From Isoptericola halalbus (GTDB lineage Bacteria; Actinomycetota; Actinomycetes; Actinomycetales; Cellulomonadaceae): a stretch of DNA of 64,000 nucleotides. Under the pieces are notes generated by a model. It made no database searches. It had not been told where the DNA came from and was given only the letters and a program-made list of their open reading frames with translations. Positions 1-64,000 of the stretch are shown here, one piece after another. A program made the translations under genes and the position numbers. The stretch lies in the NCBI GenBank assembly GCA_009663185.1, contig VJZX01000008.1, positions 62,001 through 126,000 on the forward strand, written 5' to 3'. The number at the start of each line of letters is the position of its first letter. The first letter of the stretch is position 1.

Positions 1-256
1 GTGTCTTGTACGGCTCGTTGCGCAGGGGCGCCGGGGGGTTCGTCGCGTCGAGCCCGGCCGGGAACCCGCACCGCGGGCAGTCCCAGGTGTCGGGAGCCTC
101 GACATCCTCGTTGGCGCAGAAGCTGGGCCGCGTCTCGTGCCCGTTGGCGCACCAGTAGGAGACCCGGACCCGGGGCGCGATCTCGCCGCGCTCCGTCTCC
201 CCTATCGGGCCCGCGCCCACGCGCGAGCCTCGGATTGCATGACCGGCAGTAGCCAC
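1..256 (-). CDS. rbpA: RNA polymerase-binding protein RbpA (3' end cut by window edge)
   Basis: RbpA is an actinobacterial RNA polymerase-binding protein that stabilises promoter complexes formed by the principal sigma factor. The first 85 codons are visible. The N-terminal motif IRGSRVGAGPIGE is typical of the family. C36, H40, C60 and C63 (in YWCANGH and WDCPRCGFPAG) match the zinc-ligand pattern of the Streptomyces protein. The GTG start at 256 is chosen because it lies about 10 nt after an AAGGTGAGG ribosome site and gives MATAGHAIRGSR. The stop and the C-terminal sigma-contacting region lie beyond the left edge. It follows secG on the same strand. Confidence 0.95.
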   Translation of the reverse strand, partial: MATAGHAIRGSRVGAGPIGETERGEIAPRVRVSYWCANGHETRPSFCANEDVEAPDTWDCPRCGFPAGLDATNPPAPLRNEPYKT

Positions 257-332
257 GTCGTGTCGCCCTCACCTTCGACTCAGTGGGCGTGCGCCCACGG
301 ACGATCGTCGTGCCGACGGTCCCGGTGGGGCG

Positions 333-575
333 TCAGCTGACCTTCTGGATGAGGCCGAGGAGCACGATCACGATCGCCCAGACCAGCGCGAAGCTGATCG
401 TGATGCGGTTGAGGTTGCGCTCGGCCACACCTGAGCTGCCCGCGGCGCTGGAGATGCCGCCGCCGAACATGTCCGACAGGCCGCCGCCCTTCCCCTTGTG
501 CATCAGGATGAGCAGGGTCAGGAACCCGCTGGTCAGGACCAGCAGGACCTGAAGGATGATCTGCAGCACGTCCAC
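333..575 (-). CDS. secG: Preprotein translocase subunit SecG
   Basis: SecG is the small accessory subunit of the SecYEG channel in the cytoplasmic membrane. The 80-residue protein has a hydrophobic helix at about 2-24, the conserved cytoplasmic loop HKGKGGGLSDMFGGG, and a second helix at about 56-76, which is the full SecG architecture. The GTG at 575 (VDVLQIILQ) follows a GAGG ribosome site; the frame stays open far upstream, but that extension is out-of-frame tpiA sequence. It lies downstream of tpiA after a 157-bp spacer rich in hairpins, so it is probably transcribed partly separately from the glycolytic genes. Confidence 0.93.
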   Translation of the reverse strand: MDVLQIILQVLLVLTSGFLTLLILMHKGKGGGLSDMFGGGISSAAGSSGVAERNLNRITISFALVWAIVIVLLGLIQKVS

Positions 576-602
576 GTGTGATACGTCCTCGTTCGGTTCT
601 CG

Positions 603-726
603 CCCGCCGCGCGGCGGGTTCCAGAGCCGGGACGGTGGTCCCGGCGGGGTCAAGACTAGGTGACGGACGCCTCGCAAGGCGAACCCCTGCGTTACCACTG
701 GGTTACCGCCTCGTGAGGCGTCCGTC
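603..726 (-). terminator. Cluster of three inverted repeats between tpiA and secG
   Basis: Three structures fill the tpiA-secG spacer. A 12-bp stem (662-673 with 715-726) begins 6 nt after the tpiA stop. An 8-bp stem with a GGTG loop lies at 626-645. A perfect 16-base palindrome lies at 603-618. None has a U-tract, which is usual for high-GC actinobacterial terminators. They probably end or attenuate the gap-pgk-tpiA transcript before secG, or protect its 3' end. Confidence 0.55.
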
Positions 727-732
727 CGCCCT

Positions 733-1524
733 TCAGGCGACGTGCGACTGGTACCGCACGATCTTGGCGAACTCCTCCGGGTCGAGGCTGGCGCCGCCGA
801 CGAGCGCGCCGTCGACGTCGGGCTGCGCCATGATCTGCGCGACGTTGCCCGACTTGACCGACCCGCCGTACAGCACGCGCACCGCGCCCGCGACCTCGTC
901 GTCGTACAGCTCCGCGAGCCGGGTACGGATCGCGCCGCAGACCTCCTGCGCGTCCTCCGGCGTGGCGACCTCGCCCGTGCCGATGGCCCACACCGGCTCG
1001 TAGGCGATGACGATCTGCGCGGCCTTGTCCGCCTCGACGCCGGCCAGCGCTGCGTCGAGCTGGGCGAGGGTGTAGGACACCTGGTCGCCGGCCTTGCGGA
1101 TGTCGAGGCCCTCGCCGACGCACAGAATCGGGGCGAGGCCGTGCTCGAGCGCGACCTTGACCTTGGCGGCCACCAGCTCGTCGCTCTCCGCGTGGTACTC
1201 GCGGCGCTCGGAGTGGCCCACGGCCACATAGGTGCAGCCGAGCCGGGACAGCATGGGCGCGGAGACCTCGCCCGTGTACGCGCCCGAGGTGTGCTGCGAC
1301 AGGTCCTGGGCGCCGTAGCGCAGGTCCAGCTTGTCGGCGTCGACCAGCGTCTGCACCGACCGCAGGTCGGTGAACGGCGGCAGGACGGCGACCTCGACGG
1401 CCTCGTAGTCGTGCTTGGCGTCCTTGAGGGTCCACGCGAGCTTCTGGACCGTCGCGATCGCCTCGGTGTGGTCCAGGTTCATCTTCCAGTTGCCCGCCAT
1501 GAGCGGCGTGCGGGTGCTTGCCAC
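733..1524 (-). CDS. tpiA: Triose-phosphate isomerase
   Basis: Cytosolic TIM-barrel enzyme that interconverts dihydroxyacetone phosphate and glyceraldehyde 3-phosphate. The 263-residue length is normal. Substrate-binding K14 lies in AGNWKMN, the electrophile H104 in VAVGHSERR, the catalytic base E176 in [12 protein letters not shown], and the phosphate-binding loop in LYGGSVK near the C-terminus. The ATG at 1524 gives the standard N-terminus. It is last in the gap-pgk-tpiA glycolytic run, 31 nt after pgk. Confidence 0.98.
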
Positions 1525-1555
1525 GGTGTCGTCTCCTTCTCTCGTCAGGCGTTCG

Positions 1556-2764
1556 TCAGGCGTTCTCGTCCGACAGGACCGTCAGGCCAGGCAGCTCCTT
1601 GCCCTCGAGCAGCTCGAGGCTCGCGCCGCCGCCCGTGGAGATGTGCGAGAAGCCGGCCTCGTCGAAGCCGAGCTGGCGCACGGCCGCGGCCGAGTCGCCG
1701 CCGCCCACGATGGAGAACGCGCCGGCCGCGGTCGCGTCGACGATGCCCTGGGCGACCGCACGGGTGCCGGCCGCGAAGGCGTCGAACTCGAACACGCCCA
1801 TGGGGCCGTTCCACGCGATCGTGCGGGCGTCGGCCAGCTTGCTCGCGAAGAGCTCGCCAGAGGCCGGGCCGATGTCGAGGCCCATGGTGCCCTCGGGGAT
1901 CGCGTCGGCCGCCACGGTCCGGTGCGGGGCGTCGGCGGCGAACGAGTCGGCCGCGACGATGTCGACCGGCAGGACGATCTCGACGCCGTTCGCCTCGGCC
2001 GTGCCGAGGTAGCCCTTGACGGTCTCGATCTGGTCGGCCTCCAGGAGCGACGAGCCGACTGAGTGCCCCTGCGCGGCGAGGAACGTGAACACCATGCCGC
2101 CGCCGATGAGCAGGCGGTCCGCCTTGGTGAGCAGGTTCTCGATGACGCCCAGCTTGTCCGAGACCTTCGACCCGCCCAGCACGACGGCGTACGGGCGCTG
2201 CGGGTCCGTCGTCGCGCGCGAGAGCGACCGGACCTCGGTGAGCACGAGCTCGCCCGCGGCTGCCGGCAGCACCTTGGCGACGTCGTACACCGACGCCTGC
2301 TTGCGGTGCACCACGCCGAAGCCGTCCGAGACGAACGCGTCGGCGAGCGCGGCGAGCTCACTCGCGAGCTCCTCGCGCTCGGCGTCGACCTTCGAGGTCT
2401 CGCGCGCGTCGAACCGGACGTTCTCGAGCAGCGCGACCTGACCGTCGGCCAGACCCTCGACCGTGGCCTTCGCCGACGGGCCGACGAGATCCTCGGCGAG
2501 CGCGACGTCCTGTCCGAGCAGCTCGCCGAGACGGGCGGCGACGGGTGCGAGCGAGTACTTCGGGTCCGGCGCACCCTTCGGACGGCCCAGGTGCGCCGTG
2601 ACGACGACGCGCGCGCCGGCGTCGACCAGGCGCTTCAGCGTGGGCAGCGCGGCACGGATGCGGCCGTCGTCGGTGATGGTCGTGCCGTCGAGCGGCACGT
2701 TGAAGTCGGAGCGGACGAGGACGCGCTTGCCGCGCAGGTCGCCCAGGGAGTCGATGGTCTGCAT
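1556..2764 (-). CDS. pgk: Phosphoglycerate kinase
   Basis: Transfers phosphate from 1,3-bisphosphoglycerate to ADP in glycolysis. The 402-residue protein is full length. It begins with the classic N-domain [16 protein letters not shown], continues with [16 protein letters not shown] in the hinge region, and ends with the C-domain nucleotide loop [14 protein letters not shown]. The ATG at 2764 gives [10 protein letters not shown]. It is separated from gap by 102 bp that hold a perfect 23-bp hairpin, and lies 31 nt upstream of tpiA, so the three glycolytic genes form one locus. Confidence 0.98.
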
Positions 2765-2792
2765 GAACGTACTCCAGGTGGTCGGACATGAC

Positions 2793-2842
2793 GACGTCCG
2801 TGGGCGCGCCGGCCGGTCGCGGCCGGCGCGCCCACGGACGTC
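2793..2842 (-). other. Perfect 23-bp intercistronic hairpin between gap and pgk
   Basis: The arms 2793-2815 and 2820-2842 are exact reverse complements with a 4-nt loop. The hairpin lies 24 nt after the gap stop and 28 nt before the pgk start. In a co-transcribed gap-pgk mRNA it would be an extremely stable GC-rich stem that could pause or partly terminate polymerase, or protect the 3' end of gap mRNA so that gap is expressed above pgk. Confidence 0.85.
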
Positions 2843-2866
2843 AGGGAGTCACTGCGGGAGCTGAGG

Positions 2867-4012
<1,146 letters not shown>

Positions 4013-4110
4013 TCACGTCGTCGTCACCTGACGCCGTCGAGCCTATACCCAACGTCCGCGCGACGCCGCACCGCGTCGCAGGGCGAGACGCGTGGTATGA
4101 CCATATATCC

Positions 4111-5091
4111 CTAGAGATCCAGCAGCTCCGGGCTCAGGCCGGCCTCGGTGTCCGGGACGCCGAGCTCGATCGCCCGCTTGTCCGCGGTCGACAGCAGCCG
4201 CCGGATGCGCCCGGCGACGGCGTCCTTGGACAACGGCGGGTCGGCCAGCTGCCCGAGCTCCTCCAGGGACGCCTCCTTGTGCGCGAGGCGGAGCTCGCCC
4301 GCCTGGCGCAGGTGCGCGGGCACGTCGTCGCCGAGGATCTCGAACGCGCGCTGGACCCGGGCGCCGGCAGCGACGGCGGCGCGCGCGGACCGGCGCAGGT
4401 TCGCGTCGTCGAAGTTGGCCAGACGGTTCGCGGTGCCACGCACCTCGCGGCGTGCGCGTCGCTCCTCCCACACCTCGAGCGTCGCGCTCGCACCCATCCG
4501 GCGGAGCATCTCGCTGATCGCGTCGCCGTCGCGGATGACGACACGGTCGATGCCGCGCACCTCTCGCGACTTGGCCTGCACGCCGAGCCGCCGCGCCGCG
4601 CCGACGAGCGCCAAGGCGGACTCCGGCCCCGGGCAGGTGACCTCGAGCGCCATCGACCGGCCGGGCTCGGTCAGTGACCCGTGCGCGAGGAACGCACCGC
4701 GCCACACGGCCTCGGCCTCCGGGATGCCCGCGGAGACCACCTCGGGCGACAGGCCGCGCACCGGCCGGCCCCTGCCGTCGAGCAGGCCGGTCTGCCGGGC
4801 CAGCGACTCGCCGTCGCGCACCACGCGCACGACATACCGGTTGTGCCTGCGCAGCCCGCCCGCGGCGACGACGATGAGCTCGCTCGCGTGCCCGTACATC
4901 TCGACGACGGCCTGGCGCAGGCGCGTGGCGACGGACTCGGTGTCGAGCTCGGCTTCGATGACCACGCGACCCGAGATGATGTGCAGCCCGCCCGAGAACC
5001 GCAGCATCGCGGAGACCTCGGCCTTGCGGCACGAGGTCTTGGTGACCTTGAGCCGTGCGAGTTCGTCCTTCACCTCTGCCGTGAGCGCCAT
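4111..5091 (-). CDS. whiA: DNA-binding protein WhiA
   Basis: WhiA is a transcription regulator of division and sporulation genes in Streptomyces and is conserved across Gram-positive bacteria. The 326-residue protein has an N-terminal degenerate LAGLIDADG-type fold ([18 protein letters not shown] and following) and a C-terminal helix-turn-helix region ([11 protein letters not shown] through [13 protein letters not shown]). The ATG at 5091 gives [14 protein letters not shown], the family N-terminus. It sits 62 nt after yvcK at the end of the conserved uvrC-rapZ-yvcK-whiA order. Nothing unusual is seen in the protein. Confidence 0.97.
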
Positions 5092-5153
5092 GGCGTCATC
5101 CTGCCACGCGCCGCCAGCACTCTCAGGTGCTCCGGGCACGGGGCCCAGCGCGC

Positions 5154-6161
5154 TCAGACGTCGCCGTAGACGCCCTCGAAGACGTCGCGGAACGCAGCCG
5201 CGAGGCGGAGCGCGTCGTGCCGCGGCGTGCCGTCGCCGCGCCGGACCTGGCGCATGACGAGGCGTGCACCCATGGCCGTGGCGGCCTCCGCGAGCTCGGC
5301 GACGTCCTCGACCGCCTGCGGGTCCGCGAGCACGGTGTCGACCCGCAGCCCGGGCGCATGCTTGTGCAGCGCCTCGAGGTGGTCGGTCGCCGTCAGGCCC
5401 CGCGTCTCGCCGCTCTCCGCGCTGAGGTTGAGGGTCACGCACCGCCGCGCCTTCGTCTCGTGGAGGGCCGCCGCGAGCTCGGGGACGAGGAGATGCACGA
5501 GCACCGACGAGTACCACGAGCCGGGCCCGAGCACGACCCAGTCGGCCTCTCGGACAGCGGCGACGGCCTCGGGGCACGCGGGCGGGTCGGCCGGGACGAG
5601 CCGCAGCTGGTCGATGCGCCCGGAGGTCACCGCGACGCGGCTCTGCCCGACGACGGTCTCGGACGCCGGGCGGGTGCCGTCGTCATGCCGCACGTCCGCC
5701 TCGACCACGAGCGGCACGGCCGCCATCGGTACGACACGGCCCCGGGCGCCGAGCAGGCGGCCCACCCAGTCGAGGCCGGTGACGGTGTCGCCGAGCATGT
5801 TCCACAGGGCCACGATGAGCAGGTTGCCCATGGCGTGGTTGTCGAGCTCGCCCTCGGACGCGAAGCGGTGCTGCAGCAGGTCGCTCCACGTGCGGCCCCA
5901 CTCCGAGTCGTCGCACAGCGCGGCGAGCGCCATGCGCAGGTCGCCGGGCGGCAGCACCCCGAGCTCGTCGCGCAGCCGACCCGACGAGCCGCCGTCGTCG
6001 GCCACCGTCACGACGGCGGTGAGGCGGTCGGAGACGTGCCGCAGCGCCTGCAGGCTCGCGGACAGCCCGTGGCCACCCCCGAGCGCCACGACCGCAGGGC
6101 CGCGAGACCCGCCGACGCCCAACGGACCGCGCGGGGCCGGACCGGTGCTCAGCCCGCTCAC
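5154..6161 (-). CDS. yvcK: YvcK family protein (gluconeogenesis factor / UDP-GlcNAc-binding regulator)
   Basis: YvcK/CuvA-type proteins have a CofD-like fold, bind UDP-sugars and are needed for cell shape and peptidoglycan regulation. The family motifs [34 protein letters not shown] and [13 protein letters not shown] are present, with LGPGSWYSS in the second half. The GTG at 6161 overlaps the rapZ stop by 4 nt (GTGA) and is preceded by GGGGAAGGA. This gives 335 residues and points to translational coupling to rapZ. Confidence 0.95.
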
Positions 6162-7093
6162 TCCTTCCCCAGGTCGCGCGCCGTGACCGTGACGCGGTGG
6201 CCGAGCCCACGCAGGCGTGCGGCGATCGACTCCGCGATCGCGACCGACCGGTGCTTCCCGCCCGTGCACCCCACGGCGACGGTCACGTAGCGCTTCTCCT
6301 CGTGCAGGTAGCCGGCGAGGACCGGCTCGAGCGCCGACACGTACCTCTCGACGAACTCGGTCGCCCCGGGCCGGCTGAGGACGTAGTCGCGGACGGGCAT
6401 GTCGTGTCCGGTGAGGTGGCGCAGCTCGGTGATCCAGTAGGGATTGGCCAGGAACCGCACGTCGACGACGTGATCGGCGTCGAGCGGCAGCCCGTACTTG
6501 AAGCCGAACGAGACGATGTTGACCCGCAGCGACTCCGGTGCGCCGTCGGCGACCGCAGCCCGGATCTCGCGAGCGAGGTCGTGCACGGACAGGTCGGAGG
6601 TGTCTATGACGACGTCGGCCTGCTCGGAGATCGACGCGAGGATGCGCCGCTCGGCCTCGATCCCATCGAGGATGCGGCCGTCCCCCTGCAGCGGGTGCGG
6701 TCGGCGCACCTGCTCGAACCGGCGCACCAGGACCTCGTCGGTCGCGTCAAGGAACAGGATCCGGTAGAAGACACCGTTGTCCCCCAGGTGCCGCAGCACC
6801 TGGGCGAGCTCGGAGAAGTACTCACGCCCGCGCACGTCGACGACCGCGGCGATCCGTTCGACGGACGAGCCCGAGCGCGTCATGAGGTCGACCAGCGGCA
6901 CGAGCATCATGGGCGGCAGGTTGTCGACGACGAACCAGTCGAGGTCCTCGAGCACCGCTGCAGCGCGCGTGCGTCCGGCGCCGGACATGCCCGTGATGAT
7001 GAGGACCTCGGGCTCGCGACTCTCGGGGGCCGGGGTGGCCGCCTCGATGGCCGGGATGCCCGCGGGGACGGTGATCGGCGAGGGCTCGGTCAT
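6158..7093 (-). CDS. rapZ: RNase adapter protein RapZ
   Basis: RapZ-family P-loop protein; in E. coli it directs RNase E to the small RNA GlmZ, while the actinobacterial role is less clear. The Walker A loop is GMSGAGRT, followed by [12 protein letters not shown]. The conserved C-terminal motifs are [18 protein letters not shown] and [11 protein letters not shown], the last a likely ligand-binding loop. The protein is 311 residues. The ATG at 7093 overlaps the uvrC stop by 4 nt (ATGA). The first 25 or so residues form a low-complexity extension before the P-loop domain. Confidence 0.95.
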
Positions 7094-9135
7094 GCGCCCA
7101 GCATGCCAGCCCGGCCCGCCTCGGGCGCGGCCGACCCTCCCTCGGCCTGCGACGACGCCCCGAGCGCGGCGAGAACGGCTGCGGCCGTGCGCTCCCCCAT
7201 CCCGCGCACGGTGGCGATCTCCTCGACGCTCGCCGCGCGCAGGCGCTTGAGCGAACCGAAGTGGCTCAGCAGCGCCTTCTTGCGGGCCGGGCCGAGGCCC
7301 GGCACGTCGTCCAGGGCGGACGCCGTCATGCCCTTGCTGCGCCGGCGCCGGTGCTGGGTGATGGCGAACCGGTGAGCCTCGTCGCGCACGCGCTGGAGCA
7401 GGTACAGGCCCTCGGACGCGCGCTGGAGGATCACGGGGTAGTCCTCCCCCGGGAGCCACACCTCCTCGAGCCGCTTGGCGAGCCCGCAGAGCGCGACGTC
7501 GGTGACCCCCAGCTCCTCGAGGGCGCGCGCGGCGGCCGCCACCTGGGGTGGGCCGCCGTCGACCACGACGAGGTTCGGCGGGTAGGCGAAGCGCCGGCTC
7601 TTCTCGACTGGCGCGTCCGGCGCGATCTCGCCCGACGCCGTCTCCTCGCCCATGGTGTCGACCTCGACCTCGCCCAGACGCGAGCGCTCCTGGAGGTACC
7701 GGCGGAAGCGGCGCGTGATCACCTCGTGCATCGCAGCGGTGTCGTCCCGAGCGCCCTCGCCCTCGGGGCCGCGGATCGAGAAGCTGCGGTACTCGCTCTT
7801 GCGCGGGAGCCCGTCCTCGAACACGACCATCGACGCCGACTGGTAGGTGCCCTGCGTGTGCGAGACGTCGTAGCACTCGATGCGCAGCGGCGCCTGGTCC
7901 ATCCCGAGCGCCTCCTGGATCTCCTGGAGCGCCTGGCTTCGGGTGGTCAGGTCACCGGCCCGGCGCGTGCGGTGCAGCGCGAGCGCGTGCTCGGCGTTCT
8001 TGCGGACCGTCTCGGCGAGCTCGCGCTTGTCGCCTCGCTGCGGCACGCGCACGTCGACGCGCGCGCCGCGCACGCCCGTGAGCCACGCCATGACCTGGTC
8101 CGGGTCCGGCGGGAGCACCGGGACGAGCACCTCGCGCGGGACGGCGTCGCGTGCGGCGACCCGGTCCTGCGGGTCGGCGCCGCCACGCAGGGATTCCTCG
8201 GCCGGCCCGTACACCTGCTGCAGCAGGTGCTCCACGAGCTCGGCGTCCGTGATGTCCTCGACCTTCTCGACGATCCACCCTCGCTGGCCGCGGATGCGTC
8301 CCCCGCGGACGTGGAAGACCTGCACCGCCGCCTCGAGCTCGTCGCCCACGAGCGCGAAGACGTCGGCGTCGGTGCCGTCCCGCAGGACCACCGCGTTCTT
8401 CTCGGTGGCGCGGCGCAGCGCCTGGATGTCGTCCCGGAGGCGCGCCGCCTGCTCGTAGTCGAGCTCGGCGGCGGCCTCCTGCATGCGCTGCGTCAGCCGC
8501 TTCTCGAAGCGCGCGGTGTCGCCCGCCATGAAGTCGCAGAAGTCCAGCGCGAGCTGCCGGTGGTCCTCGATGCCGATGCGTCCCACGCAGGGCGCCGAGC
8601 ACTTGTCGATGTAGCCGAGCAGGCAGGGCCGGCCCGTCTGGTGCGCCCGTTTGTACACGCCGGCCGAGCAGGTCCGGATCGGAAAGACGCGCAGCAGCAG
8701 GTCGAGCGTCTCGCGGATCGCCCAGGCGTGACCGTACGGGCCGAAGTACCGCGTACCGGGACGCTTCGCCCCGCGCATGACCTGCGCGCGCGGGACTTGC
8801 TCCCCCATCGTCACGGCGAGGTACGGGTACGACTTGTCGTCGCGGTACTTGACGTTGAACCGCGGGTCGAACTCCTTGATCCACGTGAACTCGAGTGCGA
8901 GCGCCTCGACCTCGGTGTGGACCATGGTCCACTCGACCGACGCCGCCGTGCTCACCATGCGGCGCGTGCGCTCGTGCAGGTTCGTGACGTCCTGGAAGTA
9001 GCTCGACAGGCGCGCACGGAGGTTCTTCGCCTTGCCCACGTAGATGACACGTCCGTGCTCGTCACGGAACCGGTAGACGCCCGGCGAGGTGGGGATCTCC
9101 CCCGGCTTCGGTCGGTAGGTCGCTGGGTCGGCCAT
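7090..9135 (-). CDS. uvrC: Excinuclease ABC subunit C
   Basis: UvrC makes both incisions in nucleotide excision repair. The N-terminal GIY-YIG nuclease domain is [19 protein letters not shown], followed by a Cys-containing region, the UvrB-interacting UVR motif ([16 protein letters not shown]), the RNase H-like nuclease domain (VVVDGGPPQ) and C-terminal helix-hairpin-helix repeats ([22 protein letters not shown]). The 681-residue length fits high-GC Gram-positives. The ATG at 9135 starts 15 nt after the OsmC gene; the open frame extends upstream but only over OsmC sequence. The spacing to a purine-rich site is poor, so the exact start carries some doubt. Confidence 0.97.
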
Positions 9136-9149
9136 CCTGCCAGCGTAGG

Positions 9150-9665
9150 TCAGGGTCCCGACACCGCTGTCGTGCGCACGGGGGCCGGCTCGACCAGGAC
9201 GGGGAAGTTGACCGAGCTCGAGATGAAGCACATGGCGTGCGCCTTGTGGTGCAGCCCGGCGAGCGCCTCGTCGTTCACTCCAGGGCCGGGGTCGACGACG
9301 ACGCGCGGGTGCAGCGTGACGTCGGTGAACTTGCCCTCGCCGCGCGCCTCGACCCTCATCGTGCCGGTCGCGTCGTCGGCATACTCGCGCACGACGACGC
9401 CGGTCTCGGCCGCCAGGTGCAGGAACCACAGCATGTGGCACTGCGCGAGGCTCGAGACGAACAGCTCCTCGGGGTTGTAGCGCCTCGGGTCGCCACGGAA
9501 CGAAGGGTCGGCGCTGCCGGGCAGCGTGGGCTTGCCCGCGATACGCACGTCGTGGTCGCGCGAGTAGGCCGTGTACGACGTCGTCCCGACGTCATCTCCC
9601 GGCGTTCCGGCGGGCTTCTGTGCGGGCCAGGTGATGGTCACGGCGTACGCGTGGTGGGCTCCCAT
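9150..9665 (-). CDS. OsmC family protein (probable organic peroxide reductase)
   Basis: OsmC/Ohr proteins are thiol peroxidases that reduce organic peroxides with a pair of cysteines. C76 lies in [13 protein letters not shown] and C146 in [16 protein letters not shown], the two expected positions. The upstream [14 protein letters not shown] is the OsmC-subfamily signature. The 171-residue length is slightly long because of an N-terminal extension. The ATG at 9665 gives [13 protein letters not shown]. It is 14 nt upstream of uvrC and may be co-transcribed with it. Substrate preference cannot be told from sequence. Confidence 0.9.
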
Positions 9666-9682
9666 GGGCCAAAACTAGGGGG

Positions 9683-12580
<2,898 letters not shown>

Positions 12581-12609
12581 CGCAGCATCGTACGGTGCAC
12601 CACCCACAT

Positions 12610-12625
12610 TCGCACAAGTGTTCTA
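12610..12625 (-). promoter_or_regulatory. Candidate LexA (SOS) box upstream of uvrA
   Basis: On the minus strand the site reads TAGAAC-ACTT-GTGCGA. It matches 10 of 12 half-site positions of the actinobacterial SOS consensus TCGAAC-N4-GTTCGA. It ends 30 nt before the chosen uvrA start. uvrA is a LexA target in mycobacteria and corynebacteria. I saw no comparable site before uvrB, uvrC or polA. The two mismatches keep confidence moderate. Confidence 0.5.
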
Positions 12626-12630
12626 CGGCA

Positions 12631-13383
12631 TCACTGGGCGTCCGGGAGCAGCGTCGGGGTGATGCGCTCCTCGTGCGCGACCGGGTTGCCGTCGACGACC
12701 TCGCGCGACACGCCGTACGCGCCGGCGTCACGCCGCTCGCTGACGACGTCCGCCAGGACCGCGTCCTCGCCCGCACCCCGGTAGACGAGGCCAACACCGT
12801 CGTCGGTCGCGAACGACGTCGGCAGCACGCCTGCGGCCACCGCCTCGTGCAGGACCGGGCGCCGGTGCTCCTCGGTGTCGTAGTGGACTCCGTTGCCGTA
12901 CGGCACGAACCCGAGACCGTCGGTCACGACGGCGAGCTCGGGACCGAACGAGTCTGTCGGGCCGCCGACGTGCCAGCACAGCGAGCCGGCGCTGATCCCG
13001 CCGAGCACGACCCCCGCCTCCCACGCGCGACGCAGCACGGCGTCGAGCCCGTGCGCGCGCCAGACCGCCAGCAGGTTGACGACGGACCCGCCGCCGACCC
13101 AGACGACGTCGTGCTCGAGCACGAACCCCTCGACGTCGTCGACGTTCGGCATCGTGAACAGCCGCAGGTGGGTCATGCGCATGCCGGCGACGCGCGCCGC
13201 CTCGTCGAGCTCGGCCTCCCACCATCGCTGGTCGCCGCTCGCCGTCCCGACGTGCAGCACACGTGGCGTCCCGTCGGCGCCGGCGAGGTCGGCGGCGTGC
13301 CGGACAAGCGGGCCGAGGCCCAGGCGCGTCCGGCGGCCTGGCACCCAGCCGCCCGAGGTGGCGAGGATCGTGGGCTCGGGCAT
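12631..13383 (-). CDS. Peptidase E (family S51 dipeptidase-like)
   Basis: S51 peptidases such as PepE cleave Asp-X dipeptides with a serine nucleophile on a class I glutamine amidotransferase-like fold. The nucleophile motif GGISAGSLCWH is clear, preceded by VWVGGGSVVNLLAVW and followed by YDTEEHRRPVL. The ATG at 13383 (MPEPTILATSGGW) gives 250 residues; earlier codons in frame lie in the divergent intergenic space. It is divergently oriented to the YciI gene, 80 bp away. Whether it is a true aspartyl dipeptidase or a cyanophycinase-like relative cannot be settled from sequence alone. Confidence 0.85.
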   Translation of the reverse strand: MPEPTILATSGGWVPGRRTRLGLGPLVRHAADLAGADGTPRVLHVGTASGDQRWWEAELDEAARVAGMRMTHLRLFTMPNVDDVEGFVLEHDVVWVGGGSVVNLLAVWRAHGLDAVLRRAWEAGVVLGGISAGSLCWHVGGPTDSFGPELAVVTDGLGFVPYGNGVHYDTEEHRRPVLHEAVAAGVLPTSFATDDGVGLVYRGAGEDAVLADVVSERRDAGAYGVSREVVDGNPVAHEERITPTLLPDAQ

Positions 13384-13463
13384 GGTGGCGAGCGTAGCGG
13401 AACGCGACGACCGCCGACAGGACGCCACGACCGTCCCGCCCGCGCACATGCTTGGATGCGCCC

Positions 13464-13763
13464 ATGGCCACCTTCGCCGTCACCTACGCGTACAGCGACG
13501 ACACCGACCGTCTCGACGCGGTGCGTCCTGAGCACCGCGCCTACCTGGGCGACCTCAACGCCCGCGGCGTCGTCCGCGCCTCTGGGCCGCTGCCCGCCAC
13601 TGACGACGCGCCCGCGGGCGCGCTCCTGGTGGTCGAGGCCGATGACGTCACGCGAGCTCTCGAGGTGCTCGACGACGACCCGTTCCGGCGCGAGGGCCTG
13701 GTCGTCCGGCGCACGGCACGCGAGTGGGTGCCGGTGATCGGTGGCTTCGCCGAGCCGGCCTGA
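13464..13763 (+). CDS. YciI-like protein
   Basis: Small dimeric alpha/beta-barrel protein of the YCII family (99 residues, about the usual size). The start is ATFAVTYAYSDD, with the conserved EHRAYLGDLNARGVV segment carrying the family His, then ASGPLPA and ALLVVEADD. The ATG at 13464 matches family N-termini better than the in-frame ATG four codons earlier. Enzymatic function is unknown for most members. It converges with terC on the opposite strand, with only 3 bp between stops. Confidence 0.85.
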   Translation: MATFAVTYAYSDDTDRLDAVRPEHRAYLGDLNARGVVRASGPLPATDDAPAGALLVVEADDVTRALEVLDDDPFRREGLVVRRTAREWVPVIGGFAEPA

Positions 13764-13766
13764 GCT

Positions 13767-14816
13767 TCACGCGCGGTCGCGCACCGCCTCCACCTCGACC
13801 TCGGGCTCGGCGTGCACGACGTCCTCCTCGATGGCCTCAAGGGCGGCCGTGCGCGCTGTCCTGACCAGGCTCGCGACCGTCGCGATCGCGAGCGAGCCGA
13901 TGATCACGGTGAGCGAGAGCCAGATCGGGATCTCGGGCGCCCACTCGATGTGCTCGCCGCCGTTGACGAACGGCAGCGTGTTCTCGTGCATGGCCTCGAA
14001 GATGAGCTTGACGCCGATGAAGCCCAGGATGGCCGCGAGCGCCACGGGCAGGTAGACGAGGCGCTCGAGCAGGCCGCCGAGGAGGAAGTAGAGCTGGCGG
14101 AGGCCCATGAGTGCGAACACGTTCGTCGTGAAGACGATGAACGGGTCCTTGGTGAGCCCGAAGATCGCGGGGATCGAGTCGAGGGCGAACAGCAGGTCAG
14201 TCGTGCCGATCGCGACGAAGACCACGAGCATCGGCGTGAACAGGCGCTTGCCGTCGACGACGGTGCGCACGCGGGCGCCGTCGTACTGCTCGGAGACGGG
14301 AACGACGCGGCGCAGGAGGCGGATCGCGACGTTCTCCTTGTACTCCTCTTCTTCCTCCTCGCCGGCCAGGAGCTTGACCGCCGTGTAGATGAGGAACGCG
14401 CCGAACACGTAGAAGACCCAGACGAACTGCTCGATGATGGCCGCACCGGCGAGGATGAATCCCGCGCGCAGCACGAGGGCGATGATGATGCCCACCATGA
14501 GCACCTTCTGCTGCTGGTCCCGCGGCACGGCGAAGCGCGACATGATGATGACGAACACGAACAGGTTGTCGATGCTCAGCGAGTACTCGGTGAGCCACCC
14601 GGCGTAGAACTCCCCCGCCGGTGCCCAGCCGCCCACGGCGGCGACCACGAGCCCGAAGATCACGGCCAGACCTACGTAGAAGGACACCCACAGGGCGCTC
14701 TCCCTCATGCTGGGCACGTGCGGGCGCCGGCCGACGATCACCAGGTCTGCCAGGAGCAGAGCGACCATGGCGGTCAGTGACACGGCCTCGAACCAGTACG
14801 GGAGCTCGTGGATCAT
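13767..14816 (-). CDS. TerC family integral membrane protein (copy 1)
   Basis: TerC/Alx-type protein of 349 residues with about 8-9 hydrophobic segments. It has the hallmark SLSIDNLFVFVIIM, containing the conserved Asp implicated in metal handling, and a second conserved stretch ALDSIPAIFGLTKDPFIVFTTNVFALMGLRQLY. The acidic run GEEEEEEYKE sits in a cytoplasmic loop, and the C-terminal tail is acidic. Family members export Mn2+ or affect metallation of secreted proteins. Its ATG overlaps the stop of the upstream terC copy by 4 nt (ATGA), so it is probably translationally coupled and shares the Mn2+ riboswitch of that gene. Confidence 0.93.
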   Translation of the reverse strand: MIHELPYWFEAVSLTAMVALLLADLVIVGRRPHVPSMRESALWVSFYVGLAVIFGLVVAAVGGWAPAGEFYAGWLTEYSLSIDNLFVFVIIMSRFAVPRDQQQKVLMVGIIIALVLRAGFILAGAAIIEQFVWVFYVFGAFLIYTAVKLLAGEEEEEEYKENVAIRLLRRVVPVSEQYDGARVRTVVDGKRLFTPMLVVFVAIGTTDLLFALDSIPAIFGLTKDPFIVFTTNVFALMGLRQLYFLLGGLLERLVYLPVALAAILGFIGVKLIFEAMHENTLPFVNGGEHIEWAPEIPIWLSLTVIIGSLAIATVASLVRTARTAALEAIEEDVVHAEPEVEVEAVRDRA

Positions 14817-15814
14817 GCATCTTCCTTATCGTGGGTCTGGCCGACCTTGGCGTGGCGGCCGCTGAGCAGGGATGCCACCGTGGTGATGGCGAGGACGACG
14901 ACGATGAACCCGAGGGACACCGACGTCGGGATCTCCGGGACCACCTCGACGTGGCGACCGCCGTTGACGAACGGCAGCTCGTTGGTGTGCAACGCGTGGA
15001 TGACGAGCTTGACGCCGATGAATCCGAGGATCGCGGCGAGCCCGTAGCTGAGGTAGACGAGCCGGTCGAGCAGCCCGTCCACGAGGAAGTACAGCTGGCG
15101 CAGGCCGAGCAGCGAGAAGGCGTTCGCGGTGAACACCAGGTAGGCCTCCTGCGTCAGGCCGAAGATCGCGGGGATCGAGTCGACCGCGAACAGCAGGTCG
15201 GCACTGCCGATAGCGAGCATCACGACGAGCATCGGCGTGATGTACCGCTTGCCGTCGACCCTGACCGTCATGCGGTCCTCGACGTAGTTGCTCGTCGTCG
15301 GGAGCAGCCGACGCGTGAGGCGCAGCAACCTGTTCTCGTGGTACTCCACGTCGTGCTCGCGGCCGGCGCGGACCTGCCCGATCGCGGTCCAGACGAGGAA
15401 CACGCCGAACAGATAGAACACCCAGCTGAAGTTCTCGATGAGCGCGACGCCGACGACGATGAAGACCGTGCGCAGGACGAGCGCGACCGTGATGCCGATG
15501 AGCAGCACGCGTTGCTGGTACTCGCGCGGCACACGGAAGCTCGTCATGATCAGGACGAACACGAAGAGGTTGTCGACGCTCAGCGACTTCTCGGTGATGT
15601 ACCCGGCAAAGTATTGGCCGCCGTACCTTGCGCCCCAGACCACCCACACGAGGAAGCCGAACACGACGGCCACGCCGACGTAGGCGAGCGACCACCCCGT
15701 CGACTCACGCAGCGAGGGTGCGTGCGGCGTCCGCACATGTCCGACGTAGTCGACGGCCAGCATCACCAGGATGACGGCGACGGTGGCGATCCATACCCAT
15801 GGGGGTACGTCCAA
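14813..15814 (-). CDS. TerC family integral membrane protein (copy 2, riboswitch-controlled)
   Basis: Second TerC protein, 333 residues, with SLSVDNLFVFVLIM and AVDSIPAIFGLTQEAYLVFTANAFSLLGLRQLY, paralogous to the gene just downstream. I place the start at TTG 15814, which follows GGAGGAG at 6-nt spacing and gives (M)DVPPWVWIATV, directly before the first membrane helix. The frame is open to a GTG at 15862, but that codon lies just before the 3' P1 strand of a yybP-ykoY riboswitch and is unlikely to be used. Likely role: Mn2+ export or metal homeostasis (inferred from riboswitch and family). Confidence 0.92.
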   Translation of the reverse strand: MDVPPWVWIATVAVILVMLAVDYVGHVRTPHAPSLRESTGWSLAYVGVAVVFGFLVWVVWGARYGGQYFAGYITEKSLSVDNLFVFVLIMTSFRVPREYQQRVLLIGITVALVLRTVFIVVGVALIENFSWVFYLFGVFLVWTAIGQVRAGREHDVEYHENRLLRLTRRLLPTTSNYVEDRMTVRVDGKRYITPMLVVMLAIGSADLLFAVDSIPAIFGLTQEAYLVFTANAFSLLGLRQLYFLVDGLLDRLVYLSYGLAAILGFIGVKLVIHALHTNELPFVNGGRHVEVVPEIPTSVSLGFIVVVLAITTVASLLSGRHAKVGQTHDKEDA

Positions 15815-15822
15815 CGGGGTCT

Positions 15823-15852
15823 CCTCCGGTACGTAGGACTCAGCACCGGAGG
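15823..15852 (-). promoter_or_regulatory. Shine-Dalgarno-sequestering hairpin (riboswitch expression platform)
   Basis: The sequence CCTCCGGT (15845-15852), which includes the 3' strand of the riboswitch P1 helix, is exactly complementary over 8 bp to ACCGGAGG (15823-15830), the terC ribosome site. The loop is 14 nt. It is mutually exclusive with P1, so ligand-bound P1 would free the ribosome site: a translational ON switch visible in the sequence. Confidence 0.8.
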
Positions 15853-15956
15853 TCTTCTCCACCCGCGGCGCGCGGCGCCGTGGGCGGGTGAGACCGAACC
15901 AGCGTCGACGCCGGCCGTGATGACGACCTCACCCCTTGCGGAGTACTCCCCTCCAA
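15848..15956 (-). promoter_or_regulatory. yybP-ykoY manganese riboswitch
   Basis: The known Mn2+ aptamer elements occur in order. P1 is GGAGG (15950-15954) pairing with CCTCC (15848-15852). Loop L1 contains GGGGAGTA. P2 is CTCC-GCAA-GGGG with a GNRA tetraloop. P3 is GTGAG pairing with CTCAC and encloses the conserved TCGTCATCAC. There is an 8-bp P3 extension, a GC-rich P4, and AAGACC before the 3' P1 strand. This family senses Mn2+ and often precedes TerC-family genes. It sits directly before the terC pair. Confidence 0.93.
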
Positions 15957-16018
15957 CAGGCGGTAAGCATACGGCACGCCGTGCGGGCTCGGCCCGCCGT
16001 CCCACGGCGGCCCACGTC

Positions 16019-18127
16019 TCAGGCGGTCGCCGCCTGCATCTGTCGCAGCTCCTTCTTGAGCCCGGCGATCTCGTCGCGCAGGCGCGCCGCGACCTCGAAC
16101 TGCAGCTCCGCGGCCGCGGCGTGCATCTGGTCGCTGAGCTCTTGGATGAGCTCCGCGAGCTCGCTCGCCGCGACGCCGGCGAGCCGGTTGCCCGTCGTCG
16201 CGCCCTCCTTGGGTGCCCCCGGCACGGGCGCCCTGCCCTTGCCCGTGGCCGCCGGCCTGCGGTACCCGCCCTTGAGCAGCTCGGCGGTGTCGACGTCCTC
16301 GCGCGCGAGCATGTCGGTGACGTCGGCGATCTTCTTGCGCAGCGGCTGGGGGTCGACCCCGAGCTCGGTGTTGTACGCGATCTGCTTGGCCCGTCGGCGG
16401 TTGGTCTCGTCGATCGCGTGCCGCATGGCCGGCGTGACCTTGTCCGCGTACATGTGCACCTGGCCGGTGACGTTGCGGGCCGCGCGGCCGATCGTCTGGA
16501 TCAGGGACCGCTCGGAGCGCAGGAAGCCTTCCTTGTCGGCGTCGAGGATGGCCACGAGCGAGACCTCGGGCAGGTCCAGGCCTTCGCGGAGCAGGTTGAT
16601 GCCCACGAGGACGTCGTACTCGCCCAGACGCAGCTCGCGCAGCAGCTCGACGCGCCGCAGCGTGTCGACCTCGGAGTGCAGGTAGCGCACCCGCACGTCC
16701 TTCTCGAGGAAGTAGTCCGTGAGGTCCTCCGCCATCTTCTTGGTCAGCGTCGTGACCAGGACGCGTTCGTCGCGCTCGACGCGCTCGTGGATCTCGTGCA
16801 GCAGGTCGTCGATCTGACCCGTGGTGGGTTTGACCACGACCTCGGGGTCCACGAGGCCCGTCGGGCGGATGATCTGCTCGACCACGCCGTCCGACATCGA
16901 CAGCTCGTAGTCGCCCGGCGTCGCGGACAGGTACACCGTCTGGCCGATCCGCTCGACGAACTCCTCCCAGCGCAGCGGCCGGTTGTCCATCGCGCTGGGC
17001 AGGCGGAAGCCGTGCTCGACGAGCGAGCGCTTGCGCGACATGTCGCCCTCGAACATCGCACCGATCTGGGGAACGGTCACGTGGGACTCGTCGATGACGA
17101 GCAGGAAGTCCTCGGGGAAGTAGTCGAGGAGCGTGTTGGGCGGAGAGCCCGCCACGCGCCCGTCGATGTGCCGCGAGTAGTTCTCGATGCCGTTGCACGT
17201 GCCGATCGCGCGCATCATCTCGATGTCGTACGTGGTGCGCATGCGCAGCCGCTGGGCCTCGAGCAGCTTGTTCTGCTGCTCGAGCTCCGCGAGCCGCTCG
17301 GAGAGCTCCGTCTCGATGCCCGCGATCGCGCGCTCCATCCGCTCGGGTCCGGCGACGTAGTGGGTCGCGGGGAACAGGTGGACGCTCGTCTCGTCCCGGA
17401 TGACCTCGCCCGTGAGCGGGTGCAGCGTCTGGATCGCCTCGATCTCGTCGCCGAACATCTCGATGCGCACCGCGAGCTCCTCGTACACCGGGATGATCTC
17501 GACGGTGTCGCCGCGGACGCGGAACGTGCCGCGGGTGAACGCCGCGTCGTTGCGCGTGTACTGCATCTGCACGAACCGGCGCAGCATCTCGTCGCGGTCG
17601 ACGACGTCCCCGACGTCGAGGCGGACCATGCGGTCGACGTACTCCTGCGGCGTGCCCAGGCCGTAGATGCACGACACAGACGCCACGACGACCGTGTCCC
17701 GCCGCGTGAGCAGGGAGGATGTGGCCGAGTGCCGGAGCCGCTCGACCTCGTCGTTGATCGACGAGTCCTTCTCGATGTAGGTGTCCGTCTGCGCGATGTA
17801 CGCCTCGGGCTGGTAGTAGTCGTAGTACGAGACGAAGTACTCGACCGCGTTGTTCGGCAGCAGCTCGCGGAACTCGGTCGCGAGCTGCGCGGCGAGGGTC
17901 TTGTTGGGCGCCATGACGAGCGTCGGACGCTGGAGCTTCTCGACGAGCCAGGCCGTCGTGGCGCTCTTGCCGGTGCCCGTGGCTCCCAGCAGCACGACGT
18001 CCTTCTCGCCCGCCTGGATGCGCTGGGCGAGCTCCGCGATCGCGGTCGGCTGGTCGCCCGACGGCTCGAACTCGGAGATCACCTCGAACGGGGCCACCGC
18101 ACGCTGCAGGTCGGTCACGGGTCGCAT
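16019..18127 (-). CDS. uvrB: Excinuclease ABC subunit B
   Basis: UvrB is the damage-verifying helicase-like subunit of nucleotide excision repair. Walker A is [13 protein letters not shown], the beta-hairpin region is [20 protein letters not shown], Walker B is VIDESH, helicase motif VI is QTIGRAARN, and the C-terminal UVR domain is [19 protein letters not shown]. The length of 702 residues is normal. The ATG at 18127 gives [16 protein letters not shown]. No SOS-like site was seen in the 64 bp before it. uvrA, uvrB and uvrC lie within 11 kb but in separate transcription units. Confidence 0.98.
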
Positions 18128-18191
18128 GAGCCTACGGTAGGCCGACCCTCCGACATCGCGCTGCGCCGCGGTGCCGTGCGCTTCGTGCTCC

Positions 18192-18815
18192 TCAGTGCTC
18201 GGTGCCGGCCGCGAGCGCCGGCTCGGCGACCCGTCCTGCGAGGTGGTCGAGCGTCGTGCGGACCACGATCTCGAGCGCGCGCGCCGTGACCTCGACGGGG
18301 AGGGCGTCGGCGCGCGGGACGTGCACGAAGCCGGCGCGCGTGCCGTCCCTCGCGGCCGTCAGGTGCTCCACCGCGTAGAAGGTCGCGTTGCACACGTAGG
18401 TGCCGGCCGTGTTGCTCACGACGGCCCGGATCCCGGCGTCGCGCAGCGCCGCGAGCGCCACCTTGAGCGGCAGCGTGCTCAGGTAGGCGGCCGGGCCGCC
18501 GGCGACCACGGGCTCGTCGACCGGCCGAGCGCCGGCGTTGTCCGGGATGCGCGCATCCGCGACGTTGATGGCGACCCGCTCGAGCCGCACCGCGTCGGCA
18601 CGTTCCGCGAGCCCGGCACACACGACGACGTCCGGCGCGTGCGCGTCGAGCAGCCGTGACACGGCGTCGACCGCACCTGCGAACGTCACCGGCAGCCGCG
18701 CCGTGACGAGCTCGTCCGGACCCTCCCATCGCGCCGGGAGCGCACGCACCGCATCCCACGACGCGTTGAGCACGTGTCCCCCGAACGGCTCGAAGCCGGT
18801 GACGAGGACCCTCAC
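18192..18815 (-). CDS. pcp: Pyroglutamyl-peptidase I (family C15)
   Basis: Cysteine peptidase that removes N-terminal pyroglutamate from peptides. The start [19 protein letters not shown] is the family signature. The catalytic Glu region is [17 protein letters not shown], the nucleophile Cys lies in [14 protein letters not shown], and the His in AGFVHVPRA. The GTG at 18815 overlaps the coaE stop by 4 nt and yields 207 residues, typical of C15. It is translationally coupled behind coaE. Confidence 0.93.
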
Positions 18816-19459
18816 GCGCGCTCGGCTTCCTCGGCCGCGACCTCCTCGGCGACCTCCTGGCTGACGCGCTCCCACAGCTCGTCGACCTGAGCCCGGAGCT
18901 CCGCCTCGCTGCCTGAGCCGTCGAGCGTGACGTCGGCCGCCGCGAGCCGCTCCTCGTCGGACGCCTGCGCCGCGACCCGCGCCCGCGCATCGGTCTCGGG
19001 CAGGCCGCGCCGCTCGACGAGCCGGCGCACGCGCTGGTCGGCCGACGTGTGCACGACGACCAGCAGGTGGAAGTGGTCGGCCTGCCCCGTCTCGACGAGC
19101 AGCGGGATGTCGTGCACGACGACGGCGGCCGGGTCGGCGGCGCCCGCCGCGGCCTCGCGCTCCGCCGACAGCCGCCGCACCTCCGGGTGGATGATGCCCT
19201 CGAGCCGGGCCCTGGCGACGTCGTCGGCGAACACGACGGCGCCGAGCGCGGGTCGGTCGAGCGACCCGTCGGGCGCCAGGACGCCCTCGCCGAAGGCCTC
19301 GACCACCTCCTCCAGGCCGACCGAGCCGGGCGCGACGGCCTCGCGCGCGAGCTGGTCATGGTCGATCACGACGGCCCCGAGCTCGCCGAGGCGACGCGCG
19401 ACGACCGACTTCCCCGCGGCGATGCCGCCCGTGAGCCCGATCCGGAACATGGGGTCCAT
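18812..19459 (-). CDS. coaE: Dephospho-CoA kinase
   Basis: Last step of coenzyme A synthesis: phosphorylates the 3'-OH of dephospho-CoA. The P-loop is GLTGGIAAGKS at the N-terminus, with VIDHDQLAREAV (substrate Asp), the lid region around RLVERRGLPETDARAR and HDIPLLVETG. The 215-residue length fits. The ATG at 19459 (MDPMFRIGL) is used; an ATG three codons later (MFRIGL) is an equal alternative. It is upstream of pcp, with a 4-nt overlap. Confidence 0.95.
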   Translation of the reverse strand: MDPMFRIGLTGGIAAGKSVVARRLGELGAVVIDHDQLAREAVAPGSVGLEEVVEAFGEGVLAPDGSLDRPALGAVVFADDVARARLEGIIHPEVRRLSAEREAAAGAADPAAVVVHDIPLLVETGQADHFHLLVVVHTSADQRVRRLVERRGLPETDARARVAAQASDEERLAAADVTLDGSGSEAELRAQVDELWERVSQEVAEEVAAEEAERA

Positions 19460-19509
19460 ACTGCCCGACGCCGCAGGTGCGCGCCGAGGCGCGGCGTAGG
19501 CTTCCCGGC

Positions 19510-21450
19510 ATGAGCATGCCCGGCCATCCGCCCGACGTCGCGCGCACCGGCGGGGGTGGGCGCCCGGGCGCGGGCGGTGGGTCGATGCGCTCCTACCTGC
19601 AGGACGCGTCAGTCAAGGAGCACCGGCTCCCCCGGGCGACGCTCCAGCGCATTCTCGCGTTCGCGCATCCGTACCGGCCGCGGCTCGCGGTGTTCCTCGT
19701 GCTCCTCGTGCTCGACGCCGCGGCCGGCGCCGCGACGCCCCTGCTGTTCCGGTACCTCATCGACGACGGCATCGCCGAGGGTGACGGCAGGCTCGTCGTC
19801 ACCCTCGCCGGCGTCGCGGTGGCCCTCGCGCTGCTGACCGCGGTCCTGTCGGTCGCCGAGAGATGGGTGTCGGCCTCGGTCGGCGAGGGCCTTATCCTCG
19901 ACCTGCGCACCGTGGTGTTCGACCACGTGCAGCGGATGCCGCTCGCGTTCTTCGCCCGCACCCGCACGGGCGCGCTCGTGCAGCGGCTCAACGGCGACGT
20001 GCTGGGCGCGCAGCAGGCGTTCACCTCGACGCTGCAGACCGTCGTGTCCAACGGCCTGACGATCGCGTTCACGCTCGCGGCGATGCTCGCCATGTCGTGG
20101 CGGCTCACGCTCCTGGCGCTCGTGCTGGTGCCGGCGTTCGTATTCCCCGCACGCTGGTTCGGCCGCCGCCTCGCCGACATCGCGCGCCGCTCCTTCGAGC
20201 TCAACGCGGACGCGGGCCAGCTCATGAACGAGCGGTTCAACGTCGCGGGCGCACACCTGGCCAAGGTCTACGGCGACCCGGAGCGCGAGTCCGCCCGGTA
20301 CGCCGAGCAGGTGCGGCTGCTGCGCGACGTCGGGGTCCGGCGCGCCCTGTACAGCACGTGGTTCCGCGTCGGCCTGACGACCCTCGCCTCGGTCGCGATC
20401 GCGATCGTCTACGGGCTGGGCGGCCTGCAGGCCATCGCGGGCGAGCTGACAGTCGGCGTGGTCGTGGCGCTCACCGCCTACCTCGCCCGGCTCTACGGGC
20501 CGCTGACCGCGATGTCCAACGTCCAGGTCGACGTCATGACCGCGCTCGTCAGCTTCGAGCGCGTCCTGGAGGTGCTCGACCTCGAGCCGACCGTGGCCGA
20601 GAAGCCCGACGGCGAAGACCTGCGCGCCGCCGTCGCGGCCCGGGGCGCGAGCGTCGAGCTCGACCGCGTGACCTTCCGCTACCCGCGTTCCGACGAGGTC
20701 TCGCTCGCGTCGCTCGAGTCGGTCGCCGCCGTGCGCAAGGACGCGACGTCGGACACCCTGCACGACGTGTCGTTCACGGTGCCCGCCGGCGCGATGGTCG
20801 CTCTGGTCGGCCCGTCCGGCGCTGGCAAGACGACTGTCTCGCAGCTCGTCTCACGCATGTACGACCCGACGTCGGGCGCGGTGCGGATCGCCGGCGCGGA
20901 CCTCCGGGACGTCACGTTCGCGTCCCTGCGGGCGACGGTCGGTGTCGTGTCGCAGGAGGCACACCTGTTCCACGACACCGTCGCGGAGAACCTGCGTTTC
21001 GCGCGCCCCGAGGCGAGTGACGCCGAGCTCGAGCGAGCGCTGCGCCAGGCGCGGATCTGGGACCTCGTCTCGCGGCTGCCGGAGGGCCTCGAGACGGTCG
21101 TCGGCGACCGCGGGTACCGCCTGTCGGGCGGAGAGCGGCAGCGTCTCGCGATCGCGCGCCTGCTGCTCAAGGCGCCCGACGTCGTCGTGCTCGACGAGGC
21201 GACCGCGCACCTCGACTCCGAGTCCGAGGCCGCGGTCCAGGCCGCGCTCGACGAGGCGCTGTCCGGGCGCACCTCGCTCGTCATCGCGCACCGGCTGTCG
21301 ACCGTGCGCGGCGCAGACCTCATCGTCGTGCTCGACGACGGCCGCGTCGTCGAGCACGGCACGCACGCCGACCTGCTCACCGCCGGCGGCCTCTACGCCG
21401 AGCTCTACCGGACGCAGTTCGCCGACGTCGCGCGCGACCCGACGAGGTAG
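19510..21450 (+). CDS. ABC exporter half-transporter (membrane plus ATPase domains)
   Basis: Type IV ABC exporter of 646 residues. A six-helix membrane domain spans about 45-340 (FLVLLVLDAAAGAATPLLF through LTVGVVVALTAYLARL). The nucleotide-binding domain follows with Walker A GPSGAGKTT, signature LSGGERQR, Walker B VVVLDEATAHLD and H-loop IAHRLST, all intact, so it can act as a homodimer. The ATG at 19510 follows a short GC spacer after the divergent coaE start. The substrate is unknown; lipid or drug export is typical. A strong terminator follows the gene. Confidence 0.9.
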   Translation: MSMPGHPPDVARTGGGGRPGAGGGSMRSYLQDASVKEHRLPRATLQRILAFAHPYRPRLAVFLVLLVLDAAAGAATPLLFRYLIDDGIAEGDGRLVVTLAGVAVALALLTAVLSVAERWVSASVGEGLILDLRTVVFDHVQRMPLAFFARTRTGALVQRLNGDVLGAQQAFTSTLQTVVSNGLTIAFTLAAMLAMSWRLTLLALVLVPAFVFPARWFGRRLADIARRSFELNADAGQLMNERFNVAGAHLAKVYGDPERESARYAEQVRLLRDVGVRRALYSTWFRVGLTTLASVAIAIVYGLGGLQAIAGELTVGVVVALTAYLARLYGPLTAMSNVQVDVMTALVSFERVLEVLDLEPTVAEKPDGEDLRAAVAARGASVELDRVTFRYPRSDEVSLASLESVAAVRKDATSDTLHDVSFTVPAGAMVALVGPSGAGKTTVSQLVSRMYDPTSGAVRIAGADLRDVTFASLRATVGVVSQEAHLFHDTVAENLRFARPEASDAELERALRQARIWDLVSRLPEGLETVVGDRGYRLSGGERQRLAIARLLLKAPDVVVLDEATAHLDSESEAAVQAALDEALSGRTSLVIAHRLSTVRGADLIVVLDDGRVVEHGTHADLLTAGGLYAELYRTQFADVARDPTR

Positions 21451-21480
21451 CGCTCGGGCCGACGACGTGGCGCGCACGAC

Positions 21481-21516
21481 GGAGGCCCGCCACCCCTGCG
21501 GGGGTGACGGGCCTCC
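21481..21516. terminator. Bidirectional GC-rich terminator between ABC exporter and rpsA
   Basis: A near-perfect stem begins GGAGGCCCG and ends CGGGCCTCC, with an inner CACCCC/GGGGTG helix around a TGC-containing loop. It lies 31 bp after the ABC stop and 38 bp after the rpsA stop on the other strand, so it can serve both converging transcripts. There is no U-tract. Confidence 0.85.
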
Positions 21517-21553
21517 TGGCGTCACCGGGCCTCGCGGACCGACGACGGTCGGC

Positions 21554-23026
21554 TCAGTTGCCGGTGAGCTTCTCGCGGAGCGCGGCGAGCGCCTCGTCCG
21601 ACGCGAGCGTGCCCGTGGCCTCCTGCTGCTGCGCGGGCGCCGAGGAGTAGGACGAGCCGCCGCTGCTGGGGACGACGTCGCCCGCCGCCGCGTCGGCGTC
21701 GGCCGCGACGGCCGCACGCACCTGCTCGCGGTGCGCCTCCCAGCGCTCGTGCGCCTTGGCGTACTCGGCCTCCCACGCCTCGCGCTGCGTCTCGAAGCCC
21801 TCGAGCCACTCGTTCGTCGCGGGGTCGAAGCCCTCGGGGTACTTGTACTCGCCGTTCTCGTCGTACTCGGCCGCCATGCCGTACAGCGCGGGGTCGAAGT
21901 CCTCCGACTCGGGGTCGACGCCCTCGTTCGCCTGCTTGAGCGACAGCGAGATGCGGCGACGCTCGAGGTCGATGTCGATGACCTTGACGAAGACCTCCTG
22001 GCCCACGGTGACGACCTGCTCGGGCAGCTCGACGTGGCGCACGGCCAGCTCGGAGATGTGCACGAGGCCCTCGATGCCGTCCTCGACGCGCACGAACGCA
22101 CCGAACGGCACGAGCTTGGTGACCTTGCCGGGCACGACCTGGCCGATCGCGTGCGTGCGGGCGAAGGTCTGCCACGGGTCCTCCTGCGTCGCCTTCAGCG
22201 ACAGGGAGACGCGCTCGCGGTCGAAGTCGACGTCGAGCACCTCGACCGTGACCTCCTGGCCCACCTCGACGACCTCGGACGGGTGGTCGATGTGCTTCCA
22301 GGACAGCTCGGAGACGTGCACGAGACCGTCCACGCCGCCCAGGTCGACGAACGCACCAAAGTTGACGATCGAGGAGACGACACCCGGGCGCACCTGGCCC
22401 TTCTGCAGCGTCTGCAGGAAGGTCGAGCGGACCTCGGACTGCGTCTGCTCGAGCCAGGCACGACGCGACAGGACCACGTTGTTGCGGTTCTTGTCGAGCT
22501 CGATGATCTTGGCCTCGATCTCCTTGCCGACGTACGGCGCGAGGTCGCGGACGCGGCGCATCTCCACGAGGGAGGCAGGCAGGAAGCCGCGCAGGCCGAT
22601 GTCGAGGATGAGACCACCCTTGACGACCTCGATGACGGTGCCGGTGACGACGCCGTCCTCCTCCTTGATCTTCTCGATCGTGCCCCAGGCGCGCTCGTAC
22701 TGGGCGCGCTTCTTGGACAGGATCAGGCGACCCTCCTTGTCCTCCTTCTGGAGGACGAGAGCCTCGACGGCGTCGCCCACGGCGACGACCTCGCCCGGGT
22801 CCACGTCGTGCTTGATGGAGAGCTCGCGGGACGGGATCACGCCCTCCGTCTTGTAGCCGATGTCAAGGAGGACCTCGTCGCGGTCGACCTTGACGATCGT
22901 GCCTTCGACGATGTCACCATCGTTGAAGTACTTGATGGTGGCGTCGACGGCGGCAAGGAAGTCCTCCTCGGTGCCGATGTCGTTGACGGCGACCTGCGGT
23001 GCGGACTTCGTGGTGGAGATGGTCAT
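21554..23026 (-). CDS. rpsA: 30S ribosomal protein S1
   Basis: Ribosomal protein S1 binds mRNA on the 30S subunit. The 490-residue protein has four S1 (OB-fold) repeats, recognisable by IVEGTIVKVDRDEVLLDIGYKTEG, VVTGTVIEVVKGGLILDIG, VRPGVVSSIVNFGAFVDLGG and VVPGKVTKLVPFGAFVRVEDG, then an acidic, Ala/Ser/Gln-rich tail. The ATG at 23026 gives MTISTTKSAPQVAVNDIG. The frame stays open 54 codons upstream, but that is the 5' UTR. A consensus sigma-A promoter lies about 145 nt upstream. Confidence 0.97.
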   Translation of the reverse strand: MTISTTKSAPQVAVNDIGTEEDFLAAVDATIKYFNDGDIVEGTIVKVDRDEVLLDIGYKTEGVIPSRELSIKHDVDPGEVVAVGDAVEALVLQKEDKEGRLILSKKRAQYERAWGTIEKIKEEDGVVTGTVIEVVKGGLILDIGLRGFLPASLVEMRRVRDLAPYVGKEIEAKIIELDKNRNNVVLSRRAWLEQTQSEVRSTFLQTLQKGQVRPGVVSSIVNFGAFVDLGGVDGLVHVSELSWKHIDHPSEVVEVGQEVTVEVLDVDFDRERVSLSLKATQEDPWQTFARTHAIGQVVPGKVTKLVPFGAFVRVEDGIEGLVHISELAVRHVELPEQVVTVGQEVFVKVIDIDLERRRISLSLKQANEGVDPESEDFDPALYGMAAEYDENGEYKYPEGFDPATNEWLEGFETQREAWEAEYAKAHERWEAHREQVRAAVAADADAAAGDVVPSSGGSSYSSAPAQQQEATGTLASDEALAALREKLTGN

Positions 23027-23169
23027 TGAGTGGATGCTCCGATGCGGACAGGGCGTAGTGCGGACAGGGATCGTGGCGCAGTATCGTGCGGCTACCGCGA
23101 CGCCGGACGGGCCGAAGGCTCTCGGGCGGGACGGCGGCGTGCGCGCACAGGCGCACTGCACCGCATGAC

Positions 23170-23198
23170 ATCCTATAGATGGCCCCATGGAGGGTCAA
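23170..23198 (-). promoter_or_regulatory. Consensus housekeeping-sigma promoter of rpsA
   Basis: On the minus strand TTGACC (23193-23198) is separated by exactly 17 bp from TAGGAT (23170-23175), matching the TTGACA-17-TANNNT pattern of the principal sigma factor. Transcription would begin near 23163, giving a 5' UTR of about 137 nt for rpsA. It lies in the divergent space shared with the methyltransferase gene. Confidence 0.75.
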
Positions 23199-23220
23199 CG
23201 CGACATGGCACGATGAGGCC

Positions 23221-24033
23221 GTGATCACCCCCTCGGGCCCGGTGACGCACGCCGGGTACCACGACGTGCCCGACGACCAGGGCGGCGCCGCGGCCCGCGC
23301 CTGGTGGGACGCCAACGCCGCCGAGTACCTCGACGAGCACGGAGCCTTCCTCGGCGACGCCGGCTTCCGGTGGGGTCCGGAGGGCATGACCGAGGGCGAA
23401 GCGCGCCTGCTCGGCGACGTCGACGGCGCGCGCGCCCTCGAGGTCGGCGCGGGCGCCGCGAACTGCTCGCGCTGGCTAGCCACGCAGGGCGCACGTGTCG
23501 TCGCGACCGACGTCTCTGCCGGCATGCTCGACGGCGCGGCGCGGCTCGACGCGGCGACCGGGGTCACCGTGCCACTCGTCCAGGCCGACGCCCGGGCGTT
23601 GCCGTTCGTCGACGCGGCGTTCGACGTCGTGTTCACCTCGTTCGGCGTGATCCCGTTCGTGCCCGACGCTGCACCCGTGCACGCCGAGGTCGCCCGCGTG
23701 CTGCGCCCTGGCGGACGGTGGGTGTTCTCGGTGACGCACCCGCTGCGCTGGGCGTTTCCCGACGACCCGACGCTGCGCGGCCTGACCGCCCACCGCTCGT
23801 ACTTCGACCGCCGGCCCTACGTCGAGACCGGCGATGCCGGACACGTCGTCTACGCCGAGTACCACCGCACGATCGGCGACCACGTGCGCGACGTCGTCGC
23901 GGCGGGTCTGCGAGTGCGCGACGTCGTCGAGCCCGAGTGGCCCGCGTGGAACGACCAGGTCTGGGGAGGCTGGGGACCCGAGCGCGGAGCCTACCTGCCC
24001 GGCACCGCCGTCTTCGTCACGACGAAGGACTGA
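23221..24033 (+). CDS. Class I SAM-dependent methyltransferase
   Basis: Small-molecule methyltransferase of the Methyltransf_11 type, 270 residues. The SAM loop is ALEVGAGAANCSRWLA, followed by VVATDVSAGML (acidic ribose-binding residue), VQADARALPF and ARVLRPGGRWVFSVTHP. The GTG at 23221 is preferred because GATGAGG lies 5 nt before it; an in-frame ATG at 23186 adds poorly conserved residues. The substrate is not predictable. It is divergent from rpsA and convergent with polA. Confidence 0.88.
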   Translation: MITPSGPVTHAGYHDVPDDQGGAAARAWWDANAAEYLDEHGAFLGDAGFRWGPEGMTEGEARLLGDVDGARALEVGAGAANCSRWLATQGARVVATDVSAGMLDGAARLDAATGVTVPLVQADARALPFVDAAFDVVFTSFGVIPFVPDAAPVHAEVARVLRPGGRWVFSVTHPLRWAFPDDPTLRGLTAHRSYFDRRPYVETGDAGHVVYAEYHRTIGDHVRDVVAAGLRVRDVVEPEWPAWNDQVWGGWGPERGAYLPGTAVFVTTKD

Positions 24034-24056
24034 GGACGCCCCCAGCCGCCGCTCGA

Positions 24057-26762
24057 TCAGTGCCCGGCGTCGTGCCAGGTCGCGCCGGCGCCGACCGAGA
24101 CGTCGAGCGGCACGTCCAGCTTCACCGCCGATCCCATCTGCGAGCACAGGACTTCCTCGGCCGCCTCGCGCTCCCCGGGCGCGACCTCGACCACGAGCTC
24201 GTCGTGCACCTGCAGGAGCAGCCGCGACGCGAGCCCGCGTGCGTCGAGCTCGCGCTGCACGCCGATCATCGCGAGCTTGATGATGTCCGCCGCGCTGCCC
24301 TGGATGGGGGCGTTGAGCGCCATGCGCTCGGCCATCTGGCGGCGCTGCCGGTTGTCGCTGGTCAGGTCGGGCAGGTAGCGGCGGCGACCGAGGATCGTCG
24401 CGGTGTACCCGGTGGCGCGGGCCTCGGCGACCACGCCCGTGAGGTAGTCGCGCACTCCCCCGAACCGCGTGAAGTAGTCGTCCATGAGCGTCTGCGCCTC
24501 GCTCGTCGCGATGCCCAGCTGCTGCGAGAGCCCGAACGCGCTCAGGCCGTACGCCAGGCCGTAGCTCATGGCCTTGATCTTCGAGCGCATCTCCGCCGTG
24601 ACGTCCTCGGGCGCGACCTCGAAGACGTGCGAGCCGACGTACCGGTGCAGGTCCTCACCCGAGTTGAACGCCTCGATGAGCCCCTCGTCCCCGGAGAGGT
24701 GCGCCATGATGCGCATCTCGATCTGGCTGTAGTCCGCCGTGAGCAGCTCCTCGAAGCCCTCACCCACGCGGAACGCGCGGCGGATGCGCCGCCCCTCCTC
24801 CGTCCGGATCGGGATGTTCTGCAGGTTCGGCTCGGTCGAGCTCAGACGCCCGGTCGCCGCGATGGTCTGCTGGAAGGTCGTGTGGATCCGGCCGTCGGGC
24901 GCGACCGACTTGAGCAGGCCCTCGACCGTCGAGCGCAGCCGCGAGGCGTCGCGGTGCGCGAGCAGGTGCTCGAGGAAGGGATGCCCCGTCTTGACGTAGA
25001 GGTCCTGCAGCGACGCCGCGTCGGTCGTGTACCCCGTCTTGATCTTCTTCGTCCGGGGCATCCCGAGCTGGTCGAAGAGCACCTCCTGCAGCTGCTTGGG
25101 GCTGCCGAGGTTCACCTCGCGGCCGATGACGTCGAACGCCTCGGCGGCGGCCTGGGCGACGAACCCGGCGAACTGCTTCTCGAGGTCCGTGAGGTACTCG
25201 ACGTCCGCGGCGATCCCCGTGGCCTCCATGCGTGCGAGCACGCGCGACAGCGGCAGCTCGACGTCCGTGAGCAAGTGCTCCACACCGCGATCGGCGAGCT
25301 GACCGGCAAGCGCGCCGGCGAGGTCGGCGACCGCGGCCGCACGCGCGGCCTGCCGCGACGAGCGGGCGTCACCGCCGTCGAGCGCCAGGTCGAGCGCCCC
25401 CTGGGCACCTCCGGCGTCGGTGTCGACGCCCAGCTGGCGCCCGAGGTGCCGCACCACGAGGTCCCCGAGGTCGTACCCCCGCTGGTCGGGGTAGCACAGG
25501 TACGCGGCGAGCTCGGTGTCGAAGTCGACGCCGGCGAGATCGAAGCCCCGCGCGGCGAGCATGTGCCACGCCGCCTTGGCGCCGTGCACGGCCTTCGGCG
25601 CCGCCGGGTCGGCGAGCCAGGCCGCGAGCGCCTTCTCGTCGGCGGGGTCGAGCTCGGACAGGTCGAGGCCGACCGCGGCTCCGGAGGCGTCGGTCGGTTC
25701 GGCGATCGCGAGCTCCCACGCGTCGCCCGCGCCCGGCGTCGCCGTGCCGGACACGTCGAGCCCGACCCGCCGACCGGCGCGCTCGCCGAGCCATTCGCCC
25801 AGGCCGCCGGGCGCCACGTCGGCGAGCTCGACCTCGATCCCTGACTCGGGCTCCACCTCGCCCTCCGGCGCGAGCGCGAAGAGCCGGTCGCGCAGCACCC
25901 GGAACTCAAGCGCGTCGAACACCTGGTGCACGCCCTCGCGGTCCCAGGGCAGCACGGCCAGGTCGTCGGGTCCGAGCGGGAGCTCGAGGTCGGTGAGCAG
26001 GGCGTTCACCTGGCGGTTGAGCCGCACCTGCTCGACGGCGTCGCGCAGGTTCTCCGCGGCCTTGCCCTTGAGCTCGCCGACATGGTCGAGCAGCGCCTCG
26101 AGGCCGCCGTAGGTGGTGATCCACTTCGCGGCCGTCTTCGGCCCGACACCGGGCACGCCCGGCAGGTTGTCGCTCGACTCGCCGACGAGCGCGGCGATGT
26201 CGGGGTACTGCTCGGGCGGCACGCCGTACTTGCCGACGACGGCGGCCCGGTCCATGCGTGTCAGCTCGGAGACGCCGCGGATCGGGTAGAGGACCGTGAC
26301 GTCGTCGGACACGAGCTGGAAGGCATCGCGGTCCCCGGAGCAGATGAGGACCTCCATGCCCGCGCCCGCGGCCTGGGTGGCGAGCGTCGCGAAGATGTCG
26401 TCCGCCTCGTAGCCCTCGCGCTCGAGCGTGGGGACGTGCAGGGCCCCGAGGATGTCCTTGATGAGCGGCACCTGCCCCTTGAAGGGCTCGGGGCTCGAGG
26501 AGCGCGTGCCCTTGTACGTGGGCAGGAGCTCGGTACGAAACGACTGCCGGCCGGCGTCGAACGCGACGGCCACGTGCGTGGGCTGCTCGTCCCGCAGCAG
26601 GTTGATCAGCATCGACGTGAAGCCGTAGACGGCGTTCGTGGGCTGCCCCGAGTGGGTGGCGAAGTTCTCCACCGGCAGGGCGAAGAACGCCCGGTACGCC
26701 ATCGAGTGCCCGTCGATGAGCAGCAGCCGCGGTCGCTCGCCGGTTCGCGTCGTGGTCGTCAC
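24057..26762 (-). CDS. polA: DNA polymerase I
   Basis: Repair and Okazaki-fragment polymerase, 901 residues. The N-terminal 5'-3' exonuclease domain begins LLLIDGHSMAYRAFFAL and contains SGDRDAFQLVSDDVTVLYP. The central 3'-5' exonuclease-like domain lacks an obvious set of DEDD catalytic motifs, as is usual in actinobacteria. The polymerase motifs are A, LLTADYSQIEMRIMAHLSGD; B, RSKIKAMSYGLAYGLS; and C, LLLQVHDELVVE. The GTG at 26762 gives VTTTTRTGERPRLLLIDG; in-frame ATGs upstream would run into the divergent thioesterase start. Confidence 0.97.
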   Translation of the reverse strand: MTTTTRTGERPRLLLIDGHSMAYRAFFALPVENFATHSGQPTNAVYGFTSMLINLLRDEQPTHVAVAFDAGRQSFRTELLPTYKGTRSSSPEPFKGQVPLIKDILGALHVPTLEREGYEADDIFATLATQAAGAGMEVLICSGDRDAFQLVSDDVTVLYPIRGVSELTRMDRAAVVGKYGVPPEQYPDIAALVGESSDNLPGVPGVGPKTAAKWITTYGGLEALLDHVGELKGKAAENLRDAVEQVRLNRQVNALLTDLELPLGPDDLAVLPWDREGVHQVFDALEFRVLRDRLFALAPEGEVEPESGIEVELADVAPGGLGEWLGERAGRRVGLDVSGTATPGAGDAWELAIAEPTDASGAAVGLDLSELDPADEKALAAWLADPAAPKAVHGAKAAWHMLAARGFDLAGVDFDTELAAYLCYPDQRGYDLGDLVVRHLGRQLGVDTDAGGAQGALDLALDGGDARSSRQAARAAAVADLAGALAGQLADRGVEHLLTDVELPLSRVLARMEATGIAADVEYLTDLEKQFAGFVAQAAAEAFDVIGREVNLGSPKQLQEVLFDQLGMPRTKKIKTGYTTDAASLQDLYVKTGHPFLEHLLAHRDASRLRSTVEGLLKSVAPDGRIHTTFQQTIAATGRLSSTEPNLQNIPIRTEEGRRIRRAFRVGEGFEELLTADYSQIEMRIMAHLSGDEGLIEAFNSGEDLHRYVGSHVFEVAPEDVTAEMRSKIKAMSYGLAYGLSAFGLSQQLGIATSEAQTLMDDYFTRFGGVRDYLTGVVAEARATGYTATILGRRRYLPDLTSDNRQRRQMAERMALNAPIQGSAADIIKLAMIGVQRELDARGLASRLLLQVHDELVVEVAPGEREAAEEVLCSQMGSAVKLDVPLDVSVGAGATWHDAGH

Positions 26763-26781
26763 GGGTGCCAACCTACAGTCC

Positions 26782-27207
26782 ATGACCGACACTCCCCTGA
26801 CCTATCCCGCCACCGCCGCCGAGTGGGAGGCGGCCGCGCGCGGCACGCTGCTCGAGCGCATGGGAATCGTGCTGGAGCACATCTCCGCCGAGCTGACGAC
26901 GGGCACGATGCCCGTCGAGGGCAACACCCAGCCGGTCGGCCTGCTGCACGGGGGCGCGTCCGTGGTCCTGGCCGAGACGCTCGGTAGCGTGGCCGCTCAG
27001 GTGCACGCCGGGCCGGGCCGGGGGGCGGTCGGCATCGACGTCAACGCGACCCACCACCGGTCCGTGCGCTCGGGGACCGTGCGGGGCGAGGCACGCGCGC
27101 TCCACCTCGGCAGCACCACGGCCGCCTACGAGATCGTCGTCACCGACGACCAGGACCGCCGCGTGTGCACCGCACGGCTCACGTGCCTTATCCTCCGCGA
27201 GCCCTGA
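26782..27207 (+). CDS. Hotdog-fold thioesterase (PaaI/YdiI-like)
   Basis: 141-residue hotdog thioesterase that hydrolyses acyl-CoA or a similar thioester. The catalytic signature is QPVGLLHGGASVVLAETLGS, with the catalytic acidic residue in AETLGS, followed by GIDVNATHHRSVRSGTVRGEA, the usual second half of the fold. The ATG at 26782 is 20 bp from the divergent polA start. The frame is open upstream, but that region is polA. The substrate is unknown; aromatic-acid CoA or menaquinone-pathway DHNA-CoA are typical for the family. Confidence 0.9.
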   Translation: MTDTPLTYPATAAEWEAAARGTLLERMGIVLEHISAELTTGTMPVEGNTQPVGLLHGGASVVLAETLGSVAAQVHAGPGRGAVGIDVNATHHRSVRSGTVRGEARALHLGSTTAAYEIVVTDDQDRRVCTARLTCLILREP

Positions 27208-27235
27208 CCACAGGCCGTGACTCGCGCAGCGCGGC

Positions 27236-27934
27236 TCAGGAGGGGACCGACTCCGACTCCCGCTCCTCGGGGGCGCGCGGCGCGCGGTACTGCGCCTGGA
27301 AGGCGCGCAGGTTCACCGGACCGCTCGGGAGCCCGGCCGCGCGCGCCCGGCGGCGGCGCGCGATGAGGTCGTCGATCGCGGCACGGGTCGACTGCCGGCG
27401 CGACTCGCGGGGCTCGCGCCGGACGTCGGGGCGCGACGCCGGCCCGTCCTGCGCCAGGCGCCGCTGCAGCGTGGCCGTGCTCACCACGCGGTGCCCCGCA
27501 GCCGGGGCGAAGCCGAGGCACGCCAGGAAGCGCTGCATGCCGCGCGCACCCGGCGACGGGGCACAGTAGACGCTCGGGGCGCCGACGCCGGAGGCGAGCG
27601 CCGCGGCACCGGCCACGAGCGTGTGCCCCACGCCGTGACGCCGTACGTCGGCGGCCACGTAGATCGCGTCGACGTACACGCTGGGGTCCGCCGCGAACAG
27701 GTGCGGGCCGAGGACGCGTGCGAGCAGAAAACCGCAGACGACGCCGTCGTGCACCGCCACGAGAACGCTCCCACCGCCAGCGAGAAAGACGCTCAGGTGC
27801 TCACGCAGCCGAACCTCGTCGGCAGGGGCCGTCTGCGGCCCGTAGGGCGACTCCTCGCACGCGACCGCGGCGAGCTCTGCGATCGCGGAGAGGTCGTCCG
27901 GGACCGCGGGCCGGACTTCGACCGCTGCGCGCAT
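27236..27934 (-). CDS. GNAT family N-acetyltransferase
   Basis: 232-residue protein with an N-terminal GNAT acetyltransferase domain (about 5-145): EVRPAVPDDLSAIAELA, then VYVDAIYVAADVRRHGVGHTLV, the acetyl-CoA pyrophosphate-binding motif with R-x-x-G-x-G/A. The C-terminal 80 residues are Arg-rich (RREPRESRRQSTRAAIDDLIARRRRAR), probably a flexible or nucleic-acid-contacting tail, and are not part of the standard domain. The ATG at 27934 is set by AAGGAGG 5 nt before it. The substrate is unknown. Confidence 0.85.
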   Translation of the reverse strand: MRAAVEVRPAVPDDLSAIAELAAVACEESPYGPQTAPADEVRLREHLSVFLAGGGSVLVAVHDGVVCGFLLARVLGPHLFAADPSVYVDAIYVAADVRRHGVGHTLVAGAAALASGVGAPSVYCAPSPGARGMQRFLACLGFAPAAGHRVVSTATLQRRLAQDGPASRPDVRREPRESRRQSTRAAIDDLIARRRRARAAGLPSGPVNLRAFQAQYRAPRAPEERESESVPS

Positions 27935-28057
27935 CGAACCCTCCTTGTCGTCGCCCCGCCTGCGCGGGGGCCCACAGATCACGAAACGGTTACGGCTCCC
28001 TGCGACGATAGCCCGTCGCAGGGAGCCCGCACAATGTTCGATTCGCACAATGTCCGG

Positions 28058-28732
28058 TCAGGCGCCGCCGACCTGCTCGATGACGGCGTCGGCGACCTCG
28101 CGCATCGTGAGGCGCCGGTCCATCGACGTCTTCTGGATCCAGCGGAACGACTCGGGCTCGCTCAGGCCCATCTTGGTCATGAGAAGACCCTTGGCGCGGT
28201 CCACGCGCTTGCGGGTCTCGAACCGGTCCTGAAGGTCGGCGACCTCGGCCTCGAGCGCGCCGAGCTGCTGGTACCGCGAGATCGCGATCTCGACCGCGGG
28301 CAGGAGGTCCGCCGGGGTGAACGGCTTGACGACGTACGCCATCGCGCCGGCGTCCCGCGCCCTCTCGACGAGCTCGGTCTGCGAGAACGCCGTGAGCAGC
28401 ACGACGGGCGCCGCGTGCGCCTTGCCGATCCGCTCGGCCGCCGAGATGCCGTCGAGCTCGGGCATCTTGACGTCCATGACCACGACGTCGGGCTTGAGCT
28501 CGGTGGCCAGGCGGACGGCGGTCTCGCCGTCGCCGGCCTCACCCACGACGTCGAACCCGGCCTCGCGCAGCGTCTCGACGACGTCCATGCGGATGAGCGC
28601 CTCGTCCTCGGCCACGACGGCGCGGCGCGCGGGGCGCGCGGGGGCCTTCTCCGACGCAGGCTCCTGGTCGATCATCGGCGGCAGGTCGAGCGGAAGCTTT
28701 GCCTCGGTCTGGGCGTTGGTCTCGTCGGTCAC
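28058..28732 (-). CDS. pdtaR: ANTAR-domain response regulator, PdtaR type
   Basis: Response regulator whose output domain (ANTAR) binds paired RNA hairpins and acts as an antiterminator. An unstructured N-terminus (1-36) precedes the receiver domain with the phospho-acceptor D87 in VVMDVKMPELDG and K136 in YVVKPFTP. The ANTAR domain (about 155-218) has RVDRAKGLLMTKMGLSEPESFRWIQKTSMDRR. It closely resembles M. tuberculosis Rv1626/PdtaR. The GTG at 28732 follows AGGATG. The cognate kinase is not in the window. Confidence 0.93.
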   Translation of the reverse strand: MTDETNAQTEAKLPLDLPPMIDQEPASEKAPARPARRAVVAEDEALIRMDVVETLREAGFDVVGEAGDGETAVRLATELKPDVVVMDVKMPELDGISAAERIGKAHAAPVVLLTAFSQTELVERARDAGAMAYVVKPFTPADLLPAVEIAISRYQQLGALEAEVADLQDRFETRKRVDRAKGLLMTKMGLSEPESFRWIQKTSMDRRLTMREVADAVIEQVGGA

Positions 28733-28816
28733 GGGTCACATCCTAGACCTCGACCTGGCGCGTGGCGTTCTCTCGGGCACATGCGGTCGATGTGACCTAC
28801 GCACCAGGTTGGGGAC

Positions 28817-28850
28817 GCGACCGGGCGTGTGGTTCGATGGGCCCGGTCGC
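28817..28850. repeat. 10-bp perfect inverted repeat directly 5' of the tRNA-like gene
   Basis: Arms 28817-28826 and 28841-28850 (GCGACCGGGC and its exact complement) flank a 14-nt loop and end at the base before tRNA position 1. It may be a processing or leader hairpin of the tRNA transcript. It contains TTCGAT, a weak -10 candidate. Confidence 0.6.
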
Positions 28851-28927
28851 GCCCCGGTAGCCCAACCGGCAGAGGCAATCGGCTCAAACCCGATCCAGTG
28901 TGGGTTCGAATCCCACCCGGGGCACCA
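28851..28927 (+). tRNA. tRNA with anticodon CAA (nominal Leu, but short variable arm)
   Basis: Full cloverleaf including encoded CCA. The acceptor stem GCCCCGG pairs perfectly with CCGGGGC. The D stem has 3 bp (GCC/GGC) around a GG-containing loop. The anticodon stem ATCGG/CCGAT encloses CTCAAAC, so positions 34-36 read CAA. The variable loop is only 5 nt (CCAGT). The T arm GTGGG/CCCAC has TTCGAAT. The discriminator is A. CAA decodes UUG (Leu), yet bacterial tRNA-Leu has a long variable arm, so amino-acid identity is uncertain. Its 3' end is duplicated at 30785. Confidence 0.85.
28915..28927 (+). repeat. Direct repeat copy 1 (att-like, tRNA 3' end)
   Basis: ACCCGGGGCACCA forms the 3' end of the tRNA and recurs exactly at 30785-30797. 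With four more upstream bases the match is 16 of 17 (TCC[C/T] before it). Confidence 0.85.
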
Positions 28928-28930
28928 TGT

Positions 28931-29037
28931 GATGTCTCAGGACATCGGCGACGGCCGGACCCACGTCTTGCGGGTTCGGCTGTTGCCATCTGTGCGGATC
29001 GGCGACTCGGCGCCGGTAGTCCCGTCCTGAGGACGGG
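28931..29037 (+). other. Three successive stem-loops after the tRNA-like gene
   Basis: GATGTC-TCAG-GACATC (28931-28946), a 9-bp stem beginning GCCGGACCC and ending GGGTTCGGC (about 28953-28979), and CCCGTCC-TGA-GGACGGG (29021-29037). They fill the 142-bp space before the island gene. The first may end tRNA transcription; the others may be recombination-site or leader structures. Function is not known. Confidence 0.6.
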
Positions 29038-29069
29038 TCGTTCGACCCTGCCTCGTCACGGGCACCCGA

Positions 29070-30734
29070 GTGACACTGGTCTCAGGCACCTTGGACGTGG
29101 CCCTCATGAAGACCTTCCTTCAGACCTCGCCGTCCGGCTGGAGCGAACCGCCGCCCGCGGAACACACGATCCGGACCTACTTCGACGCGTTCGGACCTGC
29201 TCCCGCCTGGGACCTGCTGGTGCAGTGGCCCGCCGACGTCTACTGTCTCTGCAGCCTGGTGCTCGACCAGACTGAGGCGTACCGCTTCGCCGTCGCCCCG
29301 CCCTTCCGCCGGCGCTGGCCCCCGACACCGGACTGGAACTCGCGTGTCGAGACGTCGGCACGGGACTGGGCGACCGGCGCCCTGCCATGGTTCGTACGGC
29401 AGCACTGGAGCGTGCTCCGCGAGGCACGCGACACGACGCTCAGCGCCATCCGCGCCGGTGAGGCATGGGAGGTCTGCGAAGCGCTGCTCACGCTGCACGC
29501 CCTCGCGGACGAGGCGTACGCGGGCCTGGATGCTCCGACCCCTCCCGCAGGAGCCGCTGACAGCATGTGGCGGGCGTGGTCGCTCCTCGACCGGGCGGGC
29601 ACACTGTCGAACGTCTCCTCCCGTCGGGTGCGCGTCCTGCCGAAGAGCAGCTTCACCCCCCGCGGGATCACCATCCGCTCGATGTCGCGTTACCTCGCGC
29701 TGTGCTACGAGTCGGTGGACGTGCACTGGGGCCGGATCGACTCCGAGGTTCGCGCGCTCGCCGCCGCACCGGACGAACGGCCCTACAACGTGCTCCTCGT
29801 CCCGTGGCCACGGAGCGTCCGGGCCAGCGACTTTCGTGCGGTCCAGGCACCCCTGGAGAACATGGATACGACGGTGTTCGGGTTCTTCGAGTTCACTCCC
29901 GAGGAATCGACGAACGGTGACCCTCTCGGATCGCTGCTCGAAGCCTCCGTCGCACAGGGCGACCGTGTCGACGCCGTCGTCCTCCCTGAGGCCGCGATCT
30001 TGCCTGGTCAGATCCCGGTGCTCGAGGAGGTCCTGGAACGCTTCGACGTCCGGTTCCTCGTGGCTGGCGTCCGGCAACCCGGCATCGATGGCGGGTTCGG
30101 GCGCAACTACGTGCACTTCGGCGCCCGGGGCGACCGGGGCTGGCAACGGTTCGAGCAGGACAAGCACCACCGTTGGTGCCTGGACGGCAACCAGGTCCGC
30201 CAGTACCACCTGGCCCGGTCACTCGATCCCGCCAAGCTCTGGTGGGAGGCGATCGACCTTCGGCCGCGGGCTGTGAACGTCATCGACGTCGGAGGCGGCG
30301 CCACGGCCGCGCCACTGGTGTGTGAGGACCTCGCCCGGATGGATGAGGTAGCAGACCTGCTGCGCCGGATCGGACCCAGCATCGTCGTGGCGGTCCTCCT
30401 CGACGGTCCCCAGCTCTCCAGCCGGTGGCCCTGCCGCTACGCCGCCGTCCTCGCCGACGAACCCGGCTCGGCAGTGCTCACGCTCACGGCGTACGGAATG
30501 GTGCGGAGGTCCCGGCCGGAGGGCCTGCCCCTGAGCCGTGTCATCGCACTCTGGACCGACAAGGTCGGCGGCATCCAGGAGATCTCACTGGCACGGGGGG
30601 CGCAGGGCGTGCTCCTCGAGACGACGGTCCGGCTGAGGACGACCTGGACAGCCGATGGCCGGCGTCATGAGAGGGTGCCGGAGATCATCCTCGTCGGCTC
30701 TCGGCAGATCCGGCCATCCGGACATGCGCCGTAG
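29070..30734 (+). CDS. Divergent nitrilase-superfamily (carbon-nitrogen hydrolase-like) protein in tRNA-site island
   Basis: I do not recognise a named family for this 554-residue protein. Residues 1 to about 235 form a mostly helical domain of unknown function. Residues about 238-520 resemble a nitrilase fold. The three catalytic residues can be assigned as E307 in VVLPEAAI, K365 in EQDKHHRWC and C418 in PLVCEDLAR, followed by WPCRYAAVLADEPGSAVLTLT, which matches the post-Cys helix-strand region. There is no signal peptide or clear membrane helix. The start is uncertain: GTG 29070 or ATG 29106, both with weak ribosome sites. Context (single cargo gene, lower GC, att-like repeats) suggests horizontal acquisition; a defence or stress role is inference. 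Confidence 0.75.
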   Translation: MTLVSGTLDVALMKTFLQTSPSGWSEPPPAEHTIRTYFDAFGPAPAWDLLVQWPADVYCLCSLVLDQTEAYRFAVAPPFRRRWPPTPDWNSRVETSARDWATGALPWFVRQHWSVLREARDTTLSAIRAGEAWEVCEALLTLHALADEAYAGLDAPTPPAGAADSMWRAWSLLDRAGTLSNVSSRRVRVLPKSSFTPRGITIRSMSRYLALCYESVDVHWGRIDSEVRALAAAPDERPYNVLLVPWPRSVRASDFRAVQAPLENMDTTVFGFFEFTPEESTNGDPLGSLLEASVAQGDRVDAVVLPEAAILPGQIPVLEEVLERFDVRFLVAGVRQPGIDGGFGRNYVHFGARGDRGWQRFEQDKHHRWCLDGNQVRQYHLARSLDPAKLWWEAIDLRPRAVNVIDVGGGATAAPLVCEDLARMDEVADLLRRIGPSIVVAVLLDGPQLSSRWPCRYAAVLADEPGSAVLTLTAYGMVRRSRPEGLPLSRVIALWTDKVGGIQEISLARGAQGVLLETTVRLRTTWTADGRRHERVPEIILVGSRQIRPSGHAP

Positions 30735-30784
30735 TGTCGCGCCACCACAGCGAACGCCACGCCGTGCTCCGGCCACGTCGTCCT

Positions 30785-30797
30785 ACCCGGGGCACCA
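30785..30797 (+). repeat. Direct repeat copy 2 (displaced tRNA 3' end)
   Basis: Exact second copy of ACCCGGGGCACCA, 51 bp after the island gene stop and 6 bp before the pyk terminator hairpin. No tRNA body precedes it, as expected for a displaced attachment fragment. Confidence 0.8.
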
Positions 30798-30803
30798 GCG
30801 ACG

Positions 30804-30836
30804 AAGGCCCGGCCTGCATGATGCAGACCGGGCCTT
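30804..30836. terminator. Terminator hairpin between the island gene and pyk
   Basis: AAGGCCCGG pairs with CCGGGCCTT (9 bp), with an inner TGCAT/ATGCA helix. It lies 27 bp after the pyk stop on the minus strand and 70 bp after the island gene stop, so it can terminate both. Confidence 0.8.
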
Positions 30837-30862
30837 GCTCGTCACCACGTGACGGAGCTAGC

Positions 30863-32302
30863 TCACTCCGAGATCACGTGGACGTCGGAGTGGCTGCCGA
30901 CCTTGTGCACGAGGATCGAGTTGGTCGTGCCGGGCACGCCCACGGGCGCACCCGAGACGATCACGACGCGGTCGCCCGGCTCGGCGAGACCGTTGGCCTG
31001 CAGGGTCGAGTCCACCTGGTCGACCATCGCGTCGACGCTGTCGACCTTCGGAACCAGGTACGTCGTCGTGCCCCACGTGAGCGCGAGCACGTGGGACACG
31101 CTCTCCTCGGGAGTGAACGCCAGCAGCGGGATGCCCGAGCGCAGGCGCGACATCCGCTTGGCGGAGTCGCCGGACTGTGTGAACGTCACGAGGTACTTCA
31201 CGCCGAGCGAGTCGCCGATCTCGGCGGCCGCGCGCGTGATGATGCCGCCGCGGGTGTGCGGCGTCGAGCCGAGCGGCGCGATCCGCTCGCGGCCCAGCTC
31301 CTCGGTCGCCTCGATGATCCGGGCCATCGTCTGGACGGTCAGGATCGGGTAGTCGCCGACGCTCGTCTCGCCCGAGAGCATGACCGCGTCCGCGCCGTCG
31401 AGCACCGCGTTGGCGCAGTCGGAGGCCTCGGCCCGGGTCGGGCGCGGGCTCGTCGTCATGGACTCGAGCACCTGGGTGGCCACGATGACCGGCTTGGCGT
31501 TGCGGCGCGCGAGCTCGACGATGCGCTTCTGCACGAGCGGAACCTGCTCGAGCGGCATCTCGACCGCGAGGTCGCCACGCGCGACCATGAACCCGTCGAA
31601 CGCCGCGACGACCTCCTCGAGGTTCTCCACGGCCTGCGGCTTCTCGATCTTGGCGATGATCGGGACCGTGCGGCCCTCCTCGGCCATGATCTTCGCGACG
31701 TCCTCGTAGTCGTTGGCGGAGCGCACGAACGACAGCGCCACGAGGTCCGCGCCCAGGCGCAGCGCCCAGCGCAGGTCGTCGGTGTCCTTCTCGCTCAGCG
31801 CCGGCACCGACACGGATACGCCGGGCAGGTTGAGGCCCTTGTTGTTGGAGACCGGGCCGGGCACCTCGACCGTCGTGACGACGCGCGGGCCCTCCACGGC
31901 CGTGACGCGCACCCGGACCTTGCCGTCGTCGATGAGGATCGGGTCGCCGACGCGCGCGTCCTGGGGCAGGCCCTGGTGCGTGGTCGAGACCAGCTCACGC
32001 GTCCCGACGACGTCCTCGGTCGTGATGGTGAAGGTGTCGCCCTCGTTCAGGACGTGCTTCTCGTCCCCCGCGAAGCGGCCGAGGCGGATCTTCGGGCCCT
32101 GCAGGTCGACGAGCACCGCGACGTTGCGCCCGGCGTCCTTCGCGGCCTTCCGGACCCCGTGGAACACGGCCTCGTGCTCCGCCTGCTCGCCGTGGCTCCG
32201 GTTGATCCGGGCCACGTCCATGCCCGCGTCGACCAGCTCCCGGAGCTTCTCCGGGGACGCCGTCGCGGGTCCGATGGTGCAAACGATCTTCGCTCTGCGC
32301 AT
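30863..32302 (-). CDS. pyk: Pyruvate kinase
   Basis: Converts phosphoenolpyruvate and ADP to pyruvate and ATP. The 479 residues include the N-terminal RRAKIVCTIGPATASPEKL, the catalytic IIAKIEKPQAVENL with its Lys, VARGDLAVEMPLEQVPLVQK, the substrate loop MLSGETSVGDYP, and a C-terminal regulatory domain ending VHKVGSHSDVHVISE. The ATG at 32302 is preceded by CTGGAGAC; an upstream in-frame ATG eight codons earlier has no ribosome site. It is separated from gltD by a hairpin-rich 80 bp. Confidence 0.97.
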   Translation of the reverse strand: MRRAKIVCTIGPATASPEKLRELVDAGMDVARINRSHGEQAEHEAVFHGVRKAAKDAGRNVAVLVDLQGPKIRLGRFAGDEKHVLNEGDTFTITTEDVVGTRELVSTTHQGLPQDARVGDPILIDDGKVRVRVTAVEGPRVVTTVEVPGPVSNNKGLNLPGVSVSVPALSEKDTDDLRWALRLGADLVALSFVRSANDYEDVAKIMAEEGRTVPIIAKIEKPQAVENLEEVVAAFDGFMVARGDLAVEMPLEQVPLVQKRIVELARRNAKPVIVATQVLESMTTSPRPTRAEASDCANAVLDGADAVMLSGETSVGDYPILTVQTMARIIEATEELGRERIAPLGSTPHTRGGIITRAAAEIGDSLGVKYLVTFTQSGDSAKRMSRLRSGIPLLAFTPEESVSHVLALTWGTTTYLVPKVDSVDAMVDQVDSTLQANGLAEPGDRVVIVSGAPVGVPGTTNSILVHKVGSHSDVHVISE

Positions 32303-32338
32303 GTCTCCAGCCTCGTCGTGGTACATCCCAGGGTGCTA

Positions 32339-32358
32339 GCCCGGGGTGAAGCCCGGGC
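32339..32358 (-). terminator. Probable terminator after gltBD
   Basis: GCCCGGG and CCCGGGC arms around a short loop lie 25 nt beyond the gltD stop. A further GCGCCCGGGG arm nearby offers an alternative pairing. It separates gltBD from pyk. Confidence 0.5.
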
Positions 32359-32382
32359 ACCGGTGGGCGCCCGGGGTCGTGC

Positions 32383-33852
32383 TCATCCTCTCAGGGCGAC
32401 CGTCCGGGGACCCACCGGCGCCGGCAGCTCCGTGCTGCCCTGCAGGTAGGCGTCGACGGCGGCCGCGGTCGCGCGGCCCTCCGCGATCGCCCACACGATG
32501 AGCGACTGCCCCCGTCCGGCGTCGCCGGTCACGAAGACGCCGGGCACGGTGGACGCGTAGTCGTCGCCGCGGCGCACGAGGCCGCGGCCGGTGGTCTCGG
32601 CGCCGGTCTGCGCGACCAGCTCGTCGGTCTCCGGGCCGGTGAAGCCCATCGCGATGAGCACCAGGTCCGCCAGGATCTCCCGCTCGGTGCCCGCCTTGGG
32701 CACGCGGCGCCCGTCGGGCAGGTACTCGGTCTCCGCCACGCGCAGCGCGCGGACGTTGCCGCCGTCGTCGCCGACGAACTCGACGGTCGAGGCGAGGTAC
32801 GTGCGCTCGCCGCCCTCCTCGTGCGAGCTCGAGACCTCGAAGAGGATCGGGTCGGTCGGCCACGGCTGGCCCGCGGGCCGCTCGCCCGGCGGCCTCTTGC
32901 CGATGGCGAGCGTCGTGACCGACGCCGCGCCCTGACGCAGCGAGGTACCGAGGCAGTCGGAGCCGGTGTCGCCGCCACCGATGATGATGACGTGCTTGCC
33001 TTCTGCGTGCGGGACCGCGTCGGCGACCGGCCTGCCCGCGGCCACCTTGTTGGCGGGCGTGAGGAAGTCCATCGCGAAGTGGATCCCGGCCAGGTCCCGG
33101 CCCGGCAGCGGGAGTTCGCGCGGGACCGTGGCGCCGGTGGCGACCACGACTGCGTCGAACCGCCGGCGCAACGCGTCCCACGTGATGTCGCGGCCGATCT
33201 CGACGCCAGGCCGGAAGCGCGTGCCCTCGGCCTCCATCTGCGCCAGGCGGCGGTCGATGTGGTGCTTCTCGAGCTTGAAGTCCGGGATGCCGTAGCGCAG
33301 GAGGCCCCCGATGGCGTCGTCGCGCTCGTAGACGACGACCGTGTGCCCGGCGCGCGTGAGCTGCTGGGCGGCGGCCAGGCCGGCCGGGCCCGAGCCGACG
33401 ACGGCGATCGTCGAGCCCGTGAGGCGCTGCGGAACCTGCGGCCTCACCAGCCCGCGGGCGAACGCCTCGTCGATGATCGACACCTCGACGTTCTTGATCG
33501 TGACGGCGGGCTGGTTGATGCCGAGCACGCAGCTCGTCTCGCACGGCGCCGGGCACACACGCCCCGTGAACTCCGGGAAGTTGTTGGTCGCGTGCAGCCG
33601 CTCGATGGCGTCGGCCCACTGGTCGCGCCACACGAGGTCGTTCCACTCGGGGATGAGGTTGCCGAGCGGGCAGCCCTGGTGGCAGAACGGGATGCCGCAG
33701 TCCATGCAGCGGCCGGCCTGCTCCTTGAGGAACGGCTGGCCGTCCTCGAGCTCGGCGTGCACGTCCTTCCAGTCGCGCAGGCGGACCGGCACCGGACGGC
33801 TGGGCGGCAGCTCGCGGTGCCGCACCTTCAGGAATCCGCGGGGGTCAGCCAC
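32383..33852 (-). CDS. gltD: Glutamate synthase small subunit
   Basis: NADPH-dependent beta subunit of GOGAT, passing electrons to GltB. N-terminal iron-sulfur cysteines lie in [17 protein letters not shown] and CPAPCETSC. The FAD site is [15 protein letters not shown], and the NADPH site includes [14 protein letters not shown]. The C-terminal [18 protein letters not shown] closes the FAD domain. The 489-residue length is usual. The GTG at 33852 overlaps the gltB stop by 8 nt, implying coupled translation. Confidence 0.97.
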
Positions 33853-36800
33853 GCGCCACCTCCATGATCTGCTCCCACAACGACGGGTCGAAGTCGTCGC
33901 CCTCGCCGAGCGGCGTGCCGGCCGCCTCGGCCTCCGCGAGCGCGGTGCGCACGCGGGACCAGCCGACAGGCAGGACGCGCGAGAACCGCTCGCGCACCTG
34001 CGGGTCCGCCAGCAGCGCGGCCGCGACCGGCGAGCCGGTCTCCGCCTGGTGGCGCTCCATGAGCTCGCGCACCTGCGCCCAGTCGTCGTCCTCGAGCGGG
34101 CCGACGACCAGCTCGCCGCTCACCACCGCCTGCGTGTTCATCGCGGCGGCTCGCAGGTCCAGGACGTACGCGACGCCGCCGGACATGCCGGCGCCGAAGT
34201 TGCGGCCCGTGGGGCCGAGCACGAGCACGGTGCCGCCCGTCATGTACTCGCAGCCGTGGTCGCCCACGCCCTCGACGACGAGCGTGGCTCCCGAGTTGCG
34301 CACGCCGAACCGCTCCCCGACGCGCCCGCGCAGGAAGATCTCGCCCGACGTCGCGCCGTAGCCGATGACGTTGCCCGCCACGACGTTCGCGGCGCCGTCG
34401 AGCACCGCGGCGCGGTCGGGGCGCGCGACGATCCGCCCACCCGACAGGCCCTTGCCGACGTAGTCGTTCGCGTCGCCGAACAGGCGCAGGGTCACGCCGC
34501 GCGGCAGGAACGCGCCGAGCGACTGACCGGCCGAACCCGTGAGGGTCACGTCGATCGTGTCGTCCGGCAAGCCGGCGCCGCGGTACCGCTTGGTCACCTC
34601 GTGACCCAGCATCGTGCCGACGGTCCGGTTGACGTTGCGCACCGGCAGCTCGATCTTCACCGCGTCCGCGTCCTCGAGCGCGGGCTGCGCCAGCTCGACG
34701 AGCTGGTTGTCGAGCGCTCTGTCCAGACCGTGGTCCTGCGCCTTGGTCTGGTACAGCGCCGTGCCCGGGACGGGCTCGGGCCGGGCCAGCACGGGGGCCA
34801 GGTCGAGGCCCTGCGCCTTCCAGTGGTCGACGGCCTTGCGGGTGTCGAGCGCCTGGACCTGGCCGACGGCCTCCTCGATCGACCGGAAGCCGAGCGACGC
34901 CAGGTGCTCGCGCACCTCCTGGGCGACGAACTCGAAGAAGTTCACGACGAACTCAGGCTTGCCAGTGAACCGCTTGCGCAGCTCCGGGTTCTGCGTCGCC
35001 ACGCCCACCGGGCAGGTGTCGAGGTGGCACACCCGCATCATGATGCAGCCGGAGACGACCATGGGCGCGGTCGCGAAGCCGAACTCCTCGGCGCCCAGCA
35101 GCGCGGCCACGACCACGTCGCGGCCGGTCTTCATCTGGCCGTCGACCTGGACGACGATGCGGTCGCGCAGGTTGTTGAGCACCAGCGTCTGCTGCGTCTC
35201 GGCCAGGCCGATCTCCCACGGGGTGCCCGCATGCTTGAGCGACGTCAGCGGGCTCGCGCCCGTGCCGCCGTCGTGCCCCGAGATGAGCACGACGTCCGCG
35301 TGCGCCTTGGACACGCCCGTAGCCACGGTGCCCACGCCGAACTCGGAGACGAGCTTGACGTGGATGCGGGCGTCCGGGTTGGCGTTCTTGGCGTCGTGGA
35401 TGAGCTGCGCCAGGTCCTCGATCGAGTAGATGTCGTGGTGCGGCGGCGGCGAGATGAGCCCGACGCCGGGGGTCGAGTGCCGCGTCCGCGCAACCCACGG
35501 GTAGACCTTGGGCCCGGGGAGCTGGCCGCCCTCGCCGGGCTTGGCGCCCTGGGCGAGCTTGATCTGGATGTCGTCCGCGTTGGTCAGGTACTCGCTCGTG
35601 ACGCCGAAGCGGCCCGAGGCGATCTGCTTGACGCGCGAACGCCGCTCCGGGTCGTACAGGCGGTCGGGGTCCTCGCCGCCCTCGCCCGTGTTGGAGCGGC
35701 CGCCGAGCCGGTTCATGGCGATCGCGAGCGTCTGGTGCGCCTCGGCCGAGATCGAGCCGTAGGACATCGCGCCCGTGTTGAACCGCTTGACGATCTCCTC
35801 GACGGACTCGACCTCGTCGATCGGCACCGGTTCGCGGTCGGGGTTGAAGCGCAGCAGGCCGCGCAGCGTCATGAGCCGCTTCGACTGCTCGTCGACCCGG
35901 CGCGTGTACTGGCGGAAGATGTCCATGCGGCCGGTACGGGTCGCGTGCTGCAGCCTGAACACCGACTCGGGGTCGAACAGGTGCTCCTCGCCGTCGCGGC
36001 GCCACTGGTACTCGCCGCCCGTGGTGAGGCGCTGGTGCGGCTTGTGGTTGCCCGACGCCGGGTACGCCTCGGTGTGGCGGGCGGCGACCTCGGCCGCGAT
36101 GACGTCCAGCCCTACGCCGTCGAGGCGGCTCGTTGTGCCCGTGAAGTAGTCCTCCACGAGCTCGTGCGAAAGGCCCACGGCCTCGAAGATCTGCGCACCG
36201 CGGTACGACATGATCGTCGAGATGCCCATCTTGCTCATGACCTTGAGCACGCCCTTGCCGAGCGACTTGATGAGGTTGGCGACGGCCTTCTCCGGGCTGA
36301 CGTCGAGATAGCCGCGCCGCGCGAGGTCCTCGACCGTCTCCATGGCCAGGTACGGGTTGACCGCTGCCGCGCCGTACCCGATGAGCAGGGCGACGTGGTG
36401 CACCTCGCGCACGTCGCCGGCCTCGACGAGCAGCGAGATCCGCGTGCGCGTGTGGCGGCGCAGCAGGTGGTGGTGCACCGCGCTGGTGAGCAGCAGCGAC
36501 GGGATCGGCGCGAGCTCGGAGTCCGAGTCACGGTCGGACAGCACGATGTGCGTCGCGCCGGCCTCGATGTGCCCGTCGACCTCGGCGAAGATCTTCTCGA
36601 GCCGCTCCTGCAGCGCCTTGCCGCCGCCCGAGACCTCGTACAGGCCGCGGATGGTGACGGCGCGGAACGTGCCCTCGAGCCGCTCGTCGCGGTCGATCCG
36701 CACGATCTTGGCGAGCTGGTCGTTGTCGAGCACCGGGAACGGCAGCACGACCTTGCGTGCGTGCTCGGGCGTGTCCTCGAGCAGGTTCGGCTCGGGGCCG

Positions 36801-38413
36801 ATCGCGCCGCCGATCGACGTCACGAGCTCCTCGCGGATCGCGTCGAGCGGCGGGTTGGTCACCTGGGCGAACATCTGCGTGAAGTAGTCGAACAGCAGGC
36901 GCGGGCGCTTGGAGAGCACCGCGATCGGAGTGTCCGACCCCATCGCACCCAGCGGCTCGGCGCCGCTGTTCGCCATGGGCGACAGGATGATCTTGAGCTC
37001 CTCGGTCGTGTAGCCGAAGGCACGCTGGCGGCGCTGGACCGACGCCGGGCTGTGCGCGACGTGCTCGCGCTCGGGCAGCGAGCCCAGCGAGATCGACTGC
37101 TCCGCGACCCACTGCGCGTACGGGCGCTGGGCGGCAAGCTGACCCTTGACCTCGTCGTCCTCGACGATCCGGCCCTGGCCGGTGTCGACGAGGAACATAC
37201 GGCCTGGCTCGAGCCGGCCCTTGCGGACCACCGTCGCCGGGTCGAGTTCGAGCACGCCCGCCTCGGAGGCGAGCACGACGAGCCCGTCCTCGGTGACCCA
37301 GTAGCGACCCGGCCGCAGCCCGTTGCGGTCGAGGACGGCGCCGACGAGCGTGCCGTCGGTGAAGGTCAGGCACGCCGGGCCGTCCCACGGCTCGATGAGG
37401 TTCGCGTGGTACTCGTAGAACGCGCGTCGCGCGGCGTCCATCTCGGCGTGGTTCTCCCACGCCTCGGGGATCATCATGAGGACCGCGTGCGGGAGCGAGC
37501 GGCCGCCGAGGTGCAGCAGCTCGAGCACCTCGTCGAAGCTGGCCGAGTCGCTCGACCCCTCGGTGCACACGGGAAGCAGCGGGGCGAGGTCGCCGAGCGC
37601 CTCGCTCGCGAGCGTGCCCTCGCGCGCCGCCATCCAGTTGCGGTTGCCGCGCACGGTGTTGATCTCACCGTTGTGCGCGACGAGGCGGAAGGGCTGGGCC
37701 AGCGGCCACGACGGGAACGTGTTGGTCGAGAAGCGCGAGTGCACGAGCGCGATCTCGGACGCGTAGCGGGGGTCGGACAGGTCCGGGAAGAACGGCTCGA
37801 GCTGGGCCGTCGTGAGCATGCCCTTGTAGGTCAGCGTCCGCGCCGACAGCGACGCCAGGAACAGGTCGAGCTCGTTCTGGGCGCGCTTGCGCAGACGGTA
37901 GGCACGGCGGTCCAGGTCGAGGCCCGAGAGCTCCCGCGACGGGTCGGCCACGACGACCTGGCGGAACAGCGGCATCGACGCCCGCGCGGTGGGGCCGACG
38001 AGGTCGGCCGTGACGGGCACGTCGCGCCACGCCAGCACGTCGAGCTTCTCCTCGGCGGCGATCGCCTCGAACCGGCGCGCGACGGCGTCGGCCGCCTCGG
38101 CGTCGGTCGGCATGAACGCCATGCCGATCGCGTAGTGACCGGCTGACGGCAGCTCGGCGTCGATGACGTCGCGCAGGAACGCGTCCGGGACCTGGGTGAG
38201 GATCCCGGCGCCGTCTCCGCTGTCCTCCTCGGCGCCGACGGCGCCGCGGTGGTCGAGGTTCAGCAGCGCGGTGAGGCCCGCGTCCACGATGTCGCGGCCG
38301 GGCGTCCCGCGCAGGGTCGCGACGAACGCGACACCGCACGCGTCGTGCTCGGCCGCGGGGTCGTAGAGGCCCTGCGCCTCCGGGTGCGCGACCCGATGCT
38401 GCGGCGTGGTCAT
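33845..38413 (-). CDS. gltB: Glutamate synthase large subunit
   Basis: Alpha subunit of GOGAT, 1522 residues: makes two glutamates from glutamine and 2-oxoglutarate. C26 in EHDACGVAF is the Ntn-amidotransferase nucleophile, so a 25-residue propeptide is expected to be removed. The central and FMN-binding synthase domains include [12 protein letters not shown]-type sequences ([12 protein letters not shown]), [19 protein letters not shown] and the 3Fe-4S cysteines in [13 protein letters not shown]. The C-terminal glutamate synthase beta-helix (GGxxx repeats) ends the protein. The ATG at 38413 is fixed by AGGAGG upstream; the open frame continues 61 codons earlier without support. Confidence 0.98.
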
Positions 38414-38534
38414 CAACACCGTCCTCCTGCGCCCGCGTGCGGGCGCGTCTTGCTTTCCTGGGGTGGTCGGGACGTCGTCGGCCCGTAGGACTCGAACTGT
38501 GGCGCGTGCCGGGTGGTGCCCGGGCCGTGCCACC

Positions 38535-39560
38535 TCAGGCGCGAGCTGCCGTGCCGGGGTCGGGCCCAGCAGCCTGCGCGTCCGCACCGGCGCCACCGGT
38601 GCTCGTCGTGTCGTCAGCGTCCGCGTCGGGTGCGGGCTCCGCGTCCCCCTCCGCCTCGGCGTGCGTGTCGGTCTCCGCCTGCGCGGCCCGCTCGCGGCCC
38701 GGCAGCTCGACGGTGTCCTCGCGGCCCGGGTGGAGCCGGCCGACGACGACGAACGCGATCAGGGCACCGAGGCCGACGACGATCGACGTCCACACGTTCA
38801 GCCGGAGCCCGAGCACGTGCTCGGCGGTGTCGATGCGGAGCATCTCGATCCACACCCTGCCGAGGGTGTAGAGCGCGACGTAGGCCCAGAATACCCGGCC
38901 ATGACCGAGCCTGTACCGGCGGTCTAGCCAGATGAGAACGGCAGCGGCCGCGAGGTTCCACAACAGCTCGTACAGGAAGGTCGGGTGGAACAGCGTGCCC
39001 TCGGCGAACGACGTGCCGGTCGAGGCGTTGAGCTGCTCGATGACCTCGGGCGAGATCTCCAGGCCCCACGGCACGGTCGTGGGCGCGCCGAAGAGCTCCT
39101 GGTTGAACCAGTTGCCGAGGCGGCCGACCGCCTGCGCCACCAGCAGGCCCGGTGCGAGCGCGTCGGCGAACGCGGGCAGGCGTACGCCGATGCGACGGCA
39201 GCCGATCCACGCGCCGAGCCCGCCGAGCGCGACGGCGCCCCAGATCCCCAGGCCGCCCTCCCAGACGTACAGAGCGCGCACCGGGTCGCCGTCCTGTCCC
39301 CAATACGGGTCCGGCGTCGAGATCACGTGGTAGAGCCGGCCGCCGACGATGCCGAACGGGACCGCCCAGAAGGCGATCTCGAGGACGTCGTCGGGATGGC
39401 CGCCGCGGGCGGCCCAGCGCTTGCTGGTGATCCAGATCGCGACGGCGATGCCCGCCAGGATCGCGAGGGCGTAGGCGCGGATCGGCAGCGGCCCGACGTA
39501 CCAGGTGTGCTGGCCCGGACTCGGTATCGACGTCGCGAGAGTCGTGAGCGTGCCGGTCAT
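38535..39560 (-). CDS. lgt: Phosphatidylglycerol-prolipoprotein diacylglyceryl transferase
   Basis: Integral membrane enzyme that adds diacylglycerol to the lipobox cysteine of prolipoproteins. Seven hydrophobic segments are visible. Conserved motifs are [24 protein letters not shown] and the Lgt signature [16 protein letters not shown]. The last ~60 residues are an acidic, Ala/Asp-rich cytoplasmic tail, as often seen in actinobacteria. The ATG at 39560 overlaps the trpA stop by 4 nt. The 341-residue length is normal with the tail. A client lipoprotein (FKBP) is encoded at 50.2 kb. Confidence 0.97.
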
Positions 39561-40407
39561 GAGGCCGCCTCCGGAGTCGTCGTGCGAGCGTGGCGGACGC
39601 CGTCCGCGAGCTCGCCGGTCAGGCGCCCGAGCGCGTCGAGTCGATCGGCCCAGGGCGCGTCGTCGAGCAGGGTCTTGACGAGCGCCGAGCCGACGATGAC
39701 GCCGTCGGCGAACCGGCCGACCTCCGCGGCCTGCGGTCCCGTGGACACGCCCAGGCCGACGCACACGTGCTCGGCGCCCGCGGCGCGGGTGTCGGCCACC
39801 AGCTTCTCCGCGCGCTCCCCGACCTTCCCGCGGGCGCCAGTGACGCCCATGGTCGACGCCGCGTACACGAAGCCGCGCGACGCGCGCGCGGTGAGCCGCA
39901 GACGCTCGGGCGTCGAGCTCGGCGCGACGAGGAAGACGCGGTCGAGGCCGTGGGCGTCGGACGCGGCGATCCACTCGCGCGCCTCGTCCGGGATGAGGTC
40001 GGGGGTGATGAGGCCGGCACCGCCCGCCACGGCGAGGTCGCGCGCAAACGCGTCGACGCCGTAGCGGAGCACGGGGTTCCAGTAGCTCATGACGAGCGCG
40101 GGCACGCGGCCGCCCGAGTGCTCGGCCACGGCCTCGACGAGCCCGAGGACGTCGCGCACGTGGGTGCCGGCGGCCAGGGCCGCCTCGGCGGCGCGCTGGA
40201 TCACCGGGCCGTCCATGACCGGGTCGGTGTACGGCACGCCGACCTCGACGACGTCGACCCCCGCGTCGACCATGGTGAGCACGGCCTCGATCGAGCGCGG
40301 CACGTCGGGGAAGCCGACCGGGAGGTAACCGACCAGTGCCGCCCGGCCCTGCGCACGCAGCTCGGCGAGGCGGGTGCCGGTGGGCGAGGTGATGGTCGTC
40401 ATGGTGC

Positions 40408-40411
<4 letters not shown>
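39557..40411 (-). CDS. trpA: Tryptophan synthase alpha chain
   Basis: TIM-barrel subunit that cleaves indole-3-glycerol phosphate to indole for TrpB. Motifs: [39 protein letters not shown] (with catalytic Glu and Asp), [24 protein letters not shown] at the phosphate site, and [12 protein letters not shown]. The GTG at 40411 overlaps the trpB stop by 4 nt (GTGA) and has a GAGGGGGA site before it; an ATG three codons later is an alternative. It has 284 residues. Confidence 0.97.
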
Positions 40412-41712
<1,301 letters not shown>

Positions 41713-41744
41713 GAGTCCTCCTTCGGTGGGGTCGGGCGGGGTCG

Positions 41745-42569
41745 TCACTGCTGGGCCGCGGGGCGCACCGACCACAGGGAGGGGTGCTGCCCGGCGGCGA
41801 CCAGGTCCGCCACGGACTGCCGGGGTGCGGCGTCGGTCACGAGCGCCTCACCCACGAGCACGGCGTGCGCGCCCGCCCGGGCGTACTCCATGACGTCGTG
41901 CGGCCCTCGCACGCCCGACTCGGCGACCCGCACGACGTCGTCGGGGATGAGCGGGGCAAGGCGCGCGAAGGTGCTCCGGTCGACCTCGAGGGTCTTGAGG
42001 TCACGCGCGTTGACGCCGACGATCCGCGCGCCCGCGTCGAGGGCGCGGTGCACCTCTTCCACGGTGTGCGCCTCCACGAGCGCCGTCATGCCGAGCGAGT
42101 GGACGCGCTCGACGAGCGAGGTCAGGACCGTCTGCTCGAGCGCGGCGACGATCAGCAGCACCAGGTCGGCGCCGTGCGCACGGGCCTCCCAGACCTGGTA
42201 CGGCGTGACGACGAAGTCCTTGCGCAGCACCGGCACGTCGACGCGCGCGCGCACGGCATCGAGATCGGCGAGGCTGCCGCGGAAGCGCCGCTCCTCGGTC
42301 AGGACCGAGATCGCGCTCGCACCCCCCTGGGCGTATTCGACCGCGAGCGCCGCCGGGTCCGTGATCGGCGCGAGCGCCCCCTTGCTCGGGCTCGAGCGCT
42401 TGACCTCGGCGATGACGGCGACGCGGTCCTCGGACAGCAGGCGGCCGGTGCACTCCAGGGCTCCGGGGACGCGGGCGGCGCGCTCCTTGAGCACGTCGAG
42501 CGACGTACGCGCCTGGCGCACGGCAAGGTCCTCGCGGACCCCCGCGACGATGTCCTCCAGGACCGTCAT
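41745..42569 (-). CDS. trpC: Indole-3-glycerol phosphate synthase
   Basis: Ring-closing TIM-barrel enzyme of tryptophan synthesis. Motifs: [17 protein letters not shown] with catalytic Lys and Glu, [50 protein letters not shown] and [11 protein letters not shown]. 274 residues, ATG at 42569. It is a monofunctional TrpC with no TrpF fusion, consistent with actinobacteria using PriA for that step. It is first of the trpCBA run, following a strong terminator-like hairpin. Confidence 0.97.
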
Positions 42570-42702
42570 GCTCTACCTCCCCGTGGCGCCGGATCGTGTG
42601 TCGTCGGTCATGACATCGTAGGCCCGTCTCAGAGTGAGACCGACCACGCCTCCGCTCTGCGAGACGACGTCACCCCCCTCCCGGACGTCCCGACCATGAA
42701 CA

Positions 42703-42736
42703 GCGCGCCCCCGCCCGGTGCCGGGCGGGGGCGCGC
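42703..42736 (-). terminator. Strong hairpin between the HGxxPAAW protein gene and trpC
   Basis: Sixteen-base arms (42703-42718 and 42721-42736) are perfect complements, all G/C, with a minimal loop. It lies 22 nt after the stop of the small membrane protein and 134 nt before trpC. It would terminate or attenuate the upstream trpE transcript, so trpCBA needs its own promoter or read-through. Confidence 0.75.
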
Positions 42737-42757
42737 GTCGAGCGGTGGGCGGGCGCG

Positions 42758-43039
42758 TCAGTGGCGGTGCCCGGAGCCCGCGCCCCTCGGGAGCACGCCG
42801 GGCCTGGGCTGGCCGTAGCCCATGTTGCGCAGGACGAGGCCGGCGACGCACGCGAGCAGGACGACGCCCATGCCGACCCAGAACACCACGGCGTTCGGCA
42901 CGGCGACGCCGATCGACGCGACCAGGGCGCCGACCATCACGCCGATCATCGCTGTCCAGGCCGCGACCGTGTGGCCGTGGTTCGCGGGCGGGACCGCCGG
43001 CGGCAGGTAGGCGATCTCGACGTTCGACTTCTCGGTCAT
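42758..43039 (-). CDS. HGxxPAAW-like small membrane protein
   Basis: 93-residue protein with the near-signature HGHTVAAWTA, in which V replaces the usual Pro of HGxxPAAW, followed by two hydrophobic helices (about 29-50 and 53-70) and a basic/Gly C-terminus. Members of this uncharacterised actinobacterial family commonly sit beside trp genes. The ATG at 43039 gives MTEKSNVEIAYLPP. Function unknown; it lies between trpE's membrane-protein partner and trpC. Confidence 0.85.
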   Translation of the reverse strand: MTEKSNVEIAYLPPAVPPANHGHTVAAWTAMIGVMVGALVASIGVAVPNAVVFWVGMGVVLLACVAGLVLRNMGYGQPRPGVLPRGAGSGHRH

Positions 43040-43078
43040 GGGTGGCTTTGCCTTTCGTGACGTGGTGCGGTGCCCAGC

Positions 43079-43672
43079 CTATCGGTCCACGGACGGGTCG
43101 GTGCCACGGGACAGGGCGTCCCAGTCGTCCTGGGCGTCGGGCTCGGAGGGTGGGCGTGCGTCGGGCGTGGTGCCGGTGCGCTCGTGGCGGCCCGACGTCG
43201 CACCCCACTCCCGTGCACCCGCGGCGGCGAGCGCGGCTGCGGCCAGCACGAGGACCCCGAGGACGGCGGCGAGCCACGGCCACGGCGCGAGCGCCGCGGT
43301 CGAGGTGAGCTCGGTGACGCCCGCGGCGTCGGCCGCCCCGGCCGTGGCGGCGGGAACCGGGTCGGCGAGCACCACCGCCGCGGACCCGGTGACGAGGACC
43401 CCGGCGAGCGCCGCGACGGCGAGCGCGAGCCACCGGGCGACGCGTCCCGCGATCGCGAGCACGAGCCCCGCCACGACGACGACGAGGCCTGCGGCGCCGA
43501 CGGCGGGCGCCGCCGTCGTGCCGGCGACCTCGACCGCGACCTCCGGCTCGAGCGCCGTCGAGACGGTGGTGGAGACCCACGTGGGCACCGCCGCGCCGAG
43601 CGCCGCACCGCCGAGCGCGACGAGCACCCACACGGCCCGCGACCGCGACCGCAGCACCGGGACGCGGCTCAC
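43079..43672 (-). CDS. Trp biosynthesis-associated membrane protein
   Basis: 197-residue integral membrane protein of the family that accompanies trp genes in high-GC Gram-positives. Four hydrophobic segments are visible: VWVLVALGGAALGAAVP, AVGAAGLVVVVAGLVLAIAG, LALAVAALAGVLVTGSAAVV and WPWLAAVLGVLVLAAAALAA. The C-terminus is hydrophilic and Asp/Arg-rich. The GTG at 43672 overlaps the trpE stop by 4 nt (GTGA). Biochemical role unknown. Confidence 0.88.
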   Translation of the reverse strand: MSRVPVLRSRSRAVWVLVALGGAALGAAVPTWVSTTVSTALEPEVAVEVAGTTAAPAVGAAGLVVVVAGLVLAIAGRVARWLALAVAALAGVLVTGSAAVVLADPVPAATAGAADAAGVTELTSTAALAPWPWLAAVLGVLVLAAAALAAAGAREWGATSGRHERTGTTPDARPPSEPDAQDDWDALSRGTDPSVDR

Positions 43673-45240
43673 AGCGACCCGAACCTCGCGGCGAGCTGCA
43701 CGGCGCGCACCGCGGCGGCCGCCTTGTTACGCGACTCGGCGTACTCGAGCGCGGGCACCGAGTCGGCGACGATGCCCCCGCCGGCCTGCACCGACGCCCG
43801 GCCGTCGCGGATGAACGCCGTGCGGATCGCGATTGCCATGTCCATGTTGCCGCCGAAGTCGAAATATCCGACCGTCCCGCCGTAGATGCCTCGCGAGGCC
43901 GGCTCGAGCTCGTCGATCAGGGCGATCGCGCGGGGCTTGGGCGCGCCCGACAGGGTGCCGGCAGGGAAGGTCGCGCGCAGCGCGTCGAGGGCGGTCGCCC
44001 GGCCGCGCAGCCGCCCGACGACGGTCGAGCACAGGTGCATGATGTGGCTGAACCGGCGCGTGGCCATGAACTCCACGACCTCGACGCTCGTAGGCTCGCA
44101 CACCTTGACCAGGTCGTTGCGCGAGAGGTCGACGAGCATGAGGTGCTCGGCGCGCTCCTTGGGGTCGGCGAGCAGCTCCTCGCCGAGCGCGACGTCCTCC
44201 TCGACCGTGGCCCCCCGGGGGCGCGAGCCCGCGATCGGGTAGGTCGTCACGTGCCCGTCGGTCACCTTGACGAGTGTCTCGGGGCTCGATCCGACGACGG
44301 CGAAGTCGCGGCCCGCCGGGTCGGTGAGGTGGAAGTAGTACATGTACGGGCTCGGGTTGATCGTCCGCAGCGCCCGGTACACGTCGAGCGGGTCGGCCGG
44401 GCAGTCGAGGTCGAGCCGCTGGGAGAGCACGACCTGGAAGACCTCGCCGTCGCGGATGGCCTCCTTGCCCGTGCGGACGGCCGTCTCGAACTCCTCGCGC
44501 GTCGAGCGGAACTCCAGCTCGGGCACCACGACGTCGGCCCCGCCGCGCAGCACGGTGCGCACTCCGGGGGCCGGCGCGGCGAGCCGAGCCGCGAGCGCGT
44601 CGAGCCGCGCGACGGCGTCGGCGTAGGCCTCGTCGACGCCCTGGTCGGTGTCGTCGGCGTTGATCGCGTTGGCGATGAGCCACACCGACCCGGTGTGGTG
44701 GTCGACCGCGACGAGGTCGGTCGCCAGGCACAGCGTCACCTCGGGCACGCCGAGCTCGTCGGGCGCGTTCGCAGGCAGGGTCGGCTCCCAGTGCCGCACG
44801 ACGTCCCAGCCGAGCGCCCCGGCCATGCCACCGGTGAACGGGGGCAGGCCCTCGATCTGGGGCGTGCGCAGCGCCTCGAGCGTCGCGCCGAGGACCTCGA
44901 CGACGTCGCCCGAGGTCGGGATGCCCACCGGAACGTCCCCGGTCCACACGGCCTGCCCGCCCGCCGAGCTCAGCGTCGCCCGCGACTCGACCCCGACGAA
45001 CGACCAGCGTGACCACGTGCCCGACGCCTCTGCGGACTCGAGCACGAAGGTGCCCGGGCGGCCCCGACCGAGCGTGCGGTACAGGCCGACGGGCGTGACG
45101 TCGTCGGCGAGCACGCGCCGCACGACGGGCACGACGCGGCGGTCGCCCGCCAGCTCGCGGAAGGTCGGCAGGCCCGGCCAGGTGGCACCCCAGACGAGCT
45201 CGTCAGCCGTCGGCGCGAGAGTGTGGGTGTCGGTGGTCAC
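43669..45240 (-). CDS. trpE: Anthranilate synthase component I
   Basis: Converts chorismate to anthranilate with ammonia from the glutaminase subunit. The 523-residue protein includes [82 protein letters not shown] and [14 protein letters not shown], the chorismate-binding core. The GTG at 45240 has GAAGGAGG 4 nt before it and overlaps the hisI stop by 4 nt. No leader peptide or attenuator fits before trpE. trpG and trpD are not in the window. Confidence 0.97.
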
Positions 45241-45629
45241 CTGGCCTCCTTCTCCTCTGGGTGACCGACGACGGCGGGCAGCTCGCCGCCGGCGTCGAAG
45301 CACGTGCGGGCGCCGGTGTGGCACGCGGCGCCGATCTGCTCGATCCTGACCAGCAGCGCGTCGCCGTCGCAGTCGATCGCGACCGACCGCACGTACTGGA
45401 CGTGCCCGGACGTGTCGCCCTTGCGCCAGTACTCGCCGCGCGAGCGGCTCCAGAACGTGACGCGGCCGGTCGTCAGCGTGCGCCGCAGCGCTTCGTCGTC
45501 CATCCAGCCCAGCATGAGCACCTCGCCCGAGTCGTGCTGCTGCACGATCGCGGCCACCAGGCCGGCGTCGTCGCGCTTGAGACGTTCGGCGACCGCGGGG
45601 TCGAGCAGGGTGTCGTTCAGGTCAGGCAC
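45237..45629 (-). CDS. hisI: Phosphoribosyl-AMP cyclohydrolase
   Basis: Opens the purine ring of phosphoribosyl-AMP in histidine synthesis; a Zn2+/Mg2+ enzyme. Motifs: [72 protein letters not shown], with the metal-binding Cys and Asp residues. GTG 45629 is preferred since GGGAGG lies 9 nt before it; an ATG at 45638 directly abuts that site. 130 residues. It is a monofunctional cyclohydrolase with no HisE fusion. Confidence 0.95.
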
Positions 45630-45707
45630 GCGCGCCATCCTCCCACGCCGCGGGTCGCCCGAGGGCATCGGTCCACGTCATGCGGGTCCTCGGCCTTGTC
45701 GTCACCG

Positions 45708-47516
45708 TCACCGCGTCTGCGCGACCCAGCTCGCGTGCATGCGCGCGTAGACGCCGCCCCCGGCCGCGAGCTCGGCGTGCGGGCCGACCTCGACCACGTT
45801 CCCGGCGTCGACCACGACGACGAGGTCGCTCGCCTCGGCCGTCGAGAGCCGGTGCGCGATCGTGATGGTCGAGCGGCCCGAGGTCAGCTGCTCGATCGCC
45901 CGCGCGATGCGCACCTCCGTGGCCGGGTCGACGGCGGAGGTCGCCTCGTCGAGGACGAGCAGGTCGCCGGCGGCGAGGTAGGCGCGGGCCATCGCGACGA
46001 GCTGGCGCTCCCCCGCACTGAGCGACTCGCCGCGCTGGCCCACGTGGGTGTCCAGGCCGGCGGGCAGGTCGGTGACCCAGTCGGTCAGGCCGAGCGCCTC
46101 GAACGCGTCGGCGACCCGGGCGCGCACGGCCGGGTCCTCGGCGCCGGCGGCCGTCAGCTCGCGCAGCCCGTAGGCCACGTTCTGGACCACCGTGCCGTCG
46201 AAGAGGAACCCCTCCTGCGGCACGAGGACGACGCGCTCGCGCAGCGAGGCGAGCCGGATGTCGCGCAGGTCGACGCCGTCGAGCAGCACCCGTCCCTCGC
46301 TCGGGTCCATCAGGCGGGCGACGAGCTTGGCGATCGTGGTCTTGCCCGAGCCCGTCTGCCCGACGACCGCGACCTTGCTGCGCGCGGGCAGCTCGAGGTC
46401 GATGCCGTGCAGGACCTCGGGCCCGTCGGGGTAGGCGAACCGCACGCCGCGCAGGCTCACGGCGGCCGGGCCGCGCGGGCTCACCACGCCGCGCTCGCCC
46501 GGGTCGACGACGTCGACGGGCGTCTCGACGACGGCCAGGACACGCCGCCAGCCCGCGAGGGCGTTCTGCAGCTCGTTGAGGATCTCGGTCGCCAGCTGTA
46601 CCGGGCCGGTGAACAGCTGCACGAGGAACAGGAACGCCACGAGCTGGCCGGCCGTGAGTCCTCCCCCGACGCCGAGATTGGAGCCGACGACCACGACCAC
46701 TGCGAGCACGAGGTTGGCCATGAGCGTGCCGGACGAGAACACGCTCGCCACCAGCAGCTGCGCGTGCGCCTGCGCGTCTCGCGTCTCGGCGACCGCGGCG
46801 TCGATGCGCCGGCCGGTGCGGGCGGCGACACCGTACGCCCGCACGGTCTCGGCGCCGACGACGGCCTCCGAGATCGCGCCGAGCATCGCCCCGGTGCGGG
46901 CGCGCACCGCGGCGTAGGCGCGGCTCACATAGGTCTGGGCCTTGCGCAGCACGAGGAACAGCGGGACGAAGCAGACCCACACGACGAGCGTGAGGTGCCA
47001 CGAGTACACGGCCATGAGCACGGTCGCCACGAGCACCTGCAGCGTCGAGACGAGCAGCATGATGCCGCCCCACTGGACGAACTGGGAGATGGTGTCGACG
47101 TCGCCCGTGACGCGCGAGACGAGCGCGCCGCGCCGCTCGGTGCCCTGCGACAGGGTCGACAGGTCGTGCACATGGCGGAACGCGCCCACGCGCAGGCTCG
47201 CGAGCCCGGCCTCGGTCGAGCGGAACAGCCGCACGTTGACGATCGCCGAGCACAGGCCGGCAACCACGATCGCGCCGGCCGCCACGGTCACGAGCAGGCC
47301 GACCCGACCCGCGTCGGGACCGCCCGTGGCCAGGATGCCGTGGTCGATCGTGCGCTGGACGGCGATCGGCACGACGACGCGCCCGCTCGCGCCGAGCACC
47401 GCGAGCCCGAGGGTGAGCCACAGCCCGTCCATGATCTGCGGGGAGATCTGTACGCCCCGGCGCAGGGTCGCCAGGACGCCGAGCTCGCTCGCCGTGGCGA
47501 TGCGCGACTCGCTCAC
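45708..47516 (-). CDS. ABC exporter half-transporter B (consensus ATPase site half)
   Basis: 602-residue membrane-plus-ATPase half-transporter. Membrane helices occupy about 35-315. The ATPase domain has Walker A GQTGSGKTT (386-394), Walker B LLVLDEATSAVD with the catalytic E524 and H-loop H555 in IAHRLST, but an altered signature LSAGE (499-503). It overlaps the upstream half-transporter by 4 nt (GTGA start at 47516), so the two are probably co-translated and form a heterodimer. Substrate unknown; no obvious link to histidine. Confidence 0.9.
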   Translation of the reverse strand: MSESRIATASELGVLATLRRGVQISPQIMDGLWLTLGLAVLGASGRVVVPIAVQRTIDHGILATGGPDAGRVGLLVTVAAGAIVVAGLCSAIVNVRLFRSTEAGLASLRVGAFRHVHDLSTLSQGTERRGALVSRVTGDVDTISQFVQWGGIMLLVSTLQVLVATVLMAVYSWHLTLVVWVCFVPLFLVLRKAQTYVSRAYAAVRARTGAMLGAISEAVVGAETVRAYGVAARTGRRIDAAVAETRDAQAHAQLLVASVFSSGTLMANLVLAVVVVVGSNLGVGGGLTAGQLVAFLFLVQLFTGPVQLATEILNELQNALAGWRRVLAVVETPVDVVDPGERGVVSPRGPAAVSLRGVRFAYPDGPEVLHGIDLELPARSKVAVVGQTGSGKTTIAKLVARLMDPSEGRVLLDGVDLRDIRLASLRERVVLVPQEGFLFDGTVVQNVAYGLRELTAAGAEDPAVRARVADAFEALGLTDWVTDLPAGLDTHVGQRGESLSAGERQLVAMARAYLAAGDLLVLDEATSAVDPATEVRIARAIEQLTSGRSTITIAHRLSTAEASDLVVVVDAGNVVEVGPHAELAAGGGVYARMHASWVAQTR

Positions 47517-49456
47517 CGGGCCGCCTCCTTCGCCTTGTCGTCCCGCTTCTCGTCCCACGCGTCCTCGGTGTCGGCCAGCTCGCCGGCGGCGCGCTCGTCG
47601 GCGAGCTCGCGCGCCCGGCGGGCGGCCTGGACCTCGTACGCGGTCGCGAGCTCGCGGTAGCCGGGGTCGCGCGCGAGCAGCTCCGCGTGCGTGCCGACGT
47701 CGACCACTCGGCCCCCCTCGAGGTGCACGACGACGTCGGCGAGCGCGACCGACGACATGCGGTAGGCGACCATGACCACCGTCGTGGCACGCCGGCCGTC
47801 GGCGGTCCGCCGTCCGGCGAGCCCCGCGAGGATCTCCTGCTCGACGCGCGGGTCGACGGCGCTCGTGGCGTCGTCGAGCACGAGCAGGCGCGGGCGGCGC
47901 ACGAGTGCCCGGGCGATCGCGATGCGCTGGCGCTGCCCGCCGGACAGGTTCGCGCCGCGCTCGCCGAGCGGCGCGTCGAGCCCGCCGGGCAGCGCCTTGA
48001 CGACGGCGTCGACGCGCGCGAGGCGCAGCGCCTCCCAGACCTGCTCGTCGCCGAGGGCACCCGTGGCGCCCTCGAGCGTCTCGCCGACGTCCGTCAGGGT
48101 GACGTTCGCCCGCACGGTGTCCTCGAACACGAACGTCTGCTGCGCGACGAGCGCGACCTGGGCGGGCACCTCACCGTCGGCGAGGGTTCGAAGGTCGGCG
48201 CCGTCGAGCAGCACCCGGCCGCGCGTCGGGTCGCTGAGGCGCGCGAGGAGGGACACGAGCGTCGTCTTGCCGCTGCCCGTGGTGCCGACGACGGCGACGG
48301 TCGAGCCGGGCTCGACCTCGAGCGTGACGCCGTCGAGCAGCGTCGCGGTGCGGCCCGCGACCGGCACGTCGACGCCCACGCCGTCGAACCGCACGGCGAG
48401 GCCGGCGTCGCCGCGCGGCAGGCCGGCGGTGCCGGGCTCGATCGAACCGCGGGCGTCGAGCACGCGGGCGATGCGGTCGTAGCCGACGAGCGCGCGCGGC
48501 AGCTCGCCGAGCACCCAGCCGAAGGCCCGGACCGGCACGGCCATGATCGTGAGCAGGTAGGCCGCGGTGACGACGTCGCCGACCTCGACCGCGCCGGTCG
48601 AGGCGCGCCACGTGCCGACGCCGAGCACCAGGAGCGTGCCGAGCGCCGGCAGCAGCTCGATCACGGGGTCGAAATAGGCCCGCACGACGCCGACGCGCAC
48701 GTTGGCCGCCCGCAGCGCGTCGGTCCGCTCGGCGAAGCGGGCCTCCTCGCGGTCGGCGGTGCCGAGCGACTTGACGAGCAGCGCGGCCTCGAAGCTCTCG
48801 TGCGCGGCGTCGGCGACCTCGGCGCGCAGCTGCTGCGCGCGGGTGGCGGCGGGCGACATGTGCCGCTGGAAGACGAGGTTGGCGCCGATCGCGGCCGGGA
48901 TGACGACCAGCGCCGCTGCGGCGAGCCACAGGTCGACGCGCACGAGCATGACCGTGGCGACGCCGATCATGACGACGACGCCGAGCGCGAACGGCAGCGG
49001 GTTGAACACGCCCGTCGCGGCCTCGACGTCGGCGCTCGCGTTGGACAGGAGCTGGCCCGTGGGGTGCGCGCGGTGCCACGACATGGGCAGGCGCAGGTAC
49101 TGGCGCGTCACACCGCGGCGATGGTGCGCCTGGATGTCGGCGTGGCCGAAGCCTGCGAAGATGCGCCGGCCGGCGACGGCCAGCGCAAGGGTGAGCGCCA
49201 CCGCGCCGAGCACGAGGCCGGCGTGCCAGATGCGCTCCTGTGCGTCGGCGTCGCCGCCGATGGCGGGCACGACGATCGTGTCGGCGGCCCACCCGATCGC
49301 GCGGCTCACGGCGACGGTCGCCGCGCCGAAGATCGCCGACGCGACCACGGCGAGCACGTAGAGGCGCGGCTCGCTGCGCATGCCGCGCCACATGAGCGTC
49401 GCCGAGCGCCGGACCCGCGAGCCCGTGAGGGCGGCGGGTCGTGGTGCACCCGCCAT
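47513..49456 (-). CDS. ABC exporter half-transporter A (degenerate ATPase site half)
   Basis: 647-residue partner of the downstream half-transporter. Membrane domain about 30-320; ATPase domain with Walker A GTTGSGKTT (391-399) and canonical signature LSGGQ (504-508). The Walker B reads LLVLDDATSAVD, so D529 replaces the catalytic Glu, and Y565 replaces the switch His in VAYRMSS. The charged C-terminal ~45 residues are an extension. Its ATG overlaps the hisF stop by one base (TGATG), so it is coupled to hisF. Confidence 0.9.
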   Translation of the reverse strand: MAGAPRPAALTGSRVRRSATLMWRGMRSEPRLYVLAVVASAIFGAATVAVSRAIGWAADTIVVPAIGGDADAQERIWHAGLVLGAVALTLALAVAGRRIFAGFGHADIQAHHRRGVTRQYLRLPMSWHRAHPTGQLLSNASADVEAATGVFNPLPFALGVVVMIGVATVMLVRVDLWLAAAALVVIPAAIGANLVFQRHMSPAATRAQQLRAEVADAAHESFEAALLVKSLGTADREEARFAERTDALRAANVRVGVVRAYFDPVIELLPALGTLLVLGVGTWRASTGAVEVGDVVTAAYLLTIMAVPVRAFGWVLGELPRALVGYDRIARVLDARGSIEPGTAGLPRGDAGLAVRFDGVGVDVPVAGRTATLLDGVTLEVEPGSTVAVVGTTGSGKTTLVSLLARLSDPTRGRVLLDGADLRTLADGEVPAQVALVAQQTFVFEDTVRANVTLTDVGETLEGATGALGDEQVWEALRLARVDAVVKALPGGLDAPLGERGANLSGGQRQRIAIARALVRRPRLLVLDDATSAVDPRVEQEILAGLAGRRTADGRRATTVVMVAYRMSSVALADVVVHLEGGRVVDVGTHAELLARDPGYRELATAYEVQAARRARELADERAAGELADTEDAWDEKRDDKAKEAAR

Positions 49457-50226
49457 CAGCGGACCTCGATGCCCGAGGCCCGCATCGTGTCCTTGACGTC
49501 GTCGATCGTGAGGGTGCCGAAGTGGAAGACGCTCGCGGCCAGCACCGCGTCGGCGCCCGCACGCGCCGCGGCCACGAAGTGCTCCGGCGTCCCGGCGCCG
49601 CCCGAGGCGACGAGCGGCACGGACACGCGCTCACGCACCGCCGCGAGCATCTCGAGGTCGAAGCCCGACGTCGTGCCGTCCGCGTCCATCGAGTTGAGCA
49701 GGATCTCGCCCGCGCCCAGCTCGGCGGCCTGCGCCGCCCACTCGACGGCGTCGATGCCCGTGCCGCGACGCCCGCCGTGCGTCGTGACCTCGAATCCCGA
49801 CTCGGTGACGACGTCGCCCGTGACCCGGCGTGCGTCGACCGACAGGGTCAGCACCTGGCGGCCGAACCGCTCGGCGATCTCGGCGACGAGCTGGGGGCGC
49901 GCGATCGCGGCCGTGTTGACGCCGACCTTGTCGGCCCCCGCACGCAGGAGCCTGTCGACGTCGTCGGTCGACCGGACGCCGCCGCCGACCGTGAGCGGGA
50001 CGAACACCTGCTCGGCCGTGCGCCGTACGACGTCGACCATGGTCTCGCGCCCGCCCGAGGAGGCGGACACGTCGAGGAACGTCACCTCGTCGGCACCCAT
50101 GGCGTCGTACCGGCTCGCGAGCTCGACCGGGTCGCCCGCGTCGCGCAGGTTCTCGAAGTTGACGCCCTTGACGACCCGGCCGGCGTCGACGTCGAGGCAC
50201 GGGATCACACGGACGGCGACGGACAT
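49456..50226 (-). CDS. hisF: Imidazole glycerol phosphate synthase subunit HisF
   Basis: Cyclase subunit that uses HisH-derived ammonia to form imidazole glycerol phosphate and AICAR. Two half-barrels contain [18 protein letters not shown] with D11-type catalytic Asp, and [18 protein letters not shown] with the second Asp; [17 protein letters not shown] is characteristic. 256 residues. The ATG at 50226 follows GTGAAG and lies 9 nt after the FKBP gene stop. hisH, hisA/priA and the other his genes are not in the window. Confidence 0.97.
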
Positions 50227-50234
50227 GCGTTGCT

Positions 50235-51200
50235 TCACCCCTGGGCGTTGTCGGAGGACTCGGCAGGCTTCTTCTTCTTGCCGGACGACTCGGGCTGGTC
50301 GACCACCGGACGGTGGGCGTCGAGGATGTCGACCACGTACACGAGCGTCTCGTCGGCAAGGTCGCTGCTGGTGCCACCGTAGCCGAGGTGCGGCGGCACC
50401 ACGAGCAACACCCGAGAGCCCACCGTCTGTTCCAGCAGCCCCTGGTCCCAGCCCTCGATGAGCTGCCCGACGCCGATCGTGACCGTCTGCGGCCGTGCGC
50501 CGTGCGACCACGTCGTGTCGAAGACCTTGCCGTTGCTCCACCGCACCGCGGTGAACCGGACCGTGAGCACGTGGCCGATGCGTACCTGCGGGCCCGTGCC
50601 GCGCACGAGCGGCGCGACCTCGAGCTCCGACGGCACCTGCCGCTTGGCCGGGACCGAGACGCGGGGCGCGCCGTCGGCGCCGGACCGCACGGTCGGCAGC
50701 CCCTCGACGGGCTCGACCGGGGTCCCGAACGCCTGCGTGGGCAGGATGTCGACGACGAGCACCACGGGCACGCCGTCGTCCTCGTCCAGGACGAGGAGTC
50801 GCGCGCCGGCGCTCTGACCGCGCAGCGTCTCGTACAGGTTCGGACCGAGTGCGTCCTCGTCCATCTCCATCCACGCGGGCACATGGGTCCACGTGTTCTG
50901 GATCACGCTGCCGTCCCGCCCGTCCTCGGCGTAGAGGTGCAGCAACACCGGTTCGCCCGGCTCGACCGGGTCGCCCGAACCGGACCACACGGTCCGCGCG
51001 CCGGGCCGCACGACGTCGAACGGGGCGTCGTACTCGAGCGTCGCCCGCTCACCCGGCGCGCCGGCGACCTGCACGGGCGCCTGCGTCGGAGGCGCCGACG
51101 GGGCGACCTCACCGAGCGCCGACGAGGCGGCCGAGCAGCCCCCGAGCACGAGCGCGCCCACGAGCGCGGCGGTCAGCAGGAGGGTCAGTCGGCGAAGCAC
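50235..51200 (-). CDS. FKBP-type peptidyl-prolyl isomerase lipoprotein
   Basis: Secreted, lipid-anchored prolyl isomerase or chaperone of 321 residues. The signal peptide [22 protein letters not shown] ends in a lipobox with lipidated Cys about residue 22. A degenerate FKBP-like region (about 75-155) is followed by a typical FKBP domain (about 215-300): [47 protein letters not shown]. The C-terminus is Lys/Ser-rich. The GTG at 51200 gives the signal peptide directly. It lies 9 nt upstream of hisF, but a functional link is not apparent. Confidence 0.92.
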
Positions 51201-51236
51201 CGCGTCAGTCTGCCACGTGCCGGCCTCACACCAGCT

Positions 51237-51304
51237 CATACCCGGCTCACACCGGGCTCACACCGGGCTCACACCGGGCTCACACCGGGCTCACACCGGG
51301 CTCA
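51237..51304 (-). repeat. 11-bp tandem repeat after pafA
   Basis: On the minus strand the unit TGAGCCCGGTG is repeated five times exactly, then decays into about three diverged copies toward the FKBP gene. The first TGA is the pafA stop codon itself. Because 11 is not a multiple of 3, stops fall in all frames. CCGG in each unit lets neighbouring units pair. No spacer structure, so it is not a CRISPR. Confidence 0.95.
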
Positions 51305-52663
51305 CATCGACTCGATGAGCCGCTCGACCCGCTCGTCGACGCTGCGGAACGGGTCCTTGCACAGGACCGTGCGCTGCGCCTGGTCGTTGAGCTTCAGGTG
51401 CACCCAGTCGACGGTGTAGTCGCGCCTCGCCTCCTGGGCCGCGCGCACGAAGTCGCCGCGCAGCTTGGCGCGGGTCGTCTGTGGCGGGATCGCGGTCGAC
51501 TCGAAGATCTCGAGGTCCGTCGTGACCCGCTCGACCATGCCCCGCGCCACGAGCAGGTTGTAGAGGCCCTCGGTCCGGGAGATGTCGTGGTACGCCAGGT
51601 CGAGGCGGGCGATGCGCGGGTCGTCGAGCGAGAGGTCGTGCTTGGCGCGGTAGCGTTCGATGAGGCGCAGCTTGATGACCCAGTCGAGCTCGCGCTCGAC
51701 GAGCGTCAGGTCGCCCACCTCCAGGGCGCGCAGCCCGCGCTCCCACAGGTCGAGCACCTGCTTGACGACCGGCGTCGCGCCCAGGTGGGCGTCCACGTGC
51801 TCGCGCACCCGCTGGAAGTACTCGGTCTGGATGTCGACGGCGGTCATGGTGCGTCCGCTCGCGAGCTGCACCGGGTGCAGTCCCGTGCGGTCGTGGCTGA
51901 TCTCCCGGATGGCCCGGATCGGGTTCTCGAGCGTGAGATCGCGCATGGGCACGCCCGCCTCGACGAGCCGCAGCACCAGGTCGGTCGCGCCGACCTTGAG
52001 CATCGTCGTGGGCTCCGCCATCGAGGAGTCGCCGACGATGACGTGCAGGCGCCGGTAGCTCTCGGCGTCCGCGTGCGGCTCGTCGCGCGTGTTGATGATC
52101 GGCCGGGACCGCGTCGTCGCGCTCGAGACGGCCTCCCAGATGTGGTCCGCCCGCTGCGAGAGGCAGTAGACCGCGCCGCGCGGCGTCGCGAGGACCTTGC
52201 CCGCGCCGGTGAGCACCTGCCTCGTGATGAGGAACGGCACGAGCACCTCGGACAGCCGCGAGAAGTCGCCCTGCCGGCGTACCAGGTAGTTCTCGTGGCA
52301 GCCGTAGGAGTTGCCGGCCGAGTCGGTGTTGTTCTTGAACAGGTGCACCTTGCCGGGCAGGCCCTCGTGCTCGAGGCGCTGCTGGGCATCGGCGACGAGG
52401 CCCTCGAGGATGCGCTCCCCGCCCCGGTCGTACGCGACGAGCTGACGCACGTCGTCGCACTCGGCCGTCGCGTACTCGGGGTGCGATCCGACGTCGAGGT
52501 AGAGCCGTGAGCCGTTGCGCAGGAAGACGTTCGACGACCGCCCCCACGCCACGACCTTGCGGAACAGGTACCGGGCGACCTCGTCCGCCGACAGCCCGCG
52601 GCCGTCGTCGGCCGCGCACGTCACCCCGTACTCGGTCTCCAGACCGAAGATCCTTCGCTCCAT
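51302..52663 (-). CDS. pafA: Pup-protein ligase
   Basis: Attaches Pup, through its C-terminal glutamate, to substrate lysines using ATP. 453 residues with a carboxylate-amine-ligase (glutamine synthetase-like) fold: [13 protein letters not shown] at the N-terminus (Glu/Mg2+ site), [64 protein letters not shown] and a C-terminal helical domain. The ATG at 52663 has GGGAGGG 6 nt before it. It follows prcA with a short gap, and its stop opens an 11-bp tandem repeat. Confidence 0.97.
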
Positions 52664-52704
52664 GCCGGTCCCTCCCCTCGCGCGTTCCACGGTGCGCCGT
52701 CCTG

Positions 52705-53427
52705 TCAGTCTCCGGGCGGAGCGAGCAGGTCGGCCAGCCGCCCGCCGCTCAGACGCCGGAACGCCCGGCGCGGACGCCGGCGGTCCAGGACTGCGACCTC
52801 GAGCTGGGTCGGCGGGATCTGGCGCTCGCCGCCGTCGGCGACGACGTTGCCGTCCGGTCCGACGGCCCCGAGAGTGCGCACGGCGAGGCGCAGCACCTCG
52901 TCGAGCGGCATGTCCGGCAGCCACGCCTCGGACACGCGCGTCCCGAGCTGCTCGGACTGCCCGCCCATGACGACGTGGCCGTGCTCGTCGGCGACCGAGC
53001 CGTCATAGGAGAGGCGGTAGATCTGGTCCTCGGCCGGCGTCGCACCGACCTCGGCGACGGTGAGCTCGACCTCGAGCGGCTTCGACTCGGTCGTGAACAC
53101 CGTGCCGAGCGTCTGGGCGTACGCGTTGGCGAGACCCCGCGCCGTGACGTCGACGCGGTCGTAGGAGTAGCCGCGCAGGTCGGCGTAGCGCACGCCCGCG
53201 ACCCGCAGGTTCTCGAACTCGTTGTACTTTCCGACCGCCGCGAAGGCGATGCGGTCGTAGATCTCGGAGATCTTGTGCAGCGCCCGCGACGGGTTCTCGG
53301 TGGCGAACGCGATCCCGTCGTCGTACGCGAGCACGACGACCGAGCGGCCGCGCGCGATGCCCTTGCGCGCGAAGTCCGCCCGGTCCTTCATGAGCTGCTC
53401 GGGCGAGACGTAGAACGGCATCGTCAT
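52705..53427 (-). CDS. prcA: Proteasome subunit alpha
   Basis: Outer-ring subunit of the 20S core that gates entry and contacts Mpa/ARC. 240 residues: [38 protein letters not shown], then [24 protein letters not shown] and [18 protein letters not shown]. The ATG at 53427 overlaps the prcB stop by 4 nt. The N-terminus retains the YVSPEQ gating sequence. The protein ends in a basic, Gly/Leu-containing tail. Confidence 0.97.
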
Positions 53428-54293
53428 GCGCGCCCACCCCCTTCGTGAGCACCGCGCCGGGCGTCGAGGATCTGCTCGACGATCGTGGCCAGCTCGGCGT
53501 CGTCGACGCGCCGGTAGCCGTCCTCCGTCACGGTCGCAACGACCGGCCAGATGTTGCGCACGGGGTCGGGACCGCCCGTGGCGCTGTCGTCGTCGGCCGC
53601 GTCGTACAGCGCCTCGACGGCGACGTGCGCGGCCGCTGCCGCGTCCATGCCCGGACGCCAGAGCTTCTTGAGCGCCCCGCGCGCGAACACCGAGCCCGAG
53701 CCCACGCTGTGGTGGTCGTGCTCCTCGTAGCGACCGCCCGTGACGTCGTAGCTGAAGATGCGCCCGAGCCCCCGCTCGAGGTCGTAGCCGCCGAACAGCG
53801 GCACCACGGCCAGGCCCTGCAGCGCGAGGGACAGGTTGCCCCGGATCATCGTGGAGAGCCGGTTCGCCTTGCCGTCGAGCGACATGAGCGAGCCTTCGAT
53901 CTTCTCGTAGTGCTCGAGCTCGAGCTGGAAGAGCCGCACGAGCTCGATGGCGATCCCTGCCGAGCCAGCGATCCCGACGGCCGAGTACTCGTCGGCAGGG
54001 AAGACCTTCTCCATCTCGCGGTTCGCGATCATGTTGCCCGCCGTGGCACGCCGGTCGCCCGCCATGACGACCCCTCGCGGGCCGTCGGCGGGCCCGAACG
54101 TGCACGCGACGATCGTCGTGGCGTGCGGCGCGAGCGAGGCGGCGCTCCCGCCGCCACCGACACCGCCGGACGCGGCGAGGCGCCGTCCGGGCAGCAGGTC
54201 GGGCGCGTGCTCGGACAGGAAGTCCACGAAGGACGACGATCCCGGGCGCAGGTACGCGTCCGGGAGTCGTCCTGAGGTGTCAGCGTTGGTCAT
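53424..54293 (-). CDS. prcB: Proteasome subunit beta
   Basis: Catalytic inner-ring subunit. An approximately 58-residue propeptide ends SLAPHA and is removed to expose T59 of [10 protein letters not shown] as the N-terminal nucleophile. [25 protein letters not shown] (with the conserved Asp and Arg/Lys positions) and [28 protein letters not shown] follow. 289 residues; the ATG at 54293 is 6 nt after the pup stop. It overlaps prcA by 4 nt, so pup-prcB-prcA are one translational unit. Confidence 0.97.
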
Positions 54294-54299
54294 GAAGGC

Positions 54300-54497
54300 T
54301 CACTGACCGCCCTTCTGCACGAAGCCGCGGACGAACGACTCCGCGTTGGTCTCGAGCACCTCGTCGATCTCCTCGAGCAGGGCGTCCACCTCGGCGTCGC
54401 GGTCGGTCGACTGCGGCGCGGCAGGGGCCGGCGCGTCCGCGTCGTCGTCGGGCGTGCGGTCGTCGTGCTGCGGGTTGATCCGTTCCTGACCGGCCAT
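54300..54497 (-). CDS. pup: Prokaryotic ubiquitin-like protein Pup
   Basis: Small disordered protein modifier of 65 residues that tags substrates for the proteasome. Acidic middle (DDRTPDDDADAP), helical EVDALLEEIDEVLETNAESFVRGFVQK recognised by Mpa, and the C-terminal GGQ. The final Gln must be deamidated to Glu by Dop before PafA can conjugate it. The ATG at 54497 has GAAGGAGG 6 nt before it. It lies between dop (112 bp upstream) and prcB (6 bp). Confidence 0.97.
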   Translation of the reverse strand: MAGQERINPQHDDRTPDDDADAPAPAAPQSTDRDAEVDALLEEIDEVLETNAESFVRGFVQKGGQ

Positions 54498-54609
54498 GGT
54501 CCGCCTCCTTCGCTCGGTCCTGCGATGAAGTGTCGCGAACGTCAGCCTATGCGCTGTGACGCACCCCGCGTGCACCGTGCGCGGCGTGTGCGCCCAGGGC
54601 TGAACCTGT

Positions 54610-56331
54610 TCACCCCTCGCCGCGCAGGCCCTTGAGCAGCGCGGCCGCGTCGGGGCTCGCGTCGAGCAGGGCGCCGATGTGCTTGCGGGTGCCGCGTGTC
54701 GGGTCGAGCATCGGCACGCGCTGGAGCGCCGCAGAGCCCGGGATGTCGAAGATGACCGAGTCCCAGCTCGCGGCCGACACCTCGTCCGCGTAGCGGGCCA
54801 TGACCTCCCCGCGGAACCACGCGCGGGTGTCGACCGGGGGGTGGTGCACGGCGTGGGCGACCTGGGGGTCGCCCACGAGCCGCTCGACCGCGCTCGACGC
54901 CACGAGACGGTGGTAGATGCCACGCTCGGGGCGCACGTCCGACCACTGCAGGTCCATCGCGTGCAGCCGCGTGTGGTCCCACTCGAGGCCGTCGCGCACC
55001 CGCATGCCCTCGAGCAGCCGGCGCTTGGCGATCCACTCGACCTCGCGCGCGCACGACGCCGGGTCGGTGCCGAGCCGGCGCACCACCGAGCGCCAGCGGT
55101 CGAGCACGTCGTCGGACGCCTCGTCGGAGCCGAGCGCCGCGAGGGCGCGGCCCACGACCTCGGCATACGCCTCCTGGATCTCGAGCGCCGTGCGCCTGGT
55201 CCCGTCGGCGAGCTCGAGGGAGTACCGCAGCTCCAGGTCGCGGGAGACCCGCTGGACGTCCCCGACGGGGTCCGCGAGCCCCAGCGCGGCGAGCTCGGCG
55301 CGGACGGGCACCCCTGCCTCGGCGAGGTCGTCGAGGTTCTCGAGCATCCACAGCACGAGCGACGTCGTGCCGAGCTTGAGGTACGTGGCGACCTCGAACA
55401 GGTTGGCGTCACCGAGGATCAGGTGCAGGCGGCGCCAGCGGGTGCGGTCCGCGTGCGGCTCGTCGCGCGTGTTGACGATGGGCCGGCGCAGCGTCGTCTC
55501 CAGACCGACCTCGGCCTCGATGTAGTCGGCGCGCTGCGACAGCTGGTAGCCCGCCTCGGCGCCCGTGGGGCCCAGACCCACGCGGCCCGAGCCGGCGAAG
55601 ACCTGCCGCGTCACCAGGAACGGCGTGAGCAGCTCGACGAGCGTGCCGAACGGCAGCGCCCGGTCGACCAGATAGTTCTCGTGCGTGCCGTAGCTCGCGC
55701 CCTTGCCGTCGACGTTGTTCTTGTACAGCACGACCTCGGAGCCCGGGACCTGCGCGAGCTCGCGCGAGGCAGCGAGCATGACCCGCTCGCCGGCGACGTC
55801 CCACAGGACGCCGTCGAGCGGGTTGGTCACCTCGGGGGACGAGTACTCAGGGTGCGCGTGGTCCACGTAGAGCCGCGCCCCGTTCGTCAGGATGCAGTTG
55901 GCCGCGCTCGGGTCGTCGTACTCCTCGCCCACCGGCCGCTCGACGTCTTCGGGTCCCTGGGCGCGCCGCGACCGGCCCCCGGGCGCGCCGGTGCTCCCGG
56001 CCACCCGGGCCGACGGAGGGCCGGCAGGCGTGTCGACAGCGACGGAGGCGCCAGCCACCGGTCCGGGCGGCGCGGGCCGCGTCGGGTCGTCGGTGAGCAG
56101 CGACGGGTGGGCCGACGCCCGCTGCAGGTGGAAGCCGCGCGCGTCCTGCAGCGGGTCCTCGTCGTCGTAGTCCCACCGGGCCGGGGGGTGCCCCCCGGGC
56201 CGGCCACCCGAGACGAGGGCTCGATAGGTCGTCACGACCTGCGAGCTCATGAGCATCGGGTTCGCCAGCGGCCGACCCGGGGACAGCACTCCGTACTCGG
56301 TCTCGATGCCCATCACACGACGAACGCTCAC
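54610..56331 (-). CDS. dop: Pup deamidase/depupylase
   Basis: Converts the C-terminal Gln of Pup to Glu and also removes Pup from substrates. 573 residues, PafA-like fold: [92 protein letters not shown]. The Dop-specific loop (about residues 72-141) is a long Ala/Pro/Gly-rich insertion, far longer than in the mycobacterial enzyme as I remember it. The GTG at 56331 follows GGGTGGGCGC. It lies between mpa/arc and pup. Confidence 0.96.
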   Translation of the reverse strand: MSVRRVMGIETEYGVLSPGRPLANPMLMSSQVVTTYRALVSGGRPGGHPPARWDYDDEDPLQDARGFHLQRASAHPSLLTDDPTRPAPPGPVAGASVAVDTPAGPPSARVAGSTGAPGGRSRRAQGPEDVERPVGEEYDDPSAANCILTNGARLYVDHAHPEYSSPEVTNPLDGVLWDVAGERVMLAASRELAQVPGSEVVLYKNNVDGKGASYGTHENYLVDRALPFGTLVELLTPFLVTRQVFAGSGRVGLGPTGAEAGYQLSQRADYIEAEVGLETTLRRPIVNTRDEPHADRTRWRRLHLILGDANLFEVATYLKLGTTSLVLWMLENLDDLAEAGVPVRAELAALGLADPVGDVQRVSRDLELRYSLELADGTRRTALEIQEAYAEVVGRALAALGSDEASDDVLDRWRSVVRRLGTDPASCAREVEWIAKRRLLEGMRVRDGLEWDHTRLHAMDLQWSDVRPERGIYHRLVASSAVERLVGDPQVAHAVHHPPVDTRAWFRGEVMARYADEVSAASWDSVIFDIPGSAALQRVPMLDPTRGTRKHIGALLDASPDAAALLKGLRGEG

Positions 56332-56353
56332 GCGCCCACCCTACGGCGAGACC

Positions 56354-57997
56354 TCACAGGTACTGGCCCGTGTTCGTGACGGTGTCGATCGTGCGCGGCG
56401 TACCGTTCTCGCCCTTCTTCTGGACGATCGTGCGGATGAAGACGATGCGCTCGCCCTTCTTGCCGCTGATCCTCGCCCAGTCGTCGGGGTTCGTGGTGTT
56501 CGGCAGGTCCTCGTTCTCCTTGAACTCGTCGACGCAGGCGCTGAGCAGGTGCTCCACCCGGATGCCTCGGCGACCCGTTCGCAGCAGGTCCTTGATGGCC
56601 GACTTCTTGGCGCGGTCCACGACGTTCTGGATCATCGCCCCGGAGGTGAAGTCCTTGAAGTACAGGACCTCCTTGTCCCCGGACGCGTAGGTGACCTCGA
56701 GGAACTGGTTGTCCTCGTCCTCGGCGTACATGCGCTCGACGACGCTGCGGACCATCGCCTCGACGGCCTCCGCGTGGTGGCCGCCGTGCTCGGCCAGGTC
56801 GTCGGCGTGGATCGGCAGGTCCGGGGTCAGGTACTTGCCGAAGATCTCCTTGGCCCCTTCGGCGTCAGGCCGCTCGATCTTGATCTTCACGTCGAGGCGG
56901 CCAGGGCGAAGGATCGCCGGGTCGATCATGTCCTCGCGGTTCGATGCACCGATGACGATGACGTTCTCGAGCCGCTCGACGCCGTCGATCTCGGCCAGGA
57001 GCTGCGGCACGATCGTGGTCTCGACGTCGGACGACAGACCCGTGCCGCGCGTGCGGAACAGGGACTCCATCTCGTCGAAGAAGACGACCACGGGCATGCC
57101 CTGGGACGCCTTCTCGCGTGCCCGGGCGAAGATCAGGCGGATGTGGCGCTCGGTCTCGCCCACGTACTTGTTGAGGAGCTCCGGACCCTTGACGTTGAGG
57201 AAGTAGCTCTTGGCGTTCGGGTCCCCGCCGCGCTTGTCGGCGACCATCTTGGCGAGCGAGCTCGCGACCGCCTTGGCGATGAGCGTCTTGCCGCACCCGG
57301 GCGGGCCGTACAGCAGCACGCCCTTGGGCGGGCGCAGGCCGTGCTCGCGGAACAGGTCGGGGTGGGAGAACGGCAGCTCGACCGCGTCGCGGATCGCCTC
57401 GATCTGCGGCCCCAGGCCACCGATGTCCTCGTAGGCGATGTCGGGGACCTCCTCGAGGACGAGCTCCTCGACCTCCGACTTGGGCACGATCTCGAACACG
57501 AACCCGCTGCGCACGTCGACGGTGAGCGAGTCCCCGACGCGCAGGTTCACCCCGCGGACCGAGCCGGCGAGCCGCACGACGCGCTCCTCGTCCGCGCGTC
57601 CGACGACCAGCACGCGGTCCTCGTCGAGCACCTCCTTGACGGTGACGAGCTCGCCCGTGCGCTCGAAGCCACCGGCAGACACGACCGTCATGGCCTCGTT
57701 GAGCTTGACCTCCTGGCCGGGCTCGAGCCCGTTCACGTCCAGGCTCGGGCTCGCCGAGACGTGCATCTTGCGGCCCGACGACGAGATGTCGACCGACCCG
57801 TCCTCGTGGGCGGCGAGGAACGTGGCGTACGTGCCCGGGGGCTTGGCGAGCTCGTCGATCTGCTTCTTGAGCTCGACGATCTGGTCGCGCGCGGCACGCA
57901 ACGCCTCGGCGAGCCGCTCGTTCTTGGCGGCCAGGAGCGCGAGCTGGGCGTCCCGGCTCGGGCCCGATGGTTCGGGGCGGACAGTGTTCTCGGTCAT
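56354..57997 (-). CDS. arc: Proteasome-associated AAA ATPase (Mpa/ARC)
   Basis: Hexameric unfoldase that recruits pupylated proteins and feeds them to the 20S core. 547 residues: N-terminal coiled coil (about 18-55, [31 protein letters not shown]), two OB folds (about 60-190), AAA domain with Walker A GPPGCGKT, Walker [12 protein letters not shown] and the Arg-finger region [16 protein letters not shown]. The C-terminus is GQYL, the proteasome-docking motif. The ATG at 57997 gives [12 protein letters not shown]. First gene of the Pup-proteasome run. Confidence 0.97.
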
Positions 57998-58190
57998 CGC
58001 ATCCCCCTCTCGTGCAGGCCCGGGTCGCGGCCTCCCCGGTCAGGGAAGGTGCTCCCGAGATACAGCACCCTAGATGTCATCGACGACACTCGGTGGATGA
58101 TTTCGCGGAGCGGCGGCCAGGTTCACACGACCGTCACCAGACGGTGACCGCACCGAGACCTACGGATCGCCCTCCACCACGATCTCCGGC

Positions 58191-59201
58191 TCAGGCCTCG
58201 TGCGCGCCATCCTGGCCGACCTCGCGCCGCACGCGCCGCACCTTCTTGTCCGACACGGGGCGCTCGCCGAGGTCCTCCTCGGTCCACTCGGCGTCGGGAC
58301 CGGGGTACGCGCCCTTGGCGGGCCGGCGCTTGCGCTCGGGTGGCACGACGCCGTCGGCGAGCCGCCGCGCGGTGACGAGGAAGCCGGTGTGCCCGATCAT
58401 GCGGTGCTGCGGACGTACCGCGAGGCCCTCGAGGTGCCAGCCGCGCACCATCGACTCCCACGCCGTGGGCTCGGCGAACCGGCCGTCCGCGCGCAGGTCC
58501 TCCGCGGTCCGGGACAGCTGCGTCGCCGTCGCCACGTACGCCACGAGCACCCCGCCGGGAACGAGCGCCCGGGCGACGACGTCGATGTTCTCCCACGGCG
58601 CGAGCATGTCGAGCACGACCCGGTCGATCGTGCCCGGCTCGGCGACCGTCGGCAGCACGTCCGCGAGGTCGCCGACCGAGAGCCGCCACGCGGGGTGCTC
58701 GCCGCCGAAGAAGGTCTCGACGTTGCCGCGCGCGATGGCGGCGAAGTCCTCGCGCCGCTCGATCGAGCGCAGCTCGCCGGCGTCCCCGACGGCCCGCAGG
58801 AGCGACATGGTCAGCGCGCCCGACCCGACGCCCGCCTCGACGACGCGTGCGCCGGGGAAGATGTCCGCCATCTGCACGATCTGCCCGGCGTCCTTGGGGT
58901 ACACGACCGCCGCGCCGCGCGGCATCGACAGCACATAGTCGCTGAGCAGCGGGCGCAGGGCCAGGTACTCGATGCCGGCCGTGTTGGTCACGACCCAGCC
59001 CTCGGGCTTGCCGATCAGCTCCTCGTGCCGGAAGTAGCCCTTGTGTGTGTGGAAGGTTCCGCCCGGGGTGAGCGTGATCGTGTGCAGGCGGCCCTTGGGG
59101 TCGGTCAGCTGCACCTTGTCGCCCACGCGCAGCGGGCCCCGGCGCAGGTCGGCGCCGGTGGCCGTGGTGGTCTTCGGGGGCGTGGGGTCGGCGGAAGTCA
59201 C
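58191..59201 (-). CDS. trmI: tRNA (adenine-58-N1)-methyltransferase TrmI
   Basis: SAM-dependent enzyme that makes m1A58 in the tRNA T-loop. N-terminal beta domain (RVGDKVQLTDPKGRLHTITLTPGGTFHTHKG), then catalytic domain with VVEAGVGSGALTMSLLRAVG (SAM loop), LSMPRGAAVVYPKDAGQIVQMADIFPG and LDMLAPWENID. The Lys/Arg-rich C-terminal extension is typical of actinobacteria. GTG 59201 is used; a TTG at 59210 is possible, and neither has a good ribosome site. It commonly lies upstream of proteasome genes in actinobacteria, as here. Confidence 0.93.
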   Translation of the reverse strand: MTSADPTPPKTTTATGADLRRGPLRVGDKVQLTDPKGRLHTITLTPGGTFHTHKGYFRHEELIGKPEGWVVTNTAGIEYLALRPLLSDYVLSMPRGAAVVYPKDAGQIVQMADIFPGARVVEAGVGSGALTMSLLRAVGDAGELRSIERREDFAAIARGNVETFFGGEHPAWRLSVGDLADVLPTVAEPGTIDRVVLDMLAPWENIDVVARALVPGGVLVAYVATATQLSRTAEDLRADGRFAEPTAWESMVRGWHLEGLAVRPQHRMIGHTGFLVTARRLADGVVPPERKRRPAKGAYPGPDAEWTEEDLGERPVSDKKVRRVRREVGQDGAHEA

Positions 59202-59249
59202 GGCGGGCAAGTCTACTGGCGCAGCCCGTTCGACCGGCGCACGGGCGGG

Positions 59250-60368
59250 CTACCGGTGCACGGCCGCCGCGACGCGAGCCACGTCGAGGACCGCGGTGAC
59301 GCTTCCGCCGTCGAGCACGGGCACGACGCGCGCGCCTGCGGAGCTCCGCGCGAGCCGCTCGAGCAGGTCGGGCCCGGACAGGTGGGCGTCCACGCCGGAG
59401 CCGGGCGGGAACGGCACGACCGCGGCGTCGACCGGGGTCGTGGCCGAGTGCTCGCGCGGCACCGCGGCCGCCGCGGACGGGTCGACCCATCCGAGCGGGT
59501 CGCCGGTGGGCCCCACGACCACGATCGCGCTGCTCGGGTGCCCGGCGACCGCGATGCCGGCGTCGGCCACGCTCGTGCCGGACCGCACGACGACCGCCGG
59601 CGTGGCCAGGGTGCGCACGCTGATCCCGGTGAGGCGTTCGCGACGTCGCTCGGCGGTGATCGCCTCACCCGCCCCAGACCACAGGAACGCGCCGACGAGC
59701 GCGGCCAACATGACGTCGAACCAGCTCGTCTGCCGGCCCTGGGCGAGCGGCCACACCAGCGCCCCCACGACGACGCCGACCGCCACGAGGCGGCCCACCC
59801 AGCCGGCGACGACCGTGCCCTTGGCGCGCGACGCGGTGATGGCCCACACGAGCGACTCGAGGATCTGACCGCCGTCGAGCGGGAGTCCCGGCAGCAGGTT
59901 GAACAGGCCGACGAACGCGTTGGAGAACGCCCCCGCGTACAGCAGCACCGCGGGGACCGACTCCACGGTCTGCGCCTGGAACGCGAACCACAGCCCAACG
60001 GCGAGGGCCAGGTTGGTCAGCGGCCCGACGACGGCGACGAGCGCGGCGTCGGCCGGGCGACGGCTCGCGCCCGTGTACGCGGTGTGGCCGCCCCACAGGG
60101 TCACCGCGAGCTCGGTGACCTGGTGCCCACGAGCGCGGGCCACGAGCGCGTGGGCGACCTCGTGGAGGAAGACCGAGCCGAACAGCAGGAGGACGAACGC
60201 GAACGAGACGAGGAGCACGCCGGTCGAGTCCAGGAACGGGGCGCGGACGCGGACGGTGGGGGCGAAGACGAGCGTGAGGACGACGGCGGCGAGGAACCAC
60301 GAGGGCGTGACGACGACGGGCGCACCCGCGACGCGGCCGACGACCCAGCCCTTGGAACGAGAGGTCAC
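59250..60368 (-). CDS. Site-2 protease family (M50) metalloprotease with CBS-like C-terminus
   Basis: Intramembrane zinc protease of 372 residues. Hydrophobic segments run from about 20 to 225. The zinc motif is H69-E70-V-A-H73 in FLHEVAHALV, and the third ligand is in LFNLLPGLPLDGGQ. The C-terminal half (about 245-372) resembles a CBS domain pair: SGISVRTL-type start (LTGISVRTLATPAVVV), SSAIVVVGPTGDPLGWVD and VVPVLDGGSVTAVLDVARV, likely a nucleotide-sensing module. GTG start at 60368, divergent from the nuclease gene by 72 bp. Confidence 0.9.
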   Translation of the reverse strand: MTSRSKGWVVGRVAGAPVVVTPSWFLAAVVLTLVFAPTVRVRAPFLDSTGVLLVSFAFVLLLFGSVFLHEVAHALVARARGHQVTELAVTLWGGHTAYTGASRRPADAALVAVVGPLTNLALAVGLWFAFQAQTVESVPAVLLYAGAFSNAFVGLFNLLPGLPLDGGQILESLVWAITASRAKGTVVAGWVGRLVAVGVVVGALVWPLAQGRQTSWFDVMLAALVGAFLWSGAGEAITAERRRERLTGISVRTLATPAVVVRSGTSVADAGIAVAGHPSSAIVVVGPTGDPLGWVDPSAAAAVPREHSATTPVDAAVVPFPPGSGVDAHLSGPDLLERLARSSAGARVVPVLDGGSVTAVLDVARVAAAVHR

Positions 60369-60440
60369 GCGGTCAGGCTATCGGCGGCACCTGTGGACAA
60401 CCTGTCGGACGTGTCCCCCGCTCGCCGTAGGGTGGCCGAC

Positions 60441-61352
60441 ATGACGACGACCGCGGAGCAGATCGCACCGGAGCTCGAGTGCGACCTCGAGGACGCGGAG
60501 GTCTCCCCGGCCGTACCTCGCCTGCCCGCGCTGTCGCCGTCGCGCGCCAACGACTTCATGCAGTGCCCCCTGCTCTTCCGGTTCCGGATGGTCGACCGCC
60601 TGCCCGAACCGCCGTCGTCGGCCGCGGCGCGCGGCACGCTGGTCCACGCGGTGCTGGAGCGTCTCTACGACGCCCCGCTCGGCGAGCGCACGCGGGACGC
60701 CGCGCTCGGGCTCCTGCCCGGCGAGTGGGACCGGCTGCTGGCCACCGAGCCGCGGTACGCGCAGCTGTTCGCGCCGGGCGGTGATGCCGACGGCGTCCCG
60801 CTCGACACCTGGCTCGGCGGCGCCGGGCGGCTCCTCCGCACCTACTTCACGCTCGAGGACCCGAACCGGCTCGAACCCGAGGCACGTGAGCTGCGCGTCG
60901 AGACCCGCCTGACGGACGGGCCGCTGCTGCGCGGCATCGTCGACCGCCTCGACGTGGCGCCGAACGGGTCGGTGCGCGTCGTCGACTACAAGACGGGCAA
61001 GGCTCCTCGGCCCGGGTTCGAGGCCTCCGCGCTGTTCCAGATGCGCTTCTACGGGCTCGTGATCTGGCGCGAGCGCGGCACCCTGCCCAAGATGCTCCAG
61101 CTCGTCTACCTCGGCGACGGCCAGGTGCTGCGCGCCGAGCCGGACGAGCGCGAGCTCGAGGTCACCGAGGCCAAGGTCCGGGCGCTGTGGTCGGCCATCG
61201 AGGAAGCCGCACGCTCGGGCGACTGGAAGTCTCGCCGCAGCCGGTTGTGCGACTGGTGCGCGCACCAGGGGATCTGCCCGGAGTTCGGCGGGACGCCGCC
61301 CGCGATCCCCGAGGGCGCGCTGCGCGAGCGCCTCGGCATCGACGCGGCGTAG
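60441..61352 (+). CDS. RecB-family PD-(D/E)XK nuclease with predicted [4Fe-4S] cluster
   Basis: 303-residue stand-alone nuclease of the PDDEXK_1 (Cas4/AddB/RecB-like) type. H69 in GTLVHAVLERL, D168 in GIVDRLDV, D182-x-K184 in VVDYKTGK and Q200 form the active site. C42 in FMQCPLLF plus C270, C273 and C279 in LCDWCAHQGICPEF are positioned to bind an iron-sulfur cluster. It lacks a helicase domain. The ATG at 60441 is used; the frame upstream is antisense to the protease. DNA repair is likely; there is no CRISPR nearby to suggest Cas4. Confidence 0.9.
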   Translation: MTTTAEQIAPELECDLEDAEVSPAVPRLPALSPSRANDFMQCPLLFRFRMVDRLPEPPSSAAARGTLVHAVLERLYDAPLGERTRDAALGLLPGEWDRLLATEPRYAQLFAPGGDADGVPLDTWLGGAGRLLRTYFTLEDPNRLEPEARELRVETRLTDGPLLRGIVDRLDVAPNGSVRVVDYKTGKAPRPGFEASALFQMRFYGLVIWRERGTLPKMLQLVYLGDGQVLRAEPDERELEVTEAKVRALWSAIEEAARSGDWKSRRSRLCDWCAHQGICPEFGGTPPAIPEGALRERLGIDAA

Positions 61353-61354
61353 CC

Positions 61355-62059
61355 TCAGGCGACGTCTTCCCGGCGGGCGGTGAGGTCGAGCACCTCGCCG
61401 CTCGCGATGCGCGCCATCGTGCCGACGTCGACCTGCGTGAGCGACGACGCGCGGCTGAGACCCGCGAGGTACGGGACAGCCACCACGGCCTCGACGCCGA
61501 GTGTGCGGGCGCCGGCCGCGAGCGCCGAGGCGATGCCTGTGGGCGAGTCCTCGATCGCGACGCAGCGCCGAGGATCGACGCCGAGCCGCTCCGCCGCCAC
61601 GAGGTACGGCTCGGGATCGGGCTTGCCGCGCGTCACCTGGTCCCCGGTGACGAGCGTGGCGAACGCGCCGTCCGGACCGCGCGAGACGACCTCCTCGGCC
61701 AGCACCGTGTAGGACATCGTCACGAGCGCGCACGGCACTCCCGCATCGGCGAGCGACGCAAGGAGCTCGCGCGCCCCAGGCTGCCATGGCACGCGCATGC
61801 GGACCTCGCTCGTGACGCGCTCCAGGAGGCGGTCGACGATGTCCGCGGCCGGCAGGTCGACGCCGGCGCCCCGGAGCACCTCGGCCGACGCGAGCAGCGG
61901 CTTGCCGACGAGCTGAAGCGCCTTCTCGTGCGACCAGTGACCGCCGTGGGCCGCGACGAGCTCGTGCTCGGCACGGATCCAGTACGGCTCGGTGTCGACG
62001 AGGGTGCCGTCCATGTCCCACAGGACGGCGTCGGGCAGGGGCAGGGTCGCGGTGCTCAG
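61355..62059 (-). CDS. HAD-superfamily hydrolase (beta-phosphoglucomutase-like), probable CTG start
   Basis: 234-residue HAD phosphatase: motif I D15-M-D17-G-T, TLVTGDQVTRGKPDPEPYL (motif III Lys), VAIEDSPTGIASALAAGA (motif IV). Family members dephosphorylate sugar or related phosphates. The only ATG (62014) begins at M16 and would remove the nucleophile D15. Between it and the upstream in-frame TAG there is no ATG, GTG or TTG, only CTG codons. CTG 62059 has GGGAG 6 nt before it and is taken as the start. Confidence 0.88.
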   Translation of the reverse strand: MSTATLPLPDAVLWDMDGTLVDTEPYWIRAEHELVAAHGGHWSHEKALQLVGKPLLASAEVLRGAGVDLPAADIVDRLLERVTSEVRMRVPWQPGARELLASLADAGVPCALVTMSYTVLAEEVVSRGPDGAFATLVTGDQVTRGKPDPEPYLVAAERLGVDPRRCVAIEDSPTGIASALAAGARTLGVEAVVAVPYLAGLSRASSLTQVDVGTMARIASGEVLDLTARREDVA

Positions 62060-62144
62060 GGCGGTCTCCCGGTGGGTGCGCTAGGGGTGGGCCGCCCCGA
62101 GCGTACCCACGTGCGGGCCGACGACGCCGGTGCGACCGTGAGGC

Positions 62145-63785
62145 ATGCGTGTCGCGATCGTCGGAGCCACGGGCAACGCCGGGACCGCACTCGGGCGCGC
62201 TCTGGAGGCCGAGCCCGGTGTCACGTCGGTCCTCTGCCTCGCCCGACGTCTGCCGGACCGGACCGCGGAACCGTACCGGGCCGCCGAGTGGGCGACCGCC
62301 GACATCGCGGCCACCGAGCCCGACGACGTCGTCGTCGACCGCCTCGCCGAGACCGTCCGCGGCGCCGACGCCGTGGTCCACCTCGCATGGCTCATCCAGC
62401 CCAACCGGCAGCGCGAGCTGCTGCGCCGCAGCAACGTCGACGGCACGCGCAGGGTCGCCGACGCGGTGGCACGCGCCGGTGTGCCGCACCTCGTCGTCGC
62501 CTCCTCGGTCGGCGCCTACTCCCCCGTCGACGACGACACTCCGCGGCGCGAGGACTGGCCGACCGCCGGTATCGCGACGTCGCACTACAGCGTCGACAAG
62601 GCCGCACAGGAGCGCGTGCTGGACCGGTTCGAGCGGGAGCACCCGGACGTCACGGTCGCCCGGCTGCGCACGGCGCTGATGTTCCAGGCCGACGCAGCGC
62701 AGGAGATCGCGCGGTACTTCCTCGGCCCGCTCGTGCCGACGCCGCTGCTCCGCCGGGGCCGGCTGCCCCTCGTCCTGCTGCCCACGGGTCTGCGGGTCCA
62801 GGCCGTGCACGCCGACGACGCCGCGGACGCCTATCGGCGGGTCGTCGTCGGGCGGGCGGGCGGCGCGTTCAACGTCGCCGCGGACGACCTCCTGCGCGGC
62901 GAGGACCTGGCTCGCGTGCTCGACCACGGCCGGTTCGTCGAGGTCCCTCCGGCTGTCGTCCGGACGGCCGTCGCGCTCGCCTACCGGTCGCGCGCCGTCC
63001 CGACCGATCCCGGCTGGGTCGACATGGCCATGGGAGTGCCGGTCCTCGACACGACCCGGATCGGGACCGAGCTCGGCTGGCGGCCACGGCACACCGCGGC
63101 GGGCGCGATCGAGGAGCTGCTCGCCGGCATGGGAGAGGGCCGAGGTGTGCGATCGGCCCCGATGCGCCCGGCCACGCCACGGCCTGCCGCCACCTCGACG
63201 ATGCCGCTGCGCCGACGGGAGTCCGCCCAGGTCCCGGAGCACATGGACCGGTACCTGTTCGGCCTGTACCTCTCGGACCACTTCACGGGCTCGACGGCGG
63301 GCCTGGAGCGGATCGAGCGCATGGCCGCTGCCTACCGGGACACCCCGTTCCACGGCGAGCTCGTCGAGACGGCCGAGCAGATCCGGGCCGAGCGCGAGCT
63401 GATCCGCAGCCTGCTGGACGCGCTCGGGGTGCCTCGTCGCCGCCACCGACAGGCCGCCGCGTGGGCCGCCGAGCGCGTCGGGCGCCTCAAGCTCAACGGC
63501 CGCCTGATCGAGCGCTCGCCGATGACCGCGGTGCTCGAGGCCGAGCTCATGCGGTCGGCGGTCCTCGGGAAGATCGGCGGCTGGCAGACGCTCGGTGAGC
63601 ACGCCGAGGACCTCGGTCTCGACCCTGCGCAGTTCGACGAGCTGATCGAGACCGCCCGCCACCAGATCGCGGTGCTCGACCGGTTCCACGAGTACGTGCG
63701 TTCCCGCGCGTTCCGCGCGGAGCGTCCGCTCGGAGCGGCCGACGCGGGGCGGGCAACGAAGGCGGGTGAGAGCGAAGGCGCCTAA
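62145..63785 (+). CDS. NAD-dependent epimerase/dehydratase fused to a helical C-terminal domain
   Basis: 546-residue two-part protein. Residues 1 to about 320 are an extended short-chain dehydrogenase: MRVAIVGATGNAGTAL (NAD loop), VVHLAWLIQPNRQ, VVASSVGAYSPVD and YSVDK with the catalytic Tyr and Lys. A Pro/Arg-rich linker (about 328-360) leads to an all-helical domain (about 367-530, MDRYLFGLYLSDHFTGSTAG through FHEYVRSRAF) of a kind I do not recognise with certainty; it has the look of a four-helix bundle. Substrate unknown. The ATG at 62145 gives the NAD loop directly. Confidence 0.85.
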   Translation: MRVAIVGATGNAGTALGRALEAEPGVTSVLCLARRLPDRTAEPYRAAEWATADIAATEPDDVVVDRLAETVRGADAVVHLAWLIQPNRQRELLRRSNVDGTRRVADAVARAGVPHLVVASSVGAYSPVDDDTPRREDWPTAGIATSHYSVDKAAQERVLDRFEREHPDVTVARLRTALMFQADAAQEIARYFLGPLVPTPLLRRGRLPLVLLPTGLRVQAVHADDAADAYRRVVVGRAGGAFNVAADDLLRGEDLARVLDHGRFVEVPPAVVRTAVALAYRSRAVPTDPGWVDMAMGVPVLDTTRIGTELGWRPRHTAAGAIEELLAGMGEGRGVRSAPMRPATPRPAATSTMPLRRRESAQVPEHMDRYLFGLYLSDHFTGSTAGLERIERMAAAYRDTPFHGELVETAEQIRAERELIRSLLDALGVPRRRHRQAAAWAAERVGRLKLNGRLIERSPMTAVLEAELMRSAVLGKIGGWQTLGEHAEDLGLDPAQFDELIETARHQIAVLDRFHEYVRSRAFRAERPLGAADAGRATKAGESEGA

Positions 63786-63795
63786 GTTCCTGAGC

Positions 63796-64000
63796 ATGAA
63801 CGCAGAGCGCGCGCCCGTCCTGTGCGTCCTCACCCCCGACCCGGTGCTGACCGTCGAGATCGAGGCCGGCCGGGTCGAGGCCGAGGGGGCGCCCGAGATC
63901 CACGTCCACCCGGGGGGCCAAGGGCTGTGGGTGGCCAAGATGGCCGACTCGCTCGGTGCGCGGGTCGTCGTCTGCGGCCCCTTCGGTGGTGAGACCGGTG
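63796..64000 (+). CDS. PfkB-family carbohydrate kinase, 5' part (cut by window edge)
   Basis: The first 68 residues are visible. MNAERAPVLCVLTPDPVLTVEIEAG followed by HPGGQGLWVAKMADSLGARVVVCGPFGGETG fits the N-terminal half of PfkB/1-phosphofructokinase-like sugar kinases, in which the GG motif binds substrate. The catalytic GAGD motif lies beyond the right edge. It starts 11 nt after the epimerase fusion stop and may be co-transcribed with it. The exact substrate cannot be told. Confidence 0.75.
   Translation, partial: MNAERAPVLCVLTPDPVLTVEIEAGRVEAEGAPEIHVHPGGQGLWVAKMADSLGARVVVCGPFGGETG

Follow-up and report, generated by a model that had tools for sequence, protein, structure and literature searches.

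When a direct repeat is found at a tRNA gene, it is commonly interpreted as a pair of integrase att sites. Mobile insertion cassettes (MICs) consist of IS ends around passenger genes and have no transposase. Insertion sequences of the IS481 family end in TGT/ACA, as stated in an excerpt of PMC11406308, and the element described here has such ends too. A Pseudomonas IS481 is linked to REP sequences in an excerpt of PMC11708052. We found no IS481 element targeting tRNA 3' ends in the literature; the search mostly fell short of full texts, and this is weak evidence of absence. For the defence system DRT1, an excerpt of PMC13275509 reports that the nitrilase cysteine mutant C1116A loses immunity and that infection is abortive; its authors remark that there are few earlier examples of nitrilases in defence against phages, and describe the substrate as unknown.

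The window analysed here (the whole stretch of 64,000 nucleotides from Isoptericola halalbus) holds an insert that compares with each of these. The insert shares a terminus with IS481-family copies encoding an NF033577 transposase, but the copy in the window, which carries a passenger gene, lacks both transposase and right terminus, and is not a complete element by definition. The present lineage also differs from the IS481 family in its location at tRNA 3' ends, in its duplications of 15-16 bp and in having short copies of 151-449 bp. As in MICs, a passenger gene replaces the transposase and mobilisation in trans is probable; unlike MICs, the insert has its left end alone recognisable, and the target is a tRNA 3' end. 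With DRT type 1 and UG5 (class 3 DRT), the window protein has a related nitrilase domain in common. However, neither protein nor insert contains a reverse transcriptase domain, which places them outside the DRT definition, and the N-terminal helical domain (~200 residues) is a different one. Our best overall explanation, to which we give about even chances, is an IS481-type non-autonomous cassette at tRNA-Leu carrying a nitrilase-superfamily effector gene.

Insertion at the 3' end of a tRNA-Leu gene

The insertion target is an intact tRNA-Leu(CAA) gene with an encoded CCA (28851..28927, forward strand; ARAGORN; Rfam RF00005, 57.6 bits), located between pdtaR and pyk. The insert (1,870 bp, 28928-30797) starts directly after this CCA. 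We observed that the last 15 bp of the tRNA gene (CCACCCGGGGCACCA, 28913..28927, forward strand) were repeated at the far side of the insert (CTACCCGGGGCACCA, 30783..30797, forward strand), with 14 of the 15 bp identical and 13 exact. The proximal copy corresponds to a target-site duplication, as complete relatives of the element have duplications of 15-16 bp, and after the distal copy comes the empty site's conserved hairpin on the pyk side. In its 17-bp form the repeat agrees at 16 of 17 positions (TCCCACCCGGGGCACCA at 28911-28927 and TCCTACCCGGGGCACCA at 30781-30797). The repeat was rare in the genome: the 13-mer ACCCGGGGCACCA occurred three times in the 4.10-Mb genome, two of these being at the insert (a reversed control pattern gave two copies).

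An empty site was seen between pyk and pdtaR in 9 of the 17 other genomes of the genus (G001, G005, G008, G010, G012, G013, G015, G016 and G017), where the pyk match ended 65-113 nt from the tRNA. The junctions were read in three of these. In G001 and G015 the tRNA was followed by CGACGAAGGCCCGG, the same sequence that lies 3' of the distal repeat in the window, and the G017 junction resembled them without being identical. Among the remaining eight genomes, G002 had an IS481 copy, and G003 and G009 had a distal copy of the tRNA end about 10 and 43 kb away. In G004, G006 (contig end) and G014, pyk was not found within the short locus, and in G007 (74% complete) the tRNA query had no match. In G011 (L097), the same tRNA was inverted between pdtaR and pyk, with pyk nearby.

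As same-genus relatives carry empty sites, the insert is, with virtual certainty, a true insertion at the tRNA 3' end. Since 15 bp of the tRNA end are duplicated, the tRNA-Leu stays whole. The sequence-only reading had proposed an insertion at this place from the 13-bp exact repeat (16 of 17 with flank), and ARAGORN, Rfam, the repeat and the empty sites all bear this out. A direct repeat of a tRNA 3' end together with empty sites is what an integrase-borne island displays, and it is equally expected of a transposon.

The usual tRNA-Leu has a long variable arm. This tRNA has a tRNA-Leu(CAA) anticodon but a short variable region, and it is conserved, the query matching in 55 of the 58 genomes searched. 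We call it an insertion hotspot, because four relatives (G003, G009, G024 and G033) have distal copies of its 3' end, 10-43 kb away (L129, L130-L131, L132 and L133-L134).

The sole gene of the insert (29070..30734, forward strand) is supported by homologues, model and GC3. It comprises 554 codons from the GTG at 29070; translation may in fact begin with the ATG at 29106. Its GC at the three codon positions (0.71/0.52/0.86) is typical of a coding frame. The lower GC noted in the sequence-only reading held clearly for third positions, where GC3 was 0.856 against 0.932-0.969 in six neighbours (a foreign codon usage), and much less for overall GC, which was only slightly low (0.694 against 0.704-0.735). 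The same reading was right that the insert has one gene and no integrase: we found a single gene-sized frame with homologues, and no integrase gene within the insert.

IS481-family elements at tRNA 3' ends

The left end of the insert (TGTGATGTCTCAGGACATCGG..., 28928..29024, forward strand) matched G002 at 88% over 52 bp and G014 at 77% over positions 1-97, and it could be aligned to L148. The copies matched in G002 and G017 both have NF033577 transposases. This segment holds a terminator-like hairpin and the probable degenerate end of a transposase reading frame. The hairpin (28947..28987, forward strand) is strong, with an RNA fold of -33.7 kcal/mol (z -6.9), and none of 200 shuffles was as stable. 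The 142-bp left segment was matched in 17 of 58 genomes. A target-site duplication of the length found in the element's relatives is also present at the expected place (14 of 15 bp). That the insert begins with an IS481-type left terminus is highly probable.

We could not recognise a right terminus. The 48 bp that precede the distal repeat matched the right ends of complete copies no better than shuffles did (p 0.355, 0.44 and 0.645), and a search for the right-hand end in relatives gave weak GC-rich matches alone, apart from the insert's own sequence. The insert, with its one gene and at most the degenerate end of a transposase frame, was also found to have no transposase of its own, and it is therefore a derived non-autonomous cassette and not an IS.

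Intact copies of the element encode an IS481-family transposase of 396 residues (NF033577 matches at 2e-71 and 3.8e-69). At 10 of the first 11 loci read, the left end lay directly after the T-arm and 3' end of a tRNA, and at the other (L141) it followed a copy of a tRNA-Ser 3' end, with no more of the tRNA. In a larger set of 22 loci, overlapping with these 11, at 17 of the left ends inspected ARAGORN called a tRNA ending no more than 3 nt ahead of the element (0-3 nt). As for the other five, L157 shows a tRNA at its second left end, a copied tRNA-Ser 3' end precedes L151 and L152, L162 follows a tRNA-Pro-like sequence that ARAGORN did not call, and L164 has no tRNA. Complete copies measured 151-1,363 bp. 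In six of them (L148, L149, L154, L159, L160 and the own-genome copy on G000:C27) the tRNA 3' end was duplicated exactly over 15-16 bp, and in L167 the duplication was 13 of 15 bp. The copy in G002 (L128) has a tRNA-Leu end at its left and a tRNA-Ser end at its right; being flanked by the ends of different tRNAs, it has no duplication. L148, L154, L159, L160 and L167 are short copies (151-449 bp) without a transposase, some of them in tandem at one tRNA.

An order-wide search found the transposase in 25 of 248 genomes. We examined 30 transposase loci from the 40 matches listed, and at 19 of these a co-oriented tRNA lay no more than 250 nt from the C-terminus of the transposase, and the element started directly after this tRNA. 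Among the other 11, L174 and L175 had a tRNA 3' part, L177 and L186 had a partial match that a tRNA precedes by about 300 nt, and seven loci had no tRNA, at least two of which were at contig ends. In the own genome, the exact left terminus occurred three times, always after tRNA 3'-end sequence (a reversed control pattern gave none): at the insert, at a tRNA-Pro(GGG) on the same contig, and in a 1.36-kb copy beside a tRNA-Pro 3' part, this last copy being flanked by a perfect 15-bp duplication. A fourth match, with two mismatches and a different arrangement, lay beside a tRNA-Pro-like fragment. This element lineage targets tRNA 3' ends, and its members carry 15-16 bp duplications. A source of transposase for the insert may exist in the own genome, since a related IS481 copy is present there, the transposase match of which was limited to residues 104-391.

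How the insert arrived can be read in more than one way. In a single transposition, a non-autonomous IS481-family cassette, holding one passenger gene where the transposase would be, would have inserted at the tRNA-Leu 3' end and duplicated its last 15 bp, driven by a transposase acting in trans, and its right terminus would have decayed or been lost afterwards. We consider it probable that the gene was brought in this way, and go no further than that because the right terminus is missing; the distal repeat, at 14 of 15, is also imperfect. The missing terminus favours a history of two events, where an integrase-borne island with the nitrilase gene shrank at this tRNA to one gene, leaving attL and attR, and an IS481 element later transposed into this very tRNA 3' end, of which decay has left no more than the left terminus of the element. 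The distal copies of this tRNA's 3' end in the four hotspot relatives are also as seen for integrated elements. However, the repeats in the three of these four that were read closely (G003, G009 and G024) begin at the T-arm (GGTTCGAATCCC...) and measure about 21-25 nt by eye, whereas the repeat in the window (15-17 bp) has the length of an IS481 duplication, and we noticed no remains of an integrase within the 1.87-kb insert. We therefore regard two events as unlikely. From the sequence-only reading, mobilisation in trans is retained as an inferred step; an island of integrase type gives way, on the element terminus and the length of the duplication, to what is most likely an IS481-family cassette targeting the tRNA 3' end.

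The nitrilase-superfamily protein and its relatives

The passenger gene encodes an all-helical N-terminal domain followed by a predicted nitrilase-superfamily domain. The AlphaFold2 model of the window protein was confident (pLDDT 88.6, pTM 0.89). Foldseek gave 79 PDB matches at E <= 0.001, and all 50 of the matches listed were to the nitrilase superfamily, with modest TM-scores in the best rows (0.30 by query, 0.48-0.60 by target). The model thus makes an alpha-beta-beta-alpha nitrilase fold very likely. The N-terminal segment of 209 residues (29151..29777, forward strand) also folded confidently as all-helical (pLDDT 89.2), and a fold search of the PDB with it gave no match at E <= 0.001 and none below E 3.1.

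The catalytic residues named in the sequence-only reading were correctly numbered when checked by codon: the glutamate E307 (29988..29990), the lysine K365 in a KHHRW motif (30162..30164) and the nucleophile C418 in a CEDLAR motif (30321..30323), all on the forward strand. They were invariant in 11 of 11 and in 45 of 45 aligned sequences. The larger alignment (A3) comprises the window protein and 44 of 84 loci, and a further alignment (A7) holds 35 of its 45 sequences. By predicted fold and motif, the protein is a member of the nitrilase superfamily, as the earlier reading had it. It has the predicted fold and the triad in common with members of PF00795 such as the Bacillus cereus formamidase (5g3p) and mouse Nit2 (2w1v), but unlike them it has no Pfam match. 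Scans of the window protein gave no Pfam, PADLOC or NCBIfam match of note (a single NCBIfam match at 0.15 is chance), the best hit of a PDB sequence search with the protein and profile A1 was at E 0.55, and a viral structure library gave no match at E <= 0.001. One of 26 longer homologues reached CN_hydrolase, at 0.072.

A link to the DRT nitrilases had been suggested earlier, and profile comparisons make it plausible. With hhalign, the nitrilase domain (29757..30713, forward strand) matched six DRT/UG5-associated nitrilases at a probability of 96.6 (E 5.4e-10, score 75.8), with E, K and C aligned to the DRT triad, and eight ordinary CN-hydrolases at 91.9 (E 6.9e-7, score 53.1). By sequence profile, the domain resembles DRT nitrilases more than ordinary ones, the comparison sets being small (six against eight). 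The DRT-nitrilase models of PADLOC did not match the window protein; they weakly matched 4 of 11 homologues at E <= 0.1. When homologues were run singly, 3 of 10 matched PADLOC DRT-nitrilase (best 1.1e-5) and seven had no PADLOC match.

The gene had no match in the genomes of 57 relatives, and phylum-wide it was held by 3 of 396 genomes (own genome included), one of the three being a partial match. A tblastn search gave 12 plasmid records with 28-35% identity to the window protein, and a profile scan found 181 relatives from many phyla, of which 80 were kept. A profile scan of viral contigs gave four relatives. No record of the phage collection matched by tblastn, and an early contig scan with one protein as query confirmed no homologue. 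At one locus (L035, 9863-16132), two nitrilase homologues stand in succession.

The nearest homologue (L199; L243 9183-10976, G595) has 541 aa and 51% identity. It lies 82 nt from the 3' end of a tRNA-Leu, in convergent orientation; a duplication or an IS terminus was sought at this site and not found. We observed no tRNA within 1.5 kb at any of 94 homologue loci. The tRNA context is therefore not typical of the family, and was rejected as a family property, the tRNA-Leu of L199 notwithstanding.

For alignment A2, 14 of 16 homologues were taken as near kin, and most of them had an extra C-terminal stretch. This stretch (ELTxLTxWAEA..., about 110-130 residues) occurs in the actinobacterial proteins of L012-L020, L022, L023, L026, L032 and L055 and is absent from the window protein; it gave no Pfam match in those homologues that were scanned. 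Truncation of the gene was considered and rejected. The window protein is probably full length, as L199 ends at about the same place.

Neighbours of the homologues and a possible role in defence

We examined the neighbours of the nitrilase homologues at 20 of the 94 loci, picked for contigs long enough that control genes could be drawn from the same contig at a distance of 40 kb or more. The six nearest genes of each locus (120 in all, from a crude gene caller) were compared with 120 control genes. At E <= 1e-20, PADLOC gave 46 models (25 listed) among the near genes and 12 among the control genes; these are counts of models, not genes, and several models can match one protein. The control matches were to helicase, subtilase, SspH, mad2/mad8 and PDC-S01 models, and some of them (PDC-S01, mad2 and mad8) may be real defence genes. 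When chosen neighbours were run singly, 8 of 10 matched PADLOC. At least 5 of the 20 loci had, within their six nearest genes, core defence genes by PADLOC: a type I restriction system (L066), TRIP13 (L073), a CBASS cyclase, a 2TM effector and IetA (L077), a UG10 DRT with an effector nuclease model (L079), and viperin (L086). Several other near loci resembled housekeeping surroundings. At L077 (7593-11980), the nitrilase homologue is immediately preceded by the CBASS cyclase and 2TM effector and immediately followed by a conserved small gene.

A fixed partner gene was also considered and rejected. Clustering of the neighbours gave small downstream genes at four loci (L003, L075, L077 and L089) or at three (L007, L047 and L054), and in each of these sets two loci have identical nitrilase proteins.

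The favoured reading is that the protein is a stand-alone effector of abortive infection, and by analogy we consider this defence role reasonably likely; the DRT-like nitrilase profile and the defence genes beside homologues lend it indirect support. The roles of effector and sensor are proposed because the DRT1 nitrilase requires its cysteine for immunity and infection is abortive in that system. In an uninfected cell, the helical domain would keep the nitrilase inactive as a sensor or brake. A phage signal would release or oligomerise the nitrilase, the Cys-Glu-Lys site would then attack some essential metabolite by hydrolysing one of its C-N bonds, and growth would stop before phage release, as proposed for the DRT1 nitrilase but with no reverse transcriptase taking part.

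The same protein might instead be an ordinary metabolic amidase or nitrilase, horizontally transferred and with no role in defence. Enzymes of metabolism, formamidase and Nit2 among them, head the fold matches, and the homologues of L047, L067 and L091, where the neighbours were read, stand among housekeeping genes. However, the distribution is sparse, an extra helical domain is present, the clustering gave no conserved metabolic partner, the profile is closer to that of the DRT nitrilases, and defence genes occur among the neighbours; a purely metabolic enzyme thus seems rather doubtful. It could also be supposed that the gene has no function and is carried along as a silent or decaying passenger, given a single copy, an imperfect distal repeat and a lost right terminus. 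This we hold to be quite improbable, as all 554 codons are open with the triad intact, GC3 (0.856) and codon-position GC are coding-like, the predicted fold is confident, and L199 is of similar length (541 aa).

Returning to the defence reading, it may be extended, tentatively and at less than even chances, beyond this locus. There may be a widespread, unnamed family of stand-alone nitrilase effectors (a helical sensor with a DRT-like nitrilase and no reverse transcriptase) which acts as a single-gene abortive-infection system, and which in these actinobacteria has been spread in transposase-less cassettes by transposons of the IS481 family, which home on the 3' ends of tRNA genes and leave the tRNA intact. 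If this is true, effector and sensor would be separable in a nitrilase that needs no reverse transcriptase, and its substrate would be easier to find. Independently of this, a lineage of DDE transposons whose targets are tRNA 3' ends, regenerated by its duplication, offers another way to explain direct repeats beside tRNA genes, and a route for single genes to travel.
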